Assembly (NCBI GenBank): GCA_029260345.1 | Contig: JAJDDK010000005.1 | Coordinates: 496,001 to 560,000 of the forward strand | Direction of reading: 5' to 3' | From: Phycisphaerales bacterium | GTDB lineage: Bacteria > Planctomycetota > Phycisphaerae > Phycisphaerales > UBA1924 | Length of the DNA: 64,000 nucleotides | Part shown: positions 1 to 64,000 of the stretch, piece after piece | Layout: every line of letters begins with the position of its first letter | How positions within the stretch are numbered: position 1 is the stretch's first letter | The notes under the pieces: generated by a model | The model's database searches: none | Seen by the model: the letters and a program-made list of their open reading frames with translations, nothing else | What the model was told of the DNA's origin: nothing | Translations under genes and position numbers: made by a program

Positions 1-1419
1 CGAAACGAGGTATTTGCCGTCCGGACTGACGGTGTCACCTTCCGCGGCGGCAATGTGCCCGACGTTGTAATGAACTGGTGTCTTGTGAACCAATGTCCAA
101 TCCGGCTCGGGCGTGGACGAACCGTACGATCCGCCGAGCGTCCACCGAGCGACGGCAGAGTCCAGATAGAGTGACGTGTAGGCGTATCCGTCGGGACCGA
201 ATTGCGTGTGCAGCGGGCCAAGTCCGACTTCGATTCGCGCCTCGACGACGCTGTCAAAATCGAGAATTGGAACGCCGAATTCGTCTGTTCCAGAGTACGT
301 CCTTGAGGTAATCGCCTGCTTGATCTTCTCCATGGAGTAGATCGTGACGTGCGGATCGAGCTTCCCGGAGATGACAATGAAGTCACCCTTCGGCGCCACG
401 TCAACACCGTGAGGACTGCGCGGCTCAGGTGTGAGATGCAGGAGCCCCTCGGCAAGCGCCGTCTTGAGCGTGATGACAGGGAACCCCTTGATCTGCTCGA
501 CCTTGCCGGCTTTGAAGACCTGCTCCGCCTTTTTCCAGTCGATGATGTGAAGGAAGTCTGTTGCATTGCGGCTGGCGCCAGCCTCGAACGGAGGTTTCTT
601 GTCCTGAATTCCACCTGTCGCAAGTTCGGTATTCAGCGAATTCATAAAGAAGAACCCGTCGCTCGCCAGCTTGCCTGCGTCGGAGAGATCTTGCCAGTAC
701 GGGGGCAGCTCGATCGCGAACGATTGAGTTTTGTCAATCCGTCCACGGTTTCGATCGAATTTCCAGAGCGTCACTGAACCTTTGTATTGCTCTTTGTATT
801 CGGAAATTGGGGCGTAATCCGAGCCCCACGGCGTCGCGTATTGCCCGCCCTCGATGATGTATTCCGTATTCGGTGTTACAAAGGTGCCACCATGATCGCT
901 CAGCGTCAGCGGATTCTTGATGATCTGCTTCGTTTCCCAGTCGCGCAGATCGATGACCGCAACGCGAGCATTGATCTTGTCATTGATGAAAAGGAATTGC
1001 CCGTCGTAGTCGCCTTTGGTTTCGGAAAGCGCTGGGTGATGCGTGTCGCCCCACAGGTTGGACTTTCCGTTTGGAAACCCTTCGGCAATGATCTTGTCGC
1101 CAACTCCAAATCCCCAGCCTTGCCAAGGCTCCGGCGTGAAAACCGCGATCGAGCGGAGCAAGCGCATGCTCGGCAATCCAACCACGAAGATTTGCCCGGC
1201 GTGCCCGCCAGAAGCAAACATCAAGTACTCGTCTTTCTGTCCGCTCGGCAAGTAGGTCTTCGCGGCTGCGATGAGGTCCGCGGTCGTGAGGCCGCGGTCC
1301 TTGGCGACCGTTTCGACATCCCGCATCGACTGGGCGCCCGCCGTTGCTGCGAACCCGCACATCGCTAGGGGCGCCAGGAGGACGGCGAGGCGTCGGCCGG
1401 TGCTCCATTTGATATTCAT
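1..1419 (-). CDS. nosZ: Nitrous-oxide reductase, clade II type (3' end outside window)
   Basis: This enzyme reduces N2O to N2 in the periplasm, the last step of denitrification. The frame is open from the ATG at 1419 to the window edge, giving 473 residues. The family is usually about 640-660 residues, so the C-terminal CuA cupredoxin domain is missing here only because the window ends. Visible CuZ-site motifs of the beta-propeller are DTHHPALSET (His127, His128), SDHGG (His176), PRSPHGVDV, GPLHTQFGPDG and HYNVGH. The wording DTHHPALSET..DYDG..LFINDK is that of clade II (atypical) NosZ. The leader ends near AGAQ and looks Sec-type, although it carries an RR pair without a full Tat motif. A diheme cytochrome c gene lies 69 bases upstream on the same strand, a plausible electron donor. 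The identification is secure. Confidence 0.95.
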   Translation of the reverse strand, partial: MNIKWSTGRRLAVLLAPLAMCGFAATAGAQSMRDVETVAKDRGLTTADLIAAAKTYLPSGQKDEYLMFASGGHAGQIFVVGLPSMRLLRSIAVFTPEPWQGWGFGVGDKIIAEGFPNGKSNLWGDTHHPALSETKGDYDGQFLFINDKINARVAVIDLRDWETKQIIKNPLTLSDHGGTFVTPNTEYIIEGGQYATPWGSDYAPISEYKEQYKGSVTLWKFDRNRGRIDKTQSFAIELPPYWQDLSDAGKLASDGFFFMNSLNTELATGGIQDKKPPFEAGASRNATDFLHIIDWKKAEQVFKAGKVEQIKGFPVITLKTALAEGLLHLTPEPRSPHGVDVAPKGDFIVISGKLDPHVTIYSMEKIKQAITSRTYSGTDEFGVPILDFDSVVEARIEVGLGPLHTQFGPDGYAYTSLYLDSAVARWTLGGSYGSSTPEPDWTLVHKTPVHYNVGHIAAAEGDTVSPDGKYLVS

Positions 1420-1488
1420 CTTGAGTCTCCATGGTGCGCCGTCTCGGGTTTCTGCCGAGATTCGGCTTGGTTTACGTTGGCATTGGCC

Positions 1489-2355
1489 TCAAGAACCCAT
1501 CGCTTCCTTTTGCAAGGCTCTGAGGTAGTCAATGATCTGTTGAATTTGTTCGTCAGTGATCGCCGGGTTTCCGCCCTTCGGGGGCATGTCAAGCCCGGTC
1601 GTGTTGCTGGCGTCCCACATCGGGCGACCGCGCTTGATGAAGCCGATCAAATCTTGGTCGCTTGTGCCGCGGACGTAACCGCTCGTCACGAGCGGCAGGC
1701 CCAGCCCTTCGATTCCCTCGGCGCCTTGGCCGTGGCAAGCAGCGCACGACGCGACGAAGAGATCGAACCCAGGATGATCGGTGAGCTCAATCGCCAAGGC
1801 GCCGCCTTCGCCGTCACGCGATTTGATGTTCCACGGCTCGACCGAAACAGGAGTGGCATCGGGCTCCTGTATGGCACGGAGGTAAACGATGACACGGTTG
1901 ATCTTGGTGTCATCAAGTTGCTGCGCCCCGCGAGGAGGCATCAGGGCGCCGGTCGTATTGAGTGGATCGTCGAGCTTTCGTCCATCAACGAGGAGTTCGA
2001 AAAGCTCTTCATTCGAGCTTTCCTGCACAAAGGCACTGTTGTGCAGCGGCTTGCCCAAACCATGCACGCCATCCCCGTTGGGGCCATGGCATACGGCGCA
2101 TGCGTTTCGAAACACGTGCTCGCCGGTCACGATCTCGGCCCGATCCACGCCCAGCGCGACGGCTTCGATAGTCCATGCCGGGACGGGCGGCGTTGGTTGA
2201 GCAAGGGCCACGGCGACGAGAAGCGAGGGGAGCGTGATTGCGAACATCAAGGCAACCCCAATTGCAAGCCCCTTGTACGGGTCTGGATTGCCAATAGTGG
2301 TCGCTTCGCTTTGGTTCCCGGTTCCAGTCATCGGTGCTCTCGCTGCTGGGGTCAT
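1489..2355 (-). CDS. Membrane-anchored diheme cytochrome c
   Basis: This 288-residue protein has an N-terminal membrane anchor (about residues 29-52) followed by two class I cytochrome c domains. The heme-binding motifs are CAVCH at 86-90 and CAACH at 204-208. Each domain has a distal Met candidate in a parallel phrase (ALMPPRG and LDMPPKG), which suggests an internal duplication. The domains should face the periplasm. The gene is sandwiched between an Rrf2 regulator and nosZ on one strand, so passing electrons from the quinol pool or a bc-type complex to NosZ is the likely job (inference). Clade II nos clusters commonly carry such cytochromes. An alternative start is the internal Met9. No gene name is assigned because several cytochrome types occur in nos clusters. 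Confidence 0.9.
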   Translation of the reverse strand: MTPAARAPMTGTGNQSEATTIGNPDPYKGLAIGVALMFAITLPSLLVAVALAQPTPPVPAWTIEAVALGVDRAEIVTGEHVFRNACAVCHGPNGDGVHGLGKPLHNSAFVQESSNEELFELLVDGRKLDDPLNTTGALMPPRGAQQLDDTKINRVIVYLRAIQEPDATPVSVEPWNIKSRDGEGGALAIELTDHPGFDLFVASCAACHGQGAEGIEGLGLPLVTSGYVRGTSDQDLIGFIKRGRPMWDASNTTGLDMPPKGGNPAITDEQIQQIIDYLRALQKEAMGS

Positions 2356-2384
2356 GGCTCACACTTCCTCTGTTCGGATGCAAA

Positions 2385-2396
2385 GCACTATAGTGC
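2385..2396. promoter_or_regulatory. Perfect 12-bp palindrome upstream of cytochrome-nosZ genes
   Basis: The sequence GCACTATAGTGC is a perfect palindrome 30 bases upstream of the cytochrome start and just beyond the stop of the Rrf2 gene. Position and symmetry fit an operator or an activator site for the cytochrome-nosZ transcript. Which protein binds is not known from sequence alone. Confidence 0.4.
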
Positions 2397-2467
2397 ATGC
2401 ACAACTCCACAAAAGACTAGCGTCACGTCTCGATGCGATCAAGTGTCACCGCATTGCGCGTTTCGTC

Positions 2468-2959
2468 CTAGGGCTTCTCGGGTTTGGCGCCGCCGCGTTG
2501 AGCGTCAACCCGCAGCGCGAAAGGAATCTTGCCGGATGGGTCGCACAATGGCCGAATACCGCCCTCACCGTCGAGCAAGTCCCCAAGGGATGTCGACGCA
2601 AATGTCCTCTCGGTGTGGGCCATCTCCGAGTCGAGCATTCGGTGTAGAGCGCAAAGTTGAGTATGTCCCTTTATCCCTAAAGGGCAGCGCTCTATCCTTT
2701 GAATCTGCGAATCAGACGCCTTGAGCACGTCGAGGACGCTAATTGCAGTTGGCACTTTCGCCAGTGCGAATCCGCCGCCGGCTCCACGACGAGCGGTCAC
2801 GATCCCTTGACGCGACAGCATCCGCAGGATCTTTTGGAGATAGCCGACCGGGACCTGAATCGCGTCGGAGATTTCCTGCCCCGACGCCGGCGTGGCATCT
2901 CGGCGTGCCGCGAGAAACATTGCGGCTCGGAGCGCATACTCGGAGGTCTGCGAGATCAG
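2468..2959 (-). CDS. Rrf2-family transcriptional regulator with CTG start
   Basis: This is a winged-helix regulator of the Rrf2 family (the IscR/NsrR group), about 163 residues. The first ATG in frame (2920) would cut off the conserved N-terminus. Reading upstream restores LISQTSEYALRAAMFLA, the usual family opening, starting at a CTG (2957-2959) that has AGGAG nine bases in front of it. The recognition region contains ISDAIQVPVGYLQKIL followed by the wing GIVTARRGAGGGFALAK. The cysteine region reads ERCPLGIKGHTQLCALH, with two Cys eleven residues apart and a third Cys only near the C-terminus (RPLCDPSG). The classical three-Cys cluster is therefore altered, and Fe-S binding is uncertain. It is co-directional with the cytochrome and nosZ, so control of N2O respiration in response to NO or redox state is a reasonable inference. 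Confidence 0.9.
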   Translation of the reverse strand: MISQTSEYALRAAMFLAARRDATPASGQEISDAIQVPVGYLQKILRMLSRQGIVTARRGAGGGFALAKVPTAISVLDVLKASDSQIQRIERCPLGIKGHTQLCALHRMLDSEMAHTERTFASTSLGDLLDGEGGIRPLCDPSGKIPFALRVDAQRGGAKPEKP

Positions 2960-2993
2960 GGCGTCATACTCCTGAATTGTGGACTAAGTAGAT

Positions 2994-3010
2994 CGATAAA
3001 TATATTATCG
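2994..3010. promoter_or_regulatory. Inverted repeat upstream of Rrf2 gene, candidate operator
   Basis: CGATAA and TTATCG are perfect 6-bp arms separated by ATATA. The centre of this very AT-rich site lies about 43 bases upstream of the Rrf2 start, in otherwise GC-rich DNA. It is a candidate autoregulatory operator overlapping the promoter. Confidence 0.4.
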
Positions 3011-3512
3011 TCTCGCAGCGATCCCGAGTCAAGCGAGCTGATCTGAAGATGGAGCATGGGTTCGCAGTAGCCCTTTCAGACCATCGTCACATGTTGGAAT
3101 TTGGGAGAATCGACTCATTGGCAGAGTTCAGGCGAGCACGACATCTGGCCAACGCGCAAGCCGCGGCCCCCACGGAGGCGCCAAGAGCGCGCACGAGGGC
3201 AAAATTCTTGTCTGGCGGGTCAATGAGTGCGAATTAAACCGCCCCCAAGCAACTCCTGGCTGGGCGTCCATCAAAGCCCCCGTCGAATCGACGACGTCCA
3301 GATCGAGCCAGTTGTCATTGGCATCAATCGTCGAACCGAATGGTTGAAGACTGCCGCAGGGTGAAATTTTGAGTTCGAAAGCTGTCAGGTCAAAGCTTGC
3401 GGCGCTCGAAAGCTCCCGTAGGACGGAAATGTCCACGTCGTCCGAGCAAACGGCCGTGCAGCCTGATGCGTGTATGCACGCTATATCCGGCGTTCTGCGC
3501 AACTTACGTAAG
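3011..3512. other. Gene-poor stretch with a possible coding remnant
   Basis: There is no convincing intact gene between the Rrf2 promoter and tRNA-Ala. On the minus strand, 3512 down to 3128 is open and reads protein-like (for example FDLTAFELKISPCGSLQPFG and NDNWLDLDVVDSTGALMDAQ). It has no credible start, and the frame simply continues through the tRNA gene. It may be a decayed gene fragment beside the tRNA. Confidence 0.25.
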
Positions 3513-3585
<73 letters not shown>

Positions 3586-3759
3586 AGGATGTCGCCGCCG
3601 GCGTGGCCGGAAGCGAGTCGGGCCACGATAGCCGCCTTGTTCGCGGGGTCAAGATGCCCGCAAGGGGTGGCTGGCGCCCGGTCTATACTGATTCCTCGGC
3701 TCGCGGCCACGGAATCTGAAGCCCCAAATGCCGAAGGAGTCTCGGAGGCCAAAGCCGCC

Positions 3760-4275
3760 ATGAAACCGAAAACCTTGAAAATTGTGCTCTCGTTGGCTGT
3801 CGTGGCGGCTCTCGCCGTCGGTGGTTTGATGTGGGTGTTCCGTTTGGCGCCGACGCCGCCGATCTTCGATGAAAACGTCACGCTGGTGCAGGCGAGACAG
3901 CAAGCTGCGGCAGATGGCGACGTGGTGCTGGCGGTGGTCACGGCGGATTTCTGCCCCATTTGCCAGTCATACAAACGTGGCGCGCTCGCCGATGAACAGG
4001 TCGCCCAATGGGCGGCGGACCACGCCCAAACCGTGTACCTCGAATGGGAACGCGACGCCGCGACCATTGCGGAATTGGGTGTTGAGAAATGGCCCGCGAC
4101 GCTGGTGCTTGACTCCGACGGCCAAGTGCTCGCCATGGAGTACGGCAAGATGAGCGCCGACGAATTGATTGCATTTGGGCAAGCCGCGCTCGCGGCGCCG
4201 GCGCCTAGCGTTGAAACAGAATCCCAGACCGAAATGAATGAAGAACCCGCGGCTGAAACCGCGGCGGGCGCGTGA
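3760..4275 (+). CDS. Membrane-anchored thioredoxin-fold protein
   Basis: This 171-residue protein has one N-terminal membrane segment (about residues 8-27) and a thioredoxin-like domain with the redox motif CPIC in the phrase ADFCPICQSYKR. A cis-Pro-like stretch follows (EKWPATLVLDSDGQVL). The C-terminal tail is rich in Ala and Glu. The ATG at 3760 is chosen because GGAGG lies 11 bases upstream and the membrane anchor starts directly after it. The upstream extension of the frame crosses the opposite-strand tRNA and is not real. It is probably an envelope thiol-disulfide or thioredoxin-like protein. The following rlmE gene starts 3 bases after the stop, so the two are likely co-transcribed. 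Confidence 0.8.
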   Translation: MKPKTLKIVLSLAVVAALAVGGLMWVFRLAPTPPIFDENVTLVQARQQAAADGDVVLAVVTADFCPICQSYKRGALADEQVAQWAADHAQTVYLEWERDAATIAELGVEKWPATLVLDSDGQVLAMEYGKMSADELIAFGQAALAAPAPSVETESQTEMNEEPAAETAAGA

Positions 4276-4278
4276 TTC

Positions 4279-4878
4279 GTGGCGGCGCGGCGCGTTCTCC
4301 ACGATCAATACTTTCGGAAAGCGAAGCGCGAAGGGTACGTCGCGCGGTCTGCGTACAAACTTCTTGAAATCCATGAGAAGCGGAAACTGTTTCGCGCCGG
4401 CCAGCGTGTGCTTGACCTTGGCTGTTCGCCGGGATCGTGGTTGCAAGTCGCGGCGGAAATGGTCGGCCCGCGCGGGAGCGTCGTCGGGATTGATCTGAAT
4501 CCGGTCGCAGGAGATTTCGGCCCGACGGTGCAATCAATCGTCGGTGACGCATTCGTCGTCGATCCCGTCGAATTGCTCGGCGAGGGCGGACGGTTTGATG
4601 TGGTGATCTCTGACATGGCGCCCAATACGGCGGGTGATTTGAGCGACCATTTTCGAAGCATTGACTTGTGCGATCGCGTGCTTGACCTGGCGCCGACGGT
4701 GCTGAAGCCCGGCGGATCGCTGGTCATGAAAGCCTTTGAGGGAGAGGCGTATCCGGACCTTTTACGGCGGACTGGCGGGCTTTTTCGTGCCGTCAAGGGC
4801 TTCAAGCCGAAGGCGACCCGAGAGGTGTCACGCGAAATGTTCGTGGTTGCGACAGGCTTCAAAGCGAACGGAAACTGA
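4279..4878 (+). CDS. rlmE: 23S rRNA (uridine-2'-O)-methyltransferase RlmE (FtsJ/RrmJ)
   Basis: This is a 199-residue SAM-dependent enzyme that methylates the 2'-O of the U2552-equivalent in 23S rRNA during assembly of the large ribosomal subunit. The SAM-binding motif is VLDLGCSPGSW. The catalytic K-D-K-E tetrad is visible as Lys27 (RSAYKL), Asp112 (ISDMAPN), Lys151 (VMKAFEG) and Glu186 (SREMFVVA). Length and motif order match the family. The start is GTG, three bases after the stop of the thioredoxin-fold gene. Confidence 0.95.
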   Translation: MAARRVLHDQYFRKAKREGYVARSAYKLLEIHEKRKLFRAGQRVLDLGCSPGSWLQVAAEMVGPRGSVVGIDLNPVAGDFGPTVQSIVGDAFVVDPVELLGEGGRFDVVISDMAPNTAGDLSDHFRSIDLCDRVLDLAPTVLKPGGSLVMKAFEGEAYPDLLRRTGGLFRAVKGFKPKATREVSREMFVVATGFKANGN

Positions 4879-5027
4879 ATCCGTTCGTATTGGGTTCGGT
4901 AGGAATAGCCGAGGGCGGTGCGGACCGGACGTTCGGACGATCCGGCGGAATTTTGTGGGACTTGACCAAGCCGGCCCGCATTGCGCGGCGTGGTCATTAT
5001 CGAGAGACAACGTAGAGGACGAAGACA

Positions 5028-7829
5028 ATGAATTCACGGATGCGAATTGGAAGAACGGGTTTCCTCTCGGTTGGCGCCATTGTGCTGGCCGCGGGACTCC
5101 TGATTGATGCGCAAGCGCAGCAGCAGGGGGCGCCCTCACCTGCCGAACAGATCTCCGCAACGCCGAAGGGCAAAGCCAGCAAGCCTGATTTTCCGGATTT
5201 TGAAAAAGTGTCTGAGGACACCACGCTGGTGACATCCATGGCGGACGGCTCGTCCGGTTTGTACGAGTTGTACGCGGATGATGAAACCGGCAAGTTGCTT
5301 GCCGTGCTCCCGCGCAACTACGAGAAGCGACTCATCATGATCGCCGCGACCGTCGCCGGTGGTGACGAGCAAGCCGGCGTCATGGGGCCGACGTGGTACG
5401 GCTACTTCAAGAAAGTCGGCAAGGATCGACTCGTTTTCCTGCAGCCGAATTTCATCAACCGCAGTTCTGGCGATGATCAATCAAAGGAAAGCATCAAGCA
5501 GCTTTACACGGACACCGTTCTCTTTGATGTGCCGATCGAGTCGATGAAGAGCGGCGCGCCCGTTATTGACATGCGAAGTTTGCTGCTCGGAACGATGAGC
5601 CGCGTCGCCAGCCCATACGGCGGATACGGCCCATCGATCAGCGGCATCAACGCCAAGCTTGCAACACTTGAGAAAGCAAAGTCATTCCCGGAGAACGTGG
5701 AGATCGCGTACCAGGCGCCGGATCGTTACGGCCGGCTGATTTCGTTGCACTGGTCGTTCCGCGATTTTCCTGAGAACAAGAGCTACAAGCCGCGCGATGC
5801 GGACGACCGCGTTGGCTACTTCAACGTCTGGTACAACGAAATGGGCGAGCCGGGAACGGACCAGCCGTTCCGCCGCTACATCACACGCTGGCAGGTGGAG
5901 AAGGCGGATCCAAAGCGATCGATGAGCCCGCCGAAGCAGCCGATTGTGTGGTACATCGAAAGCACGACGCCGGTGCGCTACCGCCGCTACGTGCGCGAAG
6001 GCATCCTCGCGTGGAATGAAGCGTTTGAAGAAATCGGTATTTATGGCGCCCTCGAGGTGTACCAGCAGGACGCGGGCACCGGCGCTCATATGGATAAAGA
6101 TCCTGAAGATGCTCAGTACAACTTCTTCCGCTGGAACACGAGCAATCAGGGCTATGCCATTGGTCCGAGCCGCACCGATCCGCGCACTGGACAAATCGTC
6201 GATGCCGACGTCGTGTGGCATGCCGGTCTCACCAACGCGATCATCACGGCGTTCTATAAGAACATCACCGCTGACGTCGCTATGCAGGGCATGACGCCGG
6301 AGACGCTTGCGTGGCTGGAAGACCACCCGCAGTGGGATCCGCGCGTTCGTTTGGCGCCGCCGATGGTGCGTGATCGACTTCTCAAGGAGCGCATGGCCAC
6401 GGCTGCGGCGCCGAAGGAAGTCATTGAAGAAGGTGGCGCGCATTTCAGCATTGATGCTGAGCGCAATTACCTCGGCGAGTTTGACGGAGTCGCGTGCCGC
6501 ATGGGCGAGTTCATGTCCATGAACATCGCGATGTACGCAGCGGCGCTCGATGGCGGGCTCGCCACCAAGCCCGATGGTGATGGCTTGGATGGGCTACCCG
6601 AAGAGTTCCTCGGACCGATGATTCGGTACATCTCGGCGCACGAAGTTGGCCACTGCCTCGGTTTGCAGCACAACTTTGGCGCTTCGACCATTCGGTCGCT
6701 CGAAGAGATCAACGAATCTGATGGCGAAGCCACCATTGGTTCGGTGATGGAGTATTCCGCGGCCAACGTCGTCGCGCCGGGCGAAGAACAAGGCCCGTTC
6801 GCGACGCCGCGCGTCGGCCCGTATGACCTGTGGGCCATCGCATATGGATACGGTGACGAGAAGGATGTAGAGAAGGTTCTGTCGGAAGTCGCGGAACCGG
6901 ATCACTTGTTCCTGAGTCCATACGCCACCATCGGCCCCGACCCGCGTGCCCAAACGTGGGACCTCGGCGCTGATCCGCTGGACTATGCCGATCGTCAGCT
7001 TCTTATTGTCGCTGAATTGCGCGAGAACCTGACCGATGATTTGGTGAAGGATGGCGATTCATGGATGAAGGCGCGTCAGCGGTACAACACGCTGCTTGGA
7101 GTGCATGTACAAGCGGCGGCGATAGCTGCACGCTGGGTTGGTGGCGCGTACACGCACTGGGATCGCAAGGGTGATCCCGACATGCGCAATCCCATCGAGG
7201 ATGTGCCCGCTGAGACGCAGCGACGCGCGCTCAATCTCGTCATCGACAACACGTTCTATGACGAAGCGTTCGGCATTTCGCCCGACATGGTTCGCATGTT
7301 TGGTCTGCAATACTTCCCTGATCAGCCCGGCATCGGCGCCGCGCTTCAGGACCCGACCTATTCCGTGCACGACACGATCGCGGGCATTCAGGCAACGGCC
7401 CTGACATTGCTGATGAACCCCACGACGCTACGACGCATCTATGACAATGAGTACCGCACGGCGGATCTTGAGAACGCCATCACGCTGGCCGAAGTGTTCA
7501 ATACGATCAACGACGCCGCGTGGAGCGAACTGGATCAGCCGGTTCGCGGCAAGTTCACGGCGTCGAATCCGATGATCTCCAGCTTCCGGCGCAACTTGCA
7601 GCGTGAGCATCTGGAGCGCCTCATCGATTTGTCCATGATCCGTGACGCCGCCAGCCCGGCACAGCGAACGATCGCCAATCTCAGCCGATTGAAGCTGCGT
7701 CAGATCAATGAGAAACTCGAGAAGATCTCTGGCAGCGGCAGCGTGGATGAGTACACGCTCGCACACGCGATGGATTGTCAGGCCCGCATTGAGCCTGCTC
7801 TCGAAGCGATCTACGTGATTCGCCGCTGA
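5028..7829 (+). CDS. Secreted zinc-dependent metalloprotease (DUF4953/DUF5117 type)
   Basis: This is a 933-residue exported protein with a signal peptide (about residues 1-31, ending DAQAQ). The metzincin zinc motif HEVGHCLGLQH spans residues 538-548, with His538, His542 and His548 as ligands and Glu539 as the general base. The long N-terminal region (YELYADDETGKLLAVLPRNYE and following) and the region after the zinc motif resemble the large uncharacterised DUF5117-DUF4953 metalloproteases of Bacteroidetes and Planctomycetes. The substrate is unknown and the location is probably periplasm or cell surface. The gene stands alone and ends in an intrinsic terminator at 7857. Confidence 0.85.
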   Translation: MNSRMRIGRTGFLSVGAIVLAAGLLIDAQAQQQGAPSPAEQISATPKGKASKPDFPDFEKVSEDTTLVTSMADGSSGLYELYADDETGKLLAVLPRNYEKRLIMIAATVAGGDEQAGVMGPTWYGYFKKVGKDRLVFLQPNFINRSSGDDQSKESIKQLYTDTVLFDVPIESMKSGAPVIDMRSLLLGTMSRVASPYGGYGPSISGINAKLATLEKAKSFPENVEIAYQAPDRYGRLISLHWSFRDFPENKSYKPRDADDRVGYFNVWYNEMGEPGTDQPFRRYITRWQVEKADPKRSMSPPKQPIVWYIESTTPVRYRRYVREGILAWNEAFEEIGIYGALEVYQQDAGTGAHMDKDPEDAQYNFFRWNTSNQGYAIGPSRTDPRTGQIVDADVVWHAGLTNAIITAFYKNITADVAMQGMTPETLAWLEDHPQWDPRVRLAPPMVRDRLLKERMATAAAPKEVIEEGGAHFSIDAERNYLGEFDGVACRMGEFMSMNIAMYAAALDGGLATKPDGDGLDGLPEEFLGPMIRYISAHEVGHCLGLQHNFGASTIRSLEEINESDGEATIGSVMEYSAANVVAPGEEQGPFATPRVGPYDLWAIAYGYGDEKDVEKVLSEVAEPDHLFLSPYATIGPDPRAQTWDLGADPLDYADRQLLIVAELRENLTDDLVKDGDSWMKARQRYNTLLGVHVQAAAIAARWVGGAYTHWDRKGDPDMRNPIEDVPAETQRRALNLVIDNTFYDEAFGISPDMVRMFGLQYFPDQPGIGAALQDPTYSVHDTIAGIQATALTLLMNPTTLRRIYDNEYRTADLENAITLAEVFNTINDAAWSELDQPVRGKFTASNPMISSFRRNLQREHLERLIDLSMIRDAASPAQRTIANLSRLKLRQINEKLEKISGSGSVDEYTLAHAMDCQARIEPALEAIYVIRR

Positions 7830-7856
7830 TTGCGTCTGATTCACCACCGACACCAC

Positions 7857-7888
7857 GGGCCGGCCTCACCTCGAGGTCGGCCCTTTTT
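7857..7888 (+). terminator. Intrinsic terminator of the metalloprotease gene
   Basis: The arms GGGCCGGCCTC (7857-7867) and GAGGTCGGCCC (7873-7883) form an 11-bp stem with one G-U pair and a 5-base loop. A run of five T follows at 7884-7888. Confidence 0.85.
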
Positions 7889-7949
7889 CATGCGCGGGCC
7901 GGCTGATGGCACTGGCGAGTTGAGCCGACTTTGATAGAAGGGTCGAACT

Positions 7950-9212
7950 ATGCAACGACCCAAGGAGCCAAACACGGTGGCGACCGACGACACGTCCTAT
8001 CCCTTGCACAAGATCAAGGTCGTTCTGCTCGAGGGCGTCCATGCGCGTGCCGCAGAATCGCTCGAAGAGCGCGGCTACGACGTGGAACGTCGCCCCGACG
8101 CCCCGACCGGTGATGATCTTCTGGAGGTTGTTTCCGAGGCGCACATTCTTGGCATTCGCTCGCGCACGTTGCTTACCGAGCCTGTGCTCGACGCGGCGCC
8201 CAAACTCTGGGCCGTTGGATGTTTTTGCATCGGGACGAATCAGGTTGACCTTGCCGCGGCGTCCGAGCGTGGCATTGCGGTGTTCAACGCGCCGTTTTCA
8301 AACACGCGCAGTGTCGCCGAAGTGACAATCGCAGAAATCGTGGCGCTGCACCGAAGTTTGTTCGATCGATCAGCGGAACTGCACGCGGGGCGATGGCGCA
8401 AAACGGCGACCGGCGCCCACGAAGTGCGCGGGCGCACGCTGGGCATCGTCGGGTACGGGCGCATCGGTTCACAGGTGTCGGTGCTGGCGGAATCCATGGG
8501 AATGCGCGTGCTGCACTTTGACACCTCTGATGTCCTGTCGCTTGGCAATGCGCAGACGGCCACTTCGCTTGATGATCTGCTTGAGCAGAGCGACGTCGTG
8601 ACCCTGCACGTGCCTGACACGGACCGGACGAAGCAGTTGATCGGCGCCCGCGAAATTAGGCGCATGAAGCAAGGCGCGTTTCTCATCAACAACGCGCGCG
8701 GGTCCGTGGTGGATCTTGAGGCGCTGGCGTCCGCTCTGCGTGATGGTCACCTTGGTGGCGCCGCGGTCGACGTGTTTCCTGACGAACCGGCGGAGAGCGA
8801 TTCGGCCTTTACGTGCCCGCTTGCGGGGCTGCCGAATGTGATTCTCACGCCGCACATCGGCGGCAGCACGCTTGAAGCGCAGCGCAGTATTGCGGATGAA
8901 GTCAGCGCGAAACTCGCGCGGTTCATGAACAACGGCTCGACCGTCACCTCGGTGAATCTGCCGGAAGTGGATCTGCCTGTGCTGCATCCGCAGCTTGATC
9001 GCATCCTTCACTTCCACCGCAACGTGCCGGGCGTGCTAGGGCGCATCAACTCAATGATCGGAGAGATGGGTGTGAATATCTCCGCCGAATACCTGCAATC
9101 CAACGCGCGGCACAGCTACGTGATTCTGGACGTGGATTCCGGGCGCGATATTGAAATACGCGATCAACTCAAGGCGCTGCCTGAGACGATCCGTGTGCGC
9201 ACGATTCGCTGA
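7950..9212 (+). CDS. serA: D-3-phosphoglycerate dehydrogenase
   Basis: This 420-residue enzyme oxidises 3-phosphoglycerate to 3-phosphohydroxypyruvate with NAD+, the first step of serine synthesis. The substrate domain shows GCFCIGTNQVDL and NAPFSNTRSVAE. The Rossmann motif is GIVGYGRIGSQ. The catalytic region includes NNARGSVVD and the His in TPHIGGSTLEAQ. A C-terminal ACT domain (from about residue 350, GVLGRINSMIGEMGVNISAE) suggests serine feedback inhibition, as in the E. coli-type enzyme of similar length (410). It begins about 60 bases after a terminator, so it has its own promoter. Confidence 0.95.
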   Translation: MQRPKEPNTVATDDTSYPLHKIKVVLLEGVHARAAESLEERGYDVERRPDAPTGDDLLEVVSEAHILGIRSRTLLTEPVLDAAPKLWAVGCFCIGTNQVDLAAASERGIAVFNAPFSNTRSVAEVTIAEIVALHRSLFDRSAELHAGRWRKTATGAHEVRGRTLGIVGYGRIGSQVSVLAESMGMRVLHFDTSDVLSLGNAQTATSLDDLLEQSDVVTLHVPDTDRTKQLIGAREIRRMKQGAFLINNARGSVVDLEALASALRDGHLGGAAVDVFPDEPAESDSAFTCPLAGLPNVILTPHIGGSTLEAQRSIADEVSAKLARFMNNGSTVTSVNLPEVDLPVLHPQLDRILHFHRNVPGVLGRINSMIGEMGVNISAEYLQSNARHSYVILDVDSGRDIEIRDQLKALPETIRVRTIR

Positions 9213-9221
9213 GGTCGGCTC

Positions 9222-10025
9222 TCAAGAATGAGCGGCTGAAGAAGCGTTGAGCAACCCCATGACTTCGTCATGAACTGCGCCGTTCGTTGCGACAAATCCA
9301 GGCGCGTTCAGGTCGGCGCCGCCGTTGATGTCGGTGAAGCGTCCGCCGGCTTCCTCGACGATGATTTTGATCGCGGCGACGTCCCACGGTTTCACGCCGT
9401 ATTCGATCCAGACTTCCGCTTCGCCGCGCGCCACCAGCAGCCCGCTTTCAAGATCCCCGCCAGCGAAGCAATAGTCCGCGCGCCGGATCAGCTCCAGCGC
9501 TCCGGCGCCGTGCGGCGTCGGCAGCAACCGAGCCAGCGACCCAATCGCCACATTTGAATCCGACCAGTACGTGCGACGTGATACGGAGATGCGCTGGTAA
9601 TCACGGAACGCGCCTTCGCCACGCGCCGCGACGTAAACCTCTTTGAGGATCGGCAGCGCGACCGCGCCGGCGACGATCTCGCCTTCAAGCTCGAGGGCGA
9701 CCATCGGCCCCCAGAAACGCATGCCCCTGGCAAAGCGATGTGTGCCGTCCAGTGGATCGACGATCCAGCGGGCATCGTCCCGCCCGGCGTGCGCGCCGGT
9801 CTCTTCTGTCAGAATGGAGTGATCCGGAAACGTCGCGCGAATGATGTTGAGGATCGAGTCCTCAGCCGCCTGATCCGCCTTGGTGACGAGCGAGCCGTCG
9901 GGCTTGCGCTCGGAGCGCACACCGGAACGGTAGTAGGGCAGCGCCGCCGCGGCGCCGGCGCGGGCCGCATCACGCGCCACACGAAACGCAGCTCGAATGG
10001 TCTCGGACGAATCCATGGGCGCCAT
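9222..10025 (-). CDS. Inositol-monophosphatase family phosphatase, HisN-like
   Basis: This 267-residue Mg2+-dependent phosphatase carries the family motifs TKADQAAE, LTEETG (metal ligand Glu), DPLDGTHRFARG (metal ligand Asp) and KPWDVAA near the C-terminus. The GTHRF version of the DGT motif and the ERKPDGSLVTKAD opening resemble histidinol-phosphatase of the HisN type. Inositol or nucleotide phosphatase activity cannot be excluded. There are two Met codons at the start, and the second (10016) is possible. It converges with serA, leaving only 9 bases between the stops. It lies 15 bases downstream of the ABC importer genes and may be their last cistron. Confidence 0.85.
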   Translation of the reverse strand: MAPMDSSETIRAAFRVARDAARAGAAAALPYYRSGVRSERKPDGSLVTKADQAAEDSILNIIRATFPDHSILTEETGAHAGRDDARWIVDPLDGTHRFARGMRFWGPMVALELEGEIVAGAVALPILKEVYVAARGEGAFRDYQRISVSRRTYWSDSNVAIGSLARLLPTPHGAGALELIRRADYCFAGGDLESGLLVARGEAEVWIEYGVKPWDVAAIKIIVEEAGGRFTDINGGADLNAPGFVATNGAVHDEVMGLLNASSAAHS

Positions 10026-10040
10026 CGTAGCCAGCCTCGC

Positions 10041-11579
10041 CTACGGGGCGCCGGAGTCCGGGCCGGACCCCTCGATTTGGCCCAGCAGCCATTCGGCCGC
10101 CTCGCGCGGGGAATTGCGATCGATGTCCACACGCTTGTTCGCTTCACGCATCAGGTCGTCCGAAATCGTGCGTGTCAGCGTACTCAGGGCGGTTTCCACA
10201 TGAACTTTTTTAGCGGCGCCAGGACCGATGAGCACGACCGCTTCATACGGCGGAAAAGCGTTCTTTGTGTCCTCAAGAACGACGAGGTCAAACGCCGCGA
10301 TGCGGCCATCAGTCGAAAATGCGCTGATGACATCCACTTCGCCGTTCTTTGCCGCTTGATACATCAGCGTGGAGTCAAGGCTTCGCTGGTCGCGGAATGA
10401 CAGGCCGTAGGCGTTGATCAGTTCGGACCATTCCGGGCGCGCGAAGAACTCATAATCGCCCGCGATCGCGAGATCATGATCGTGCGCCGCGAGGTCTTCG
10501 ATGGTTCGTATTCCCAGCGCTTCCGCTTTCTCACGCGTCATGGCGAGCGCGTACGCATTCTCGAACCCGAGCGTGCCGAGCAGAGTGACGCCATACATCT
10601 CGTCAAGCCATTCACGGATTTCACGGCGCGTTTGTTCGGCGGGGAGCGTGCGATCCCGCTTCATGTGATTTGACCAGATCGTGCCCGTGTAATCGACGTA
10701 CACATCGACGCCCACGCCCTCATCGATCAGCGAATCAAACGCGATCGTCGATCCGAGATGCGAAAGCGTGCGCGAGTGAATGCCCTCCGCTTCGAGCTTG
10801 AGCGCGATGAGTTCGGCGAGAATATGTTGTTCGGTGAATGTCTTGGCGCCGATCACGACTTGCGATTTGGTGTCGGTCGTGAAGTGCTTGATGACGCCGG
10901 GCGTCAGTCCGCCGACGACGAGGAGCGCCAATCCGAAACCGCCTGCGAGTCCGATGAGTTTGCTGCGACGCGCGGCGCCGACTTCGAGCAGCCGAATCAA
11001 GCCATCCATGATGAGCGCGAGCGACGCCGCCGCAACGCAGCCAAGCAGCACAACATTGAACCGCTGTGTTTGCAGGCCGCTGAAGATGTAGTTGCCGAGA
11101 CTCGTCGCGCCGACGGGCGTCGCGAGCGTCGCAATGCCGATCACCCACACTGTGCTGGTGCGCACACCGGCCAGAATGACTGGCGCCGCCAGCGGAAGCT
11201 GCACCATGATCAGCGATTGGCGCGGCGTCATGCCCACACCTCGCGCCGCTTCCAGAACCGCGCTGTCAACAGTCGTCAGGCCGGTGATCGAATTCCGAAG
11301 CATTGGAAGCACGCTGTACGCCGAAAGCGCCAGCCACGCCGGAAGGAATCCAATGCGCCCGAGCAACGGAACCATGAGCGCAAGGAGTGCGAGGCTTGGG
11401 ATAGTCTGCACCACGCCCGCGATTGAGAGCAGCGTGCCTTGGACGCGTTTAAATCGAAGTGCGATTAACGTCAGCAGCGCACTGATGAGGACACCCGTCG
11501 CCAGCGCCGAGAGCGACAGCACCAGATGGCCGCCGAGATACGACGGAAGCAGGTCGAGTTGATCTCGGAGTCCGTTCAT
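10041..11579 (-). CDS. Osmoprotectant-type ABC transporter, fused permease and substrate-binding protein
   Basis: This is a 512-residue two-part protein. About residues 1-220 form a membrane permease with six predicted hydrophobic segments, including the family phrase GVGMTPRQSLIMVQLPLAAP (the EAA loop that contacts the ATPase). About residues 235-505 form an OpuAC/OpuBC-like binding domain (VIGAKTFTEQHILAELIALK, VDYTGTIW, GFENAYALAMT). Permease-binding protein fusions of this order import glycine betaine, choline, carnitine or related quaternary amines. The exact substrate is not evident. Its start overlaps the stop of the ATPase gene by four bases (ATGA), showing translational coupling. Confidence 0.9.
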   Translation of the reverse strand: MNGLRDQLDLLPSYLGGHLVLSLSALATGVLISALLTLIALRFKRVQGTLLSIAGVVQTIPSLALLALMVPLLGRIGFLPAWLALSAYSVLPMLRNSITGLTTVDSAVLEAARGVGMTPRQSLIMVQLPLAAPVILAGVRTSTVWVIGIATLATPVGATSLGNYIFSGLQTQRFNVVLLGCVAAASLALIMDGLIRLLEVGAARRSKLIGLAGGFGLALLVVGGLTPGVIKHFTTDTKSQVVIGAKTFTEQHILAELIALKLEAEGIHSRTLSHLGSTIAFDSLIDEGVGVDVYVDYTGTIWSNHMKRDRTLPAEQTRREIREWLDEMYGVTLLGTLGFENAYALAMTREKAEALGIRTIEDLAAHDHDLAIAGDYEFFARPEWSELINAYGLSFRDQRSLDSTLMYQAAKNGEVDVISAFSTDGRIAAFDLVVLEDTKNAFPPYEAVVLIGPGAAKKVHVETALSTLTRTISDDLMREANKRVDIDRNSPREAAEWLLGQIEGSGPDSGAP

Positions 11580-12349
11580 GCCCCGCCGCCGCCCGCAATC
11601 GCTTCAACGCGGTCTGCTTGACGTTTCGGCGCCTGCATAAGTTCTTTGACGTAATCATCGGCAGGATCGCGCATGAGCGCGGCTGGAGCGCCGCACTGAA
11701 CGAGTCGGCCGGCGCGCATGACGGCGATGCGATCGGCAAGAAGCACGGCCTCGGTCATGTCGTGCGTGACCATGACGACGGTGAGGTTGAGACGTGAGCG
11801 CAGGGCGAGCAATTCATCTTGCAACCCGGCGCGCGTCAGCGGATCCAGCGCGCCGAAGGGCTCATCCGCCAGCAAAATCTTCGGTTCGCTGGCAATGGCG
11901 CGGGCGACGCCGATGCGCTGGCGCTGTCCGCCGGACAACTCGCGCGGCGCCCGGTCGCGATACTCCTCCGGCGGAAGGCCGACGAGTTCAAGCAATTCAT
12001 CAACGCGATTTTGAATTCGAGCGGCGTCCCATCCGAGCAGTTTCGGCGTGATGCCGATGTTCGCCGCGATCGACATGTGTGGGAAAAGGCCGACGCCCTG
12101 AAAGACGTAGCCGATGTGACGTCGCAACTGCACCGGATCGGCCAACGTGATGTCCTGCCCGTCGATGAGTACACGACCACTGGTCGGCTCGATGAGCCGG
12201 TTGATCATTTTCAGAGTGGTTGTCTTGCCGCAACCGGACCCGCCGAGCAGAACGAGAAACTCGCCTTCATCGACGCTCAGTGAGAGCGCATCCACGGCGG
12301 GCGCCGCAACGCCGGGATACCGCTTCGTGAGCTTCTCCAGCTTCAGCAT
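11576..12349 (-). CDS. ABC transporter ATP-binding protein, osmoprotectant type
   Basis: This 257-residue ATPase energises the fused permease encoded immediately downstream. The motifs are Walker A GGSGCGKTTT, Q-loop region YVFQGVGLFPHMS, signature LSGGQRQRIG, Walker B ILLADEPFGALDP and switch VMVTHD. It lacks the C-terminal CBS domains often seen in glycine-betaine ATPases, in line with the shorter OpuC/OsmV-like or EgtV-like types. It is the first gene of a two-gene unit and the methyltransferase gene lies 9 bases downstream of its start side, on the same strand and upstream in transcription. Confidence 0.92.
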   Translation of the reverse strand: MLKLEKLTKRYPGVAAPAVDALSLSVDEGEFLVLLGGSGCGKTTTLKMINRLIEPTSGRVLIDGQDITLADPVQLRRHIGYVFQGVGLFPHMSIAANIGITPKLLGWDAARIQNRVDELLELVGLPPEEYRDRAPRELSGGQRQRIGVARAIASEPKILLADEPFGALDPLTRAGLQDELLALRSRLNLTVVMVTHDMTEAVLLADRIAVMRAGRLVQCGAPAALMRDPADDYVKELMQAPKRQADRVEAIAGGGGA

Positions 12350-12358
12350 GTCAAAGGT

Positions 12359-13171
12359 CTAGCTGACGATTTCGTCCACGAGCGCTGTCGGAATCTCGCG
12401 CCGCTTCTTCGCGACCATCGCCACGTACTGAATCGGTTCGCCGTTCATGTCGAGACGATGGCGATAGCGCCGGTAGGCGTACACGTGAATGATGCCTTCC
12501 TTGTTCATCTCGTCGATGAGCTTGGAGAAGCCGGTGTAATCGCGCGTGCTCAGGAAATGCTCTTTCACATTGAACGCGACCCAGCCGCCGGTTTCGATGA
12601 GGTTGAACGCGGTGGAAAACGCATCCGGGGGAATGTCGCCGAATCCGAGCGCGGCGACGGTGACCAGGCAATTCAGGTTCAGCTTCTTCAGCGCCTCGGT
12701 GGACTCGGCGGACAAAGACGTGAAGTCCTCAACAAGAAAAGTGTCGTAAAGCTGCGGGCGATCGCGCTCCGCGGCCATTTTGGCTTCAGGAATGATGTCG
12801 GCGCCGATGAGTTTCTGCACACCGATGCGGCGCAGTTCTTCGCCGACCATGCCGTTGCCGGCGCCGAGGTCGAGCACGCGCAGATCCGTCGGGCGGCAAT
12901 CGTTGTCGTCCAGCACATTGTCGAGCAGCTTTACGACGCGGTGCGGCGACTGGCAGCGCAAGGCATCGTCAAAGAGTTTTTCGTACAGGCCGGGGACGGA
13001 GAAAATCTCGTCGTAATCGTGAAAGCGAATGCGCCGCCACGTGCCGCCTTCCCAGACTTCGCAAAATTCTTCATCCTGATCGACGTCGCTGGCGACGTCC
13101 GGGAGTCGGAAGACGGGGTCGTTCTCAAGTTCTGATTGACGTGAAGAAACAGTCTGCAGTCCGCTCGGCAT
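12359..13171 (-). CDS. Class I SAM-dependent methyltransferase
   Basis: This is a 270-residue protein with a Rossmann-type methyltransferase core. SAM motif I is LRVLDLGAGNGMVGEELR, followed by LIGADIIPEAK (motif II acidic residue) and a motif near FNVKEHFLSTRDYTGFSKL. The start is placed at the ATG at 13171 because GAGGAG precedes it by a few bases. The longer reading frame upstream is Cys/Arg-rich and implausible. The substrate is unknown. The ABC ATPase gene starts 9 bases beyond its stop on the same strand, so it may head the transporter operon. Confidence 0.8.
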   Translation of the reverse strand: MPSGLQTVSSRQSELENDPVFRLPDVASDVDQDEEFCEVWEGGTWRRIRFHDYDEIFSVPGLYEKLFDDALRCQSPHRVVKLLDNVLDDNDCRPTDLRVLDLGAGNGMVGEELRRIGVQKLIGADIIPEAKMAAERDRPQLYDTFLVEDFTSLSAESTEALKKLNLNCLVTVAALGFGDIPPDAFSTAFNLIETGGWVAFNVKEHFLSTRDYTGFSKLIDEMNKEGIIHVYAYRRYRHRLDMNGEPIQYVAMVAKKRREIPTALVDEIVS

Positions 13172-13381
13172 GACGCTCCTCGAAATTCGGAAAGTGTGCG
13201 ATGACGAGTTGATCCTGTGCGACGCAGCTCGCAAGAGCCGCAGAAATCCGCATCTGACGACGCAGTGGCCGCACGCAAGCGCAGCCGACGCACCCAGCAA
13301 GAACACCTTGCGCGAAGACATGCAAAAAGTCAAGGCGCATGCAAAAAATTGCGTATTTGCGGGGATTGCGTGTGGTTTGTG

Positions 13382-13885
13382 CTATTCCGATCCAACTCCA
13401 AGCACATCGCGCAGTTCGCTCGCGATTCGCTTGACGTCGTTGAATTTGCGTTCTTTGAAAAGATTTATTGACTCAGCGTCTTTTCGTTGAATCTCAAGCC
13501 ATGACTCGCGAATCGCCACATCATGAATTCGAAACTGAGTCCGAATGGCCTTGATTTCATGAGACGGAATGTGCGCCGATTTGGGCTCTTCGTTTGACTG
13601 TTCAATCCGTATCCCTGATGGAGTGGCTTCGATCTCTGCGCGATTCCGACCGACTTGAACCGTTGCATTGAGGGATCCAATTCCAATCAACCAGAAGACC
13701 GTTCCAACAACAATGACAAGAATGTGATTTGCGGCGAAGCCCGAGACAATCCCCCAGATATAGAACGCAGTGAATAGAGTCATCATCGCGTTCCAAATCA
13801 CGGAAAAACAACCTAAACCACCTATAAACCCAATCGGCGGCAAGATAAACCGTACGCCGTTTTCGAGTTCAACCCGTTCAATCAC
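13382..13885 (-). CDS. Small membrane protein with C-terminal soluble domain, unknown function
   Basis: This 167-residue protein has two adjacent hydrophobic segments (about residues 12-48 and 54-75) and a soluble C-terminal half (EIEATPSGIRIEQSNEE onward). The arrangement resembles small proteins with two transmembrane helices and a PH-like or beta-rich cytoplasmic domain. I do not recognise a specific family. Base composition is lower in GC than its neighbours, which may mean recent acquisition. It stands between pckA and the methyltransferase, with a gene-free gap of about 210 bases before the latter. Confidence 0.6.
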   Translation of the reverse strand: MIERVELENGVRFILPPIGFIGGLGCFSVIWNAMMTLFTAFYIWGIVSGFAANHILVIVVGTVFWLIGIGSLNATVQVGRNRAEIEATPSGIRIEQSNEEPKSAHIPSHEIKAIRTQFRIHDVAIRESWLEIQRKDAESINLFKERKFNDVKRIASELRDVLGVGSE

Positions 13886-13944
13886 GGCGCAACCTCACCC
13901 TGGAAGTGGCGAAAAGCCTTTGGAGTCGACGAGCGCGCGAGGCT

Positions 13945-15534
13945 TCAGCCCTTCGGCCCCGCGTTCCGCACCGCATCACTCATCTCAAACTTCTGATCGT
14001 TCGCACGGAACTTCGCGGCGAGCTCTTTCGCTTTCGCGGTGTACGCGCTTGCGTCATTCCATGTGGCGCGCGGGTTGAGCACGCCGTTGGGCACGTTCGG
14101 GACGGAGTTCGGGATCGGCAAACCGAAAACGTCGTCCGGCGTAAACGTGGCCTTGGCGAGTGAACCATCGAGAATCGCCGTGACCATGGCGCGGGTGTAC
14201 TTGAGTTTGAAGCGCTCGCCCTCGCCGTACGGGCCGCCCGTCCAGCCGGTGTTGAGCAGCCAGACGTTGGCGTTGTGCTTCTTGATGCGCTCCGCGAGCA
14301 TTTCCGCGTACACCGCTGGCGGGCGCGGCAGGAACGGGCCGCCAAAGCACGGGCTGAAGTTCGGGACCGGATCGGTCACGCCCGCTTCAGTGCCCGCGAG
14401 CTTCGACGTGTATCCATTGATGAAGAAGTACATCGCCTGCTCAGGCGTGAGCTTGCTCACGGGGGGCAGCACGCCGAACGCATCGGCGGTCAGGAAGATC
14501 ACATTTTTCGGATGACCCGCAACGCTCGGGATCGTCGCGTTGGGGATGTGCTCGACGGGATACGTCGCGCGCGTGTTCTCGGTGATGGAGCCATCGTCGT
14601 AATCCGGTTCGCGCGTGACGTCATCCAGCACGACGTTCTCAAGGACAGAGCCGAACTTGATCGCGTCCCAGATCAGCGGCTCGCCTTCCTTGGAAAGCTT
14701 GATGCACTTCGCGTAGCAGCCGCCCTCGAAATTGAAGACGCCATCGTCGGACCAGCCGTGTTCATCATCGCCCACGAGGTCGCGCTCGGGGTCGGCGCTG
14801 AGCGTCGTCTTGCCCGTGCCCGAGAGGCCGAAGAAGAGCGCGACGTTGTTCGGATCCTTGCGGTCCACGTTCGCCGAGCAGTGCATCGGGAACACGCCAA
14901 CGTCCGGCATGTCGTAGTTCATGGCGTAGAACATGGACTTCTTGTTCTCGCCGCCGTATTCGGTGCCGAAGATGATGACGCACTTGCGCGTCATGGATTG
15001 CGCAATGATCACGGGGCCGGTGGCGCCGACGCGTTCTTGTTCTTCTTCCGTGAGGCGGTGACGGCCACAATTGATGACGACCCAGTCGGGGTCGAACCCG
15101 GCGAGTTCGTCGGCGGTGGGCCGGATGAAGAGTGTGCGTGCGAAGAGGTTGTGCCATGCCTGATCGGTGACGGTGGTGACGCCGAGGCGATACTTCGGAT
15201 CCGCGCCAACGAAGCCTTCGAAGACGTAGATCTTGTCCCTTCCGGCGAGGTATGAATGCGCGAGCTTTTCGAGCTCGACGAACGCTTCGCTCGTCATGGG
15301 CTGGTTGACGGCGCCCCACCAGATGGTGTCGTGGATCTCAGGGGAGTCCTCAAGGAACTTGGCCTTGGGACAGCGCCCGGTGAATTCGCCGGTGGTGGCG
15401 ACGAACGCGCCGTTGGCCGCGAGCCGCCCTTCGCCGTTGGCCAGGGCTTCTTCGACGAGCGCGGCGGTGGAAAGATTGCGCCGAACTTTCGGGGCAGGAA
15501 GATCGAGCCCGCAAAGGGCGGGTGAGGTGGTCAT
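13945..15534 (-). CDS. pckA: Phosphoenolpyruvate carboxykinase (ATP)
   Basis: This 529-residue enzyme interconverts oxaloacetate plus ATP with phosphoenolpyruvate, CO2 and ADP, the entry step of gluconeogenesis. The kinase motifs are GLSGTGKTTLSADP (P-loop, about residues 220-235) and FNFEGGCYAKCIKLS. The oxaloacetate-binding arginine region (TGEFTGRCPKAKF) and NTGWTGGPYGEGERF are also clear. Length fits the ATP-dependent type (E. coli 540). The start at 15534 (MTTSPALC) is chosen because GGAG lies seven bases upstream, and the in-frame extension to 15594 has no family similarity. Confidence 0.95.
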   Translation of the reverse strand: MTTSPALCGLDLPAPKVRRNLSTAALVEEALANGEGRLAANGAFVATTGEFTGRCPKAKFLEDSPEIHDTIWWGAVNQPMTSEAFVELEKLAHSYLAGRDKIYVFEGFVGADPKYRLGVTTVTDQAWHNLFARTLFIRPTADELAGFDPDWVVINCGRHRLTEEEQERVGATGPVIIAQSMTRKCVIIFGTEYGGENKKSMFYAMNYDMPDVGVFPMHCSANVDRKDPNNVALFFGLSGTGKTTLSADPERDLVGDDEHGWSDDGVFNFEGGCYAKCIKLSKEGEPLIWDAIKFGSVLENVVLDDVTREPDYDDGSITENTRATYPVEHIPNATIPSVAGHPKNVIFLTADAFGVLPPVSKLTPEQAMYFFINGYTSKLAGTEAGVTDPVPNFSPCFGGPFLPRPPAVYAEMLAERIKKHNANVWLLNTGWTGGPYGEGERFKLKYTRAMVTAILDGSLAKATFTPDDVFGLPIPNSVPNVPNGVLNPRATWNDASAYTAKAKELAAKFRANDQKFEMSDAVRNAGPKG

Positions 15535-15762
15535 CTCGCGACTCCAGACTTGGGACCAGCAAGGGGCGGATCCGTCCCGCGCCGGGCGTGGCAAATCATT
15601 CCTTCAGATCGCCGGCTGCCCCGCGGGCCAAGCCCGCCAGTGTAGCAAAGGGGCCTCAAGTGGTCGGCGCGACGTTGACGGAGAGGAGCGAGCGTCGTAC
15701 CGTCCCCATCTGGCGTTTGCGTCGCGTGGGAGGGGTTCCCGACCGTCGCCGCGAACGACGAT

Positions 15763-15837
15763 GGCGATCGTAGCTCAGTTGGTTAGAGCACCGGGTTGTG
15801 ATCCCGGGGGTCGGGGGTTCAAGTCCCCTCGATCGCC
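15763..15837 (+). tRNA. tRNA-His (anticodon GTG)
   Basis: The encoded extra G at -1 (15763) pairs with C73 (15837), the tRNA-His hallmark. The acceptor is GCGATCG/CGATCGC, the D arm GCTCAGTTGGTTAGAGC, the anticodon loop TTGTGAT (anticodon GTG) and the T arm GGGGGTTCAAGTCCCC. CCA is not encoded. A T-run follows at 15839-15843. Confidence 0.95.
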
Positions 15838-15838
15838 C

Positions 15839-16259
15839 TTTTTCATGCGCTGGGGGCGATCACCGTCATTTTCGGAACCAAACGCAACGGCACTGCGGAC
15901 TTGTTTGTGCGAAGACGCCGCGTCGATGGGGCCGCGGCAGGAAAGGGGCCACGATGGGTGACTGCCTGAGTCGTTCCGCGAATGTCCATTCGAGCCGCGT
16001 GCAAAGGGTTCGAGGGCTTCGATTCCATCAATGGGATGCCGCGATATTGGTTGGCGCCGCGCTGTACTCGCGATGGGGAAGTCGCGGCCATACGGACATT
16101 GTTTGGGACGAAGTTGTTGGGCCTGCTGATCTTCGATTCATGTTGGGCGCGATTGAACGCTGAGAGTGTGCGTGAAGAGATGAACGCCTGATTCGTCATT
16201 CGAGTCGGCTTCTCAGTGCGTCGGGAGTCAACGAATGCATCCGGAAAGGCCATTTGAAA
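15839..16259 (+). other. Gene-free stretch after tRNA-His
   Basis: About 420 bases contain only short open frames with no recognisable protein and unlikely codon use. The first five bases are the T-run that probably ends the tRNA transcript. The last part should hold the promoter of the following FG-GAP gene and its GGAAAGG ribosome-binding site (16243-16249). No clear -35/-10 pair was identified. Confidence 0.4.
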
Positions 16260-18755
16260 ATGCGAGAGTCACTGATCGTTGCGATGCTGGCGTGCGGCGC
16301 GGCTGCTCAGGCGTCGGAATTCTTTGTCGAAGCCGATCGATTGCCGTTTGATGGAACGCTGCAAGGCTTGGTGGTCGCCGACTTTAATGGCGACGGCCTT
16401 GATGACGTAGCTGCGATGTTTCGAAGATTCGTATCGGGAGCGCCGCAGATTGGCGGCGTCGCGCTGTTTCTTCAGAATGAGTCTGGCGAATTGGCATTCG
16501 AATACGAGCGCATCGCGATGGCGCAGTACCTCGATATTGAAGTCGCGGACTTTGATGGAGACGGTCGCTCGGAAATCGTTGTTTCCGCTATTCGCACAAG
16601 CGATGCGTCGCCCGACGATGAAACAGGAATCCTGATCTTTCAAACATCAACGAATGGCTTTGACCCGCCGATTCGTTTGTCAGAACGACCGGGATCGATC
16701 GAGATCGCGGATCTTGATGGTGACGGACGGCCGGACGTATTGCGCACGGAACGCGGTCATGTCGCCACATCTCCGGAACCGTTCGTCACACCCGGATTCA
16801 TCGAAACCCTCTTCATCGATGATGCGATGAATGCCACGGCGATAGCGATCCCCGGCCAGCCGACACACCCAAGCGACGTGCGACTCGGTGATTTTGACGG
16901 CGATGGAATTCTGGATGTTCTCCTGCATCAAAAAAATGTGTCGACGCCTGCTGCATTCCCAAACGTGACTGAGCGATTTCTGATCCGCCGCGGTCTTGGC
17001 GGCGGTGGCTTTGGCCAAGCCGCAGCCGAATTGCCATTTAAGCCGGTGATGCTGCTTGGACACGTTCCGGACTTCACTGGTGATGGACGATCGGATCTCC
17101 TGGTCGAGGAGGATTTTCAACATCAAACGTTTATCATCGGCGACAATTTCGAATTTGAGTCGGGGCCCGTGTTTGATGCGATGGGTTCGGCGCCTGTGTC
17201 GTGGGCGGACCTCAATGGCGATGGGTTCGCGGATCTCATCGGGGCGACTGATTATGAAGGCATTGTCGCATCGCATTTGGGTCAAGGTGACGGGAGCTTT
17301 CGGCGTGGCTTGCTTCATACGATTGGATGGTCGCCCTCCGAAACGCAAGCGATTCGGCTCGCAGACGATGAATTTCCCGGCGTCATTGGAATTGTTGTGG
17401 ATGGAATTGGCTTGGCGCATGGAATCGGCGCATCGCGCTACGCGGCGCCGCACGTCCTCCCGTCGCTCGACCGTTTCCCATTCCACAGCGTTTTTCGACC
17501 AGAGCCGCCATTTGCAGACATCGACGGAGACGGCAAACAGGAAATGCTGGTTCATCGCGCCGTTGGGCCGTGCTGCCCGCCAGTCGTCTGGATTATGGAA
17601 GTCAGTTCTGATCGTTTGACGCTTGAGCGTTCAGTCCGACTTCCACCCTTTGAGGGTTTCAGCGGCCAGAATGGCGCCATCGTTTCAAAGCTGGCCGACA
17701 AAGATGGAGATGGTGATGTCGACGCATTCATTCTTGACCACATGGGATTTAGCACGTGGCGATTGAGCGTCGTTGAGAATGAGAATGGTAAATTCGGCGA
17801 TGTCCAGATCGTCGTTCCTCCGACACCATCGAGTGTGCAACGTCAGCCTGAGCTTCTTGTTGCGGATATCAATGGTGACGACCGCGCCGATATTGTGCTT
17901 GGTGACGCGACGGGGACTCACCGACTCTTGACGTATCTCGCAGGTCCGACCGGCGCCTACGGTCAGCCGATCGCTTCTCATATCCACGACGCCATTGGTG
18001 CGGGCTCTTCTCCGCGCGTCATTCCGTATGGGCCCGCTGATTTCAATGATGATGGCCTGCTCGACGTTGCGACATGGTCAACGAGTGCAGGGGGGCGAAT
18101 CGACATTCTCCTTTCCAACGGCGATGGCACCTTTAAATCAAGCGTGACAGCACGAGCTCTTGATTCGGTGGGCTTGATTACGGATGACATCAATGGCGAT
18201 GGCGCTGTCGATCTGATCCAGATCCGGTCAATCGGTCCCGGCATCGTCACGGAATCGGGTGGAGGTTCGACACACATCGGTCGGCGTCTCGGCGATGGCG
18301 CTGGCGGCATCGGACCTCTTGAAGACATGCTTGAGATTCCAAAAGCGAACACTGATCTCGATTTTCTCGATGTGGACGGCGACGGCGTGAAGGACATTGT
18401 GATCACGTTTGGTCAGCTCGATTTGACAGTGAATCTGGGATTGGGTGGCGGGATCTTTGATGAGACGCCCATCAAGCTGACCGGCGGCCCCTTTGTAGAG
18501 CAATCGCTTTTCATGGATGTCGACAGTGATGGCGACGACGACATTGTCGCGATTGGATTCAGCAAAGTCGTTGTGCATGAATCACGTGTTCACAAATCTG
18601 TCGCAGGCGACCTGAATGATGACGGGCGCGTTGATGCGCTCGATATTGCCTTGCTGCTGGGGCAATGGGGGCTAGGTGGCGCGGCTGATTTCGATGAGGA
18701 CGGCGTCGTGAACAGCCGCGACTTGCGGTTTGTCTTGGATCACGTGAGCCGCTGA
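16260..18755 (+). CDS. Secreted FG-GAP/VCBS propeller protein with C-terminal dockerin-like domain
   Basis: This protein of about 831 residues has a short signal peptide (ending AAQAS). Many FG-GAP/VCBS repeats follow, each with a Ca-binding loop of the form D-x-N/D-G-D-G (DFNGDGLDD, DFDGDGRSE, DLDGDGRPD, DFDGDGILD, DLNGDGFAD and others), giving an integrin-like beta-propeller. The C-terminus carries two dockerin-like Ca loops (GDLNDDGRVDALDIALLLGQWG and DFDEDGVVNSRDLRFVL regions). The ATG at 16260 is preferred to the in-frame TTG at 16254 because GGAAAGG is about 10 bases upstream. It is paralogous to the next gene and is probably exported to the cell surface. The ligand is unknown. Confidence 0.85.
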   Translation: MRESLIVAMLACGAAAQASEFFVEADRLPFDGTLQGLVVADFNGDGLDDVAAMFRRFVSGAPQIGGVALFLQNESGELAFEYERIAMAQYLDIEVADFDGDGRSEIVVSAIRTSDASPDDETGILIFQTSTNGFDPPIRLSERPGSIEIADLDGDGRPDVLRTERGHVATSPEPFVTPGFIETLFIDDAMNATAIAIPGQPTHPSDVRLGDFDGDGILDVLLHQKNVSTPAAFPNVTERFLIRRGLGGGGFGQAAAELPFKPVMLLGHVPDFTGDGRSDLLVEEDFQHQTFIIGDNFEFESGPVFDAMGSAPVSWADLNGDGFADLIGATDYEGIVASHLGQGDGSFRRGLLHTIGWSPSETQAIRLADDEFPGVIGIVVDGIGLAHGIGASRYAAPHVLPSLDRFPFHSVFRPEPPFADIDGDGKQEMLVHRAVGPCCPPVVWIMEVSSDRLTLERSVRLPPFEGFSGQNGAIVSKLADKDGDGDVDAFILDHMGFSTWRLSVVENENGKFGDVQIVVPPTPSSVQRQPELLVADINGDDRADIVLGDATGTHRLLTYLAGPTGAYGQPIASHIHDAIGAGSSPRVIPYGPADFNDDGLLDVATWSTSAGGRIDILLSNGDGTFKSSVTARALDSVGLITDDINGDGAVDLIQIRSIGPGIVTESGGGSTHIGRRLGDGAGGIGPLEDMLEIPKANTDLDFLDVDGDGVKDIVITFGQLDLTVNLGLGGGIFDETPIKLTGGPFVEQSLFMDVDSDGDDDIVAIGFSKVVVHESRVHKSVAGDLNDDGRVDALDIALLLGQWGLGGAADFDEDGVVNSRDLRFVLDHVSR

Positions 18756-18771
18756 GGATTCGAATTGCGTG

Positions 18772-18787
18772 CGCACACCGGTGTGCG
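18772..18787. promoter_or_regulatory. Perfect 16-bp palindrome between two FG-GAP paralogues
   Basis: CGCACACCGGTGTGCG is a perfect palindrome 17 bases after the stop of the upstream paralogue and 42 bases before the start of the next. It has no following T-run, so an operator or RNA-processing site is as likely as a terminator. Confidence 0.4.
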
Positions 18788-18828
18788 GTGTTGGCTGGAT
18801 GAACGCCTCCTAGGAAAGGGGTTGGGTC

Positions 18829-21402
18829 GTGAAGTCAAGTTTGTGTGAGTGGCCCATGGCGTGCGCCGCCGCAATGGCGTTGGCAAGCATAGCGCATGGC
18901 GGTGAATTGAGTTTCCTTGAGCCGCAGCGCGTTGAACTTGGCGGGGAAGTGCTTGATCTGGTGAGCGCCGATTTCACGGGGAACGGTTACGAGGATGTGT
19001 GCGTCGCCCGTAAGAACGGTGGCGGCACGCAAGTCATTGAATTGCTGGAGCAAACGAAACTGGGTGAGTTTCATCTCGTGTGGTCGTGGCCAATCGCGAC
19101 GGTGCTGAAGCCGGCGAGCATTGAGATCATTGATTTTGATCACGGGGGCGGGCCGGATCTGGTCGTGTCGCTGGCGCCATACGTCTCCAGCCTCGTTGAA
19201 GGCGAAGGAATTTACGTTTTTCGAAATGTTGCGAGCGCTTTCGGGCGGGATGGAGCGATGCTGACGAATGAAGTTGTTCAGCAAACTGGTGAGAAGACGC
19301 ATTTTGAGGCGCCGCGCCTTCTTTGGGCGACAGGTGCGGAGCGAATAATCGTTGTTGATGTGAATGGAGATGGAATCGACGACATCGTTCCAACCGCGGG
19401 CAGCGCATCGTTGCGCGCATTGATACTGGATCAATCAGGTGAAGCAACTCAGAGAATTTTGGGTTCAACGGGCCTGCCGAGTTTCCACAATCTGCAATTT
19501 GGAGATGTTGACGGCGATGGCGATTTGGATGTGGTCGTTCGACGAACGGGGCAATCTGGAGGCTCAGGCGCTGTCCTGATCAAAACTGGCGATGCGTATC
19601 ACTCGTTGCCGCTTGCGTTCTTGCCAGTACTCGGCATCGGGCTGCTGCCCGATTGGACTGGGGACGGAATTGTCGACTTGCTCTCAGAATCATCCGAAGG
19701 GGTGTCACTCTACGTTGGCGATGCGACAGGAGCGTTTCGTAAAGGCGGGTATTCCTTCCCTTGGTATCTGAAGCCTTATCAGTATGTCGATTTGGATCGA
19801 GATGGAAATCTTGACATTGTTGGGAGGCGCGGAGTGAGTGTGGGATCCGATACGATTCGAGAGCTCATGGTGCTTTACAGCGACGGCGCTGGTGGATTCG
19901 ACGGCCCACATTTCTGGTGGGCCGGCCCAAGAGGCAATGGCGCCGCCGGGATTGATCTGGTTGGTGATGTTCGTAAGGACCTTGTGACTGGAACCGTTTC
20001 AGGATTCAGTGTTATTCGAAATCGTGGACAACGCCGATTTCGAGCAGCGCAGATTCTTTTGACGCCCTTCGCGTGGCCAAACACTGGTTCGATCACGGTT
20101 GGCGACATCGACGGTGACGGGCATTGTGAAATCATCACGACAATGGAGTCTGGCTCTTTCGTCGACACTCAGTTCGAGGTATACGGTCGTGAATCCGGCC
20201 TATTTCAAAGGGTTGGAGCGTTTGGGTATGAAACGCCCGGTGTAGAGATGATTAGTCCTCGATCATCCAAACTCATTGACGCTGATGGCGATGGCGATCT
20301 AGATCTAGCCTGCAATGCCTGGGGAAGCAATTTTTCTCCGAATGAGACGTTTCTCCGCATTGATCTGGTCGAAAACGTTGGAGGTCAATTTGAGTCCGCG
20401 ACGGCGCAGAATATTTTCAGCGCATGCCCAGCCATCTCGGTGGAAATTGCGGTGCATGATCTCGATGGAGACGGGCGACCTGACCTGTTCATGCCAGATC
20501 CGGGGCTGCATTATTCTCAATGCGGCGATGAAGACTTGCAGAGCAGGCTGATTGTATTTCAAGGGGAAAATGCGGGAATTCAGTCCAAAGCAAAGTCGTT
20601 TCCGTTCGGAGCTGGGCTCTTTGGATTGCTGTCCTCCACCTCGTACAGTGGTGATATCAACGGGGATGGTTTCAATGACGTTGTGTTTGATTGGTCAACG
20701 TTTCCACAGGAATATCCTGGGCCGCAGCCGGTCATGATGCCTGGTGCAGTTGATGGGTTTGGGACGGCGGTCATTCTGACGGACGTGGCGTTGCGTCTGC
20801 CGCGGAGCTTTGTCGATTTTAACGCAGACGGCATCATTGACATTGTCGGCCGCCCATTGCAATCCCTTGTGAATGGCCCAGCTTCGACCGCTTACCAATT
20901 TGCGGTGCAATATGGCGTCGGGTCAGGGCGGTTCGGAGATCCAGAGCTTGTCACTGAGTTTCCATATGACTCCCCGTTAACGCAAATAGTGTCGATTGAC
21001 CTCACAGGTGACGGTGTGTGTGAAGTCGTCGTCAACACAGGCGGCCTGATTGCACTCGGCACTTTTATTTATTCGACCGGTGAACAACAGGTCGATTTGG
21101 GCGAGACGATTTCGCTGAGCGCGCCATTCGAGTCGCAGGTTGAAGATGTTCAAGCAGAAGATCTTGACGGCGATGGTGATGTTGAGCTCATCATCGTTGC
21201 TCGCGGAGGCATTGCCATATTTGATTCTATTGTGGCGGACTTGTCGCCAGGCGACATTGACTTGAATGGTGTTGTGAATGGCGCCGATCTTGCCCAGCTC
21301 ATGATGGCGTGGGGATTGAGCGAGTCCACAGCGGACCTCAACGGTGACGGCTTTGTGGACGGAAATGATTTGGCGCAGTTGCTCGCGAATTGGAATCCGT
21401 AA
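18829..21402 (+). CDS. Secreted FG-GAP/VCBS propeller protein with C-terminal dockerin-like domain (second paralogue)
   Basis: This 857-residue paralogue of the preceding gene has a signal peptide ending near SIAHGG. Repeated Ca-binding propeller loops follow (DVNGDGIDD, DVDGDGDLD, DLDRDGNLD, DIDGDGHCE, DADGDGDLD, DLDGDGRPD, DINGDGFND). A clear dockerin-like pair sits at the C-terminus (DIDLNGVVNGADLAQLMMAWG and DLNGDGFVDGNDLAQLLANW). The start is GTG with AGGAAAGGGG seven bases upstream, nearly the same leader as its neighbour. The tandem arrangement suggests gene duplication. It is probably displayed on, or released from, the cell surface. No enzymatic motif was found. Confidence 0.88.
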   Translation: MKSSLCEWPMACAAAMALASIAHGGELSFLEPQRVELGGEVLDLVSADFTGNGYEDVCVARKNGGGTQVIELLEQTKLGEFHLVWSWPIATVLKPASIEIIDFDHGGGPDLVVSLAPYVSSLVEGEGIYVFRNVASAFGRDGAMLTNEVVQQTGEKTHFEAPRLLWATGAERIIVVDVNGDGIDDIVPTAGSASLRALILDQSGEATQRILGSTGLPSFHNLQFGDVDGDGDLDVVVRRTGQSGGSGAVLIKTGDAYHSLPLAFLPVLGIGLLPDWTGDGIVDLLSESSEGVSLYVGDATGAFRKGGYSFPWYLKPYQYVDLDRDGNLDIVGRRGVSVGSDTIRELMVLYSDGAGGFDGPHFWWAGPRGNGAAGIDLVGDVRKDLVTGTVSGFSVIRNRGQRRFRAAQILLTPFAWPNTGSITVGDIDGDGHCEIITTMESGSFVDTQFEVYGRESGLFQRVGAFGYETPGVEMISPRSSKLIDADGDGDLDLACNAWGSNFSPNETFLRIDLVENVGGQFESATAQNIFSACPAISVEIAVHDLDGDGRPDLFMPDPGLHYSQCGDEDLQSRLIVFQGENAGIQSKAKSFPFGAGLFGLLSSTSYSGDINGDGFNDVVFDWSTFPQEYPGPQPVMMPGAVDGFGTAVILTDVALRLPRSFVDFNADGIIDIVGRPLQSLVNGPASTAYQFAVQYGVGSGRFGDPELVTEFPYDSPLTQIVSIDLTGDGVCEVVVNTGGLIALGTFIYSTGEQQVDLGETISLSAPFESQVEDVQAEDLDGDGDVELIIVARGGIAIFDSIVADLSPGDIDLNGVVNGADLAQLMMAWGLSESTADLNGDGFVDGNDLAQLLANWNP

Positions 21403-21434
21403 GGTCGCTGCGGACAGGTGTTGGCGTCTCATTC

Positions 21435-22307
21435 TCAGGGAAAGGCCATGCGCCAATCTGGCGACTCCGCCTTTGGCGCCCAGTGGCGCATGTCCTGCAT
21501 CTGTTCCCAGTTCTGCGCTGCGGCGTGGCCATCCAGCATTCCTGCGACGGCGATGGCGCCATCAACCGGCCACACGTTGCCGCTGCGGGATGGTGAAGCG
21601 CCGGGGCGTGTTGGGAGGCCGAAGTCTTGCCACTGCGCGCTTGTGAAATGCGGCGCCTGCACACGGAAAAAACCGTCGTGAAAGGTTCCGTCGTCGTACG
21701 CCGCGGAGACAAAGGTGAACAGGCGGCTGGGGTTGTCGGGCTGGTCGATGCGTGACACGAAGAAATCGTTGCCCCAGGTTTGCTGGTAGAGCGTCGGGGC
21801 ATCGCCGTCGAGCGGGTAGTACTCCGGCAGGCCGCCGACGTAGCGCTGGTTGATTCCGAAGCCGGTGAACAGGGTGACGGCGTAGTAATCGCTTTCTTTC
21901 AAATAGCGGTCGAGCAGCTCGCGATCGCGATAGAAGACATCGAAATTGAAATCGACGTACGCCGCGAGGCGCCAGAAGTAGCGCCGTGCGGCTTCGCCCT
22001 CGACGGGTGCGCCGGTGTGGTCGATGGGCTGGCCGCGGAGGGCGCGCGGACCGCGATTTGGTTCAAGCAGCGCGGGCAATACGAATCCAGCATGCTCATC
22101 TGCGAATATCAGGTAGCCCTGCATGAGTTGTTGCGCGGATGCGAGTTGCTGCGCGACTTTCGCGGCGCCCTTGGCGCGGGCCAGCGCGGGCAAGAGCAGT
22201 CCGAGCAACACGCCAAGAATTGAGATCACGACCAGCAATTCCACGAGCGTGAAGCCATCGCGAAATTGGGGGCGACTGGGCTGCTCGGCTTGGGGATTGA
22301 TGGGCAC
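21435..22307 (-). CDS. Prepilin-like protein with N-terminal methylation motif
   Basis: This 290-residue protein has a type II secretion/type IV pilin leader. A short polar start is followed by GFTLVELLVVISILGVL, where cleavage before Phe and the Glu at +5 are the family hallmarks. The remaining part, with tyrosine-rich and WGNDFFVSR-like stretches, resembles the many large planctomycete prepilin-like proteins (DUF1559-related) of unknown function. It requires a prepilin peptidase encoded elsewhere. It is convergent with the FG-GAP gene and divergent from the dockerin protein at 22455. Confidence 0.85.
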   Translation of the reverse strand: MPINPQAEQPSRPQFRDGFTLVELLVVISILGVLLGLLLPALARAKGAAKVAQQLASAQQLMQGYLIFADEHAGFVLPALLEPNRGPRALRGQPIDHTGAPVEGEAARRYFWRLAAYVDFNFDVFYRDRELLDRYLKESDYYAVTLFTGFGINQRYVGGLPEYYPLDGDAPTLYQQTWGNDFFVSRIDQPDNPSRLFTFVSAAYDDGTFHDGFFRVQAPHFTSAQWQDFGLPTRPGASPSRSGNVWPVDGAIAVAGMLDGHAAAQNWEQMQDMRHWAPKAESPDWRMAFP

Positions 22308-22356
22308 GGCGGGAGGATATTGATTTTGAGACTCATTCGCAACTGCACTTGACGAC

Positions 22357-22418
22357 GGTGAATTCCGTCGTTCTAATCCTGCCCCGCAGTGATCGTGACT
22401 GCAGGACAGGAATTCACC
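22357..22418. promoter_or_regulatory. Nested inverted repeat in a divergent intergenic region
   Basis: The outer arms GGTGAATTCC (22357-22366) and GGAATTCACC (22409-22418) are perfect. The inner arms CCTGCCCCGCAGT (22378-22390) and ACTGCAGGACAGG (22398-22410) are imperfect. The structure ends 36 bases before the start of the dockerin-tailed gene, so it could be a transcript leader structure or an operator. Confidence 0.45.
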
Positions 22419-22454
22419 CCAACTTCCCCTCTCATCATCTGATGGAGTGTTCCC

Positions 22455-23480
22455 ATGAAGGTTTTCCGTAGGGCGCCGCTCATCGCGGCTCAGCTCGTGC
22501 CGCTGGCGGCGGCGACCGCCCAGCCCGTGTCAATTCAATTCGATGCTCCGACGATGGATCGCTGGAACTACCCGTTCAACGCAACGCCCGGCGTGCAGAC
22601 CAGCGCTTCGACGTTCGGCGTGCCGAACGATCCAATGTTCGACGACCGTGATGCCCAGCTCCTGGTCGGGTTCGATACGGACGGCCTTGTGCCGACGGGC
22701 GCCGGCGCCGCGAACTATGTGGTGACGAGCGCGGTGATCACGCTGACGTCCATGACCGACGGCGTCTTCGAATACGACCCGACCGTGGATTCATTCGAGA
22801 CGTATCTCGATGAGCTCAATCCGAACTTCATCGCGGACGCCGATGCGGGCCGCCCGCTGGAGCTTTTTGGCGCTTCATTCCGCAACGGGTTCACGTACGA
22901 AACGTTTGAGGAGGGTTCGTCTTTCCAGCAGGCGCCGTTCGGCAACTGGCAAGGCACGCGCAATGCGTTCGCGACGGATTTTCTGCTTGGCGAATCGCGC
23001 GATGTGTCCCGCAATGTGGAGATGGGATTCACGCCGCAGCCGTTCGCGATTGGAACCAACGACAATCTGACGCCGGGCGCGACCGTCCCGGCGAACACGA
23101 CGTTCATGTTTGCGCTTGACCTTGGCAACCCGGATGTTGTGGCCTATTTGCAGGAATCGCTCAACAGCGGCGCTTTGCGCTTCATGCTCGCGACGATTCA
23201 CCCGGCGCCGGTGATGGGCAAGGGCGCGCAGACATTTCCCGATTTCTACACCCGCGAAAACAAGTTTGCGGTTCCGTTCGGGTTCGCCGCGACGCTTGAT
23301 CTAGAGGTGGAAGTCACTGAAGGATCATCTGCAGATCTCAACGGTGATGGCCTTGTGAACGGGGCTGATCTTGCGGCGCTGCTGTCGCAATGGGGCGCCG
23401 ACGGCGCGGCTGATCTGAATGACGACGGCGTCATCGACGGAGCGGACCTTGCGCAGCTGCTCTCGAACTGGACAGCCTGA
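22455..23480 (+). CDS. Secreted protein with C-terminal dockerin-like domain, unknown function
   Basis: This 341-residue protein has a signal peptide (about residues 1-23). A beta-rich central region follows (VSIQFDAPTMDRWNYPFNAT, then AVITLTSMTDGVFEYDPTVD) in which I recognise no enzyme family. The C-terminal dockerin-like pair (DLNGDGLVNGADLAALLSQW and DLNDDGVIDGADLAQLLSNW) is nearly identical in design to the one in the 18829 gene. It is probably an extracellular protein. It lies beside a prepilin-like gene and ends just before a bidirectional terminator. Confidence 0.8.
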   Translation: MKVFRRAPLIAAQLVPLAAATAQPVSIQFDAPTMDRWNYPFNATPGVQTSASTFGVPNDPMFDDRDAQLLVGFDTDGLVPTGAGAANYVVTSAVITLTSMTDGVFEYDPTVDSFETYLDELNPNFIADADAGRPLELFGASFRNGFTYETFEEGSSFQQAPFGNWQGTRNAFATDFLLGESRDVSRNVEMGFTPQPFAIGTNDNLTPGATVPANTTFMFALDLGNPDVVAYLQESLNSGALRFMLATIHPAPVMGKGAQTFPDFYTRENKFAVPFGFAATLDLEVEVTEGSSADLNGDGLVNGADLAALLSQWGADGAADLNDDGVIDGADLAQLLSNWTA

Positions 23481-23527
23481 TCGCGATGCAATCCTGACTT
23501 ATCCGCTTGTCCCCACGAGCGATGTCC

Positions 23528-23555
23528 AAAGCCGCCCCTGTGACGGGGCGGCTTT
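23528..23555. terminator. Bidirectional terminator between convergent genes
   Basis: AAAGCCGCCCC (23528-23538) and GGGGCGGCTTT (23545-23555) form a perfect 11-bp stem around TGTGAC. The A and T ends allow it to act for both the dockerin protein gene and the antiporter gene. Confidence 0.8.
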
Positions 23556-23560
23556 CTCAA

Positions 23561-24892
23561 TTAGTGGCCATCGTCGCTGAACCACTCCGGCCCGCCCATG
23601 TTCACGCGCTTCATGAGCAGCGGCATGGTCAGGCCTTGTCCGATGAGGCTCGCCAGGACGACGAGGAACGCGACGGGCGCGAAGAAGGCGCGCAGTTCAC
23701 CGTCGGGCAGGCCGAGAATGAGCGCAAGCGTGAGCGAACCTTTCAAGCCGGACCAGAACACAACGTGTTTCCAGCCGCTGGGCCAGTGCGATTTCAGTGC
23801 GATGCTGACCGGATAGCTCACGATCGCGCGTGCTGCGAGCAGCGCGGCGAAGGAGGCTCCGGCCGCGAGCAGAATGTCCGGTTCGATGAGGCGTTTTACA
23901 CCCCCGATGGCGGGGTCGGCGAGTTCGATGCCGATCAGCAAGAACAGGATCGAGTTTACGACGAAATCCACACTGTCCCAGAAGCCGGTCAGCGTGCGGC
24001 GGGTGTCATCCGACATGTGCAGCACGCCCTGATTACCAATCAGCAGGGCCGCGACCACCGTCGCAATCACTCCGGAAGCATGAAACTTCTCCGCCAGCAC
24101 AAACGAGCCCCACGCTAACGCAATGGTGATTGCGGTTTCGAGTGTGTGGTCATCGAGATGGCGCAGCAAAAGCCATGCGATGAAGCCGAGGCCGAGGCCG
24201 ATCAACGTTCCGACACCGGTGACGGTGACGAAACTGACCGCCGCGTCGATGAAGGTGACGTCAACGGTCGCCGCATCGCCAGCGGCGCCGGTGATGACGC
24301 CCGCGAACACGGCCGTTTTGAAGAGCGCGAAGATTGCTACGGCAGTGCCATCGTTGAAGAGTGATTCGCCTTCGACGACCGCTTTCAGCTTGTCCGGCGC
24401 ACCGACGGCTTTGAACGTCGCCATGACGGAGATCGGATCAGTCGGCGCCAGCACGACGCCAAAGAGCAGAACGATCGGCCATGTCGCGAATTCCGGCCCG
24501 AGCGCGCCGGAGAGAATCGGCTTGACCGCCGCGGCGACGGCGAAGGCGGTGATCACGACACCGGGCAACGCCATGAGCAGCACCGGCGCCCAGACTTTGC
24601 GCAGCAGTTCGAGCCGCAGATGCAGGCCGGCTTGAAAGAGCAGCGGCGGCAGGAACAACACGAGGACAAGATCCTGCGTGATGCGCGCGCCGTGCGGCGT
24701 CATCCCCGACAGCGCCAGACCCAACCCCGCCACGACCAGCGCGATCGTGTACGGCGCCTTGATGAAGCGGGTGAGAACGGCGACCACTGCCGCGACGGAG
24801 AGGAGAAGGACGGCGAGTTCGACGCCGTGGGCGATTGGGCCGTGGACGGAGGTGGTATCAGCGGTTTCGGCGGCGAGGAGGAGGGGGGTCAT
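23561..24892 (-). CDS. Na+(K+)/H+ antiporter, CPA1/NhaP type
   Basis: This 443-residue integral membrane protein has about 12 hydrophobic segments. The family motifs include FLPPLLFQAGLHLRLELLRK, the ion-binding APTDPISVMATFK, and VEGESLFNDGTAVAIF with its Asp. It exchanges Na+ or K+ for H+ across the inner membrane for pH and salt homeostasis. The C-terminus is short, without a regulatory cytoplasmic domain. Cation specificity cannot be read from sequence. It is monocistronic by spacing. Confidence 0.9.
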   Translation of the reverse strand: MTPLLLAAETADTTSVHGPIAHGVELAVLLLSVAAVVAVLTRFIKAPYTIALVVAGLGLALSGMTPHGARITQDLVLVLFLPPLLFQAGLHLRLELLRKVWAPVLLMALPGVVITAFAVAAAVKPILSGALGPEFATWPIVLLFGVVLAPTDPISVMATFKAVGAPDKLKAVVEGESLFNDGTAVAIFALFKTAVFAGVITGAAGDAATVDVTFIDAAVSFVTVTGVGTLIGLGLGFIAWLLLRHLDDHTLETAITIALAWGSFVLAEKFHASGVIATVVAALLIGNQGVLHMSDDTRRTLTGFWDSVDFVVNSILFLLIGIELADPAIGGVKRLIEPDILLAAGASFAALLAARAIVSYPVSIALKSHWPSGWKHVVFWSGLKGSLTLALILGLPDGELRAFFAPVAFLVVLASLIGQGLTMPLLMKRVNMGGPEWFSDDGH

Positions 24893-24954
24893 GCGCGCAA
24901 GCTAGCGTAGGAAGCGCCTTACGTCCTCCGCTCCTGAAATGATGCATCGCCGAA

Positions 24955-26304
24955 TCAGTACCCAGGCGATTCAACCTTTTCCATAAGTTTGGGCAGCGGC
25001 GGCGCGGGGGCGCGATCGGCGACATCAATCCCCATCACCTGAAGGCGGCGCAAGGTTCGCCGGCGCAGCGCATCAACGTCCTCGCCTTCGTGTTCAGCCT
25101 CATCGAGCCAGTCGAGGCATTCCAGTGAAACCACATCCGCCTGCAGCGCGACTTCGACCAGAAGCACACGCATTTGAGCGGCATGCGAATCGCGAAGGAG
25201 CGTTTCTAGGGCGGCGTCTGATTCAGGCCGGTTCGCGACATGAAGCGCGGCCCAGATTTCCACCGCCGCGTAAAGATCCTCCGTCAACGAGAAGTCGAAA
25301 AACTCATCATCAAATAAATCTTGATCTTCTTCGCCCATCATTGACATCAACATTTCACGATTTGATCCCGCCGAAAAGAGCGCCATCTGAATTGCGGTGG
25401 CAGGTTGCCGAATCATTTGCCCGGCAACCTCCCAAAGCTCGAACTCAATCAAAAGCTCGTGCGTTTCATAGCCAATCACACTGAGCCGCTCAAACGCTTT
25501 TTCTGAGTCTTTGCGATCAGCGATTCGAATGATCCAGTCAATGATCTCCGACTCGAGATCGAGCGCGTAGGAAAGACTGAGCCAGTCGTCGAGGTCGGCG
25601 TAATTCCCATCTTTTTCTTGCAGTCGAAGGGTTGCTTGGTCACGCCATGATTCAATTCGTGCGCGCGAAGGTTCGTGCGCGGAGGCGTACTCCCACAGGA
25701 TGTCGCTCAGCATCATCCCGCGATCGCTGCGCCATTCGGGGTGGTCGCGAGGCGCTTCTTCCCACAACCACACCAAGTCCGCAAGCCCATCGTCATACCG
25801 GTCCTCAAACCAAGCATCGGACGCGCTTTGCATTCTGGAATCAACTTCGTCTTCAAGATCAGTCGTCACTCCAAGATGGTCTTGAATGCCGATGTCATCG
25901 AGCTGCTCTCCAGCCGCGATGCGATTGAGCCAGCGCAAGGTCGCGTTTGCATCCCGGTAGCCGACAAAGCGGTTCAGTTCATCCTCGCCGCGAAACGCGA
26001 TGATCGTCGGCATGGCGTTGATCTTGAGTTCTCTCGCCGTCTCACGCTGATGATCGACATCGACCTGAATCGCGATCGCGTTGGCTTCGATCCACTCGAC
26101 GACGTTGGGATCGACCCAGGTGGTCTTGTCCATTTGTTTGCATGGGCCGCACCATTCGGCCGTGCCGTCGACGATGAGGAGTTTGTCCTGCGCGGCAGCT
26201 TTGGTCTTCGCGTCCTCGAAGGTGAGGTCGGTGAAGACGGGGGGCATGGCGAAGGTGAGCGGGGTGAGTGTGAGGGCGATGGTGAGCGGGAGGAGTGTTT
26301 TCAT
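24955..26304 (-). CDS. Exported thioredoxin-domain protein with helical C-terminal region
   Basis: This 449-residue protein has a signal peptide (about residues 1-19). A thioredoxin domain follows with the active-site phrase GTAEWCGPCKQMDKTTW (WCGPC) and cis-Pro in NAMPTIIAFRG. The remaining 300 residues are acidic and helical (WLWEEAPRDHPEWRSDRG and similar), resembling the TPR-like tails of thioredoxin-fold periplasmic proteins. It probably acts on disulfides in the periplasm, but its partner is unknown. The gene faces away from the 26460 repeat. Confidence 0.82.
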   Translation of the reverse strand: MKTLLPLTIALTLTPLTFAMPPVFTDLTFEDAKTKAAAQDKLLIVDGTAEWCGPCKQMDKTTWVDPNVVEWIEANAIAIQVDVDHQRETARELKINAMPTIIAFRGEDELNRFVGYRDANATLRWLNRIAAGEQLDDIGIQDHLGVTTDLEDEVDSRMQSASDAWFEDRYDDGLADLVWLWEEAPRDHPEWRSDRGMMLSDILWEYASAHEPSRARIESWRDQATLRLQEKDGNYADLDDWLSLSYALDLESEIIDWIIRIADRKDSEKAFERLSVIGYETHELLIEFELWEVAGQMIRQPATAIQMALFSAGSNREMLMSMMGEEDQDLFDDEFFDFSLTEDLYAAVEIWAALHVANRPESDAALETLLRDSHAAQMRVLLVEVALQADVVSLECLDWLDEAEHEGEDVDALRRRTLRRLQVMGIDVADRAPAPPLPKLMEKVESPGY

Positions 26305-26459
26305 GGCGCTTCATTATTAGGGCAGAGCGTCGTGCGCCAAGGTGAAAATTGGGGAGGTCGTGGGGAAATGGGAAGAAAATGGCGTAGTGCTGGGGAATTT
26401 GCGCGTGGCATGGAAACCGCTTCCTGACGGGCGCGGTTCGGATCAGGGCGCGCACAACT

Positions 26460-26495
26460 GTGGCTCTCTCGCTTCGCGAGCGAACCACGCCACCC
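26460..26495 (+). repeat. 36-bp palindromic repeat, copy 1
   Basis: The unit begins GTGGCTCTCTCGCTTCGCG and ends CGAACCACGCCACCC. It contains a stem-loop (TCGCT/AGCGA inside GTGG/CCAC). A perfect inverted copy is at 27862-27897, and the two bracket the threonine dehydrogenase gene and tRNA-Arg. Confidence 0.85.
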
Positions 26496-26527
26496 TCCTG
26501 TCCTCTGTTTTCCTCCGCGTTCGATTC

Positions 26528-27646
26528 TCAGTCGTTGATGTTCAGAACGACTTTGATCGCTTCGCCGGACTGCATCAGCGAAAATGCTTGGGCGTAGTTC
26601 GACATTGGCATCTGGTGTGTGACCAGTTCGTCGAGGCGCAGCCGGCCGGAGAGCAGTAGCGCCTCCATCTGGTACCACGTCTCGAACATGCGCCGGCCGT
26701 TGATGCCCAAGACCGTCGCGCCCTTGAAGATGACGTGCTTGTTCCAGTCGAAGTCGAATTTCTTTGAGGGCAGGCCGAGCAGCGCGGCTGTGCCGCCATT
26801 GCGCAGGGCGCTGAAGCCATCATTAAATGCGGCAGGCGCGCCGGACATCTCCAGCAGCACGTCCACGCCTTCATCGCGCGTCGCTCGCTTGACTTCATCA
26901 ATCCAGTCATCGCCGCCGCGCGTGTTGAAGGCTTCGTCGGCGCCGATGCGGCGCGCGAGTTGCAAGCGGTCGTTGTTCACATCCGTCACGAAGATGCGCG
27001 ATGCGCCGGCGGCTCGGGCCACGGTCGTCGCCATCAGGCCGATCGTGCCGACGCCGGTGATCAGCACGTTCTTCGCGCTGACGTTCGCGGACATCACCGT
27101 GTGAACGGCGTTGCCGAGCGGGTCCATGATTGCGGCGATGTGATCGGGGATCGCCTCATGCAGCGGCCAGACGTTTTCCTCCGGCATCATGATGTAGTCG
27201 GCGAAGCAGCCGTCGCGATCGACACCGATGATCTGCATGCCGCGGGCGATGTGGGCGTTGCCGGTGCGGGAGTTGTAGTCGCCACCCTTGGCGATGTGCC
27301 CTTCGGCGGAGACGCGCATGCCGCGCTTGATGGTGGTGACGTCTTCGCCGACTTTCTCGACCACGCCGACAAACTCGTGCCCGGTGACGATGCCGACGGG
27401 GATCCGCGACGCGGCCCAGTCGTCCCACTCCCAGATGTGCCGGTCTGTGCCGCACACGCCAGCGGCTCTCACACGGATGAGCACTTCGCGCGGGCCGGGC
27501 TCTCCGCCATTGGGCAGCGGACGATTCGCGTCGAAGTCCAGCCCTTCGGCGGGGCGTGCCTTGACGAGGGCTCGCATGGTTGGGGCGCCGGGGCGCGAGG
27601 ATGTCTGTGGAGTGTCGGTTTGCGTCATGACAGGGGCGTCAACCAT
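26528..27646 (-). CDS. tdh: L-threonine 3-dehydrogenase, zinc-type ADH family
   Basis: This 372-residue MDR enzyme probably oxidises L-threonine to 2-amino-3-ketobutyrate with NAD+. Alignment with E. coli Tdh from memory is close along most of the length. The catalytic zinc site is present (VCGTDRHIW, TGHEFVG, DPLGNAVHT), as are the NAD-binding VGTIGLMATTVA and the C-terminal FKGATVLGINGRRMFETWYQ. The structural-zinc loop, however, reads GHIAKGGDYNSRTGNAHIAR, with Lys, Asp, Ser and Ala where E. coli has four cysteines. The start is uncertain. 27646 has AGGA about ten bases upstream, 27628 and 27577 are alternatives, and homology begins at the latter (MRALVKARP). The frame beyond 27646 overlaps the tRNA-Arg. 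Confidence 0.85.
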   Translation of the reverse strand: MVDAPVMTQTDTPQTSSRPGAPTMRALVKARPAEGLDFDANRPLPNGGEPGPREVLIRVRAAGVCGTDRHIWEWDDWAASRIPVGIVTGHEFVGVVEKVGEDVTTIKRGMRVSAEGHIAKGGDYNSRTGNAHIARGMQIIGVDRDGCFADYIMMPEENVWPLHEAIPDHIAAIMDPLGNAVHTVMSANVSAKNVLITGVGTIGLMATTVARAAGASRIFVTDVNNDRLQLARRIGADEAFNTRGGDDWIDEVKRATRDEGVDVLLEMSGAPAAFNDGFSALRNGGTAALLGLPSKKFDFDWNKHVIFKGATVLGINGRRMFETWYQMEALLLSGRLRLDELVTHQMPMSNYAQAFSLMQSGEAIKVVLNIND

Positions 27647-27760
27647 AGCAGAGGGGTCCTGACGGGGGACGAATCGGGGTTGAAGGGGGCCGCATGGTGG
27701 AAGTGAGGCTGCGCACACGGGGGGAGAAGGCCGTGCCACCGCTTCTCTTTCCATTTCAAA

Positions 27761-27833
27761 CACGCCCGGAGGGACTCGAACCCCCAACCCTCGGTTCCGA
27801 AGACCGATGCTCTATCCATTGAGCTACGGGCGC
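27761..27833 (-). tRNA. tRNA-Arg (anticodon TCG)
   Basis: The minus-strand gene starts GCGCCCGTAGCTCAATGG. Its anticodon arm is TCGGT-CTTCGGA-ACCGA (anticodon TCG, reading CGN), its T arm GGGGGTTCGAGTCCCTC, and its acceptor end CGGGCGT plus G73, so the first acceptor pair is G-U. The length is 73 nt and CCA is not encoded. Confidence 0.92.
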
Positions 27834-27861
27834 AGCACATGCATTGTAGTGCACAAGCGCC

Positions 27862-27897
27862 GGGTGGCGTGGTTCGCTCGCGAAGCGAGAGAGCCAC
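27862..27897 (-). repeat. 36-bp palindromic repeat, copy 2 (inverted)
   Basis: This is the exact reverse complement of 26460-26495, placed about 30 bases upstream of tRNA-Arg on the other side of the dehydrogenase/tRNA segment. Confidence 0.85.
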
Positions 27898-27960
27898 GAT
27901 GGGGCGTTCGTGACGGGAGCGCTCCGTCAGGCTGGAAATATTGGTGTGGAGTGCGCAATA

Positions 27961-27988
27961 GAGACCCCGCGCTTGCGCTTGGGGCTCT
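27961..27988 (-). terminator. Terminator-like palindromic repeat after aroC
   Basis: On the minus strand AGAGCCCC, a GCGCAAGCGC core and GGGGTCTCT form a hairpin directly beyond the aroC stop. The element encodes S-P-K-R-K-R-G in one frame, a peptide I associate with dispersed repeats in planctomycete ORFs (recollection, not searched). There is no long T-run. Confidence 0.5.
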
Positions 27989-27990
27989 GA

Positions 27991-29184
27991 TTATGCAATC
28001 GTTTCAATCGGCGGCTCCAGCGGGAGCGAGCGCGCCAGTTCCAGAAATTCGTCATAGCGCTGGCGCAGTTCCAGCATTGTGTCGCCGCCGAATTTGTCCA
28101 TGACGGCTCGCGCGATCTCGAACGCGACGACGTTCTCGAGCACCACACTCGCGGCGGGCACCGCGCACACATCGCTGCGCTCGTATTGGCTTTGCTCCGC
28201 GTCTTTCGTATTGAGATTGACGCTGGGCAGGCCCTTCATAAGTGTGGAGATCGGCTTCATCGCGGCTCGCACGATGATGGGCTGGCCGTTGGTCATGCCG
28301 CCTTCGAGGCCGCCGGCGTTGTTGCTGTCGCGCACGAAGCCGAGGTTGGGCGAGTCCTGCTGCGCCTTGTCGAAGCGAATCGGGTCATGCACTTCGCTGC
28401 CGTGTTTGTCCGCGACGCGCCGGCCCATGCCGATCTCAACGCTCTTGAACGCCTGAATGCCCATGGTGGCGAATGCGAGCCGCGCATCGAGCTTATCGCG
28501 CCAATCGACGCAGCTTCCGAGACCGATGGGCAGGTTGAAGACGTGCGCTTCGACGAGGCCGCCGACGGTGTCTTTATCGACTTTGGCCGTGCGCACGGCT
28601 GCACGCATGCGTTCCGAAGTGGTTTCATCGGGGCAATAGACATCGCTGGCGTCGCGCTGTCCCTTCATCGCCTGCCAGTTGTCCGCGGTCACTTCGCCTT
28701 CCCACTTGGCCGCGTGGATTGAGCGCACAAAGCCAAACACCTCGATGCCGATTTCGCGCAGCAGACAACGCGCGATAGCGCCGGCGGCAGTGCGAGCCGC
28801 GGTCTCGCGGGCGCTGGCGCGCTCGAGCGTGGCGCGGCAGTCGGTCGTGAGCCACTTCACGCTGCCGGCGAGATCGGCGTGACCGGGTCGCGGGCGATAG
28901 AGCGGCGGCGTGCGCTGCAAGTCATCGAGGCGCGAATCCTTGTTGATGATCTGCACCGTGACGGGCGAAGCAATGGTCTTGCCGAGGCGCACGCCCGAGA
29001 GATATTCCGCGCGGTCGGTTTCGATCTTCATGCGTCCGCCGCGACCGTAGCCGCCCTGACGGCGTTTCAGTTCACCGTTGATGAAGTCATCGTCGAGGGC
29101 GAGGCCCGCGGGCAGACCCTGAATCATGCAGAGCACGGCGGGGCCGTGGGATTCGCCGGCAGTGTGGTAGTCGAGACGGGGCAT
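27991..29184 (-). CDS. aroC: Chorismate synthase
   Basis: This 397-residue FMN-dependent enzyme converts 5-enolpyruvylshikimate-3-phosphate to chorismate, the end of the shikimate pathway. Family signatures are GESHGPAVLCMIQGLPAG at the N-terminus, RPGHADLAGSVKW, ERASARETAARTAAGAIA and RSDVCAVPAASVVLENV. The start at 29184 (MPRLDYHTAGESHG) matches the family N-terminus, and the in-frame extension to 29280 is made from a palindromic intergenic region. Length is in the normal range (about 350-400). Confidence 0.95.
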   Translation of the reverse strand: MPRLDYHTAGESHGPAVLCMIQGLPAGLALDDDFINGELKRRQGGYGRGGRMKIETDRAEYLSGVRLGKTIASPVTVQIINKDSRLDDLQRTPPLYRPRPGHADLAGSVKWLTTDCRATLERASARETAARTAAGAIARCLLREIGIEVFGFVRSIHAAKWEGEVTADNWQAMKGQRDASDVYCPDETTSERMRAAVRTAKVDKDTVGGLVEAHVFNLPIGLGSCVDWRDKLDARLAFATMGIQAFKSVEIGMGRRVADKHGSEVHDPIRFDKAQQDSPNLGFVRDSNNAGGLEGGMTNGQPIIVRAAMKPISTLMKGLPSVNLNTKDAEQSQYERSDVCAVPAASVVLENVVAFEIARAVMDKFGGDTMLELRQRYDEFLELARSLPLEPPIETIA

Positions 29185-29203
29185 GGGGGGAGGATACAGC
29201 AGG

Positions 29204-29279
29204 CACCGGGAGCCAGTGGCCAGGCCCCAGTTGAGAAACAGAGTGTACGAAACTGGGACTGGCGCCTGGCTCCTGGTCA
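29204..29279. repeat. Long imperfect inverted repeat
   Basis: The left arm (29204-29232, ending GGCCCCAGTT) pairs with the right arm (29251-29279, beginning AACTGGGACTGGCG) around an 18-base loop, at about 80% pairing by eye. It lies between divergent genes aroC and the BFD protein. A fragment of the same element (GACCAGGAGCCA) occurs again at 32806. Confidence 0.6.
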
Positions 29280-29289
29280 CTAGGGCCTA

Positions 29290-29308
29290 GGATGCACTCC
29301 GTGCATCC
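29290..29308 (+). promoter_or_regulatory. Stem-loop covering the start codon of the BFD gene
   Basis: GGATGCAC and GTGCATCC form a perfect 8-bp stem with a TCC loop. The ATG at 29292 is inside the 5' arm and the alternative GTG at 29301 begins the 3' arm. Confidence 0.45.
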
Positions 29309-29585
29309 TGAAGACCATGTCTGCATGTGTTATCGCGTGAGCCTGCGGAAGCTCCGCGCGTATATGAAGCGGGAGGACCCCGCCGCGCCGTCGCAGTTGT
29401 CGGAGTGTCTGGGCGCGGGGACCGGCTGCGGCTGGTGCGTGCCGTTTCTGGAGGAGCTGCACCGTCAGCACAAGGCGGGTGAGGACGAGCCGGATATTCC
29501 GGGAGTGGATCCGGCCCAGTATGCGGAACTTCGGACGAGTTATCGGCAGACGGGGAAGCGGCCGGAATCGCCGGAGAACGGCTGA
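29292..29585 (+). CDS. BFD-like [2Fe-2S] protein (bacterioferritin-associated ferredoxin type)
   Basis: This is a 97-residue small iron-sulfur protein. The ligand pattern is C-x-C near the N-terminus (HVCMCYRVS, Cys11 and Cys13), then CLGAGTGCGWC about 30 residues later, followed by an amphipathic helix (VPFLEELHRQHK). This is the BFD/helix-turn-helix [2Fe-2S] fold. It could help mobilise iron from bacterioferritin, but isolated BFD domains also serve other redox roles. The start must lie upstream of Cys11, at ATG 29292 or GTG 29301. Both sit inside a perfect stem-loop (GGATGCAC/GTGCATCC, 29290-29308), which may occlude initiation. Confidence 0.8.
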   Translation: MHSVHPEDHVCMCYRVSLRKLRAYMKREDPAAPSQLSECLGAGTGCGWCVPFLEELHRQHKAGEDEPDIPGVDPAQYAELRTSYRQTGKRPESPENG

Positions 29586-29710
29586 CCGCACAACAGAAAT
29601 GGATTTTTCCGTGAGACATAGACGCGCTTGCCGTTCTAATAGAAGAGGGCGTCAGTCACTGTGCTGGCGAACGAATTCGAGAGCCGTACAGCCTTTCCTT
29701 GGTGATTCCT

Positions 29711-31060
29711 ATGCTTAAATCACTCTGCGTCGTCATCACCTTGACCCTGTTTCCAGCCGCACTTTCTGCGGCATGTCCATTCTCAATTGAGTTCTTGATC
29801 GACGGAAACGATGGTTTCAATACAGGCTTCAACGTGGCGATGGCTGACGGCGTGATGGTCGCAACCGCGCCCTCAGGGCAGGGCAAGGCATTCATATTTG
29901 AGAAGAATATCGAAGGCGAGTGGGAGCAAGCCGCACTGTTCCATGATCCAGGCGGTGAGGGCGCCGAATTCGGCTGGTCGGCGGACACAGATGGCCAACG
30001 GGTCATCATTTCGAAGCCATTGGGTCGCGTTGTTGTGTATGAAAAAGATGCGCAAGACGGAACATGGAATTCTGTTGCCAATTTAGTTTTGCCGATTGAA
30101 CAAGCCGAAGGCGATGACCTGACTTATGCATGGGGCAGCGTTGTCGCCATCGATGGCGACGTGATCGCGATCAATGATCCGTCGCATTTCCCTCAGGCCA
30201 TCGAGATCTTTGAGCGACAGGAAGACGGAACATGGTTGAATTCAGATTCACTCATTGAGCCCGATGGACTTTCAGTTTTTAGCATGCCGGCTTTGGATGT
30301 GCGAGGCGATCGAATTGCCTGGACCGCAAGCCTGTTTCTTGGCGAACCCGAGATTCCCGATCAGGTCTATGTGTTTGAGCGTGATCCAGTGCGCGGATGG
30401 TCGCACACAACAACCATTGTCGACGCTCAGGGAGGTAAATTCGGTCAATCGCTGGCGCTTGGCGATGATGAATTATGGATTGGGTGTCCGTTTGACTCTC
30501 AGGGATTGGAGACTGATGAGCCAATTGGCTCCGTTCAAATTTATGAGCCGCATGAAGATGGTCAATGGGCGCTCATCGATACATTGACGCCGCCACTCAC
30601 ATTCACGGGATTTAGCGGCAATCAGTTCGGCGCTGCTGTGGCCTTTGATGAGCACTTTGCAGTCGTCGGCGCTCCATTTCGTCATAATCGACGTGGTGTT
30701 GCATATATTTATGAGAGGAATGACGGAGGCGCTTGGGAGCAAGTCGCGTTTATGCGTTCGTTTCTTCCGAATTTCTTGAATCGATTCGGCAGGTCCGTTT
30801 CGATCGATGGCGATGAAATTGTCATTGGCGGCCAAGGGGTTCTCGGCGGTGTATCAGTGTTTCCAACGAGCGCACTGCCGTGCTTCGGCGACTTCAATGA
30901 AGACAATGTCATCAACGGCGCTGATGTCGCCATGCTCCTCGCCAACTGGGGGCCGCCGGAGTACATCGAGCCTTCCTGCGGTGACACCAACGACGACAAC
31001 ATTGTCAACGGTGTCGATCTTGCGACCGTGTTGTCCCGCTGGGGCCAGGCCTGCAATTAA
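29711..31060 (+). CDS. Secreted FG-GAP-like propeller protein with dockerin-like C-terminus
   Basis: This 449-residue exported protein has a signal peptide (MLKSLCVVITLTLFPAALSA). Repeats of the form FG..VAIDGD.IVIG.P..G.V.IYE follow, typical of FG-GAP/PQQ-like propellers that lack DxDxDG loops. The C-terminal dockerin-like pair is GDFNEDNVINGADVAMLLANWG and GDTNDDNIVNGVDLATVLSRWG, both with the unusual DN in place of DG. The start is set at the ATG at 29711. TTG 29699 and GTG 29702 are in frame but only lengthen the signal peptide. It was probably secreted by the same route as the other three dockerin-tailed proteins in the window. Confidence 0.82.
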   Translation: MLKSLCVVITLTLFPAALSAACPFSIEFLIDGNDGFNTGFNVAMADGVMVATAPSGQGKAFIFEKNIEGEWEQAALFHDPGGEGAEFGWSADTDGQRVIISKPLGRVVVYEKDAQDGTWNSVANLVLPIEQAEGDDLTYAWGSVVAIDGDVIAINDPSHFPQAIEIFERQEDGTWLNSDSLIEPDGLSVFSMPALDVRGDRIAWTASLFLGEPEIPDQVYVFERDPVRGWSHTTTIVDAQGGKFGQSLALGDDELWIGCPFDSQGLETDEPIGSVQIYEPHEDGQWALIDTLTPPLTFTGFSGNQFGAAVAFDEHFAVVGAPFRHNRRGVAYIYERNDGGAWEQVAFMRSFLPNFLNRFGRSVSIDGDEIVIGGQGVLGGVSVFPTSALPCFGDFNEDNVINGADVAMLLANWGPPEYIEPSCGDTNDDNIVNGVDLATVLSRWGQACN

Positions 31061-31071
31061 CAAATGCAACG

Positions 31072-31095
31072 GTGGCACGGGCGTCTCGCCCGTGC
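31072..31095 (+). repeat. Palindromic repeat family R1, copy A (terminator-like)
   Basis: GGTG precedes a perfect 9-bp hairpin, GCACGGGCG-TCT-CGCCCGTGC (31075-31095), between the converging 29711 gene and glycyl-tRNA synthetase gene. The same unit occurs near 35837, inside gpmI at 54957 and in part at 60260. Confidence 0.75.
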
Positions 31096-31109
31096 GCGCG
31101 GCATTCGTG

Positions 31110-32777
31110 CTACGCCTTCAGCTTCTCTCCCAACCAATCCCCAACCTTGTCCAGCGCGATGCGGTCTTGCTCAAGCGTGTCGCGGTGGCGCACGGTGACG
31201 GTTTGGTCCGTCAGCGTGTCGGAGTCGATGGTGAAGCAATACGGGCAGCCGGCTTCATCCATGCGCGCATAGCGCTTGCCGATGGATTGCTTGGGGTCGA
31301 AGTCCACCATGCCGAAGCGGGAGCGCAGTTCTTTGTGCAGCTTTTCGCCGACTTCGGGCATGCCGTCCTTGTTCACCAGCGGGAACACCGCGGCTTTGAT
31401 CGGCGCGATGCGCGGGTGGAACTTCATGTAGACCTTGCTGGCGCGCTCGGGGTCGGGCGTGAAGGCTTCGCAGAGGAGGGCGAGCACGCCGCGATCGGCG
31501 CCGGCGGAAGGTTCGATGACGTGGGGGAGGTAGCGCTCGTTGCGCTCCTGATCGAAGTACTCGAGCTTGGCGCGGGCGTGTTCGGCGTGTTGTGTGAGGT
31601 CGAAGTTGGAGCGGTCCGCGACGCCTTCGAGTTCGCCGAAGCCCGGCGCGGTGAAGGGGAAGCGGTATTCGATGTCGCTCGTGCCGGCGCCGGTCTTGGC
31701 GTAATGGGCGAGTTCGTCGGTGTCGTGCTCGCGCAGGAGCAGGTTGTCACCGGTGAGGCCGAGGGAGCGCCACCACGCCATGCGCGTGTCGCGCCAGAAG
31801 GTGTACCACTCACGTGTCGTGTCGGGGTGGCAGAAGAATTCGATCTCCATCTGCTCGAACTCGCGCGAGCGGAACGTGAAGTTGCGCGGCGTGACCTCAT
31901 TGCGAAACGCCTTGCCCATCTGCGCGATGCCAAAGGGCATTTTTACTCGCGTCGTGTCGAGGACGTTTTTGTAGTTGATGAAGATGCCCTGCGCGGTTTC
32001 CGGGCGGAGGTAGGCGATATCGTCCTCGGTCGCGGTGGCGCCGAGGTATGTCCTGAACATGAGGTTGAAGGCGCGGGGCGGCGTAAGCGAACCGGCCTTG
32101 TGCGTAAACGGAGACGGAATGCTTGCAAAGGATTGCGCCAGCGCTTCGCCGGTGACGGGCGCAAGGGCGCCGATGAATCGTTGACCATTTTGCTCGAGCG
32201 TCATCGCCGCGAACTCGTCGGAATCAGCGGGGTCCGCAGTCACGGTGAGTTTGAATTGTTTAAAGAGCTTCTTTGAGTTCTGAACGACGAACTCGCGCGC
32301 TTCACCACTGGCGCTGGCGACGCAGCAAAAAAGCGGAATGAAATTTGGATCGCTGCCCGCGCGCTCAAAGATCATTCTGAATTCGTCGGCGGAGCCATCC
32401 GGCGCCGCGTGCAGGAAGAAGCCCCAGAGGTGGTCAGCGCGAAATCGCTGCTTCGTTTCCTTATCGTCCACCATCGGATCGTTGAACCCACCGACGTGGC
32501 CGCTCGCTTCCCACACTTTCGGGTTCTGGATGATGCAAGAGTCGAGGCCGACGATGGAGACGGGCTTGCCATCCGGGCCATCCGGCGGGGTGAGGACGGT
32601 GTCCTGCCACCATGCGTCTTTAAGATTCTTCTTGAGCTGGGCGCCGAGGGGGCCGTAATCCCAGAATCCGTTGACGCCGCCGTAGATCTCGGAGGCTTGG
32701 AAGATGAAGCCCCGGCGCTTGCACAGGGCCATGATCTCGTCCATCGATTTCGCCGCGTTTGTCGTTGCCTCGCTCAT
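31110..32777 (-). CDS. glyQS: Glycyl-tRNA synthetase, dimeric class II type
   Basis: This 555-residue enzyme charges tRNA-Gly. It is the single-chain alpha2 form rather than the alpha2beta2 GlyQ/GlyS form. Signatures are the N-terminal CKRRGFIFQASEIYGGVNGFWDYGPLG, class II motif 2 FRNEVTPRNFTFRSREFEQMEIEFF and motif 3 near PSAGADRGVLALL. The C-terminal anticodon-binding domain (HPRIAPIKAAVFPLVNK) is present. An insertion at about residues 120-210 contains EFVVQNSKKLFKQFKLTVTA and is typical of some dimeric forms. It is probably monocistronic. Confidence 0.93.
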   Translation of the reverse strand: MSEATTNAAKSMDEIMALCKRRGFIFQASEIYGGVNGFWDYGPLGAQLKKNLKDAWWQDTVLTPPDGPDGKPVSIVGLDSCIIQNPKVWEASGHVGGFNDPMVDDKETKQRFRADHLWGFFLHAAPDGSADEFRMIFERAGSDPNFIPLFCCVASASGEAREFVVQNSKKLFKQFKLTVTADPADSDEFAAMTLEQNGQRFIGALAPVTGEALAQSFASIPSPFTHKAGSLTPPRAFNLMFRTYLGATATEDDIAYLRPETAQGIFINYKNVLDTTRVKMPFGIAQMGKAFRNEVTPRNFTFRSREFEQMEIEFFCHPDTTREWYTFWRDTRMAWWRSLGLTGDNLLLREHDTDELAHYAKTGAGTSDIEYRFPFTAPGFGELEGVADRSNFDLTQHAEHARAKLEYFDQERNERYLPHVIEPSAGADRGVLALLCEAFTPDPERASKVYMKFHPRIAPIKAAVFPLVNKDGMPEVGEKLHKELRSRFGMVDFDPKQSIGKRYARMDEAGCPYCFTIDSDTLTDQTVTVRHRDTLEQDRIALDKVGDWLGEKLKA

Positions 32778-32802
32778 GGCGGGGACTGTAGCGGAGAGGG
32801 AA

Positions 32803-32826
32803 GGGACCAGGAGCCAAGGGACCGGG
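32803..32826 (+). repeat. Partial copy of the 29204-29279 repeat family
   Basis: GGGACCAGGAGCCAAGGGAC resembles the arms of the long inverted repeat at 29204-29279. The shared 12-mer is GACCAGGAGCCA. It lies between glyQS and the TraB-like gene. Confidence 0.4.
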
Positions 32827-32828
32827 CA

Positions 32829-33812
32829 TCAGAGGGATTGGTGTGCGGGGGCGCGGAGGGCGACGGAATCGTCGCCGAGGGCGGCGCGGAGGATTGGCTC
32901 CTGCCGGATGACGTGGCTGCGCCCGACGACGGCGAAAACACGCTCGCCGCGGCTCATAAGGTCAATCAGGGTGCGGGACATATGTCGCCCGCGGACTTCA
33001 CGATCTGCATTTCCAATCGCGTTGAGGATCACGCCGCCGGTCGTATCCGCTTTTTCGTACACCGTGTACGCGTCCCTGTCCGACGTCGCGGCGGCTCTCC
33101 AGTCGGGGAGATCGGAAAAGTCTCGATCCCATACCGCGTCAAGCTCGTCAATTGAGTTGATTGAGTCGCGCAGGCCGTCCACGTTGGTGCGCTTTCGCAA
33201 GAGGTGCAGCGCCAAACCATCGAGGGCGTCGGCCGGTTTGCCGCGGCATTCGCTCCAGAAGACCCGCATCGTGAAATACACGGCGACGTGCTCCGGCGGA
33301 AACTCGGCAAGCAGCGCTGCGATCTCGTCGTCGTACGCCGGTTCAAGAGAGAACACAGGCACATCGTTCGTGCGCGCCAGTGCGAAGACCGCACCCGCTT
33401 CGCCAAATTCGCCGACTCCGGCGCGGAGGCCGCCAACGTAGAGGCCGAGACGGCTCTCAAGAAGAGCGACCGTTGGTTCGAATTCGTCCCACGCGTCGAT
33501 GAGCTGCGCAATCTGAGGATCGTCCGGATCGTTGGTGTGGAACGATCCGAAGTAGACCGCCTTGCCATCAGAGTGCGAGAGTTTAAGGACGTAGGGGGTC
33601 TCGGTCGCCTGATAGACGCGATTGTGATCGTCCCACGAAAGGAAGGCGGCGTCGGCAGGGAGTTGGGCGACAGGTGAGAGCGTCTGCACGCGCCGATATC
33701 CCCATTGCGAGAACACAATTACGAATACACCGAGGAAGGCGAGGAGGACAACGATGACCACTGCCGCGCGTTTTCGGGTTCGAGGTCGGCGATGACGGCG
33801 GTGAAATGTCAT
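32829..33812 (-). CDS. Membrane-anchored TraB/Tiki-like domain protein
   Basis: This 327-residue protein has one N-terminal membrane segment (about residues 17-37). A domain of the TraB/GumN/Tiki superfamily follows, with an opening motif VYFGSFHTNDPDDPQIAQLI followed by PTVALLES, and a closing phrase DREVRGRHMSRTLIDLM then VFAVVGRSHVIRQEPIL. Members of this fold include metal-dependent proteases and esterases, but the catalytic residues differ between groups, so no reaction is assigned. The soluble domain should lie in the periplasm. It is probably independent of the flanking glyQS and nuoH genes. Confidence 0.6.
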   Translation of the reverse strand: MTFHRRHRRPRTRKRAAVVIVVLLAFLGVFVIVFSQWGYRRVQTLSPVAQLPADAAFLSWDDHNRVYQATETPYVLKLSHSDGKAVYFGSFHTNDPDDPQIAQLIDAWDEFEPTVALLESRLGLYVGGLRAGVGEFGEAGAVFALARTNDVPVFSLEPAYDDEIAALLAEFPPEHVAVYFTMRVFWSECRGKPADALDGLALHLLRKRTNVDGLRDSINSIDELDAVWDRDFSDLPDWRAAATSDRDAYTVYEKADTTGGVILNAIGNADREVRGRHMSRTLIDLMSRGERVFAVVGRSHVIRQEPILRAALGDDSVALRAPAHQSL

Positions 33813-33936
33813 TGGTGCTCCGGGGGGAATCGCTCGATTCTTAGTCGGATCGGTCCAAAGCCGATTTCAGTTCGAGATCACCCTGTTGCAGGCCTTCTTT
33901 GGCGAGCAACAGCCACGGGATTACACTGAGACGCTT

Positions 33937-35244
33937 ATGAGCGAATTCCTCTCATCATTCCTCACCGGGCAGCTCATTGTCAGCGTGACGGTGATCCTCG
34001 TGATTCTGCACGTGAACCTGATCGGCGTCGCGTACCTGATCCTGCTGGAGCGCAAGCTCTCGGCGTGGATTCAGGACCGCGTCGGGCCGAATCGGTGCGG
34101 CAAGTGGGGCCTGCTTCAGCCACTGGCGGACGGGCTCAAGCTCCTGCTCAAAGAGGATTACAAGCCCAAAGGCGCGGATTTCTTCCTATTCACGCTGGCG
34201 CCGATGCTCATCATCATCCCTGCCCTGATTGGCTGGGTGGTGATCCCCTGGGGTGGTGTCTGGGATATGCCGGAAATCACGCTGCCGCTGGTTGGCACGA
34301 TCGCCGGCGGGCCAGTGACGGTCGCCGGGGCGGATGTAAACGTCGGCGTGATCTTCCTGATCGCGGTGGCATCGCTCGGCGTGTACGGCGTGACGCTTGG
34401 CGGCTGGGCCTCGAACAACAAGTATTCGTTCTTCGGCGGGCTGCGCGCCACGGCGGGGATGATTTCGTATGAGATCCCGCTGAGCGCTTCGATCCTGGCG
34501 GTGCTGCTGCTTTCGGGCGCGGTGCAGCCGCAACGGTTGATTGAACAGCAGGTCGCCGGCGGGTGGTATGTGCTGTCGCAGCCGCTGGCGGCAATTCTCT
34601 TCTTCGTGTGCATTCTCGCGGAGGCGAACCGCGCGCCGTTTGATAACGCTGAGGCGGAGCAGGAGCTCGTCGGTGGGTATCACACGGAATACTCCTCAAT
34701 GCGTTTCGGCATGTTCCTGCTCGCGGAATATGCGCACCTGATCACGAGTTCGGCATTCCTGATGCTGCTGTTCTTCGGCGGCTATCACCTGCCGCTGATT
34801 CCGTGGCTCAGCCCGGAAGCGACGGGGATCGGCGCCGCGCTCCTGAAGGTGACGGTGTTCTTTGGCAAAGTACTGCTGACAATCGCGTTCATGATGCTCG
34901 TGCGCTGGACGATTCCGCGCGTGCGCTGGGATCAAGTGATGAAGCTGGCGTGGAATGCGCTGATTCCGCTTTCGATCGCACTGATCGTGCTGACGGCCGT
35001 CATGGTGTTCATGGAATGGACGGCATGGTGGCAGATGCTGGCGATGAACGCCGTGGTGCTGGGCGTCGTGTTCGCGATTCAACCGCTGCTGCCGAAGTCA
35101 GACCTGCAGAATCGCCGCGTGCCTATGGCGGGATCACGCTTCAGCCCGCTGCCGGGTGAAGTGGTGCGCACGGGCGCGATGGGCGCCGCGAAGGATGAGT
35201 CAGGCGTGGCGCGTGGGTCGCGCGGCGTCGTAAGCATGTCATGA
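33937..35244 (+). CDS. nuoH: NADH-quinone oxidoreductase subunit H
   Basis: This 435-residue integral membrane subunit of respiratory complex I lies at the quinone-binding junction. Signatures are LLERKLSAWIQDRVGPNRCGKWGLLQPLADGLKLLLKED, the loop FFVCILAEANRAPFDNAEAEQELVGGYHTEYS and SFLMLLFFGGYHLP. The start at 33937 (MSEFLSSF) precedes the first membrane helix. A longer frame to 33886 has no support. No other nuo gene lies within the window on either side, so this subunit is separated from the usual operon. The C-terminus carries an extra tail of about 50 residues (SDLQNRRVPMAGSRFSPLPG and following). Confidence 0.94.
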   Translation: MSEFLSSFLTGQLIVSVTVILVILHVNLIGVAYLILLERKLSAWIQDRVGPNRCGKWGLLQPLADGLKLLLKEDYKPKGADFFLFTLAPMLIIIPALIGWVVIPWGGVWDMPEITLPLVGTIAGGPVTVAGADVNVGVIFLIAVASLGVYGVTLGGWASNNKYSFFGGLRATAGMISYEIPLSASILAVLLLSGAVQPQRLIEQQVAGGWYVLSQPLAAILFFVCILAEANRAPFDNAEAEQELVGGYHTEYSSMRFGMFLLAEYAHLITSSAFLMLLFFGGYHLPLIPWLSPEATGIGAALLKVTVFFGKVLLTIAFMMLVRWTIPRVRWDQVMKLAWNALIPLSIALIVLTAVMVFMEWTAWWQMLAMNAVVLGVVFAIQPLLPKSDLQNRRVPMAGSRFSPLPGEVVRTGAMGAAKDESGVARGSRGVVSMS

Positions 35245-35343
35245 TTTGTTCGCATGCAGAGGCATCGGGTGGCAATGCCCACGTCTTCGTGGGCATGGTT
35301 GGTCGCCCGGATTTACGGCTGCTGCCGTTCTGTTCGTCCAATG

Positions 35344-35379
35344 CCCCTCACCCCGGCCCTCTCCCGTGGGGAGAGGGAG
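35344..35379 (+). repeat. REP-like palindrome upstream of ruvX
   Basis: CCCCTCACCCCGG leads into a 9-bp perfect stem CCCTCTCCC-GTG-GGGAGAGGG (35357-35377). This CCCTCTCCC/GGGAGAGGG unit is a form frequently seen as an intergenic repeat in many bacteria (recollection). It ends 12 bases before the ruvX start, so it may affect initiation. Confidence 0.55.
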
Positions 35380-35390
35380 TCAGACGATGA

Positions 35391-35813
35391 ATGACTGTGC
35401 GATACCTCGCGATTGATCTTGGCGACAAGCGGACCGGACTGGCGGTCGGCGATGATGAGACGCGCATCGCAACGCCGCTGGAGGTCTTGGAATTGCCGCT
35501 GCAGCCGGGGGATCGATTGATTCAGGCGATCATCGCCGCGATTGAAGATCAGGGCGCTGGGGCGCTGGTCCTTGGTCTGCCTTTGAATATGGATGATTCG
35601 GAGGGGCCGCGAGCGAAGCTCGTGCGCGCGTTTGCGGAGCTGCTTGCACAGCACGTGTCGCTGCCAATTCATTTTGAGGATGAGCGGCTCACCAGCGCGG
35701 ATGCGGACTGGTCAATGGCGCAAACGGGGATGACGCGCGGGCAAAAGAAAAACCGCCGCGATGCGATTGCGGCGGCGGGGATCTTGCGGACGTTCTTGAG
35801 CCGGGTGGATTGA
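35391..35813 (+). CDS. ruvX: Putative pre-16S rRNA nuclease YqgF/RuvX
   Basis: This 140-residue RNase H-like protein is needed for 16S rRNA 5'-end maturation. The motifs are YLAIDLGDKRTGLAVGD (first Asp), GALVLGLPLNMDD and DERLTSADAD, then RRDAIAAAGIL with the last acidic residue. Length matches the family. It stands alone between nuoH and yceI, and a repeat-derived hairpin follows its stop. Confidence 0.9.
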   Translation: MTVRYLAIDLGDKRTGLAVGDDETRIATPLEVLELPLQPGDRLIQAIIAAIEDQGAGALVLGLPLNMDDSEGPRAKLVRAFAELLAQHVSLPIHFEDERLTSADADWSMAQTGMTRGQKKNRRDAIAAAGILRTFLSRVD

Positions 35814-35836
35814 GTTCTTTCGCTGTTGCTCCGTCA

Positions 35837-35866
35837 CACGGGCGGGACGCCCGTGCCACCGGTTTT
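35837..35866 (+). terminator. R1 family repeat acting as terminator of ruvX
   Basis: CACGGGCG-GGA-CGCCCGTG (35837-35855) followed by GCCACCGG and TTTT is the reverse complement of repeat copy A at 31072. It ends 17-50 bases after the ruvX stop. Confidence 0.6.
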
Positions 35867-35944
35867 CGTGTTGAATTGCACTGATTGTGGCCTAGGGCTT
35901 TGCCCTAGACCACGGCGCCGTTGGAATGTTCGTCCAACTAGGAA

Positions 35945-36670
35945 TTAGCGACGACGGAGTTCGTCGGGCGAAACGGTCGAGAGCAGCAGGAAGACATCCA
36001 CTTCGACGACTTCGGCGACTTTGCCGGCGCTCATGCCGGGGTCGTTGAGGCCGTACTCGCGCAGGTCGATTTCGAAATCGGAACGAATGATCAGGAGATC
36101 CCCGGGGGCGCGGCGTTTGGTGACGGGGCTTTCCTTCATCGTGGTGATGCGCGCCGGGGTCGTGAAGTCTTTGGTGACGCCGCGAAAACTCATCTTCCCT
36201 GTGAGTTCGGCGTTCCAGATTTCCATGCCGTCCGGCGCTTCGCCTTTGGCGCGGCTGACTTTCTCCGCGCCGCTCAGAACGAAGACGAGATCAGGATGCT
36301 CTTCGGCGTTCAGCCAGCGGGCGCCCTGAAGGTGCTCATTGCGCATGGGGATGCCCGTATCGATCGATTTAATCGGGACGCGGAATTCGCCCTTGAGGAG
36401 CGACGCCGCGGAACCGTCTTCGGACGCGACGGCGTAACCGACGGCTTCATTGCTCACGCCTTTGATGTGCTCAAGAGCGGCGTCTGAGGTGAAGGTCATT
36501 TGGGCGTCCGCGCCGGAGTGCACGAAGTAGACCGTGCCCATCGCGGCGTGATCTTTCGGGACGACCAGCGTCTTGCCGGATTCAGTGCGATCCGCGGCCG
36601 TGGCGACGGAGCCGAGCAGCGCAATCGACGCAAAAGTGACGAGTGAACCAGCGGTGAACGTCTTGAGCAT
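35945..36670 (-). CDS. YceI-family periplasmic protein
   Basis: This 241-residue exported protein has a signal peptide (about residues 1-25, ending ATAAD). A lipocalin-like YceI domain follows, marked by HAAMGTVYFVHSGADAQMTF, the middle phrase GIPMRNEHLQGARWLNAEEHPDLVFVL and FRGVTKDFTTPARIT. The family binds polyisoprenoid or other lipophilic molecules in the periplasm. The tail (GKVAEVVEVDVFLLLSTVSPD) is usual. It is monocistronic. Confidence 0.85.
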   Translation of the reverse strand: MLKTFTAGSLVTFASIALLGSVATAADRTESGKTLVVPKDHAAMGTVYFVHSGADAQMTFTSDAALEHIKGVSNEAVGYAVASEDGSAASLLKGEFRVPIKSIDTGIPMRNEHLQGARWLNAEEHPDLVFVLSGAEKVSRAKGEAPDGMEIWNAELTGKMSFRGVTKDFTTPARITTMKESPVTKRRAPGDLLIIRSDFEIDLREYGLNDPGMSAGKVAEVVEVDVFLLLSTVSPDELRRR

Positions 36671-36867
36671 GGCGAGTCATTCCTGAAATGGTGTTCCAGC
36701 GTCTGAGAGCGGAGCAGTTTCAGAACTCCACGAACTCTCCGGGTCGAGTGGCCCCAGGGGGCATCAGAAGCCTACCGCCTCGAATCATGAGGTGTTGCAA
36801 TCGGCCCTTCAGCCGCCGGTATGAGGGATGAAACCTCTGGACACGGCGACGGTGATAGAGTTTGGCC

Positions 36868-37692
36868 ATGAAAGCACGGACGCTCCCACTCTGGATTGGA
36901 CTGATCATTGCGGTGTCGCTCAGCGCGGTGGCGCCGGGGCAGGATGAGCCGGCAGGCGAAATCGCGAATGCGACGGAACTGCTCGCTGCGCTCGAAACAG
37001 CTGATCAGGATTTGAACACACTGGAAGCCGGCATCCGGTACACGCGGCGCATGCTGCTGCAAGGCGATGAACAGATTCGCGCCGGGACGCTTTATTTCGA
37101 AAGAAAGCCGGCAGCGGAGGGCGAACGGGCCAAGCGCCTCTTCGCCATCCATTTTTCCGAGCTTTACATCCATCCTCGGCTCGATGTTGATCCGCAGGAG
37201 TGGATCTTCGACGGCGAATGGCTGATTGAACGGCGCCCGCGCGAAAAGCAATTCGTGAAACGTCAGATTGCGCCGCCCGGTGAGACGATTGATCCGCTTC
37301 GACTCGGTGAAGGACCACTGCCAATTCCCATCGGCCAGCGCGCCGCGGACGTGCTGGCCCGTTACGACGTCGAACTAGTTAATCCGAGAGTTGGGCTGGA
37401 AGAAGAATCGGAATCATTGCGAACGTTTGTTGCTGACACATGGCAACTCAAGCTCACCCCGCGCACCGATCGTCCGGACGATGATGATTTTCGTGAGATT
37501 CGTTTGTGGTACGACCAGGAGACGCTGCTCCCAAGGCTCGCCAAGACAGTCAACCGAGGTGGGGATGAATCGTTTGTTCAGTTGGTCGGATTACGCAAGA
37601 ACAAGCCGATTTCCAGCACCGTATTCAACATCGAGGCGCCGCCGGCCGGTGAAGGCTGGGACGTGGAGATCAAGGAGTTTCGCGGCGAATGA
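36868..37692 (+). CDS. LolA-like lipoprotein-carrier fold protein
   Basis: This 274-residue exported protein has a signal peptide (ending SAVAPGQ). Its fold looks like LolA/LolB (outer-membrane lipoprotein sorting), shown by LLAALETADQDLNTLEAGIRYTR, then LYFERKPAAEGERAKRLFAIHF and IRLWYDQETLLPRLAKTV. It is longer than ordinary LolA, so it may have another lipid-carrier role. It starts an operon. Its stop overlaps the start of the next gene by four bases (ATGA). Confidence 0.7.
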   Translation: MKARTLPLWIGLIIAVSLSAVAPGQDEPAGEIANATELLAALETADQDLNTLEAGIRYTRRMLLQGDEQIRAGTLYFERKPAAEGERAKRLFAIHFSELYIHPRLDVDPQEWIFDGEWLIERRPREKQFVKRQIAPPGETIDPLRLGEGPLPIPIGQRAADVLARYDVELVNPRVGLEEESESLRTFVADTWQLKLTPRTDRPDDDDFREIRLWYDQETLLPRLAKTVNRGGDESFVQLVGLRKNKPISSTVFNIEAPPAGEGWDVEIKEFRGE

Positions 37693-40427
37693 AACGAGGA
37701 AGCACAGTTCGAATCGTGCGTCGTTTCTTCGTGGCGGTGCTTGGCGCTGCGCTTCTCGCGCCGCTGGCGCCGGCTCAGATCGAAGCCGAGGAATTGAGCG
37801 CCGTCACCGCTGCGGAAGCCCCGCCGCTTTCGACCAGCGTCGAGCGCGCCGTCGAGGCAGCGTATCTCAGCGCTGAAGAAGCGCAGAACAAACGAGTGTT
37901 TCATGGGCTTTGGTCGCCGGAGGATCTCGATACACCGTCGCGGCGTGCAAAGGCGGCGCTCGACATGGGCGTGTGGGATGACCCCGTGTTCAATGATCCG
38001 AGTGTCCCCGCCGAGGATCGCGCCGAGGCGTTGTTGCAGCGCGGCGATCTTGAAGCCGCTCTTGAAGCGCTGGCTGGCGCGCGATCCATTCGATCTCGGC
38101 GGATTCGAGCGGCGTCGCTGGAACTGCTTGGTCGGTTCGAAGAAGCGGACGCCGCGATCGATCCAGTGGTCGCCGAACTGATTCGCAATCAGTCGCAGAG
38201 CGCTGAGGACCTCGTTGAAGGCGTGCGCGCGATGACCATCCGCGCCCGCTTGCGCGGCGAGCCAGCCTCCAATTACCGCCAAATGATGACGCTGCTGGCG
38301 CGATCGCGCGATGAACTCGATCGCCTGTACTGGCCCGCGTATCTCGCCGAGGCGGAACTGCTGTACGACAAGGACAACAGCCGCGAAGCCCGCGATGCGG
38401 CGGTGCAGGCGCTTTCCATGAATCCGCGTTCGGCGGAAACATGGGCGCTACTCGGACAGATTGCAGTCGATAGTTTCAATATGGATGGCGCGGCGCAGAT
38501 CACCGAGCGGCTCGACGTGCTTGCCGCTGAGTTGCCGGACGCGCCCGAACTTGGTTCTCCGCTTGCGGCGCTCGTCACGGCGCGCTCGCGACTGCGACAA
38601 AACGATCCCGACGGTGCGGCTGAAGCGCTGGATGAAGCCATTGAACGATTGCCGCGCTATCGAAATGCGTTGGCAATGCGCGCCGCTGCGCAAGCCGTAC
38701 GCTACGACTACGAAGGCGCCGATCAGCGCATCGCAGCATTCGACCAACTATCCCCCGGCTCGCCTTTGGCGTTGTACGAATCGGGGCGGGCCCTCTCAGA
38801 AGCACGCCAGTACGACAAAGCGGCGGAGTACCTCGGGCTCGCTGCGGAGCGCCAGCCGAATTGGCCGCCGCCACTGGTTGAACTAGGACTTCTCGAATTG
38901 CAGGCCGGGCGCGACGAAGAAGCGCTCGCGGCGCTGACGCGCGTGGCCGAACTTGATCCGTTCCAGGTTCGCGCGGACAACAGTCTGACGTTGATTCGGG
39001 ACTTGCAGGCGTTTGACACGGTTGAGAGCGAGCACTTCATTGTGCGTTTCCAGCCGGGCATCGATCGCATGATGGCCGAGGAAATGCTGGCGCCGCTTGA
39101 AGTGAACCATGCGATTGTCGCGGGCGCGCTCGATCATGTGCCTGATCGCAAGACCATCATCGAACTCATGCCCAACCACCGGTGGTTTGCGGTGCGCATC
39201 ACCGGCATGCCTGCGATTCACACGATCGCCGCTGCGACCGGCCCTGTGATCGCGATGGAAGCGCCGAAGATTGGTCCGAATCACACCGGTGAATACGACT
39301 GGGTGCGCGTGATCCGGCACGAGTATGTACACACGGTGACGCTCTCACGCACGCGAAATCGCATTCCGCACTGGTTTACCGAAGCGGCGGCCGTGTATCT
39401 GGAGGGGGCGCCGCGGGATTACTCGACGTGCCAGTTGTTGGTCGGTGCCTTGAAGAACGGTTCGCTGTTCGACATGGAGGAAATCAACATCGCCTTCGTG
39501 CGTCCGAAAAAGCCGACGGATCGTGGTCAGGCCTATGCGCAAGGCCACTGGATGTACGAATACATTGTCGAGCGTTTCGGTCCGGAGGCCCCGCTGCGAT
39601 TGATGGACCTTTACGCCGAGGGCGTGCGCGAGCGCGAAGCGATGGCGAGCGTCCTCGGCATTGATCGAGCCGAATTCCTCAATGATTTTCTCGTCTGGGC
39701 ACGTGCCGACGCCGCGACGTGGGGCATGTTGCCTGAGCCGAGTCTGAGTTCGATGCTGCTTGAAGTGACATTGCAGGATCCGGGAACGCGCCGCGAACTG
39801 CGCAACGCCTTGGCGGATTTTGCAATCGACACCGCCATGCGCGCCGGCGGCGCGGGCGTGAGCAGCGGGCAATTCACGCCGCCGCTGATGACGCCAACGG
39901 AAGCATTGGTTGATGCGTGGCTTGACGAGCACCCGGAACACCCGGACGTGCTAGACCTCAAGATTCGGTTTGCGCTGGAAGCCACCGAAGGTGAACCGAC
40001 GTTGGAGATGGCGCCGCTGCTGGAGCGATACGCGGCGGCTCGTCCGGTGGACCCGGCCCCGCACAAGCTGCTGGCGCGGTTGTTCCTCGAAAGCAACGAT
40101 CCAGAGTTGCGTCAAAACTCGACGGAGCATCTTGAGTTTCTCGATGTGCGTGAACAATCGTCACCGACGTTCGCATCGGCGCTGGCGCGGCTTTACTCCG
40201 AATCGGGTGAATCGGCGCTCGCCAGCGCCAAGGCGGAGCGAGCGACCACCATCGCGCCGTTCGACGCCAACCTCCGCGAACTGGCGGCACGGACCGCCCT
40301 CATGGAGCAGGACCTTGAGCGCGCACGCCGGCATATCGCCGCGCTGGTTCAACTGGAGCCGGACCGACCGGCTCATCAAAAACGCCTTGAGCGCATCGAT
40401 GTCATGATCGCGCAGCAGGACGGCTAG
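37689..40427 (+). CDS. TPR-repeat protein with C-terminal gluzincin (peptidase MA-like) domain
   Basis: This 912-residue exported protein has a signal peptide of about 35 residues. TPR-like helices follow (about residues 45-410, with phrases such as LEAALEALAGARSIRSRRIR and DNSREARDAAVQALSMNPRS). A zinc-protease domain carries HEYVH at 544-548 and the downstream Glu in HWFTEAAAVYLE, which is the peptidase MA/gluzincin layout. Another helical-repeat segment closes the protein. The peptidase probably acts in the periplasm or on the surface, with TPRs recruiting partners. It is translationally coupled to the LolA-like gene and followed 9 bases later by tsaB. Confidence 0.85.
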   Translation: MKRGSTVRIVRRFFVAVLGAALLAPLAPAQIEAEELSAVTAAEAPPLSTSVERAVEAAYLSAEEAQNKRVFHGLWSPEDLDTPSRRAKAALDMGVWDDPVFNDPSVPAEDRAEALLQRGDLEAALEALAGARSIRSRRIRAASLELLGRFEEADAAIDPVVAELIRNQSQSAEDLVEGVRAMTIRARLRGEPASNYRQMMTLLARSRDELDRLYWPAYLAEAELLYDKDNSREARDAAVQALSMNPRSAETWALLGQIAVDSFNMDGAAQITERLDVLAAELPDAPELGSPLAALVTARSRLRQNDPDGAAEALDEAIERLPRYRNALAMRAAAQAVRYDYEGADQRIAAFDQLSPGSPLALYESGRALSEARQYDKAAEYLGLAAERQPNWPPPLVELGLLELQAGRDEEALAALTRVAELDPFQVRADNSLTLIRDLQAFDTVESEHFIVRFQPGIDRMMAEEMLAPLEVNHAIVAGALDHVPDRKTIIELMPNHRWFAVRITGMPAIHTIAAATGPVIAMEAPKIGPNHTGEYDWVRVIRHEYVHTVTLSRTRNRIPHWFTEAAAVYLEGAPRDYSTCQLLVGALKNGSLFDMEEINIAFVRPKKPTDRGQAYAQGHWMYEYIVERFGPEAPLRLMDLYAEGVREREAMASVLGIDRAEFLNDFLVWARADAATWGMLPEPSLSSMLLEVTLQDPGTRRELRNALADFAIDTAMRAGGAGVSSGQFTPPLMTPTEALVDAWLDEHPEHPDVLDLKIRFALEATEGEPTLEMAPLLERYAAARPVDPAPHKLLARLFLESNDPELRQNSTEHLEFLDVREQSSPTFASALARLYSESGESALASAKAERATTIAPFDANLRELAARTALMEQDLERARRHIAALVQLEPDRPAHQKRLERIDVMIAQQDG

Positions 40428-40436
40428 ACTGACGTC

Positions 40437-41174
40437 GTGGCCGATTCAGCCAAGCCAATCACGACACTGGCGATTGAGACAAGCAACCCTTCCGTGGGCG
40501 CCGGCGATGTGTGCGTGGGTGTTCAACATGTCGACGGGCGCCGCCAAACGCTGGCGGTGCAGTCGCTGACGCCAAAGTCGCGGCACGACGATGCGCTGAT
40601 GCCCGCGATCAACGCCGCGATGCGGATCGCTGGACTTCAACCGCGTGATTTGGACCGAATCGCAGTGTCGATCGGCCCCGGCGGATTCACCGGCCTGCGC
40701 GTGGCGGTGACGACGGCCAAGATTATTGCGGAAGTTGCGGGCGCTGAATGTGTGCAGGCGCCGACGGCGCTCATCGCTGCGGCGGTGTGCTTTGAATCAG
40801 ATGCGTCCATTGATTGCGCCGCCGTGGCGCTGTCGAGCAAACGTGAATCCGCATGGGTCGCCCTTGTGAAACGTGGCGCGAGTGTTGTGGAGCAGTGTGA
40901 CGCGGCACAGCACGGACAGGTGCTCGACGCCGCTGGGCTCACAGCCGCTTTGAGCGCTGATTCGTGCGTCGCGCTTCTCGCGGATGCACATTTGCCGGAG
41001 TCGCTGGCCCGCGCGGCGTCGTCGTGCGGCGCGCAGATCGTGTCGCCACGACTTAGTGCCGAAATGTGCCTGGCGCTCTCTTGGGAGTTGCCGGCCACCG
41101 AAATTCTGCGGTGCAGCCCTCTTTATCCACGCGAACCGGAAGCGGTGAGCAAATGGCGCGCACTGCATTCGTGA
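40437..41174 (+). CDS. tsaB: tRNA threonylcarbamoyladenosine biosynthesis protein TsaB
   Basis: This 245-residue ASKHA-fold scaffold protein of the TsaB-TsaD-TsaE complex makes the t6A37 modification of ANN-reading tRNAs. Motifs are LAIETSNPSVGAGDVC, the helix SRHDDALMPAINAAM, and SIGPGGFTGLRVAVTTAKIIAE (the family signature). The start is GTG. It is third in the LolA-like/TPR-peptidase/tsaB unit, an unusual location for this housekeeping gene. An intrinsic terminator lies between it and the convergent cyclophilin gene. Confidence 0.92.
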   Translation: MADSAKPITTLAIETSNPSVGAGDVCVGVQHVDGRRQTLAVQSLTPKSRHDDALMPAINAAMRIAGLQPRDLDRIAVSIGPGGFTGLRVAVTTAKIIAEVAGAECVQAPTALIAAAVCFESDASIDCAAVALSSKRESAWVALVKRGASVVEQCDAAQHGQVLDAAGLTAALSADSCVALLADAHLPESLARAASSCGAQIVSPRLSAEMCLALSWELPATEILRCSPLYPREPEAVSKWRALHS

Positions 41175-41189
41175 TCGGTCTACTCCAAC

Positions 41190-41219
41190 GAAAAACGCCG
41201 GCGATGGCTGGCCGGCGTT
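41190..41219 (-). terminator. Intrinsic terminator of the cyclophilin gene
   Basis: On the minus strand AACGCCGGC and GCCGGCGTT (41211-41219 and 41194-41202) form a 9-bp stem around an 8-base loop, followed by a T-run. On the plus strand the same hairpin may stop tsaB transcription. Confidence 0.75.
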
Positions 41220-41251
41220 CACATGCGAATTCAGAATGTGGAGTCACCCGT

Positions 41252-42250
41252 TCAGCGCGAGCCGTCTGACGCGGGCGGTCTGGTCACCGGCTTTGGACCG
41301 GTTCCGTACGGCGGCGCGGGCACAAGCTTTGCACTTTCGATAACGGGCGGATTCATGGGCTTCTGGCTGTTGGGCCCTTGCAGCGGCGTTTGCTCAATGC
41401 GCATGATGGCGTCGGCGCCGCGGACTGTTTGTCCGAAGGAGACGTAATTCACATCGAGAAACGCTGTGCCCGCGCGGCTCAAGCAGATGAACACCTGCGA
41501 GCCGTTGGAATCCGGGTCGGAGGTGCGCGCCATCGACATCACGCCGAAATCATGCGCGAGTGAACTTTGTTCAAGATCGGTGAAGTACCCCGGTCCGCCG
41601 CCGCCGGTGCCGGTCGGATCGCCAAACTGGATGACGAACGGATTCCCGTTGGTCATGGGGACGACGCGATGCACAATGATGTCGGTGTAATACCCGCCAT
41701 CGACAAGTGAGCGAATGCTGTACGCGGTGTTGGGCGCCTGGTCGGGCCGCAACGCGACTTCGATCTCACCCTCGGTCGTACTAAAGACGATGTGCTGATC
41801 AACGTACGCACGCAAACCGGAATACAACCGATTTTGGTTCGGCGCAAATTGCACGCTTCGTTCAACAGCTCGCGCTTTGATGGGTGTGAGGAGTGGCTGA
41901 AGAACCACAGCAGGGCCCACGCCCTCGTGATTGACCACGAGCTGGGCGTAAAGCGTTTTCGGGTTTTCTGACGTCCACAGGATTGGGAAGAGGCCGGCCA
42001 GGTCCACGCCGCCGACTTCGACTTCCTGCTGCGCGACGATGGTCGCGTCGGCGCTTCCATGAGCGCCGGGGGAGAGCAAGTGAATGGACACCGGACCTTC
42101 CGTGTCCGACGGCGCCGCAACCCGCATGGGAATGGGGCGGTTGATTCCGTAGTACTCGCGGTCCGGAGTCAATTGTGCGTTTGCAGTCATGGCAGTGGCT
42201 GAAAGGAGCATGGTCATCGCGGCGTGCCGCACGGTCGCGTGAAAAGTCAT
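41252..42250 (-). CDS. Exported cyclophilin-type peptidyl-prolyl isomerase
   Basis: This 332-residue protein has a signal peptide (ending TANAQ). The C-terminal half is a cyclophilin domain, seen in IVFSTTEGEIEVALRPDQAP, then YYTDIIVHRVVP (active-site region), FVIQFGDPTGTGGGGPGY and GVMSMARTSDPDSNGSQVFI. The first 130 residues are a beta-rich unknown extension. It probably assists protein folding in the periplasm, catalysing cis-trans proline isomerisation. It is monocistronic with an intrinsic terminator. Confidence 0.88.
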   Translation of the reverse strand: MTFHATVRHAAMTMLLSATAMTANAQLTPDREYYGINRPIPMRVAAPSDTEGPVSIHLLSPGAHGSADATIVAQQEVEVGGVDLAGLFPILWTSENPKTLYAQLVVNHEGVGPAVVLQPLLTPIKARAVERSVQFAPNQNRLYSGLRAYVDQHIVFSTTEGEIEVALRPDQAPNTAYSIRSLVDGGYYTDIIVHRVVPMTNGNPFVIQFGDPTGTGGGGPGYFTDLEQSSLAHDFGVMSMARTSDPDSNGSQVFICLSRAGTAFLDVNYVSFGQTVRGADAIMRIEQTPLQGPNSQKPMNPPVIESAKLVPAPPYGTGPKPVTRPPASDGSR

Positions 42251-42388
42251 AGACAGTGATCCCTCAAAGTACGGTTGATTCCAGCCGGACTATACGGGAA
42301 TGGAGCCGCCGCGTGGCGCCTTCCGGTGCGCACACCCATACGCAATGGATTGATTCAATTCAGGTGAGAAGGGCTGCCGGGAACGCGA

Positions 42389-43231
42389 TCAATCCCAGAT
42401 CAGAGCGTTCGTGTTCGGAGCCTGCGGCGTCACCGGCGTGGTTTCCGGAGGCGTACCGGTGTCCAGCACGGTCCAGGAAGCGCTGACCGGAATACCGGCG
42501 CCCGGCGCTGTCTCGGACTGCGGCAACATCGAGGTGATGTATTCACTCTCATCCGAATACCAGACCACGCTCATGTCCGCCTTGAGCATGTTGTTGCCGG
42601 AGCGGTGGTTGTAGTCAGCCACGGAACGCATGCCATCAGTGATGAGCGTCGTGTTCGGATCAAGCATCGCAAGCTTGTCCGTATCACTCAGAAGGCGGTA
42701 GTGATAGTTGATGACGATCTCGCTGCCGAGCTCCACCCATGAGGACTCGTAGTCTTCGTGCGGGTGATCGCCGGCGTGGCTCGGGCAATACAGCGTTGAG
42801 GCGCCGGAGAGATATTCTTCGTCCACCAAGCGACCGAGGCCATCGAAGTTGTTGGGATCATTGGCGCCGCGATGCGCGAGTTGCATGAGCGCGGAACTTT
42901 GAATGATCTCAGCGTTTGAAGATGCTTCAACGCTGTAAATGTCTTCAGCAACATTGCTCGGAGGCAACGTGTCACGATGATCGTCGGCGTACATCGTGAG
43001 GGCCAGACCATTGTCCGAAAGTTTCTTCTGGCACTTCACGCGGCGGGCGGCTTCCGTCACCAGCGACAACGTCGGTGTCAGAATGCCAAGCAGCACACCG
43101 ATCACGGCGATGGAAACGAGCAAATCAAGAATGGAAAAGCCTGAACGATGGGCGAAGGATCCGTAAGGAGTCCTGCAAGACTGAGCGAATTCTGTCGTCG
43201 TGTGTTGACGAGTTCGCATTGTGTCCACCAT
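42389..43231 (-). CDS. Prepilin-like protein with substituted leader residue
   Basis: This protein of about 280 residues has a type IV pilin/pseudopilin-like N-terminus. The cleavage region is GFSILDLLVSIAVIGVL. Asp stands where family members almost always have Glu at +5 of the mature protein. The rest (LSDNGLALTMYADDHRDTLP, VINYHYRLLSDTDK) matches the large planctomycete prepilin-like proteins. The start is set at 43231 (GGAG about 5 bases upstream). 43219 (MRTRQHTT) is an alternative. It is related in type to the gene at 21435, but the two are unlike in sequence outside the leader. Confidence 0.78.
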   Translation of the reverse strand: MVDTMRTRQHTTTEFAQSCRTPYGSFAHRSGFSILDLLVSIAVIGVLLGILTPTLSLVTEAARRVKCQKKLSDNGLALTMYADDHRDTLPPSNVAEDIYSVEASSNAEIIQSSALMQLAHRGANDPNNFDGLGRLVDEEYLSGASTLYCPSHAGDHPHEDYESSWVELGSEIVINYHYRLLSDTDKLAMLDPNTTLITDGMRSVADYNHRSGNNMLKADMSVVWYSDESEYITSMLPQSETAPGAGIPVSASWTVLDTGTPPETTPVTPQAPNTNALIWD

Positions 43232-43518
43232 CCATCTCCGGCCAGCCGGAGGGCCGTTCGCGAGATTATAGCACACATCGGCTCAATGGCACAAGCAGCA
43301 TTCGTGATTTTTCGCAGGGTTAATACCCCTACGTGGATTTGCTATCTTTGGAGAATTTGTACCCTAACAAAATACGAAAATCAAGAAGATTTGGGATCCG
43401 AAGTTGAAACTGGGGCGTACAATGTCCGCAAGAGACTTTTTCTCGAAAGAGACCGGAACGCTGACGGATCGACGTTTCGGTGGCGTCTTAGTTGGAAGGA
43501 GCCAGCGCGAGAGCACCC
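43232..43518 (+). other. Divergent promoter region
   Basis: About 290 bases separate the prepilin-like gene from the sigma-factor gene, including an AT-rich stretch from 43310 to 43400 unusual for this chromosome. It contains a short palindrome, GGGTTAATACCC. No convincing ORF was seen, and promoters for both genes are probably here. Confidence 0.4.
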
Positions 43519-44088
43519 GTGCCAGGCAGACCCTACGAATCCGACGATGATCTCATGCGAGCGGTTGCGTCCGATGACGAAGCCGCGATCAACGAGATGT
43601 ATTCCCGGTTTGGCGGGCTGGTCTATCGCCTCGCATATCAGATGATGCCGACGCAGTCGGAAGCAGAAGATGCGGTGCAAGACATTTTCGTTCGCCTCTG
43701 GCGAACCTCGGACCGGTATGACCCAGAGCGGGCGGCGCTTTCGACGTGGGTGGTTTTGATTTCACGCCGGTACTTGGTGGACCGGCTCAGGCGAGCACGA
43801 GCGCGCGTGAAGACGAAAGTCGCGCTCGAAGAAAAATGGATGCCGGCGGGGGAGGAATCCCACCCGGCGTCCGATATGGAAACAGACGAGCGTTACTCAG
43901 CGCTCATGGAGCGAATCGAACAACTGCCGGAGCTTCAGAAAACGGTCGTCACGCGAGCGTATCTGGGAGGACAAACGCTTCGGCAGATTGGAATTGAACT
44001 GGACAAGCCGCTCGGCACGATTAAATCGACGCTGAGCCGCGCCTTGGTCCGGTTGCGGGAAAGGGTCGGCGAGGAGCCTGTGATATGA
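43519..44088 (+). CDS. RNA polymerase sigma factor, ECF type
   Basis: This is an ECF sigma factor of about 189 residues. Region 2 reads MYSRFGGLVYRLAYQMMP, then EAEDAVQDIFVRLWR and STWVVLISRRYLVDRLRR. Region 4 reads LPELQKTVVTRAYLGGQTLR then LDKPLGTIKSTLSRALVRLR. It lacks region 3, as expected of ECF factors. The start is uncertain: GTG 43519 (GAGAG upstream) is preferred and TTG 43492 is possible. The stop overlaps the following anti-sigma gene by four bases, so the pair is a regulatory unit likely to respond to envelope or oxidative signals. Confidence 0.9.
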   Translation: MPGRPYESDDDLMRAVASDDEAAINEMYSRFGGLVYRLAYQMMPTQSEAEDAVQDIFVRLWRTSDRYDPERAALSTWVVLISRRYLVDRLRRARARVKTKVALEEKWMPAGEESHPASDMETDERYSALMERIEQLPELQKTVVTRAYLGGQTLRQIGIELDKPLGTIKSTLSRALVRLRERVGEEPVI

Positions 44089-44876
44089 ACCAAGAGAATC
44101 TATTCGAGATGGCGACGCTGGACGCCCTCGGTCTGCTCGACGCAGATGAGCGCCGGGCATTCGAGGAATCGTTCGATTCAGCGCCTGCGGCGTTGAAGGA
44201 CGAGATCCGGCGCGAACAACGCCGTCTCACCGACCTGGAGCACACGCTTCCGGACGTATCGCCCCCGGCGTCGCTGCGCGACCGCGTTCTGGTCGCGGTC
44301 CGCGAAGCCATGGCGGCGATGGCGCCCGCTGGCGCTTCGGGAGTGATCGCCAGGATTGGATCCAACGAATGGTCAATCCGCCGCGCGGTCTCTCCGTTGT
44401 GGCGGGCGGCGTGCATCGGTTTCGCCACCGCAACGATCGTGCTCATCGCGGTCGGGTTCTATATGCGAGACACGTTCGACGCGGCCTTGCAGGACTTCCG
44501 CGATCGCGACCTCACCCAGATGATGATTCAGGACCTCGGACGCGACTTCACGGATCGCCTGCTCAGCCCCGGAACAGTCAAAGTTTCGTTCCAGCCAGTC
44601 ATTGACGGCCACCGCGCTCGCGCCGCGATTCTCATCGATCCCGAGACTCGCACCGCGTACCTCGTGACCAGCGACCTGCCCGAAGTCGAAGGCGAGTACA
44701 CGCTGGTCATCGTGAATGACAGTGGCGATGTGCAGCGCCCGATCACGACGTTTGCCTCGAGCGGCAAACTCAGCGGAACGCCGATCACCACGGAAATCGA
44801 ACACGGCGTGCCGCTGGCCATCGTGCCGCCGACCGCCCGCTCGGAGAAAGCATCCCCGCTTCTTCTGAGTCTCTGA
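44085..44876 (+). CDS. Anti-sigma factor, RskA-like
   Basis: This 263-residue membrane protein is encoded right after the sigma factor. The N-terminal cytoplasmic part (EMATLDALGLLDADERRAFE) resembles the sigma-binding region of RskA/anti-sigma-K proteins. One membrane segment lies near residues 107-127 (FATATIVLIAVGFYM). The C-terminal part (AAILIDPETRTAYLVTSDLP and EGEYTLVIVNDSG) fits the extracytoplasmic RskA domain. No zinc-binding HxxxCxxC motif is visible. It is translationally coupled to the sigma gene and ends before a strong terminator. Confidence 0.85.
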   Translation: MNQENLFEMATLDALGLLDADERRAFEESFDSAPAALKDEIRREQRRLTDLEHTLPDVSPPASLRDRVLVAVREAMAAMAPAGASGVIARIGSNEWSIRRAVSPLWRAACIGFATATIVLIAVGFYMRDTFDAALQDFRDRDLTQMMIQDLGRDFTDRLLSPGTVKVSFQPVIDGHRARAAILIDPETRTAYLVTSDLPEVEGEYTLVIVNDSGDVQRPITTFASSGKLSGTPITTEIEHGVPLAIVPPTARSEKASPLLLSL

Positions 44877-44907
44877 TCAGAGTTCCAAAGATTTAACCTG
44901 AACGATG

Positions 44908-44937
44908 AAAGCCCGGCTGGTTTGGCCGGGCTTTTTT
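44908..44937 (+). terminator. Intrinsic terminator of the sigma/anti-sigma operon
   Basis: AAAGCCCGGC (44908-44917) and GCCGGGCTTT (44925-44934) form a perfect 10-bp stem with a 7-base loop and a T-run to 44937. Confidence 0.9.
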
Positions 44938-44988
44938 GTGCGCAGGATGGGCGCAACACTCTGAACCAAATTCATAGGCCGCCGGAAA

Positions 44989-47181
44989 TTACGAGAATGA
45001 CTGTCCGCCGACCGCGAGCATTTGTGCATTCTCCTGGTCGAACTTGCGGCGAGCAATCGAAATGCGCACCCACAACCCAATCGCCAGGAACAGAATCAGC
45101 AGCGATGAGGCGCCCCAGCCGATTCCGGCGTATACGAGGCGCGGGTCTTCGATCGGATCGCCATCGACCGTCGCCGGAGCTGCGACGACCGTGGAGGCCC
45201 CGTCCATGCGCCGTTCGCGCGCATCGTTGGCGACGCTGACCATCGCCGCGATGTACGTGTCCAGCAGACGCTCGGTGCGGTCCGCGCCTTCACCCTTGAA
45301 GGACAGTTTCAGCTGTCCGGGCGTCGGTGAGGAAAGATCAAGGTCGCGGCCGAGGCGCGATGTCAGTGCGCCGGCGCTTGCCAGTTCGGTGATGCCGCGA
45401 CGACGCATGCGGTTCGACGCGACTTCCATCAGGCGCGGATCGTTGGCAAGCTGTTCGATGTAATTCAGCCAAGCCTCGTTCTGCTCCGCGGTAAGCGCTC
45501 CATTGGTGGCGTCGGCGGCGAGTGTCGCGCTTGCGGCGTACGTCGCCGGGAACACGCGATCCACCACGGCCCAGCTCATGGCGCCGAGACCGAGGATCGC
45601 AATGACACCAAGGAAAAGCGACGAAACGGCGCGTGACTTCCCGGCTTTCGCGGCCAGTTTCTGTTCGCGCTCTTGCAATTCGGCGCGGGCGGCAGCGAGC
45701 GACTGACGCTGCTGGATGACTTTTTCCGCTTCCTGCTGGCGCGCGATAATGGTTTCTTTGGCCTGCTGGATCTTTGCGGCGCGCTTGCGCAGCGCTTTGC
45801 GAACGCGCTGCAATCGATACCGGCGCATCTTCAAGTCGACCCCCGTCGGAAGGGGGGCGGCGCCCGGTGCTGCGGCGAGCTGGGACTGGAGCGATTGAAT
45901 CTCTTCCTGCGCTTCGCGAAGCTTCTCCGCCAGCGCTTCGATCGCTTTCTGACGCTTCTCGACTTGCTGAGTCAGTTCGGCGATCGCGGCAGGATCTGCG
46001 GCTTCGACGCCAGCGTGTTCCTTCGCGGATGCAAGCGCCGACTGAAGCTGCGCGTCATGTTCGCGCAGTTCCGCAAGTTCGGATTCGATCGCTTCACGTG
46101 ATTCGATGGCCGCTGTGAGTTCCGTTTCCAGCGATGAAGCACGCGAGTTGGCCTGGGCGAGTTCAGTGGTCAGCGTTTGCAGCTGCTCCGCCGCGGCACT
46201 CTCGTTCTCGACGGCGCCCTGTGCGTTTTCAAGCTGCTGTTCGAGCGATTCGATCGTTGATTCAAGTTCAGTGATGCGCTCCTGCTGGTCGCTCGACTCG
46301 TGGTGCGCGTGTTCGAGACGGCTTTGCATCTCAACAAGGCTCGCACGCTGTTGTTCGAGTCGCTGCTGCTCCTGTTCGACCTCCGCCTGTTCAGCACGGA
46401 GCAGCTCGCGCTCTTTCTCGAGTTCCTTCTTGAGGGAACTGGCGTTGCGGGCCATTTGCTCGACGCCGGTCTTTTCGGCGGCCAGCTCGCGCTCGCGGTC
46501 GTCCACTTCCTGCTGTTTGGTCGCGAACGACTCTTCAAGCGCCTTCTGCTTCTCGCGAAAGCGGGTCTGTTGCTGCGTGAGCGCTGCGGACTCTTCGGCG
46601 AGGCGGGCCGCGGCCGCTTCCAGTTCGTCCTGCTTTTCTTCAATCGTCGCGCGGTCGCGTTCCAAGGCTTCGCGTTCGGCGCGGACCTCGGCGGACTCCT
46701 GCTCGAGCGAGTCACGCAGTTCCTGCTGCTTGGCTGCGAGTTCGGCGGTGCGAGAGTCGAGCTCCGCACGCTGCGATTCGATCGACGCCAGGTCGGAATC
46801 AAGTTGCTGCTTGCGCTGCGCAAATGCGTGTGCTTCTTTTTCGAACGCCGCGCGCTGAGACTCGATTTCCTGCTTCTGGCTTTCTGTTTCCGTACGGGCT
46901 TGCTCGATCGCTTCTTCAACGTCGGCCAGTTCCTTCGCGCGGGCTTCGAGCGCCGCGGCACGTTCGTCGAACGAGGCGCGGGTTTCTTCGATCTCCGCGG
47001 CGCGTCCTTCCACTGCTTGTTGACGGTCAGCCAGCGCCTTTTTCTGCTTCTCGATCGCGGCTTGCTCTTCGGCCTGTTTGCGCTGCGCTGTCTTCAGCCG
47101 GTCGAGTTCGGACTGAACGCCGCTGATGATGTTGAGAACATCGTCCTCGCCGCTGAATCGCGAGGAGGCTTGTTCATGCAT
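44989..47181 (-). CDS. Coiled-coil membrane protein with Wzz-like terminal domain
   Basis: This protein is about 730 residues. Residues 15-500 are an almost continuous coiled coil (heptads rich in Glu, Gln, Ala, Arg). About residues 555-575 (SLFLGVIAILGLGAMSWAVV) form a first membrane segment. A periplasm-like domain of about 110 residues follows, then a second segment (WGASSLLILFLAIGLWV) and a short cytoplasmic end. The two-segment layout is like Wzz/PCP polysaccharide chain-length regulators, but with an enormous N-terminal cytoplasmic coiled coil. The start is placed at 47181 (MHEQASSRF) since the longer frame overlaps the divergent promoter region. Function unknown. Confidence 0.75.
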   Translation of the reverse strand: MHEQASSRFSGEDDVLNIISGVQSELDRLKTAQRKQAEEQAAIEKQKKALADRQQAVEGRAAEIEETRASFDERAAALEARAKELADVEEAIEQARTETESQKQEIESQRAAFEKEAHAFAQRKQQLDSDLASIESQRAELDSRTAELAAKQQELRDSLEQESAEVRAEREALERDRATIEEKQDELEAAAARLAEESAALTQQQTRFREKQKALEESFATKQQEVDDRERELAAEKTGVEQMARNASSLKKELEKERELLRAEQAEVEQEQQRLEQQRASLVEMQSRLEHAHHESSDQQERITELESTIESLEQQLENAQGAVENESAAAEQLQTLTTELAQANSRASSLETELTAAIESREAIESELAELREHDAQLQSALASAKEHAGVEAADPAAIAELTQQVEKRQKAIEALAEKLREAQEEIQSLQSQLAAAPGAAPLPTGVDLKMRRYRLQRVRKALRKRAAKIQQAKETIIARQQEAEKVIQQRQSLAAARAELQEREQKLAAKAGKSRAVSSLFLGVIAILGLGAMSWAVVDRVFPATYAASATLAADATNGALTAEQNEAWLNYIEQLANDPRLMEVASNRMRRRGITELASAGALTSRLGRDLDLSSPTPGQLKLSFKGEGADRTERLLDTYIAAMVSVANDARERRMDGASTVVAAPATVDGDPIEDPRLVYAGIGWGASSLLILFLAIGLWVRISIARRKFDQENAQMLAVGGQSFS

Positions 47182-47469
47182 GGATCGATCTGCTGAGTGT
47201 GTCACGGGGTGTCGCCTCGGCGCGGATTTCTGGACGTTTCCGGACTCGACTGGCGGACGCACATGACGCGCGGCTCGCCGATCCGATATCGACGTTGGGA
47301 CCGTGAGGCTGAAACGGTCGGAACTCTCCCGCTCATCACGGGTTCGGTCTGCATGGATTGGGGTGAGCGAGGGCGCCCAATGGGTGGTCTCACAGTCGGA
47401 ACAATCGTCAAAGGCCATCCTGTGGTGATAGGATCGGGGACGATCCGTGAAGCACCGAAAGGAGCGCCC
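47182..47469. other. Divergent intergenic region without a gene
   Basis: About 290 bases lie between the coiled-coil gene and mqnE. Open frames here are extensions of the two genes without support. AAAGGAG at 47458-47464 is the ribosome-binding site of mqnE. No clear operator was identified. Confidence 0.4.
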
Positions 47470-48750
47470 GTGCCCGCCGTTATCGACTCAGCCCCAGCAT
47501 TCGCGACGTCCATACCTGCAATTGGCGCCGATCCTTCGCTGGAGCGCATTGAGGCGAAAATCGAGGCCGGGAAGCGACTGTCGCTTGAGGATGGCCTCAC
47601 TTTGTACGCCACGCCGGACGTTTGGGGCGTTTGCGCCTTGGCCCATCGTGTGCGCCAGCGGATGCACGGCGATGTGACGTATTACAACATCAACCGGCAC
47701 TTGAACTATTCGAATATTTGTGCGCTCTCCTGCACGTTCTGCGAATTTCATCGCAAGCGCGGCGACGCCGGCGCTTATGAGCACTCCATCGACGACATTC
47801 GCGCCGAGGCCCGGAAAGCCCGCGACGCCGGCGCGACGGAAATGCACATCGTCGGCGGGCTGCATCCGTACCTGCCATTTGACTATTACACGGACATGCT
47901 CCGCGCAATTCATCAAGAAGCGCCGACGCTGCACATCAAAGCGTTCACGGCGGTTGAGATCGTGCATCTCGCCAAGATCGCCAAGCAGTTCAAGAGCGCG
48001 GATCGAACGGCCGGAATTCGCTGGGTGCTCGAACATCTCAAAGAGTCGGGTCTGGGTTCACTTCCCGGCGGCGGCGCTGAGGTGTTCGACGATCGTGTGC
48101 ATGATGAGGCATTCAAAGGCAAGATCCGCTCGGACGTCTGGCTGGATGTGCACCGCGTGTCGCACGAACTGGGCCTGAATACCAACGCGACGATCTTGTA
48201 CGGGCATATCGAAAGCGTGGACGATCGCCTCGTCCATATGAACATGCTGCGAACAGCGCAGGATGAAGCGCTGCAACGACTGGGATACGAAACAGACGCC
48301 GACGGAGGAGTGACATTGACGGGCGAAGGCGCCGCACTGCCGACACCGGCGATGAATGATCGCGGCGGCTACTTCCAGACCATCATTCCGCTGCCGTTTT
48401 TCCCAGATGGATCAGCGCTCGAGCACCTGCCCGGACCGTCCGGACTTGAGAACCTGCGCACGCTCGCCGTCGCGCGGCTCATGCTGGACAATTTTCCGCA
48501 CGTGAAATCGTTCTGGATCATGCAGACGCTTGCCATGTCGCAACTGCATCTGCTGGCGGGCGCTGATGACATCGATGGCACCGTCGTGTGGTATGACATC
48601 ACCAAAGTGGGCGGCGCCGGTACGAATCAGGAAACCAACGTCTGGGACTTGCAGCGCGTCATTCGTGACGCCGGGTTTACCCCTGTGGAGCGCGACACGC
48701 TGTATCGGCGCGTCGAGCGCGACGGGGCGGCGTGGCGCCTGGCCACCTAG
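47470..48750 (+). CDS. mqnE: Aminofutalosine synthase (radical SAM)
   Basis: This 426-residue radical SAM enzyme joins 3-(1-carboxyvinyloxy)benzoate and SAM to make aminofutalosine in the futalosine route to menaquinone. The 4Fe-4S motif C-x3-C-x2-C is CALSCTFCEF, followed by EMHIVGGLHPYLPFDYYTDM (family phrase) and FTAVEIVHLAKIAK. The C-terminal domain has LPLPFFPDGSALEHLPGPSG. The GTG at 47470 is chosen because AAAGGAG lies five bases upstream. A longer frame upstream is not supported. Other mqn genes are not in the window. It indicates menaquinone as the respiratory quinone. Confidence 0.9.
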   Translation: MPAVIDSAPAFATSIPAIGADPSLERIEAKIEAGKRLSLEDGLTLYATPDVWGVCALAHRVRQRMHGDVTYYNINRHLNYSNICALSCTFCEFHRKRGDAGAYEHSIDDIRAEARKARDAGATEMHIVGGLHPYLPFDYYTDMLRAIHQEAPTLHIKAFTAVEIVHLAKIAKQFKSADRTAGIRWVLEHLKESGLGSLPGGGAEVFDDRVHDEAFKGKIRSDVWLDVHRVSHELGLNTNATILYGHIESVDDRLVHMNMLRTAQDEALQRLGYETDADGGVTLTGEGAALPTPAMNDRGGYFQTIIPLPFFPDGSALEHLPGPSGLENLRTLAVARLMLDNFPHVKSFWIMQTLAMSQLHLLAGADDIDGTVVWYDITKVGGAGTNQETNVWDLQRVIRDAGFTPVERDTLYRRVERDGAAWRLAT

Positions 48751-48761
48751 CGCAGCCTGAA

Positions 48762-49655
48762 ATGCGAAAGCGAACAGACCATGTGTTGAACGCGCCGCCG
48801 CCCGAGGATCTCCTTCTCGTGGCGCAGCGTTTGGTGGATGGTCTAGGGGCGGGGCGGCATCTCGCCCTGCGCACGGGCGACGCCGATGAGTTCTATGACT
48901 ACAAGCCATACAGCCCCGGCGATCCGATCGCGCGCGTGGACTGGCGAGCCGCGGCTCGGCGTGATGACTTGCACATTCGCCGCCGCCGCCATGAAGCGCC
49001 AATGACGGTCGCCATCGCGGTTGATACGTCTGAATCCATGGGGTTTCGGTCGTTTGGTGATCGGCCCTGGCCAACCAAGCTTCGCGCCGCACTGGAAGTT
49101 GCCGCCGCGCTTGCGGCCATCGCGCTGCGGCAGGGCGATCGCGTCGCAATTGTCACAGATGGCAGTGAGATTGCGACCTCGCCACTGGTGACTGGTCGCG
49201 AAGGCTTGGCTCGGATCGCGCATTCCCTTTCCAGCGTCACGGCCAGTGGAGCTATTTCGTGCGCGGCCCTGTTGAGAGCTGCGGCGGAGCATGTTCCGTC
49301 CGCAGATCTCGTGATCGCCGTCAGTGATGCGCTGGAGGAATTGGAAGGGTTCGCTGAAGCGGTGGCCCAGGTCTCCAAAGTGGCGTCAACGTTTCGAGAG
49401 GTCATGCTGATTCAGGTGCTTTCCGATGACGAACTCGCGGCGCCGCCGGTTGGCGCGACCCTTGTCGATCCGGAATCCGGAATGCGTCATGCGGTGGGAA
49501 ATGGCGACGCGGCGGAGCAGAGCAGAGCACAGATTGCCGCGCATATCGAGCAGGTGCGTCAGATCATTCGACACGCGCGAGGGCGATACGAACTCCATCG
49601 CACCGCTGAGCCAGTGGCGACAACGCTGCGGCGCCTGCTCGCTGCACAACAGTGA
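48762..49655 (+). CDS. DUF58 domain protein (vWA-like)
   Basis: This 297-residue protein has the DUF58 signature DEFYDYKPYSPGDPIARVDWRAAARR followed by a vWA-like MTVAIAVDTSESMGFRS with a MIDAS-type DxSxS motif. DUF58 proteins usually sit beside MoxR AAA+ ATPases in membrane-complex assembly units. No MoxR gene is nearby here. The gene starts 11 bases after mqnE, suggesting co-transcription. GTG 48732 is an alternative start that would overlap mqnE. Confidence 0.85.
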   Translation: MRKRTDHVLNAPPPEDLLLVAQRLVDGLGAGRHLALRTGDADEFYDYKPYSPGDPIARVDWRAAARRDDLHIRRRRHEAPMTVAIAVDTSESMGFRSFGDRPWPTKLRAALEVAAALAAIALRQGDRVAIVTDGSEIATSPLVTGREGLARIAHSLSSVTASGAISCAALLRAAAEHVPSADLVIAVSDALEELEGFAEAVAQVSKVASTFREVMLIQVLSDDELAAPPVGATLVDPESGMRHAVGNGDAAEQSRAQIAAHIEQVRQIIRHARGRYELHRTAEPVATTLRRLLAAQQ

Positions 49656-49676
49656 GTTTCAATTGCGGTGGCGAAG

Positions 49677-50621
49677 TCAGCCCGCTTTGGACAGCGGAAC
49701 TTCGTTGCCAGGCAGCGGGTCGCCGGCCACAACGATTCGATTGCGCCCGCGCTTCTTCGCTTCGTACAACGCCTTGTCGGCGGTTTCCAGCCAGCACGCC
49801 GGCACGGAGGAGTCGCCGTTCGGCTCATCGCACACGCCGAATGAAGCGGTGATGGCTCGCTCAGGGTGGCGCGGCCAGCGCGTGGATTCGAGCGTTTCTC
49901 GAATGCGCTCAATCAACGCGTGCGCCTGTTCGGCATGCGTCTCGCGCAGGATGAGCGCAAACTCTTCGCCGCCGTAGCGGCAGGCGATGTCCTGTTTACG
50001 AAGCGTCGCCGTGAGCTGCTTGGCAAAACCCTGGAGCACGGCGTCGCCTGCCGGGTGACCGTGCGTGTCGTTCAGGCTCTTGAAGTTATCGAGGTCGCAC
50101 AGCACGAGTGTGAACGGACGACCCGTGCGCATGTGGCTGGCGATTTCTTCTTCAAGACGACGATCAAAGTACGCACGATTCCAAAGTCCGGTCAGCCCGT
50201 CAATCTGAGCGCGGTGCTCAAGCATACTCATGAGCTGCTGAATGCGCAGCGCCGATCGCATGCGAGCGCGAAGCTCGGGAAGATTGAACGGCTTGCAGAC
50301 GTAATCAATCGCGCCAAATTCAAAGCCGGCGACTTTGTCCACCGTGTCGTCACTGCCGGAGATCACGATGACCGGGATGTTGACCGTGCGGGAGTCTTCC
50401 TTGAGCGCACGAAGCGTCTCAAAGCCATCCATCACAGGCATGTCAAGATCAAGCAGAATCAGCGCCGGCTTGCGCTCCGCCGCAATGCGGATGCCTTCCA
50501 TGCCCGTCGTCGCCGTTATGAGATTGACATCCTCGCTCCTGAGGCGCACCTGCAGAAGGCGAAGGATCTCGACGGAGTCGTCGATCAGAAGCACGGAAGG
50601 TTGTTCGTCGTTCCTGTCCAC
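49677..50621 (-). CDS. Response regulator with GGDEF diguanylate cyclase domain
   Basis: This 314-residue PleD-like protein has an N-terminal receiver domain (VLLIDDSVEILRLLQ, phospho-acceptor Asp in LILLDLDMPVMDGF, Lys in VCKPFNL). A GGDEF domain follows, with the active motif RYGGEEFALIL and an intact inhibitory site (RKQD five residues before GGEEF). It should make cyclic-di-GMP when phosphorylated. The HPt gene lies 46 bases upstream on the same strand, a likely phosphodonor module. It faces the DUF58 gene tail to tail. Confidence 0.93.
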   Translation of the reverse strand: MDRNDEQPSVLLIDDSVEILRLLQVRLRSEDVNLITATTGMEGIRIAAERKPALILLDLDMPVMDGFETLRALKEDSRTVNIPVIVISGSDDTVDKVAGFEFGAIDYVCKPFNLPELRARMRSALRIQQLMSMLEHRAQIDGLTGLWNRAYFDRRLEEEIASHMRTGRPFTLVLCDLDNFKSLNDTHGHPAGDAVLQGFAKQLTATLRKQDIACRYGGEEFALILRETHAEQAHALIERIRETLESTRWPRHPERAITASFGVCDEPNGDSSVPACWLETADKALYEAKKRGRNRIVVAGDPLPGNEVPLSKAG

Positions 50622-50667
50622 GCAAATGCTCTGGGGAGATCAACGAAGTGCGAACGCGCCGGGCGCG

Positions 50668-50988
50668 TCACGGTGCAAGGCGACGGCAGATATCAATCAG
50701 CGCATCCACTTCATCGCGGATGGACTCAAGGTCGGAATGGGTCTTGAGCGAGGCTTCAAGCTGGGCGGCGGTCAGCGACACCGGCTCAAACCCGTACCCC
50801 GCGCCGGACCCTTTGAGCTGGTGCGCGATCGTCTGAAGTTCGGTGAGCCGCTGGTCCCGGTAACAGTCCGCGATGGACTGGATGCGCGACGGCATCTCCT
50901 CAACAAACATGTTGATGAGGTCGGCCATGTCCGGGTCGTGCGCAAACTCACTGCGAATCGGCTCGGTTGGGCTTTCGGGCTGGGGCAT
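50668..50988 (-). CDS. Histidine-containing phosphotransfer (HPt) protein
   Basis: This 106-residue four-helix phosphorelay protein has the phosphorylatable His in IAHQLKGSGAGYGFEPVS, the standard HPt motif. It is placed directly upstream of the response-regulator/GGDEF gene on the same strand. No sensor kinase is present in the window, so a hybrid kinase elsewhere presumably feeds it. Confidence 0.9.
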   Translation of the reverse strand: MPQPESPTEPIRSEFAHDPDMADLINMFVEEMPSRIQSIADCYRDQRLTELQTIAHQLKGSGAGYGFEPVSLTAAQLEASLKTHSDLESIRDEVDALIDICRRLAP

Positions 50989-51206
50989 CGCTCACTCCAT
51001 CGGAAGGGCGTGGCGACGCAGCCGGCTCCTCCATCCGGCCGCGCGCCAACGCAAACCTCGCCATCGGTCGATCGTTCGGCGGACTCAATCGCGTCGCCGG
51101 ATTGCGGACCGCGCAGACCTGCGGTTGTCGGAACAACCGGGACGCCGTCCATTTCTCGGACCACAGGCCGCCCCCGTACACTGGCCCAACACGCTCGGAG
51201 GCCGCC

Positions 51207-52694
51207 ATGCGATGCAAAACGTGTGATTACTCGCTCTGGGGAATCCGGGATCGAATCTGCCCCGAGTGCGGCGGAGCCTTCGTGCCGAGCGAATTCGAAT
51301 TCGCGCGCAGCGCCGTCGCGTTTCACTGTCCGCATTGCAACCAGGCGTATTACGGCACGTCGGCAAAGGGTCATCTCACGCCGCGCACATTCGCATGCTC
51401 ATCCTGCCATCACGAAATCGACATGGACGAGATGGTGCTGACGCCGGGCGAGGGCGTGCGAGAAGATGCAACGCTCATGCACGGGAAGAATCCGTGGGAG
51501 TCGCGCAAAGGCTTCGGATTTTTCGGCGGGTGGCTGCGCACAATTTGGATGTCGATGTTTTCGCCCGTCAAGCTCATACGCATGAGCGGCTCGCCGCCAC
51601 GCGTTGGTTCTGCCCTGTGGTTTGCGACTTTCACGCTCATAATGTTCACCGTCGTCAGTTATGGCTCACTCATTCTGTTCTCGTGGGTCGTCGGCGGAGG
51701 CGGAATGGGCGGCGTTGGGGGAGCCGCGATGTTCGGGGCGATGATGTTTGGAGCTTTGCTTTTCAGCTTGGTTCTTACGGGCATTTCGGCGGTGATCGCA
51801 GTGGCAATCTGGGGTTTGCTTACGCATGGGCTCTTGATGCTTTCAGGAGGAGCGCCGCGCGGCATAGGACGCACCATGCAGGCGGTCAGCTACGGCGCTG
51901 GAGCCAATATTGCCACCGCAATACCAGTCTTTGGCTTTTACCTCGGCATGGTCACGTGGATTTGGTGGGGCATCAGTTCGGGATTGATGCTTGCGGAAAC
52001 GCATCGCGTGAGCCGCACCCGAGCCCTGATCGCAACGCTGACGCCACCGGCGATATGTGCACTGGCGTTTGTTGGATTCGTGATTTGGGTTGTGAGCGCC
52101 GGGTTTGGAGCGCTCGGTGGCGGAAGGTTGAGCGGCTATTCCGAGACGGATCTTGTCAACGACGCGCTCATCGTCCGTATGCAGGCCGGCGATATGGATC
52201 ATGCTGTCGAAATGATTGCTGATGGCGACCTCGAAGCCATTGACCTTGTCTTAGCTGACACCTTGACCTTCTCGGAGGATTCATTGATCGCAGGTCGGCC
52301 ACTCGATGACTTCGAGACACTCACCGCGATCGAACGATCGCGTGTCATCCAAGCCGCCGTGGATGAACTTCCAGACGACGTGGTCGCATATCGCATGGGC
52401 GATTTTGTCTTCACGCATCAGGGTGTGGACGTGAATGCGCCGAATGCGCAAAACTTGTGGCTGGTGGTTGCCTGGCCTGATCCGGACGTGAATGCCTCCC
52501 CAGGATCAAACGAATTCATCATGGTCGGCCTTGCCTATGGCTACGTGAGCCCAATTTTCGTAAGCACTTTTGCAGCAGAGCTTGCGACTCAGAACAAAAT
52601 GAGGGAAACACACGGCTTGCCGCCGATCCCTCATCCATCCACTGTGTTGCACGGACAACCGGCTTCAGCGCCGGTCGCTGAAGACGATCCCTGA
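51207..52694 (+). CDS. Zinc-ribbon, YIP1-like membrane protein
   Basis: This 495-residue protein begins with two zinc-ribbon units (CKTCDYSLWGIRDRICPECG, then CPHC...CSSC). A membrane region of four to five segments (SLILFSWVVGGGGMGGVGG onward, residues about 140-310) resembles YIP1-family proteins. A soluble C-terminal domain of about 180 residues follows, acidic and partly repeat-free. The start at 51207 is supported by GGAGG five bases upstream. The frame upstream of it is not coding. Function unknown. It may sense or bind through the ribbons. Confidence 0.7.
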   Translation: MRCKTCDYSLWGIRDRICPECGGAFVPSEFEFARSAVAFHCPHCNQAYYGTSAKGHLTPRTFACSSCHHEIDMDEMVLTPGEGVREDATLMHGKNPWESRKGFGFFGGWLRTIWMSMFSPVKLIRMSGSPPRVGSALWFATFTLIMFTVVSYGSLILFSWVVGGGGMGGVGGAAMFGAMMFGALLFSLVLTGISAVIAVAIWGLLTHGLLMLSGGAPRGIGRTMQAVSYGAGANIATAIPVFGFYLGMVTWIWWGISSGLMLAETHRVSRTRALIATLTPPAICALAFVGFVIWVVSAGFGALGGGRLSGYSETDLVNDALIVRMQAGDMDHAVEMIADGDLEAIDLVLADTLTFSEDSLIAGRPLDDFETLTAIERSRVIQAAVDELPDDVVAYRMGDFVFTHQGVDVNAPNAQNLWLVVAWPDPDVNASPGSNEFIMVGLAYGYVSPIFVSTFAAELATQNKMRETHGLPPIPHPSTVLHGQPASAPVAEDDP

Positions 52695-52751
52695 ACACGA
52701 ATGCAAATTGAAGAGTGAGTGTGATTCCGGCCCGGCCCGATGCGCGATCAA

Positions 52752-53591
52752 TCAATCGTCCGAATCGTCATCGGGTTCATCCGGCTCCGGCTCATGCGGA
52801 TGATCGCCGAAGACGGCCGATCCGACGCGAACGAGATTGGCGCCGCACTCGATGGCGGTTTCAAAATCGTTGCTCATCCCCATGGAGAGGATGTTGAAGT
52901 GCCCGGCGCCGACGCCCGCTTTGCCGATCTCTTCAAAGAGTTCGCGGCCTCGCTCAAACGTGAACCGTGCATCGCCGGGATCGTCGGAAAGCGGGGCCAT
53001 GGTCATCAGGCCGCGCACGCGCAGGTGCACCATCGTGTCGAGCTGTTCGGCGACATGCATCGCGGCGGGGAGTGTCACACCCTGCTTGGATTGTTCGCCG
53101 GAGGTGTTGACCTGAAGCAGCACATCAACGACCTGATCGCGCCGCATCGCCGCGGCGTGGATTTCTTCACCGAGTCGCAGAGAGTCCACACTGTGGATCA
53201 GCCGCGCGTTTTCGATGGTTTTCTTGACTTTGTTTCGCTGGAGGCGCCCGATCATGTGCCAGCGAATCTCGCTGGGGGCGCGGAACGGGCCGCCCGTCTG
53301 GTCGCGTAAGCCGCGGGCGATGTGGTGCGCCGCTGCGACCGCTGGCAGTGTCTGCCGGCGCCCGAGCCACTCCTGCACCATGGCGGAGCGCTGGGCAAGC
53401 TGCTGGGCGCGGCTCTCGCCGAAATCCACATGGCCGAGCTGGATGAGTTCGAGGATTTGCTCCGGGTGCGCATATTTCGAGACCACGACAAGAAGGATGT
53501 CGCGCTCGCTGCGTCCGGTCATGCGAGCGGCGCGCTCAATGCGCCGCTTCACATCCGCATATCGATCCTTGAGAGACATGAGCGTCTGCAT
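52752..53591 (-). CDS. YggS-family pyridoxal-phosphate homeostasis protein
   Basis: This 279-residue TIM-barrel PLP-binding protein (PLPBP) balances vitamin B6 vitamers and amino-acid pools. The PLP lysine lies in LLVVVSKYAHPEQI. Other landmarks are LGHVDFGESRAQQ, WHMIGRLQRNKVKKT, IHSVDSLRLGEEIH, LLQVNTSGEQSKQG and ILSMGMSNDFETAIECGANLVRVGSAVFG. The family usually has about 230 residues; this one has a slightly extended middle and an acidic C-terminal tail (EPDEPDDDSDD). The start at 53591 has GGAGG four bases upstream. Confidence 0.92.
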   Translation of the reverse strand: MQTLMSLKDRYADVKRRIERAARMTGRSERDILLVVVSKYAHPEQILELIQLGHVDFGESRAQQLAQRSAMVQEWLGRRQTLPAVAAAHHIARGLRDQTGGPFRAPSEIRWHMIGRLQRNKVKKTIENARLIHSVDSLRLGEEIHAAAMRRDQVVDVLLQVNTSGEQSKQGVTLPAAMHVAEQLDTMVHLRVRGLMTMAPLSDDPGDARFTFERGRELFEEIGKAGVGAGHFNILSMGMSNDFETAIECGANLVRVGSAVFGDHPHEPEPDEPDDDSDD

Positions 53592-53769
53592 CTCGCCTCC
53601 GTTGACGCTCGGACATGCCGAGGACGACGGCGCGCCGCCGTGCGCGCCGGGATCAGTATAGAGGATTGTGTTTTGCAATGGGAGTGGGCGCTTTCGCGCT
53701 CCCGCCGGGCGCCGGAGCTATTCTGATTTTGCGCCGCCGCACGGGTCGGCCACTGGAGGATGAGACCAT

Positions 53770-54249
53770 ATGAAGAACGACCATTTGGAAGCTCGCCCGA
53801 CGCCGATCGGTGTGGGGGAGAAAGCGCCGGAGTTCACGCTCCTCAATCAGGACCGTGAGGAAGTCTCGCTGTCCGGGCTGCTCGCCGAAGGGGGCGATGT
53901 CGTCCTGAGCTTCTACCCGCTCAACTTCACGAGCGTGTGCACGAATGAGATGGAGTGTTTCACGCGCGACAAGCAGCGATTCGGGCAGGAGGGCGCGACG
54001 GTCGTCGGGATTTCCTGCGACAGCTTCGCTTCGCACAAGGCTTTCGCGGAACAAAGCAAACTCGGCATTCCGCTGCTGGCCGATATGCACCGGCAGGTGT
54101 GCAAGGCATACGGGCTGTACTGGGCGGATTTGAACGTCGCGAGCCGCGGCACGGTGGTGATCGGCCAGGACGGGATCGTGAAGTGGGTGTCCGCACGCGA
54201 GCCGGGGCAGGCGGTGAAGGTTGAGGACGTGCTGGCGGCGCTGGCTTGA
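53770..54249 (+). CDS. Peroxiredoxin (AhpC/TSA family)
   Basis: This 159-residue thiol peroxidase removes H2O2 and organic peroxides. The peroxidatic motif is SFYPLNFTSVCTNEM with Cys57, preceded by APEFTLLNQD. Further Cys are in GISCDS and QVCKAYG, and either could be the resolving residue. Short length and layout fit the AhpE/BCP-like groups. GGAGG precedes the start. Its stop is 43 bases before gpmI. Confidence 0.9.
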   Translation: MKNDHLEARPTPIGVGEKAPEFTLLNQDREEVSLSGLLAEGGDVVLSFYPLNFTSVCTNEMECFTRDKQRFGQEGATVVGISCDSFASHKAFAEQSKLGIPLLADMHRQVCKAYGLYWADLNVASRGTVVIGQDGIVKWVSAREPGQAVKVEDVLAALA

Positions 54250-54292
54250 TCGAGAATCAACTCTGAAAATGCGATTTGAATGAGGTGTGCGC

Positions 54293-55948
54293 ATGGCGTC
54301 GCCGCAATTGAAGAACACGCCGTTTGTCCTGATCGTCCGCGACGGCTGGGGGCAGAATCCGCACCCGGATCAGGATGCGTACAACGCCATCAAGATCGCC
54401 TCGACGCCGACGGCGGACTGGCTTGACGCGACGTACCCGCGCACGCTCATCAAAACGAGTGGTGAAGACGTCGGTCTGCCCGATGGCACGATGGGCAACA
54501 GCGAAGTTGGGCACCAGAACATCGGCGCCGGGCGCATTGTTGATCAGGAGTCGGTGCGGATTACACGCGCGATTCGCAGCGGCGCGTTCTATGAGAACGA
54601 AGTGTTGATCCGCGCCATTGATGCGGCAAAGGATTCAGGCAAATCGGTGCATCTGCTCTCGATCTGTTCGGATGCCGGTGTGCACGGGCTTCTGGAGCAC
54701 CTGTTTGCGTGTCTGGAGCTTTGCAAACGGCGCGGCGCCACGCGTGTGTATGTCCACTGCATCACTGACGGTCGCGACACCGGGCCGTATACGGGCAAGG
54801 GATACGTTGAATTTGTGGAACGCGCCTGCCGCGAGCGCGGCGTGGGGCGCATTGCATCGGTCATCGGGCGCTACTGGGCGATGGATCGTGACAACCGCTG
54901 GGAGCGCGTGGCGAAGGCGTATGCGTGTTTGACCGGGCGCACGGTCGGTTCGAAAGAAAACGGCCAAGACGCCCGTTCCACCGCATCAAGTGCGATTGAG
55001 GCCGTTGAGCGTTACTACGAAGCGCCGATGAGCGAAACGCAGAAGGGCGATGAGTTTGTCGCGCCCACGATGATCGGCACGCCGGAGGAGCAGTGCGAAA
55101 GCCGCATTTCAAATGGCGATGCGGTCATCTTCGTGAACTATCGCGGCGATCGCCCGCGCGAATTGTCGCGCGCCTTTGTGATGCCGGAATTCGAAGGGCA
55201 TGTGAAAGCGTCGCCGGATACAGGCGCCAAAGGGTTTGATCGCGGCGCCAAGCTCGATCTGCACTACGTCATGATGACGGCGTACGAAGTTGAATTGACG
55301 CAATGGAGCAGCGCGGCGTTTCCAAAGCCACCGAAGATGGTGAACATTGCTGGTTCGTATTTGTCGGCGATCGGTGTCACGCAGTTCCGGTGTGCGGAGA
55401 CGGAAAAGTTCCCGCACGTAACGTTCTTCTTCAACGACTACCGGGATGTTCCGTTTGATGGTGAGCGCCGTGAGATCATTCAGTCGCCGATGGTCGCGAC
55501 GTATGACCTGCAGCCGGAGATGAGCGCCCGCGGCGTGTGCGATGCTGTGCTCCGCCGTATCGAAGCGCCGGACGGCGAGCCATTTATCGTCGTGAACTTT
55601 GCCAATGCGGACATGGTCGGGCACACGGGTTCGCTGTCCGGAGCAGTCATGGCGTGCGAGTTTGTGGATGGTTGTGTTGGTGAGATCGTGCGCGCCGCAT
55701 TGGCGAAGGGCGGCTCCTGCATTGTGACGGCGGACCATGGGAATGCCGAGCAGATGTGGGATGAGAAGACGAAGGCGCCGCACACCGCTCATACGACGTT
55801 TGATGTGCCGCTCTATGTCGTCGGCGCGGCGTTCGAAGGCGCCAAGCTGCGCGAAGGCGGACGACTGGCGGACATCGTGCCGACAGCGCTGGCAATGATC
55901 GGATTACCTCAGCCGGCGGAGATGACGGGCCGGTCCTTGCTCGTGTGA
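54293..55948 (+). CDS. gpmI: 2,3-bisphosphoglycerate-independent phosphoglycerate mutase
   Basis: This 551-residue Mn-dependent glycolytic enzyme interconverts 3- and 2-phosphoglycerate. The catalytic phosphoserine is in GNSEVGHQNIGAG, with RDGWG at the N-terminus (metal Asp), HGLLEHLFACLEL, RYWAMDRDNRWERV, NYRGDRPREL and the metal-site phrase TADHGNAEQMWD then HTAHTTFDVPLYVVG. The start is ATG 54293 (GAGG seven bases upstream). An unusual insertion near residue 222 (GSKENGQDARSTASS) is made by a palindromic repeat unit of the R1 family in frame. Confidence 0.94.
   Translation: MASPQLKNTPFVLIVRDGWGQNPHPDQDAYNAIKIASTPTADWLDATYPRTLIKTSGEDVGLPDGTMGNSEVGHQNIGAGRIVDQESVRITRAIRSGAFYENEVLIRAIDAAKDSGKSVHLLSICSDAGVHGLLEHLFACLELCKRRGATRVYVHCITDGRDTGPYTGKGYVEFVERACRERGVGRIASVIGRYWAMDRDNRWERVAKAYACLTGRTVGSKENGQDARSTASSAIEAVERYYEAPMSETQKGDEFVAPTMIGTPEEQCESRISNGDAVIFVNYRGDRPRELSRAFVMPEFEGHVKASPDTGAKGFDRGAKLDLHYVMMTAYEVELTQWSSAAFPKPPKMVNIAGSYLSAIGVTQFRCAETEKFPHVTFFFNDYRDVPFDGERREIIQSPMVATYDLQPEMSARGVCDAVLRRIEAPDGEPFIVVNFANADMVGHTGSLSGAVMACEFVDGCVGEIVRAALAKGGSCIVTADHGNAEQMWDEKTKAPHTAHTTFDVPLYVVGAAFEGAKLREGGRLADIVPTALAMIGLPQPAEMTGRSLLV
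54957..54983 (-). repeat. R1 repeat copy inside gpmI
   Basis: On the minus strand GGTGGAACGGGCGTCTTGGC is clearly the R1 unit (compare GGTGGCACGGGCGTCTCGCC at 31072). It is read in frame as E-N-G-Q-D-A-R-S-T-A in the linker between the two gpmI domains. Confidence 0.7.
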
Positions 55949-56059
55949 CCTGGCTTGAGGCAATGTGGCCTGAACCACGCCCACGATTCCGACTCGAAAC
56001 AAACCTGATCGCCTGGAAATGGGGTTTTTTGGCAATTTTCGGAATTACTGCAATACGAA

Positions 56060-56087
56060 TTGACATAATTTGTAATTTGATTACATT
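56060..56087 (+). promoter_or_regulatory. Sigma-70-like promoter with palindromic AT-rich operator
   Basis: TTGACA (56060-56065) matches the -35 consensus perfectly, with a 16-base spacer and TACATT (56082-56087) as -10. The spacer carries GTAAT-TTG-ATTAC (56072-56084), a perfect 5-bp inverted repeat. The downstream gene encodes a ribbon-helix-helix protein that might bind it. Confidence 0.55.
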
Positions 56088-56117
56088 CGTTCCAAATCTA
56101 GGACAAGGAGGTGCGGC

Positions 56118-56549
56118 ATGGTCGTCATCGAAACGAGTTGCGAAGGCCTGGAAGACGGCGGCATCGAGAAACTGTGGGCGGAGATCAGCGCCAAGCTGAA
56201 GGAGCACGGCGTCGATCTCGAAGGCGCCTGCGGCGAGCCCGCGCAGGTCAAAATGGTCTGTGTCGCACCGGATCTGAAATCCAGCGTGACCGAACTGGGC
56301 CAGTCCACGCGCGATCAGGTCGTAATGGTTCGAGTGGACGCCTCAACCGCGCGGGATCTGGACTCCTGGGTCGAAACCGGCGCCGTGCGAAGTCGATCCG
56401 AAGCCGCGGCGGTGTTCATTCGAGAAGGCTTAAGCGTTCGGCGGAGCGAGCTGGATCAGCTCCGAGATGCGCTGAGCAACGTCGAGAAAGCGAAACGAGC
56501 GCTTCGCGAACAAGCACAACGGGTCTTCGGCGGCGACGCTTCGGAATAA
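56118..56549 (+). CDS. Ribbon-helix-helix domain protein
   Basis: This 143-residue protein has a beta-strand-rich N-terminal half and an RHH (CopG/MetJ-like) fold in VMVRVDASTARDLDSWVETG followed by RSRSEAAAVFIREGL. A helical tail follows (SELDQLRDALSNVEKAKRAL). It has a perfect Shine-Dalgarno AAGGAGGT five bases before the ATG. An RHH fold usually binds DNA as a dimer and represses its own promoter. The CPBP-family protease gene starts 35 bases downstream in the same direction. Confidence 0.8.
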   Translation: MVVIETSCEGLEDGGIEKLWAEISAKLKEHGVDLEGACGEPAQVKMVCVAPDLKSSVTELGQSTRDQVVMVRVDASTARDLDSWVETGAVRSRSEAAAVFIREGLSVRRSELDQLRDALSNVEKAKRALREQAQRVFGGDASE

Positions 56550-56584
56550 GTCGCACGGCGTGCTCGACTTGAAAGGACATCGCC

Positions 56585-57310
56585 ATGACATTGTTTGACT
56601 ACGTGCTCGCCTGCTCGTTTTTTCTAGCGATGCCGTTGATTGGGTTGTGGAAGTCTCCCGCCGCGGAGCGGGCGCTGCGAGAGGGTCGGCACGAACTCCG
56701 CATCCGGATGTATTTCACCACGATGGCGACGCAGTGGTTTTTGTTTGCTGGGCTCGTGGCGCTCTGGATCTGGACGGATCGCTCCCCAGCGCTACTGGGC
56801 GTCGTCGCGCCGGCCGGCATTGCGTTCTGGATCACCGCCGCAGTTGTGGTGGTGGGCAGTGGCGTGCTGGCCATGCAAGTTTTGAAATGTCGCACCGATC
56901 CGGCGGAACGCGAGAAGATCCGCACGCAGTTAAAAGACGTGAGCCTCTTGCTGCCGCACACCAGACGCGAATTGCGCGCGTTCTATGGATTGTCCGTGAC
57001 CGCCGGCATCTGCGAAGAGGTGTTCTATCGCGGCTTCTTGTTCTGGATCGTCGGCATGTTTGGCGGCCCGGTGTGGGCGGCGCTGATTCTCTCGGCGCTG
57101 ATGTTTGGCGCGGGGCATCTGTATCAAGGCGCCAAGAACGCGGCGCAGATCATTGCGCTGGGGCTGATCTTCGGTCTGGTGTACTGGGTGTCCGGTTCGA
57201 TCTGGCTGCCGATCGCGCTGCACATCGCAATTGATGTGATCAGCGGTTTGACCGCGCACATCGCCGTGAGCGATGAAACATCGTCCAGTGTGCCACAGCC
57301 CGCGGCTTAG
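56585..57310 (+). CDS. CPBP-family intramembrane metalloprotease
   Basis: This 241-residue protein has about six membrane segments and the CPBP (CAAX protease/bacteriocin-processing) motifs GICEEVFYRGFLF (EExxxR), LMFGAGHLYQG (FxxxH) and HIAIDVISG (H/N motif). Such proteases cleave within membranes and in bacteria are linked to bacteriocin immunity or processing, or to signalling. It follows the RHH gene at 35 bases and is probably in the same operon. Its stop overlaps the stop of the small minus-strand gene at 57307. Confidence 0.88.
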   Translation: MTLFDYVLACSFFLAMPLIGLWKSPAAERALREGRHELRIRMYFTTMATQWFLFAGLVALWIWTDRSPALLGVVAPAGIAFWITAAVVVVGSGVLAMQVLKCRTDPAEREKIRTQLKDVSLLLPHTRRELRAFYGLSVTAGICEEVFYRGFLFWIVGMFGGPVWAALILSALMFGAGHLYQGAKNAAQIIALGLIFGLVYWVSGSIWLPIALHIAIDVISGLTAHIAVSDETSSSVPQPAA

Positions 57311-57477
57311 GTCTTGTTCCCGATCAGGAACCAGAGAATCATGCCGACGACCGGAAGGAAAAGGATCACGAGAATCCAGATCAGCTTCTTCACCGTGTCG
57401 AGGTTGCTCTGCAAGACGCCAATGATCGCGAGCACGTCCAGAATGAAGACAACGAGTCCGACGATTCCATAGATCAC
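57307..57477 (-). CDS. Small PLDc_N-like membrane protein
   Basis: This is a 56-residue gene. It begins with GTG (57475-57477), GAGG six bases upstream, and reads VIYGIVGLVVFILDVLAILG, then the KKLIWILVILFLPVVGMILW region and ends FLIGNKT. Two hydrophobic segments separated by QSNLDTVKK and the LPVVG-x-W-F pattern match the PLDc_N (phospholipase D/cardiolipin synthase N-terminal) domain as a free-standing protein. It is convergent with the CPBP gene and shares three bases with its end. Confidence 0.8.
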   Translation of the reverse strand: MIYGIVGLVVFILDVLAIIGVLQSNLDTVKKLIWILVILFLPVVGMILWFLIGNKT

Positions 57478-57545
57478 GGTGAGCCTCTTTCCTGGTGACG
57501 ATTGAATCCGTCACGGATCGCGCACCAGCATATCATCGCCGCACT

Positions 57546-58394
57546 ATGGCGAAGGCGATCGATCTCAACGGAAAGTCAATCTGCATTACCGGCGCCTCAG
57601 CGGGCATCGGGCGCGCGACGGCCATCGCATGTGCGCGGGCCGGCATGCCGGTGCTCGTCGCGGCTCGCCGGGAAGAGAAATTACGCGATTTGGCGCTCGA
57701 AATTCAAGCATCCGGCGGCCGCGCGGAGTGGATCGCGGTGGATGTCGCAGACCCGGAATCCTGCGAACGCATGATCGAGCGCGGCATCGACGCGTTCGGT
57801 TCGCTCTACAGCGTGTTCGCCAACGCGGGCTTCGGCGTTGAACGAGCCATGCACGAAATGACCGACGAAGAACTACGCCAGATTTTTGAAGTGAACTTTT
57901 TCGGCTCGATGCACTCGATCCGTCCGGCGCTGCCGCAAATGCTGGAGCGCCGCGAAGGTCACGTGCTGTTCTGTTCGTCCTGCGTCGCGAAGTTTGCGTT
58001 GCCGTATTACGGCGCCTATTCCGCGACGAAGTCGGCGCAAAATCATGTGAGCCGAGCGATGCGGCTTGAGCTTGAGCCGTTGGGCGTGCATGTGTCCTCC
58101 GTGCACCCGGTGGGCACCAAGACCGAGTTTTTTGACGTGACCAAGCAGCAAAGCGACGTGGCGCGGCTGGTGGAACATTCAGGCGAACGTTTCATGCAAA
58201 CGCCCGAGCGCGTCGCCAATGCGGTCGTGAAGTGTTTGCGCAAGCCGCGCCCCGAAGTATGGACGAGTCGATTCGTGCATTGGGGCATGGCCATTTCGAT
58301 GGCGACGCCGCGGATTGCTGATGCGAGTGTGCGATGGATGGTGAAGCGTCGGCTGGAACAAGCAGAAAGCGTGGAAGCCAAGTCAACGTCATAA
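57546..58394 (+). CDS. Short-chain dehydrogenase/reductase
   Basis: This is a 282-residue SDR. The cofactor motif is ITGASAGIGRATAI, with the NAG motif FANAGFGVER, catalytic Ser in LFCSSCVAKF and YSATK (Tyr/Lys). The Arg pair in LVAARREEKL suggests NADP preference (inference). The substrate is unknown. The start at 57546 fits the family; the frame upstream of it is not supported. It stands alone and converges with the GH35-like gene. Confidence 0.88.
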   Translation: MAKAIDLNGKSICITGASAGIGRATAIACARAGMPVLVAARREEKLRDLALEIQASGGRAEWIAVDVADPESCERMIERGIDAFGSLYSVFANAGFGVERAMHEMTDEELRQIFEVNFFGSMHSIRPALPQMLERREGHVLFCSSCVAKFALPYYGAYSATKSAQNHVSRAMRLELEPLGVHVSSVHPVGTKTEFFDVTKQQSDVARLVEHSGERFMQTPERVANAVVKCLRKPRPEVWTSRFVHWGMAISMATPRIADASVRWMVKRRLEQAESVEAKSTS

Positions 58395-58406
58395 ACAACG
58401 ATGGTG

Positions 58407-61175
58407 TCAGGCGCACCAGACCAGTTTGCACGAATCCGGCGAAGCTCCGAACTCGTCGAAGATCGTCACTTCGTTGCTTCCATTGTCATTCAGCCACGTA
58501 GCCGGAATGGGAATCGGCAGGTTCGTGTTGATTTTGCAGCCCTTGAGTGACACGACATAGCGGCCAAGGTTGCGCCCGTTAATCAGCACCTGTCCCTTGG
58601 ACAGCCCGCTCGCGTCGAACGCGATGGGGGGATCGGTTGGCTTCATGTTGAATGAAGCGTTCCACCACACCGGCGAACCGGAATAGCTCGACATTTGCGT
58701 CTTGCTGACGGCTTCAAACTGTTCATCCTGCGGCGGCGCCCATGGCGCCCACGACCACGCGGGGTCTTTCGTCAATGGCTCTTTGCCTTCGGTGACGTTG
58801 ACGGCTTTGACGAAGTCGTCGATGACGGCCGACGCGTCGCCCAAAACGGCGAGATCGAGCGTGTTGGCGCCGCGCCGGAGCGGCTCGTCAGGGAAGCGAA
58901 TCACCTTCGGTCCGCCGGGCGCGAGCCACGCGATCGGCGTTTCATTCAGAATCATGAGCGCCGGCGCTGGCAGCGCATCAATCGAAAAATAGAGCGGCGC
59001 CAGACGGCGATACGTGAATGACCACTGAATCCGGTTCGGGTCGGTCATCTCGTCGTCGTGCAGTTCCCATACACGACCGGCGATTTCCTTCACTGGCGCC
59101 ACGGGCGGCGCTGTGACGAGCTTCGGCTTGTTGAGTTTGAACGACTTCACATCCCAGAGATTCGTCGGAAGGCCGATCGGCAGTCCCATGCCGGCGCCGC
59201 CTGCGGGGCGCCCGAGATGATCAATCAGCATCGTCAGGGCGTGTTCGCCTTTGCCGAAAGACACATCGAGTGTCTTCGCGGTGGCGTCGAGGGCGCCGCC
59301 GACCAAACCCTGCGGCTCATCATTGATGAAAACGTGCGCTCGATCCATGAGTTCCAGAAAGCCGAGCTTTGATTTGTTCGTCTTGGCGTAGCGCAGATCG
59401 CAGCGAAGCCAGAGATAGCCGAGCGAAGCGCCGAGCTCGGCGTTTGGCTTTGGTTCGTCGAGTGCGGTCCATGCCGCACTGTCTTTGTCATTGCTGAGTG
59501 CGCCGTCAACGGCCGCGCGCCAGGCGCCGAATGACGGACGGCGCTTGCGTGGCGACTTGCTCGTCATCGCAATTTTTTCGGCCGAGCGATCAGCGCCGAA
59601 GCGATGGCACGTCGAATAGTCGTTGTGCGCGATCGGTGCGCCCTCGGCGTCCACGCCTTCACAGCCGATGTAGATCGCGCTCTCCGTCGCGATCGTCGCA
59701 TCAATCTGCTCCGTGGAGCAAATCACGACAGTGAGGTCCTCGTGCTCGATGACGACAGGCGACTTCCCGCCCGGAACCGTGGCTTCGAGCGCCTCGCCAC
59801 TGACGGACAGCTCGGCCGTTGTGCCGGATTTGCCGTAGCACACGAACACATCGCCGACGTTGGCGAATGCGGAGAGGTTGCAATAGTCAAGCGTGGCTCG
59901 TCGGCCGACGAGTGTGTCCAGCAGCAATAACGCCACGGGCGGCGTCGGCAGCGGCACATCAAGCGGGCGTCCGTCGGGCAGCGCCAGTTGAACGGACTTG
60001 GTGCGGGTCGAATCAGGAGCGAGCACCGTCACGAGCGATCCTTGTGTTCCCGTCATTGGAATGACGGAGATCGCATCGCCCGAAGCGTCCGGCTGAATCG
60101 AAATCGGAAGATGTTCCTGATCAAGATTGGCAAGCACGCGCTCAAAGCTCGACGCAAACGTGGCGATGCGCTTCAGCGCGGCGTAGTTGGGCGTTCGCTG
60201 ACCGCCCGCCGTGATCGGCGCTTCCGGCGCAAAGACCGAAGTGAAGTATCGCTGATCGTCACGGGCGTCCCGCCCCGCAAGGAAGTCCGGCGTCGTGCCC
60301 GCGCAGAGTGAATCAACAAGGAATTGCCCGCCCGCGCTGATTGTCTCCGTCAGCATGCGCGTGATAGCGTCCGGCGACGGCGACGATGGTTTTTCTCCCC
60401 AGGCGGGCTGATCGCCAAGCGGAAGGTCCAGCACGATGGGCGGTGCGTCCGGCCGCACGGCGCGAAGTTGGCGCAATGTCGAGAAGACATGGTCCGCCCC
60501 GATCCACGTGTCGAGTTCACCTTCGGCGGCTGCGAAAAGATTGTTCGCGTTGATGATGGGCACGCGGGCGCCTGATTCGCGCAAATACCGCGCTGTTTCG
60601 CCGATGGAGGCATTGGCGGCCTCTTCGTTGCCGCGGAACCACGCGTGGTCATTTTGAACCAGAAGAATCGGCCCGCCGGCGCCCGCCGAGGTGAGTTGTA
60701 AGGACTTCACCTGATCGAACAGCGCTGAGAACCAGCGCGAGACCGCTTCCTTAAAAATGGGGTCGCCGGTGCGCACGATCTCGGGATGACCGTCGATCAG
60801 CCAGCCGGGCAGGCCGCCCGCGTCCCACGCGGCGTCGATGAACGGTCCTGGACGGAGGATCGCGAACATCCGCTCTTTGCCGATGGCGCGGATGAACTCG
60901 CGAACGTCGAGGTCGCCGGAGAAGTCGAACTCCCCGGCGCGGCGTTCATGCTGCGCCCAGCAAACACGGACACCGATGGTGTTGAACCCCGCCTGACGTG
61001 CAGCTCGGATGCGATCAACCCATGTTTCGCGCGGCAGACGTCCGTAATCAATCGACGCACCGACTATCCAGCGGCGGCGACCGTTGATCGTGAAACTCTG
61101 TCCGTCGTGGGTAATTGACGCCATGGCGGGCGCGATCGCAGGCTTCGGGAACGTCGCGTCCGCCCGCGACGCCAT
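58407..61175 (-). CDS. GH35-like (beta-galactosidase-fold) protein with altered catalytic residues
   Basis: This protein is 922 residues. The N-terminal third follows the GH35 beta-galactosidase pattern: INGRRRWIVGASIDYGRLPR, then AGFNTIGVRVCWAQHERRAG, FDFSGDLDVREFI, ILRPGPFIDAAWDAGGLPGW and GGPILLVQNDHAWFR. In GH35 enzymes the last phrase should read Q-x-E-N-E-Y with the acid/base Glu, and the earlier phrase C-A-E-W; here both Glu are Asn/Asp/His/Ala and Ala. No equivalent nucleophile Glu phrase is clear. The C-terminal two thirds hold beta-sandwich domains with a carbohydrate-binding look (VFINDEPQGLVGGAL, GQVLINGRNLGRYVV). It may be an inactive lectin-like or altered-mechanism enzyme. The start at 61175 could instead be 61124. 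There is no clear signal peptide. Confidence 0.7.
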   Translation of the reverse strand: MASRADATFPKPAIAPAMASITHDGQSFTINGRRRWIVGASIDYGRLPRETWVDRIRAARQAGFNTIGVRVCWAQHERRAGEFDFSGDLDVREFIRAIGKERMFAILRPGPFIDAAWDAGGLPGWLIDGHPEIVRTGDPIFKEAVSRWFSALFDQVKSLQLTSAGAGGPILLVQNDHAWFRGNEEAANASIGETARYLRESGARVPIINANNLFAAAEGELDTWIGADHVFSTLRQLRAVRPDAPPIVLDLPLGDQPAWGEKPSSPSPDAITRMLTETISAGGQFLVDSLCAGTTPDFLAGRDARDDQRYFTSVFAPEAPITAGGQRTPNYAALKRIATFASSFERVLANLDQEHLPISIQPDASGDAISVIPMTGTQGSLVTVLAPDSTRTKSVQLALPDGRPLDVPLPTPPVALLLLDTLVGRRATLDYCNLSAFANVGDVFVCYGKSGTTAELSVSGEALEATVPGGKSPVVIEHEDLTVVICSTEQIDATIATESAIYIGCEGVDAEGAPIAHNDYSTCHRFGADRSAEKIAMTSKSPRKRRPSFGAWRAAVDGALSNDKDSAAWTALDEPKPNAELGASLGYLWLRCDLRYAKTNKSKLGFLELMDRAHVFINDEPQGLVGGALDATAKTLDVSFGKGEHALTMLIDHLGRPAGGAGMGLPIGLPTNLWDVKSFKLNKPKLVTAPPVAPVKEIAGRVWELHDDEMTDPNRIQWSFTYRRLAPLYFSIDALPAPALMILNETPIAWLAPGGPKVIRFPDEPLRRGANTLDLAVLGDASAVIDDFVKAVNVTEGKEPLTKDPAWSWAPWAPPQDEQFEAVSKTQMSSYSGSPVWWNASFNMKPTDPPIAFDASGLSKGQVLINGRNLGRYVVSLKGCKINTNLPIPIPATWLNDNGSNEVTIFDEFGASPDSCKLVWCA

Positions 61176-61266
61176 TTCTCAGCGCAACTGCTGAGCCGGG
61201 CCGACACCTTACGAGCCACAGCGCGCCGCCGCAACGTCTTCACAGTGCAGGGGTACACTCGCCGCC

Positions 61267-63018
61267 ATGCTTCAGCGATTTCATCAACAGGTCGTTCGCC
61301 GATCGATGTGTGTCACCGTGGTGTCGTTGCTAGGGCTCACGCTTGGGTCCATCGGCTGCGGGAAAGGCACCGACCGGCGCATCAATCTTGCTTTGGAGAC
61401 GTCGGCCACGGATGTGGACGGCGGGACATTTGCGCCGAAACGCGATTTCCAGTCCAAGGACGATTACCGCACGGACACCCAATTGGAGGAAACACCTCCA
61501 ACGGTCAATCCGCCGGCGGATGATCTCGAATTCGAACAAGCGCCGCCGGATCGTGATGTCGCGGCGCGGCTTGACCAATACGCCGATATCGCTGCGTCGG
61601 GGACAGTCCTCGATCTCGGCGAAGCGCTCAAAATTGCACAGGCGTCTTCACGTGAGTTTCTGAATGCCGAGGAGGAGTACATCCTCGCGGCGATTCGTCT
61701 GCTGATTGAGCGACATCGCTTCGGACCTCGCTTCTTTAACGACACGCGGCTGGCGCTCGACGGCAATCTCGATACGACGAACAACGACACAACGCTGTCG
61801 ATCATCAATGAGTTGCGCGCGGTGCAGCAGTTGCCATACGGCGGCGCCATCGAAGCGTCACTCATTTGGAACGCGGCGGAAATGTTGCGTGAGGAAGTGT
61901 CCGGCGAATACTCCTCCGCCACGACGTTTGCGATCAACGCAAACATCCCATTGCTGCGCAATTCCGGTCCGATCGCCAAGGAGTCGTTGATTCAGGCGGA
62001 GCGCGATCTCGTTTACGCGGCACGGCAGTTCGAGCGATTTCGACGTGTATTTCTTGTCGATATTGCCGTCGATTATTTCGATCTGGTGGCCCAGCTCTCC
62101 GCGATCGCCAACCTTGAGCGTTCGCTGGGAAGCCGCTTGCAGCAGCAGGAACGCACAGCAGCACGAGTCGCGGCGGGGCGCGAAGCGGCGTTCCAAACTC
62201 GCCGATTCGAGGAACAGGTGCTCGGCGTTCGAAGCAGCCTGATAAATGCGCAGGAACGGTACATCTTGGCGCTGGATCGATTCAAGGTTCGTTTGGGACT
62301 GGCCGTGTCGGATGAGGTGGTCATCATTCCGGTCGAAATTCGCGTGCCGGAGCCGGAGATCACTCCCAAAGACGCGGTGGCGCTGGCGCTGAATTACCGG
62401 TTGGATCTCCAGACGCGTCGCGACTTTATCGACGACTCCCGGCGCGACGTCGCGAACTCAAAGAATCAGTTGCTCCCAGATTTGGATCTGGATGGCGGCG
62501 TCCGCATCGGATCGGATCCGAACGACAATTACGGCGACTTCGACTTTGACTTCAAAGAGACGGGGTACAACGCATCCGTCACCTTTGGACTCCCGCTGGA
62601 TCGCGAGATCGAACGCCTCCAGTTGCGAGCATCGATCATCGGCCTGGAACGCGACATCCGCGGCTACGAGCAGTTTCGGGACAACGTCATTGTCGACTCG
62701 CGGGCCTCGGTGCGGGCGATCGATCAGGCCCGATTCGGTCTGTCGCTTGCCGAACAGCGAATTGGCATCAACGAATTGATTCTTGAGCAGCTCGTTCTTG
62801 AAGAGGCCGACTCGCTCGAGATCACGAATGCGGAAGATCAATTGCTCGAGTCCGAAAATGCCCGTGATCTCGCCTTTCGCGACCTTCGAGTATCGATTTT
62901 GAACTATCTGCTCTCGACCGGGCAAATGCGTGTGACCCGGGAGGGGCAGTTCGACCCGCTGCCGGGAATGGGTGATATCCGCATCGTGCCAGCGGGTGGG
63001 GTGGCGCCGCCTCCGTAA
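61267..63018 (+). CDS. TolC-family outer-membrane efflux protein (lipoprotein-like)
   Basis: This protein is 583 residues. The N-terminus has a signal sequence with a possible lipobox ending SIGC (Cys about residue 37). The remaining sequence is the TolC repeat pattern of long helical and strand segments (LDLGEALKIAQASSREFLNA, then DYFDLVAQLSAIANLERSLG, LALNYRLDLQTRRDFIDDSR, VTFGLPLDREIERLQLRASI). TolC forms the outer-membrane channel of tripartite exporters. An HlyD-type adaptor gene follows 246 bases downstream, supporting an efflux or type I secretion role. Confidence 0.88.
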   Translation: MLQRFHQQVVRRSMCVTVVSLLGLTLGSIGCGKGTDRRINLALETSATDVDGGTFAPKRDFQSKDDYRTDTQLEETPPTVNPPADDLEFEQAPPDRDVAARLDQYADIAASGTVLDLGEALKIAQASSREFLNAEEEYILAAIRLLIERHRFGPRFFNDTRLALDGNLDTTNNDTTLSIINELRAVQQLPYGGAIEASLIWNAAEMLREEVSGEYSSATTFAINANIPLLRNSGPIAKESLIQAERDLVYAARQFERFRRVFLVDIAVDYFDLVAQLSAIANLERSLGSRLQQQERTAARVAAGREAAFQTRRFEEQVLGVRSSLINAQERYILALDRFKVRLGLAVSDEVVIIPVEIRVPEPEITPKDAVALALNYRLDLQTRRDFIDDSRRDVANSKNQLLPDLDLDGGVRIGSDPNDNYGDFDFDFKETGYNASVTFGLPLDREIERLQLRASIIGLERDIRGYEQFRDNVIVDSRASVRAIDQARFGLSLAEQRIGINELILEQLVLEEADSLEITNAEDQLLESENARDLAFRDLRVSILNYLLSTGQMRVTREGQFDPLPGMGDIRIVPAGGVAPPP

Positions 63019-63264
63019 AAATAAAGGCCGCGACCGGACATCCAAAATCCCGTTTCATTCGAAAAAAACGGCAATAGAAGGCCGTCTCAGGCGTTGCCCT
63101 ACGGGATCGAAAGTTCTTGAAGAGTTGGGCGCTTGCCGATCCTAGGATTGGTGAGGCGGCACAGCGAAACCATATGGGGCGCCCAGCGGTTTGAATGAGT
63201 GGGTGGAGGCTTCAGGTCTGCCTCGCCCCTTTGCAACAGTCGGAATCTCAGGGAGCGAATGACC

Positions 63265-64000
63265 ATGCAGGAAGCCTCGACCGGATCCACCAATCAACCA
63301 GCGGCGAAATCCGCGCGCCAGCGGCACAAGCCGCGACGCTGGATCGTCCCGGTGGCGGGTGTGTTGATCGTCGCGGCGGTAGGAGTCTCCGCCCTCGGCA
63401 TCGCTCGCACCCTCAACGCCGGCGGCAACTCGAGCGGCGGGCTGGACATTCACACCGTTCGCGAGGAGTCATTCGACATCCTCGTGACTGCCAGCGGCGA
63501 GCTCGAAGCGGAAAAGCAAACCGAAATCCGCAGCCAGCTTGAAAGCCCCGCGGACATTGTCGAACTGGTCGATGAAGGCGCCCGCGTCAAGAAGGGCGAA
63601 TTGCTCATCAAGATCAATGACGAGTCGATCCGCCGTTCGATCGAGGATCAACTCCTGAGCGTCGAAGCCGCACGCAGCGACCTGATCGCGGCGGAAAATG
63701 CGCTGGCGATTCAGCTCAACGAGAATGAAGCGTCGCGCCGTCAAGGCGAGCTGAAAGTTGAACTGGCGACGATTGATCTGAAGAAGTGGGAAGAAGGCGA
63801 AGTCGCAAAGCGCCGTGTGCAGCTGCGCACAGCCATGGACCGAGCCGAGCGGAATTTCAATCGCCTGGACGAGAAACTCAAACAGTCAAAGATTCTCTTT
63901 GACAAAGATTTTCTGAGCTATGACGAGTTCAAGCGGGACGAGATCGAGTTCTACGAGGCAGAAGCCGCTGTTGAACTCGCAGAAAAAGATATTGATGTCT
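63265..64000 (+). CDS. HlyD-family periplasmic adaptor (3' end outside window)
   Basis: Only the first 245 residues are present. One membrane segment (about residues 26-49) is followed by the biotinyl-lipoyl-like half-motif IVELVDEGARVKKGELLIKI and a long helical hairpin (QLLSVEAARSDLIAAENALA to FYEAEAAVELAEKDI). This is the membrane-fusion protein fold of RND, ABC (MacA-type) or type I secretion exporters. ATG 63259 is an alternative start, but the AGGGAG ribosome site is better spaced for 63265. The preceding gene encodes the TolC partner, so an inner-membrane pump gene is expected just outside. Confidence 0.9.
   Translation, partial: MQEASTGSTNQPAAKSARQRHKPRRWIVPVAGVLIVAAVGVSALGIARTLNAGGNSSGGLDIHTVREESFDILVTASGELEAEKQTEIRSQLESPADIVELVDEGARVKKGELLIKINDESIRRSIEDQLLSVEAARSDLIAAENALAIQLNENEASRRQGELKVELATIDLKKWEEGEVAKRRVQLRTAMDRAERNFNRLDEKLKQSKILFDKDFLSYDEFKRDEIEFYEAEAAVELAEKDIDV

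Follow-up and report, generated by a model that had tools for sequence, protein, structure and literature searches.

Repetitive extragenic palindromes (REPs) are described in the literature as hairpins preceded, at a distance of 0-2 nt on the 5' side, by a GTAG or GTGG tetranucleotide (PMC6006769). REPINs are inverted doublets of REPs (PMC3116915), and REP singlets are treated as remnants in the published definitions (PMC6006769, PMC3116915). The repeat family described here, REP-A, resembles these elements (Bertels and Rainey 2011; Di Nocera 2013, GTAG-tagged; Quentin 2018) in its extragenic position, its short hairpin with a bulged stem behind a conserved 5' tag, its tens of copies, its short-spacer inverted doublets and its patchy occurrence in relatives. 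Its tag and hairpin agree with the REP description in PMC6006769 and its doublets with the REPIN arrangement in PMC3116915. Unlike canonical REPs with their GTAG or GTGG tag, REP-A carries the longer tag GGGTG[GC]C, with GTGC in many copies, and its cognate RAYT transposase was not found in the host genome. At the locus from which this study started, two inverted repeats enclose a short segment, as in a composite transposon or an invertible segment; however, REP-A is dispersed, and the enclosed genes, tdh and tRNA-Arg, occur together without repeats in relatives.

The window, a stretch of 64,000 nt, corresponds to positions 496001-560000 of contig C5 in a draft host assembly (3.40 Mb, 8 contigs, 96% completeness). 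Two 36-nt units at 26460-26495 (copy 1, minus strand) and 27862-27897 (copy 2, plus strand) are exact reverse complements with 1,366 nt between them, and when lengthened without gaps to 45 nt the arms are 91% complementary. The 30-nt core, allowing up to 3 mismatches, occurs twice in the window compared to no occurrence in 100 dinucleotide shuffles. The perfect 36-nt inverted repeat is thus confirmed as real and far beyond chance. Each arm contains an imperfect palindrome (single-stranded DNA fold of -10.1 kcal/mol, z -2.95). In both copies the tag GGGTGGC places GTGG 1 nt ahead of the hairpin foot, as in described REPs, and is followed by an imperfect 29-nt hairpin whose stem runs through 7 bp, a 1x1 mismatch and 5 bp to a 3-nt loop, so that the 36-nt unit has the size (about 20-65 nt) and the imperfect or bulged stem of a short-hairpin REP. 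Between the arms lie tdh, encoding L-threonine 3-dehydrogenase (26528-27643, minus strand; NF003808 428.5 bits, cut-off 380; Pfam ADH_zinc_N and ADH_N), whose start codon is provisional, the open frame extending to 27787, and tRNA-Arg(tcg) (27760-27834, minus strand; ARAGORN; Rfam RF00005 68.4 bits). An Rfam scan returned only the tRNA and one sub-threshold chance match. The perfect inverted repeat, the palindrome within each unit and the enclosed metabolic gene and tRNA were therefore all described correctly in the original prediction. Both copies are intergenic. Copy 1 is located downstream of tdh, 32 nt from the stop codon, and copy 2 in the gap between tRNA-Arg and aroC, the gene for chorismate synthase (27991-29280, minus strand; Pfam Chorismate_synt, E 1.5e-107).

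A genome-wide search for the unit, as proposed with the original prediction, was carried out with a 20-nt core and yielded further copies, alike in the tag and in a portion of the hairpin. From 22 aligned copies we built the covariance model R1, which scores copy 1 with 54.4 bits (E 3.5e-12) and copy 2 with 60 bits (E 1.3e-13). At E ≤ 0.01 R1 gave 78 matches in the host genome (best E about 1e-12), 76 of them distinct and the remaining two being palindromes re-read on the opposite strand; these counts hinge on a model made from the better copies of the family. In the consensus of the 22 copies, GGGTG[GC]C precedes a hairpin with stem segments of 7 bp and 5 bp, separated by a conserved 1x1 mismatch, and a loop of 3-5 nt. 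Among these copies 97.7% of the cells pair, compensatory changes are seen in 8 of the 12 hairpin pairs, and 34 compensatory cells were observed compared to 9.4 expected by shuffling. A codon-usage test called none of 30 REP-A copies coding, compared to 54% of random window positions, and with 76 distinct copies the family is both numerous and extragenic, as REPs are. REP-A is a REP family, and the designation as REP-like was borne out by copy number, extragenic position, compensatory changes, REPIN pairs and the same-tag repeats that flank RAYT genes in relatives.

Of the 76 copies, 36 form 18 inward-facing doublets that have their tags on the outside and are spaced by 18-23 nt, which is the arrangement of REPINs. 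The pair in the window faces outward and, at its much larger distance, is not a doublet of this kind. If REPINs are collapsed, 58 units remain, with 14 gaps of no more than 1.4 kb between neighbours compared to 1.3 under uniform placement, a model that ignores the restriction to intergenic DNA. Since so many neighbours are this close, proximity is a property of the REP-A family; a further outward-facing pair, 1,278 bp apart, is present at C5:32233/33552.

A different dispersed palindrome is also present in each of the two gaps. REP-B (ACCGCTTCCTGACGGGCGCGGTTCGG; 26416-26441, plus strand) lies 15 nt away from where the model matches copy 1; with up to 3 mismatches allowed it occurs 44 times in the genome, compared to 0 for a reversed-pattern control. 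REP-C (GACCCCGCGCTTGCGCTTGGGGCTCTGATT; 27963-27992, plus strand; 17 genome copies) shares the gap of copy 2 and abuts the aroC stop codon. The gaps are places where REPs collect, and the enclosed segment needs no explanation as a unit. REP-B is found 31 nt or less from REP-A in five places (window 26416-26441; host C5:34722, C6:62037, C7:240039 and C7:243182), compared to about 0.2 expected, and in four of these five sites it occupies about the position of the REPIN partner, as in mosaic (BIME-like) elements. Other REP-like types, with GGTGGC- or GCC-tagged hairpins, occur in nearby intergenic gaps at 31070-31094, 35268-35290, 35837-35861 and 35884-35920. The hairpin GGTGGCACGGGCGTCTCGCCCGTG (31070 and 35837) was considered as a REP-A relative and rejected, as it belongs to a different hairpin family.

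We are confident that the two arms are independent REP-A singlets in adjacent intergenic gaps, that their opposite orientation is incidental and that the enclosed 1.4 kb do not form a unit. Two features of the copies speak against this explanation: the 36-nt identity and the closeness of the copies would also fit a local duplication, and many other REP-A copies carry GTGC in the tag where the window copies carry GTGG.

The hairpins could instead work at the RNA level, protecting or trimming the tdh and aroC transcripts at their 3' ends, the pair being kept for that role. REPs in Escherichia coli are able to stabilise upstream mRNA, and each copy is situated shortly downstream of a stop codon, that of tdh or that of aroC. 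Nevertheless, we consider such a role unlikely, as the copies are oppositely oriented relative to transcription, the hairpins are not followed by a terminator-like T-run, no terminator-like site was found, and neither copy is conserved in relatives.

Comparison of gene order raises a second alternative. Read with nuoH rightward, the window has the order tdh(-) tRNA(-) aroC(-) glyRS(-) nuoH(+), and the related genomes G047 and G022 have tdh(-) glyRS(+) aroC(+) nuoH(+); L080, also among the relatives, matches G047 and G022 for aroC, glyRS, tRNA-Arg and tdh. The orientation of tdh relative to nuoH is the same in the window, G047 and G022. From this order it follows that the tdh segment is in the shared orientation and that aroC-glyRS was turned over. 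Compared to G047, G022 and L080, the block of aroC, a bfd-like gene and glyRS (27991-32777), with aroC at one end, has been turned around with respect to tdh and nuoH. Copy 2 could have taken part in this inversion (about 27.9-32.8 kb), since the left breakpoint falls into the tRNA-Arg/aroC gap with REP-A and REP-C. At the right breakpoint (32.78-33.89 kb), however, no match to REP-A, REP-B or REP-C was found, intergenic gaps gather REPs and are also where viable breakpoints fall, and the repeat may be younger than the inversion. We regard a part of copy 2 in the inversion as unsupported and quite doubtful.

Homologous recombination between the two copies, which would flip tdh and tRNA-Arg and leave both orientations in the population, is improbable. 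Perfect inverted identity over 36 nt is enough for rare RecA-dependent exchange, but the tdh orientation shared with two related genomes gives no support to the suggestion in the original prediction that such repeats can invert the segment, and nothing marks the window pair as special among the host REP pairs of similar geometry. We give just as little credit to the broader reading that REPs serve as recombination joints in this lineage, with outward-facing REP-A pairs flipping small segments and the same gap providing the aroC-glyRS breakpoint.

The possibility of a composite mobile unit was examined with the tdh loci of related genomes and 80 contigs. In relatives representing two contexts (L080 and L081/L161) tRNA-Arg(tcg) is immediately upstream of tdh, and no REP-A was detected in the fetched DNA around these genes; an R1 scan of 33 tdh-holding loci from relatives gave no match better than E 0.5. 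The segment is therefore not present or absent as a block. Although 36-nt perfect inverted ends enclose 1.4 kb and Y1 transposases exist elsewhere in the host genome, we reject terminal inverted repeats of a mobile unit carrying tdh and tRNA-Arg as highly improbable, because relatives hold both genes as neighbours without repeats, tdh is single-copy in the host (E ≤ 1e-60), REP-A copies are mostly in other arrangements genome-wide, their close spacing is typical of the family, and IS200/IS605-type enzymes are not known to rely on terminal inverted repeats like these; the suggested ends of a miniature mobile unit thus find no support.

How do independent singlets of this family arise? As a single strand, each of the two arms forms a hairpin headed by the 5' tag GGGTGSC, which is the kind of substrate bound and cleaved by RAYT (TnpA-REP, HuH/Y1) transposases. 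REP-A probably spreads as REPINs, inward-facing pairs with outermost tags and a spacer of roughly 20 nt, and the singlets in the window would most likely be leftover REPIN halves. We infer mobilisation by a RAYT, while a REP-A-flanked RAYT was not found in the host. The original prediction had noted no transposase, which holds for the neighbourhood and the window but is limited to them, since the host genome has four Y1-type transposase genes (C5:684056, C2:282052, C6:148574 and C6:51980). REP-A was not found beside any of the four. The search for a RAYT-type transposase that had been suggested was successful for C6:148574, which passes the NCBIfam RAYT cut-off (NF047646, 99.8 bits, cut-off 80). 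On its two sides this RAYT has a perfect inverted repeat of 26 nt, which is distinct from REP-A and has 49 genome copies; that no host RAYT carries REP-A at its flanks also speaks against our explanation. Its flanks (C6:148449-149109, L012) are a perfect inverted GTGTGCCACTGCTCTTGAGCAGTGG hairpin, and several of the 49 copies are in close inverted pairs. REP-C, the 30-nt palindrome also present in the aroC gap, flanks the gene at C2:282052 with two copies. The IS200-like gene at C5:684 kb (L010, 1283-1979) lies between the arms of an inverted repeat of 57 nt that are 91% complementary and made up of two different hairpins, and the gene at C6:51980-52237 (L201) shows weak RAYT similarity (25.7 bits) and 15-nt inverted flanks containing GACGCCGGAGCTGAG and GCGAAGCTCCGGATC.

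The REPtron arrangement, a RAYT (NF047646) flanked by the same REP on both sides, is thus present in the host at C6:148574 with another REP, but is absent at or near the tdh locus and was not found in the host for REP-A. In the relatives G024, G027, G009 and G001, in contrast, RAYT genes have GGGTGCC-tagged hairpins on both sides and encode proteins with 36-44% identity to the C6:148574 RAYT. Because the RAYTs of these relatives carry such hairpins, REP-A most likely belongs to their RAYT class. The enzyme of REP-A itself may have been lost, be missing from the assembly or act in trans.

The REP-A/REPIN population is an ordinary, fresh example of the known REP/REPIN-RAYT systems, and its recognition removes the false lead of a mobile tdh/tRNA unit. 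One genome holds several coexisting REP families, among them the sizeable REP-A without an identified transposase of its own. With this finding the Phycisphaerales, a group little described for such elements, gain a REP/REPIN population with the tag GGGTG[GC]C.
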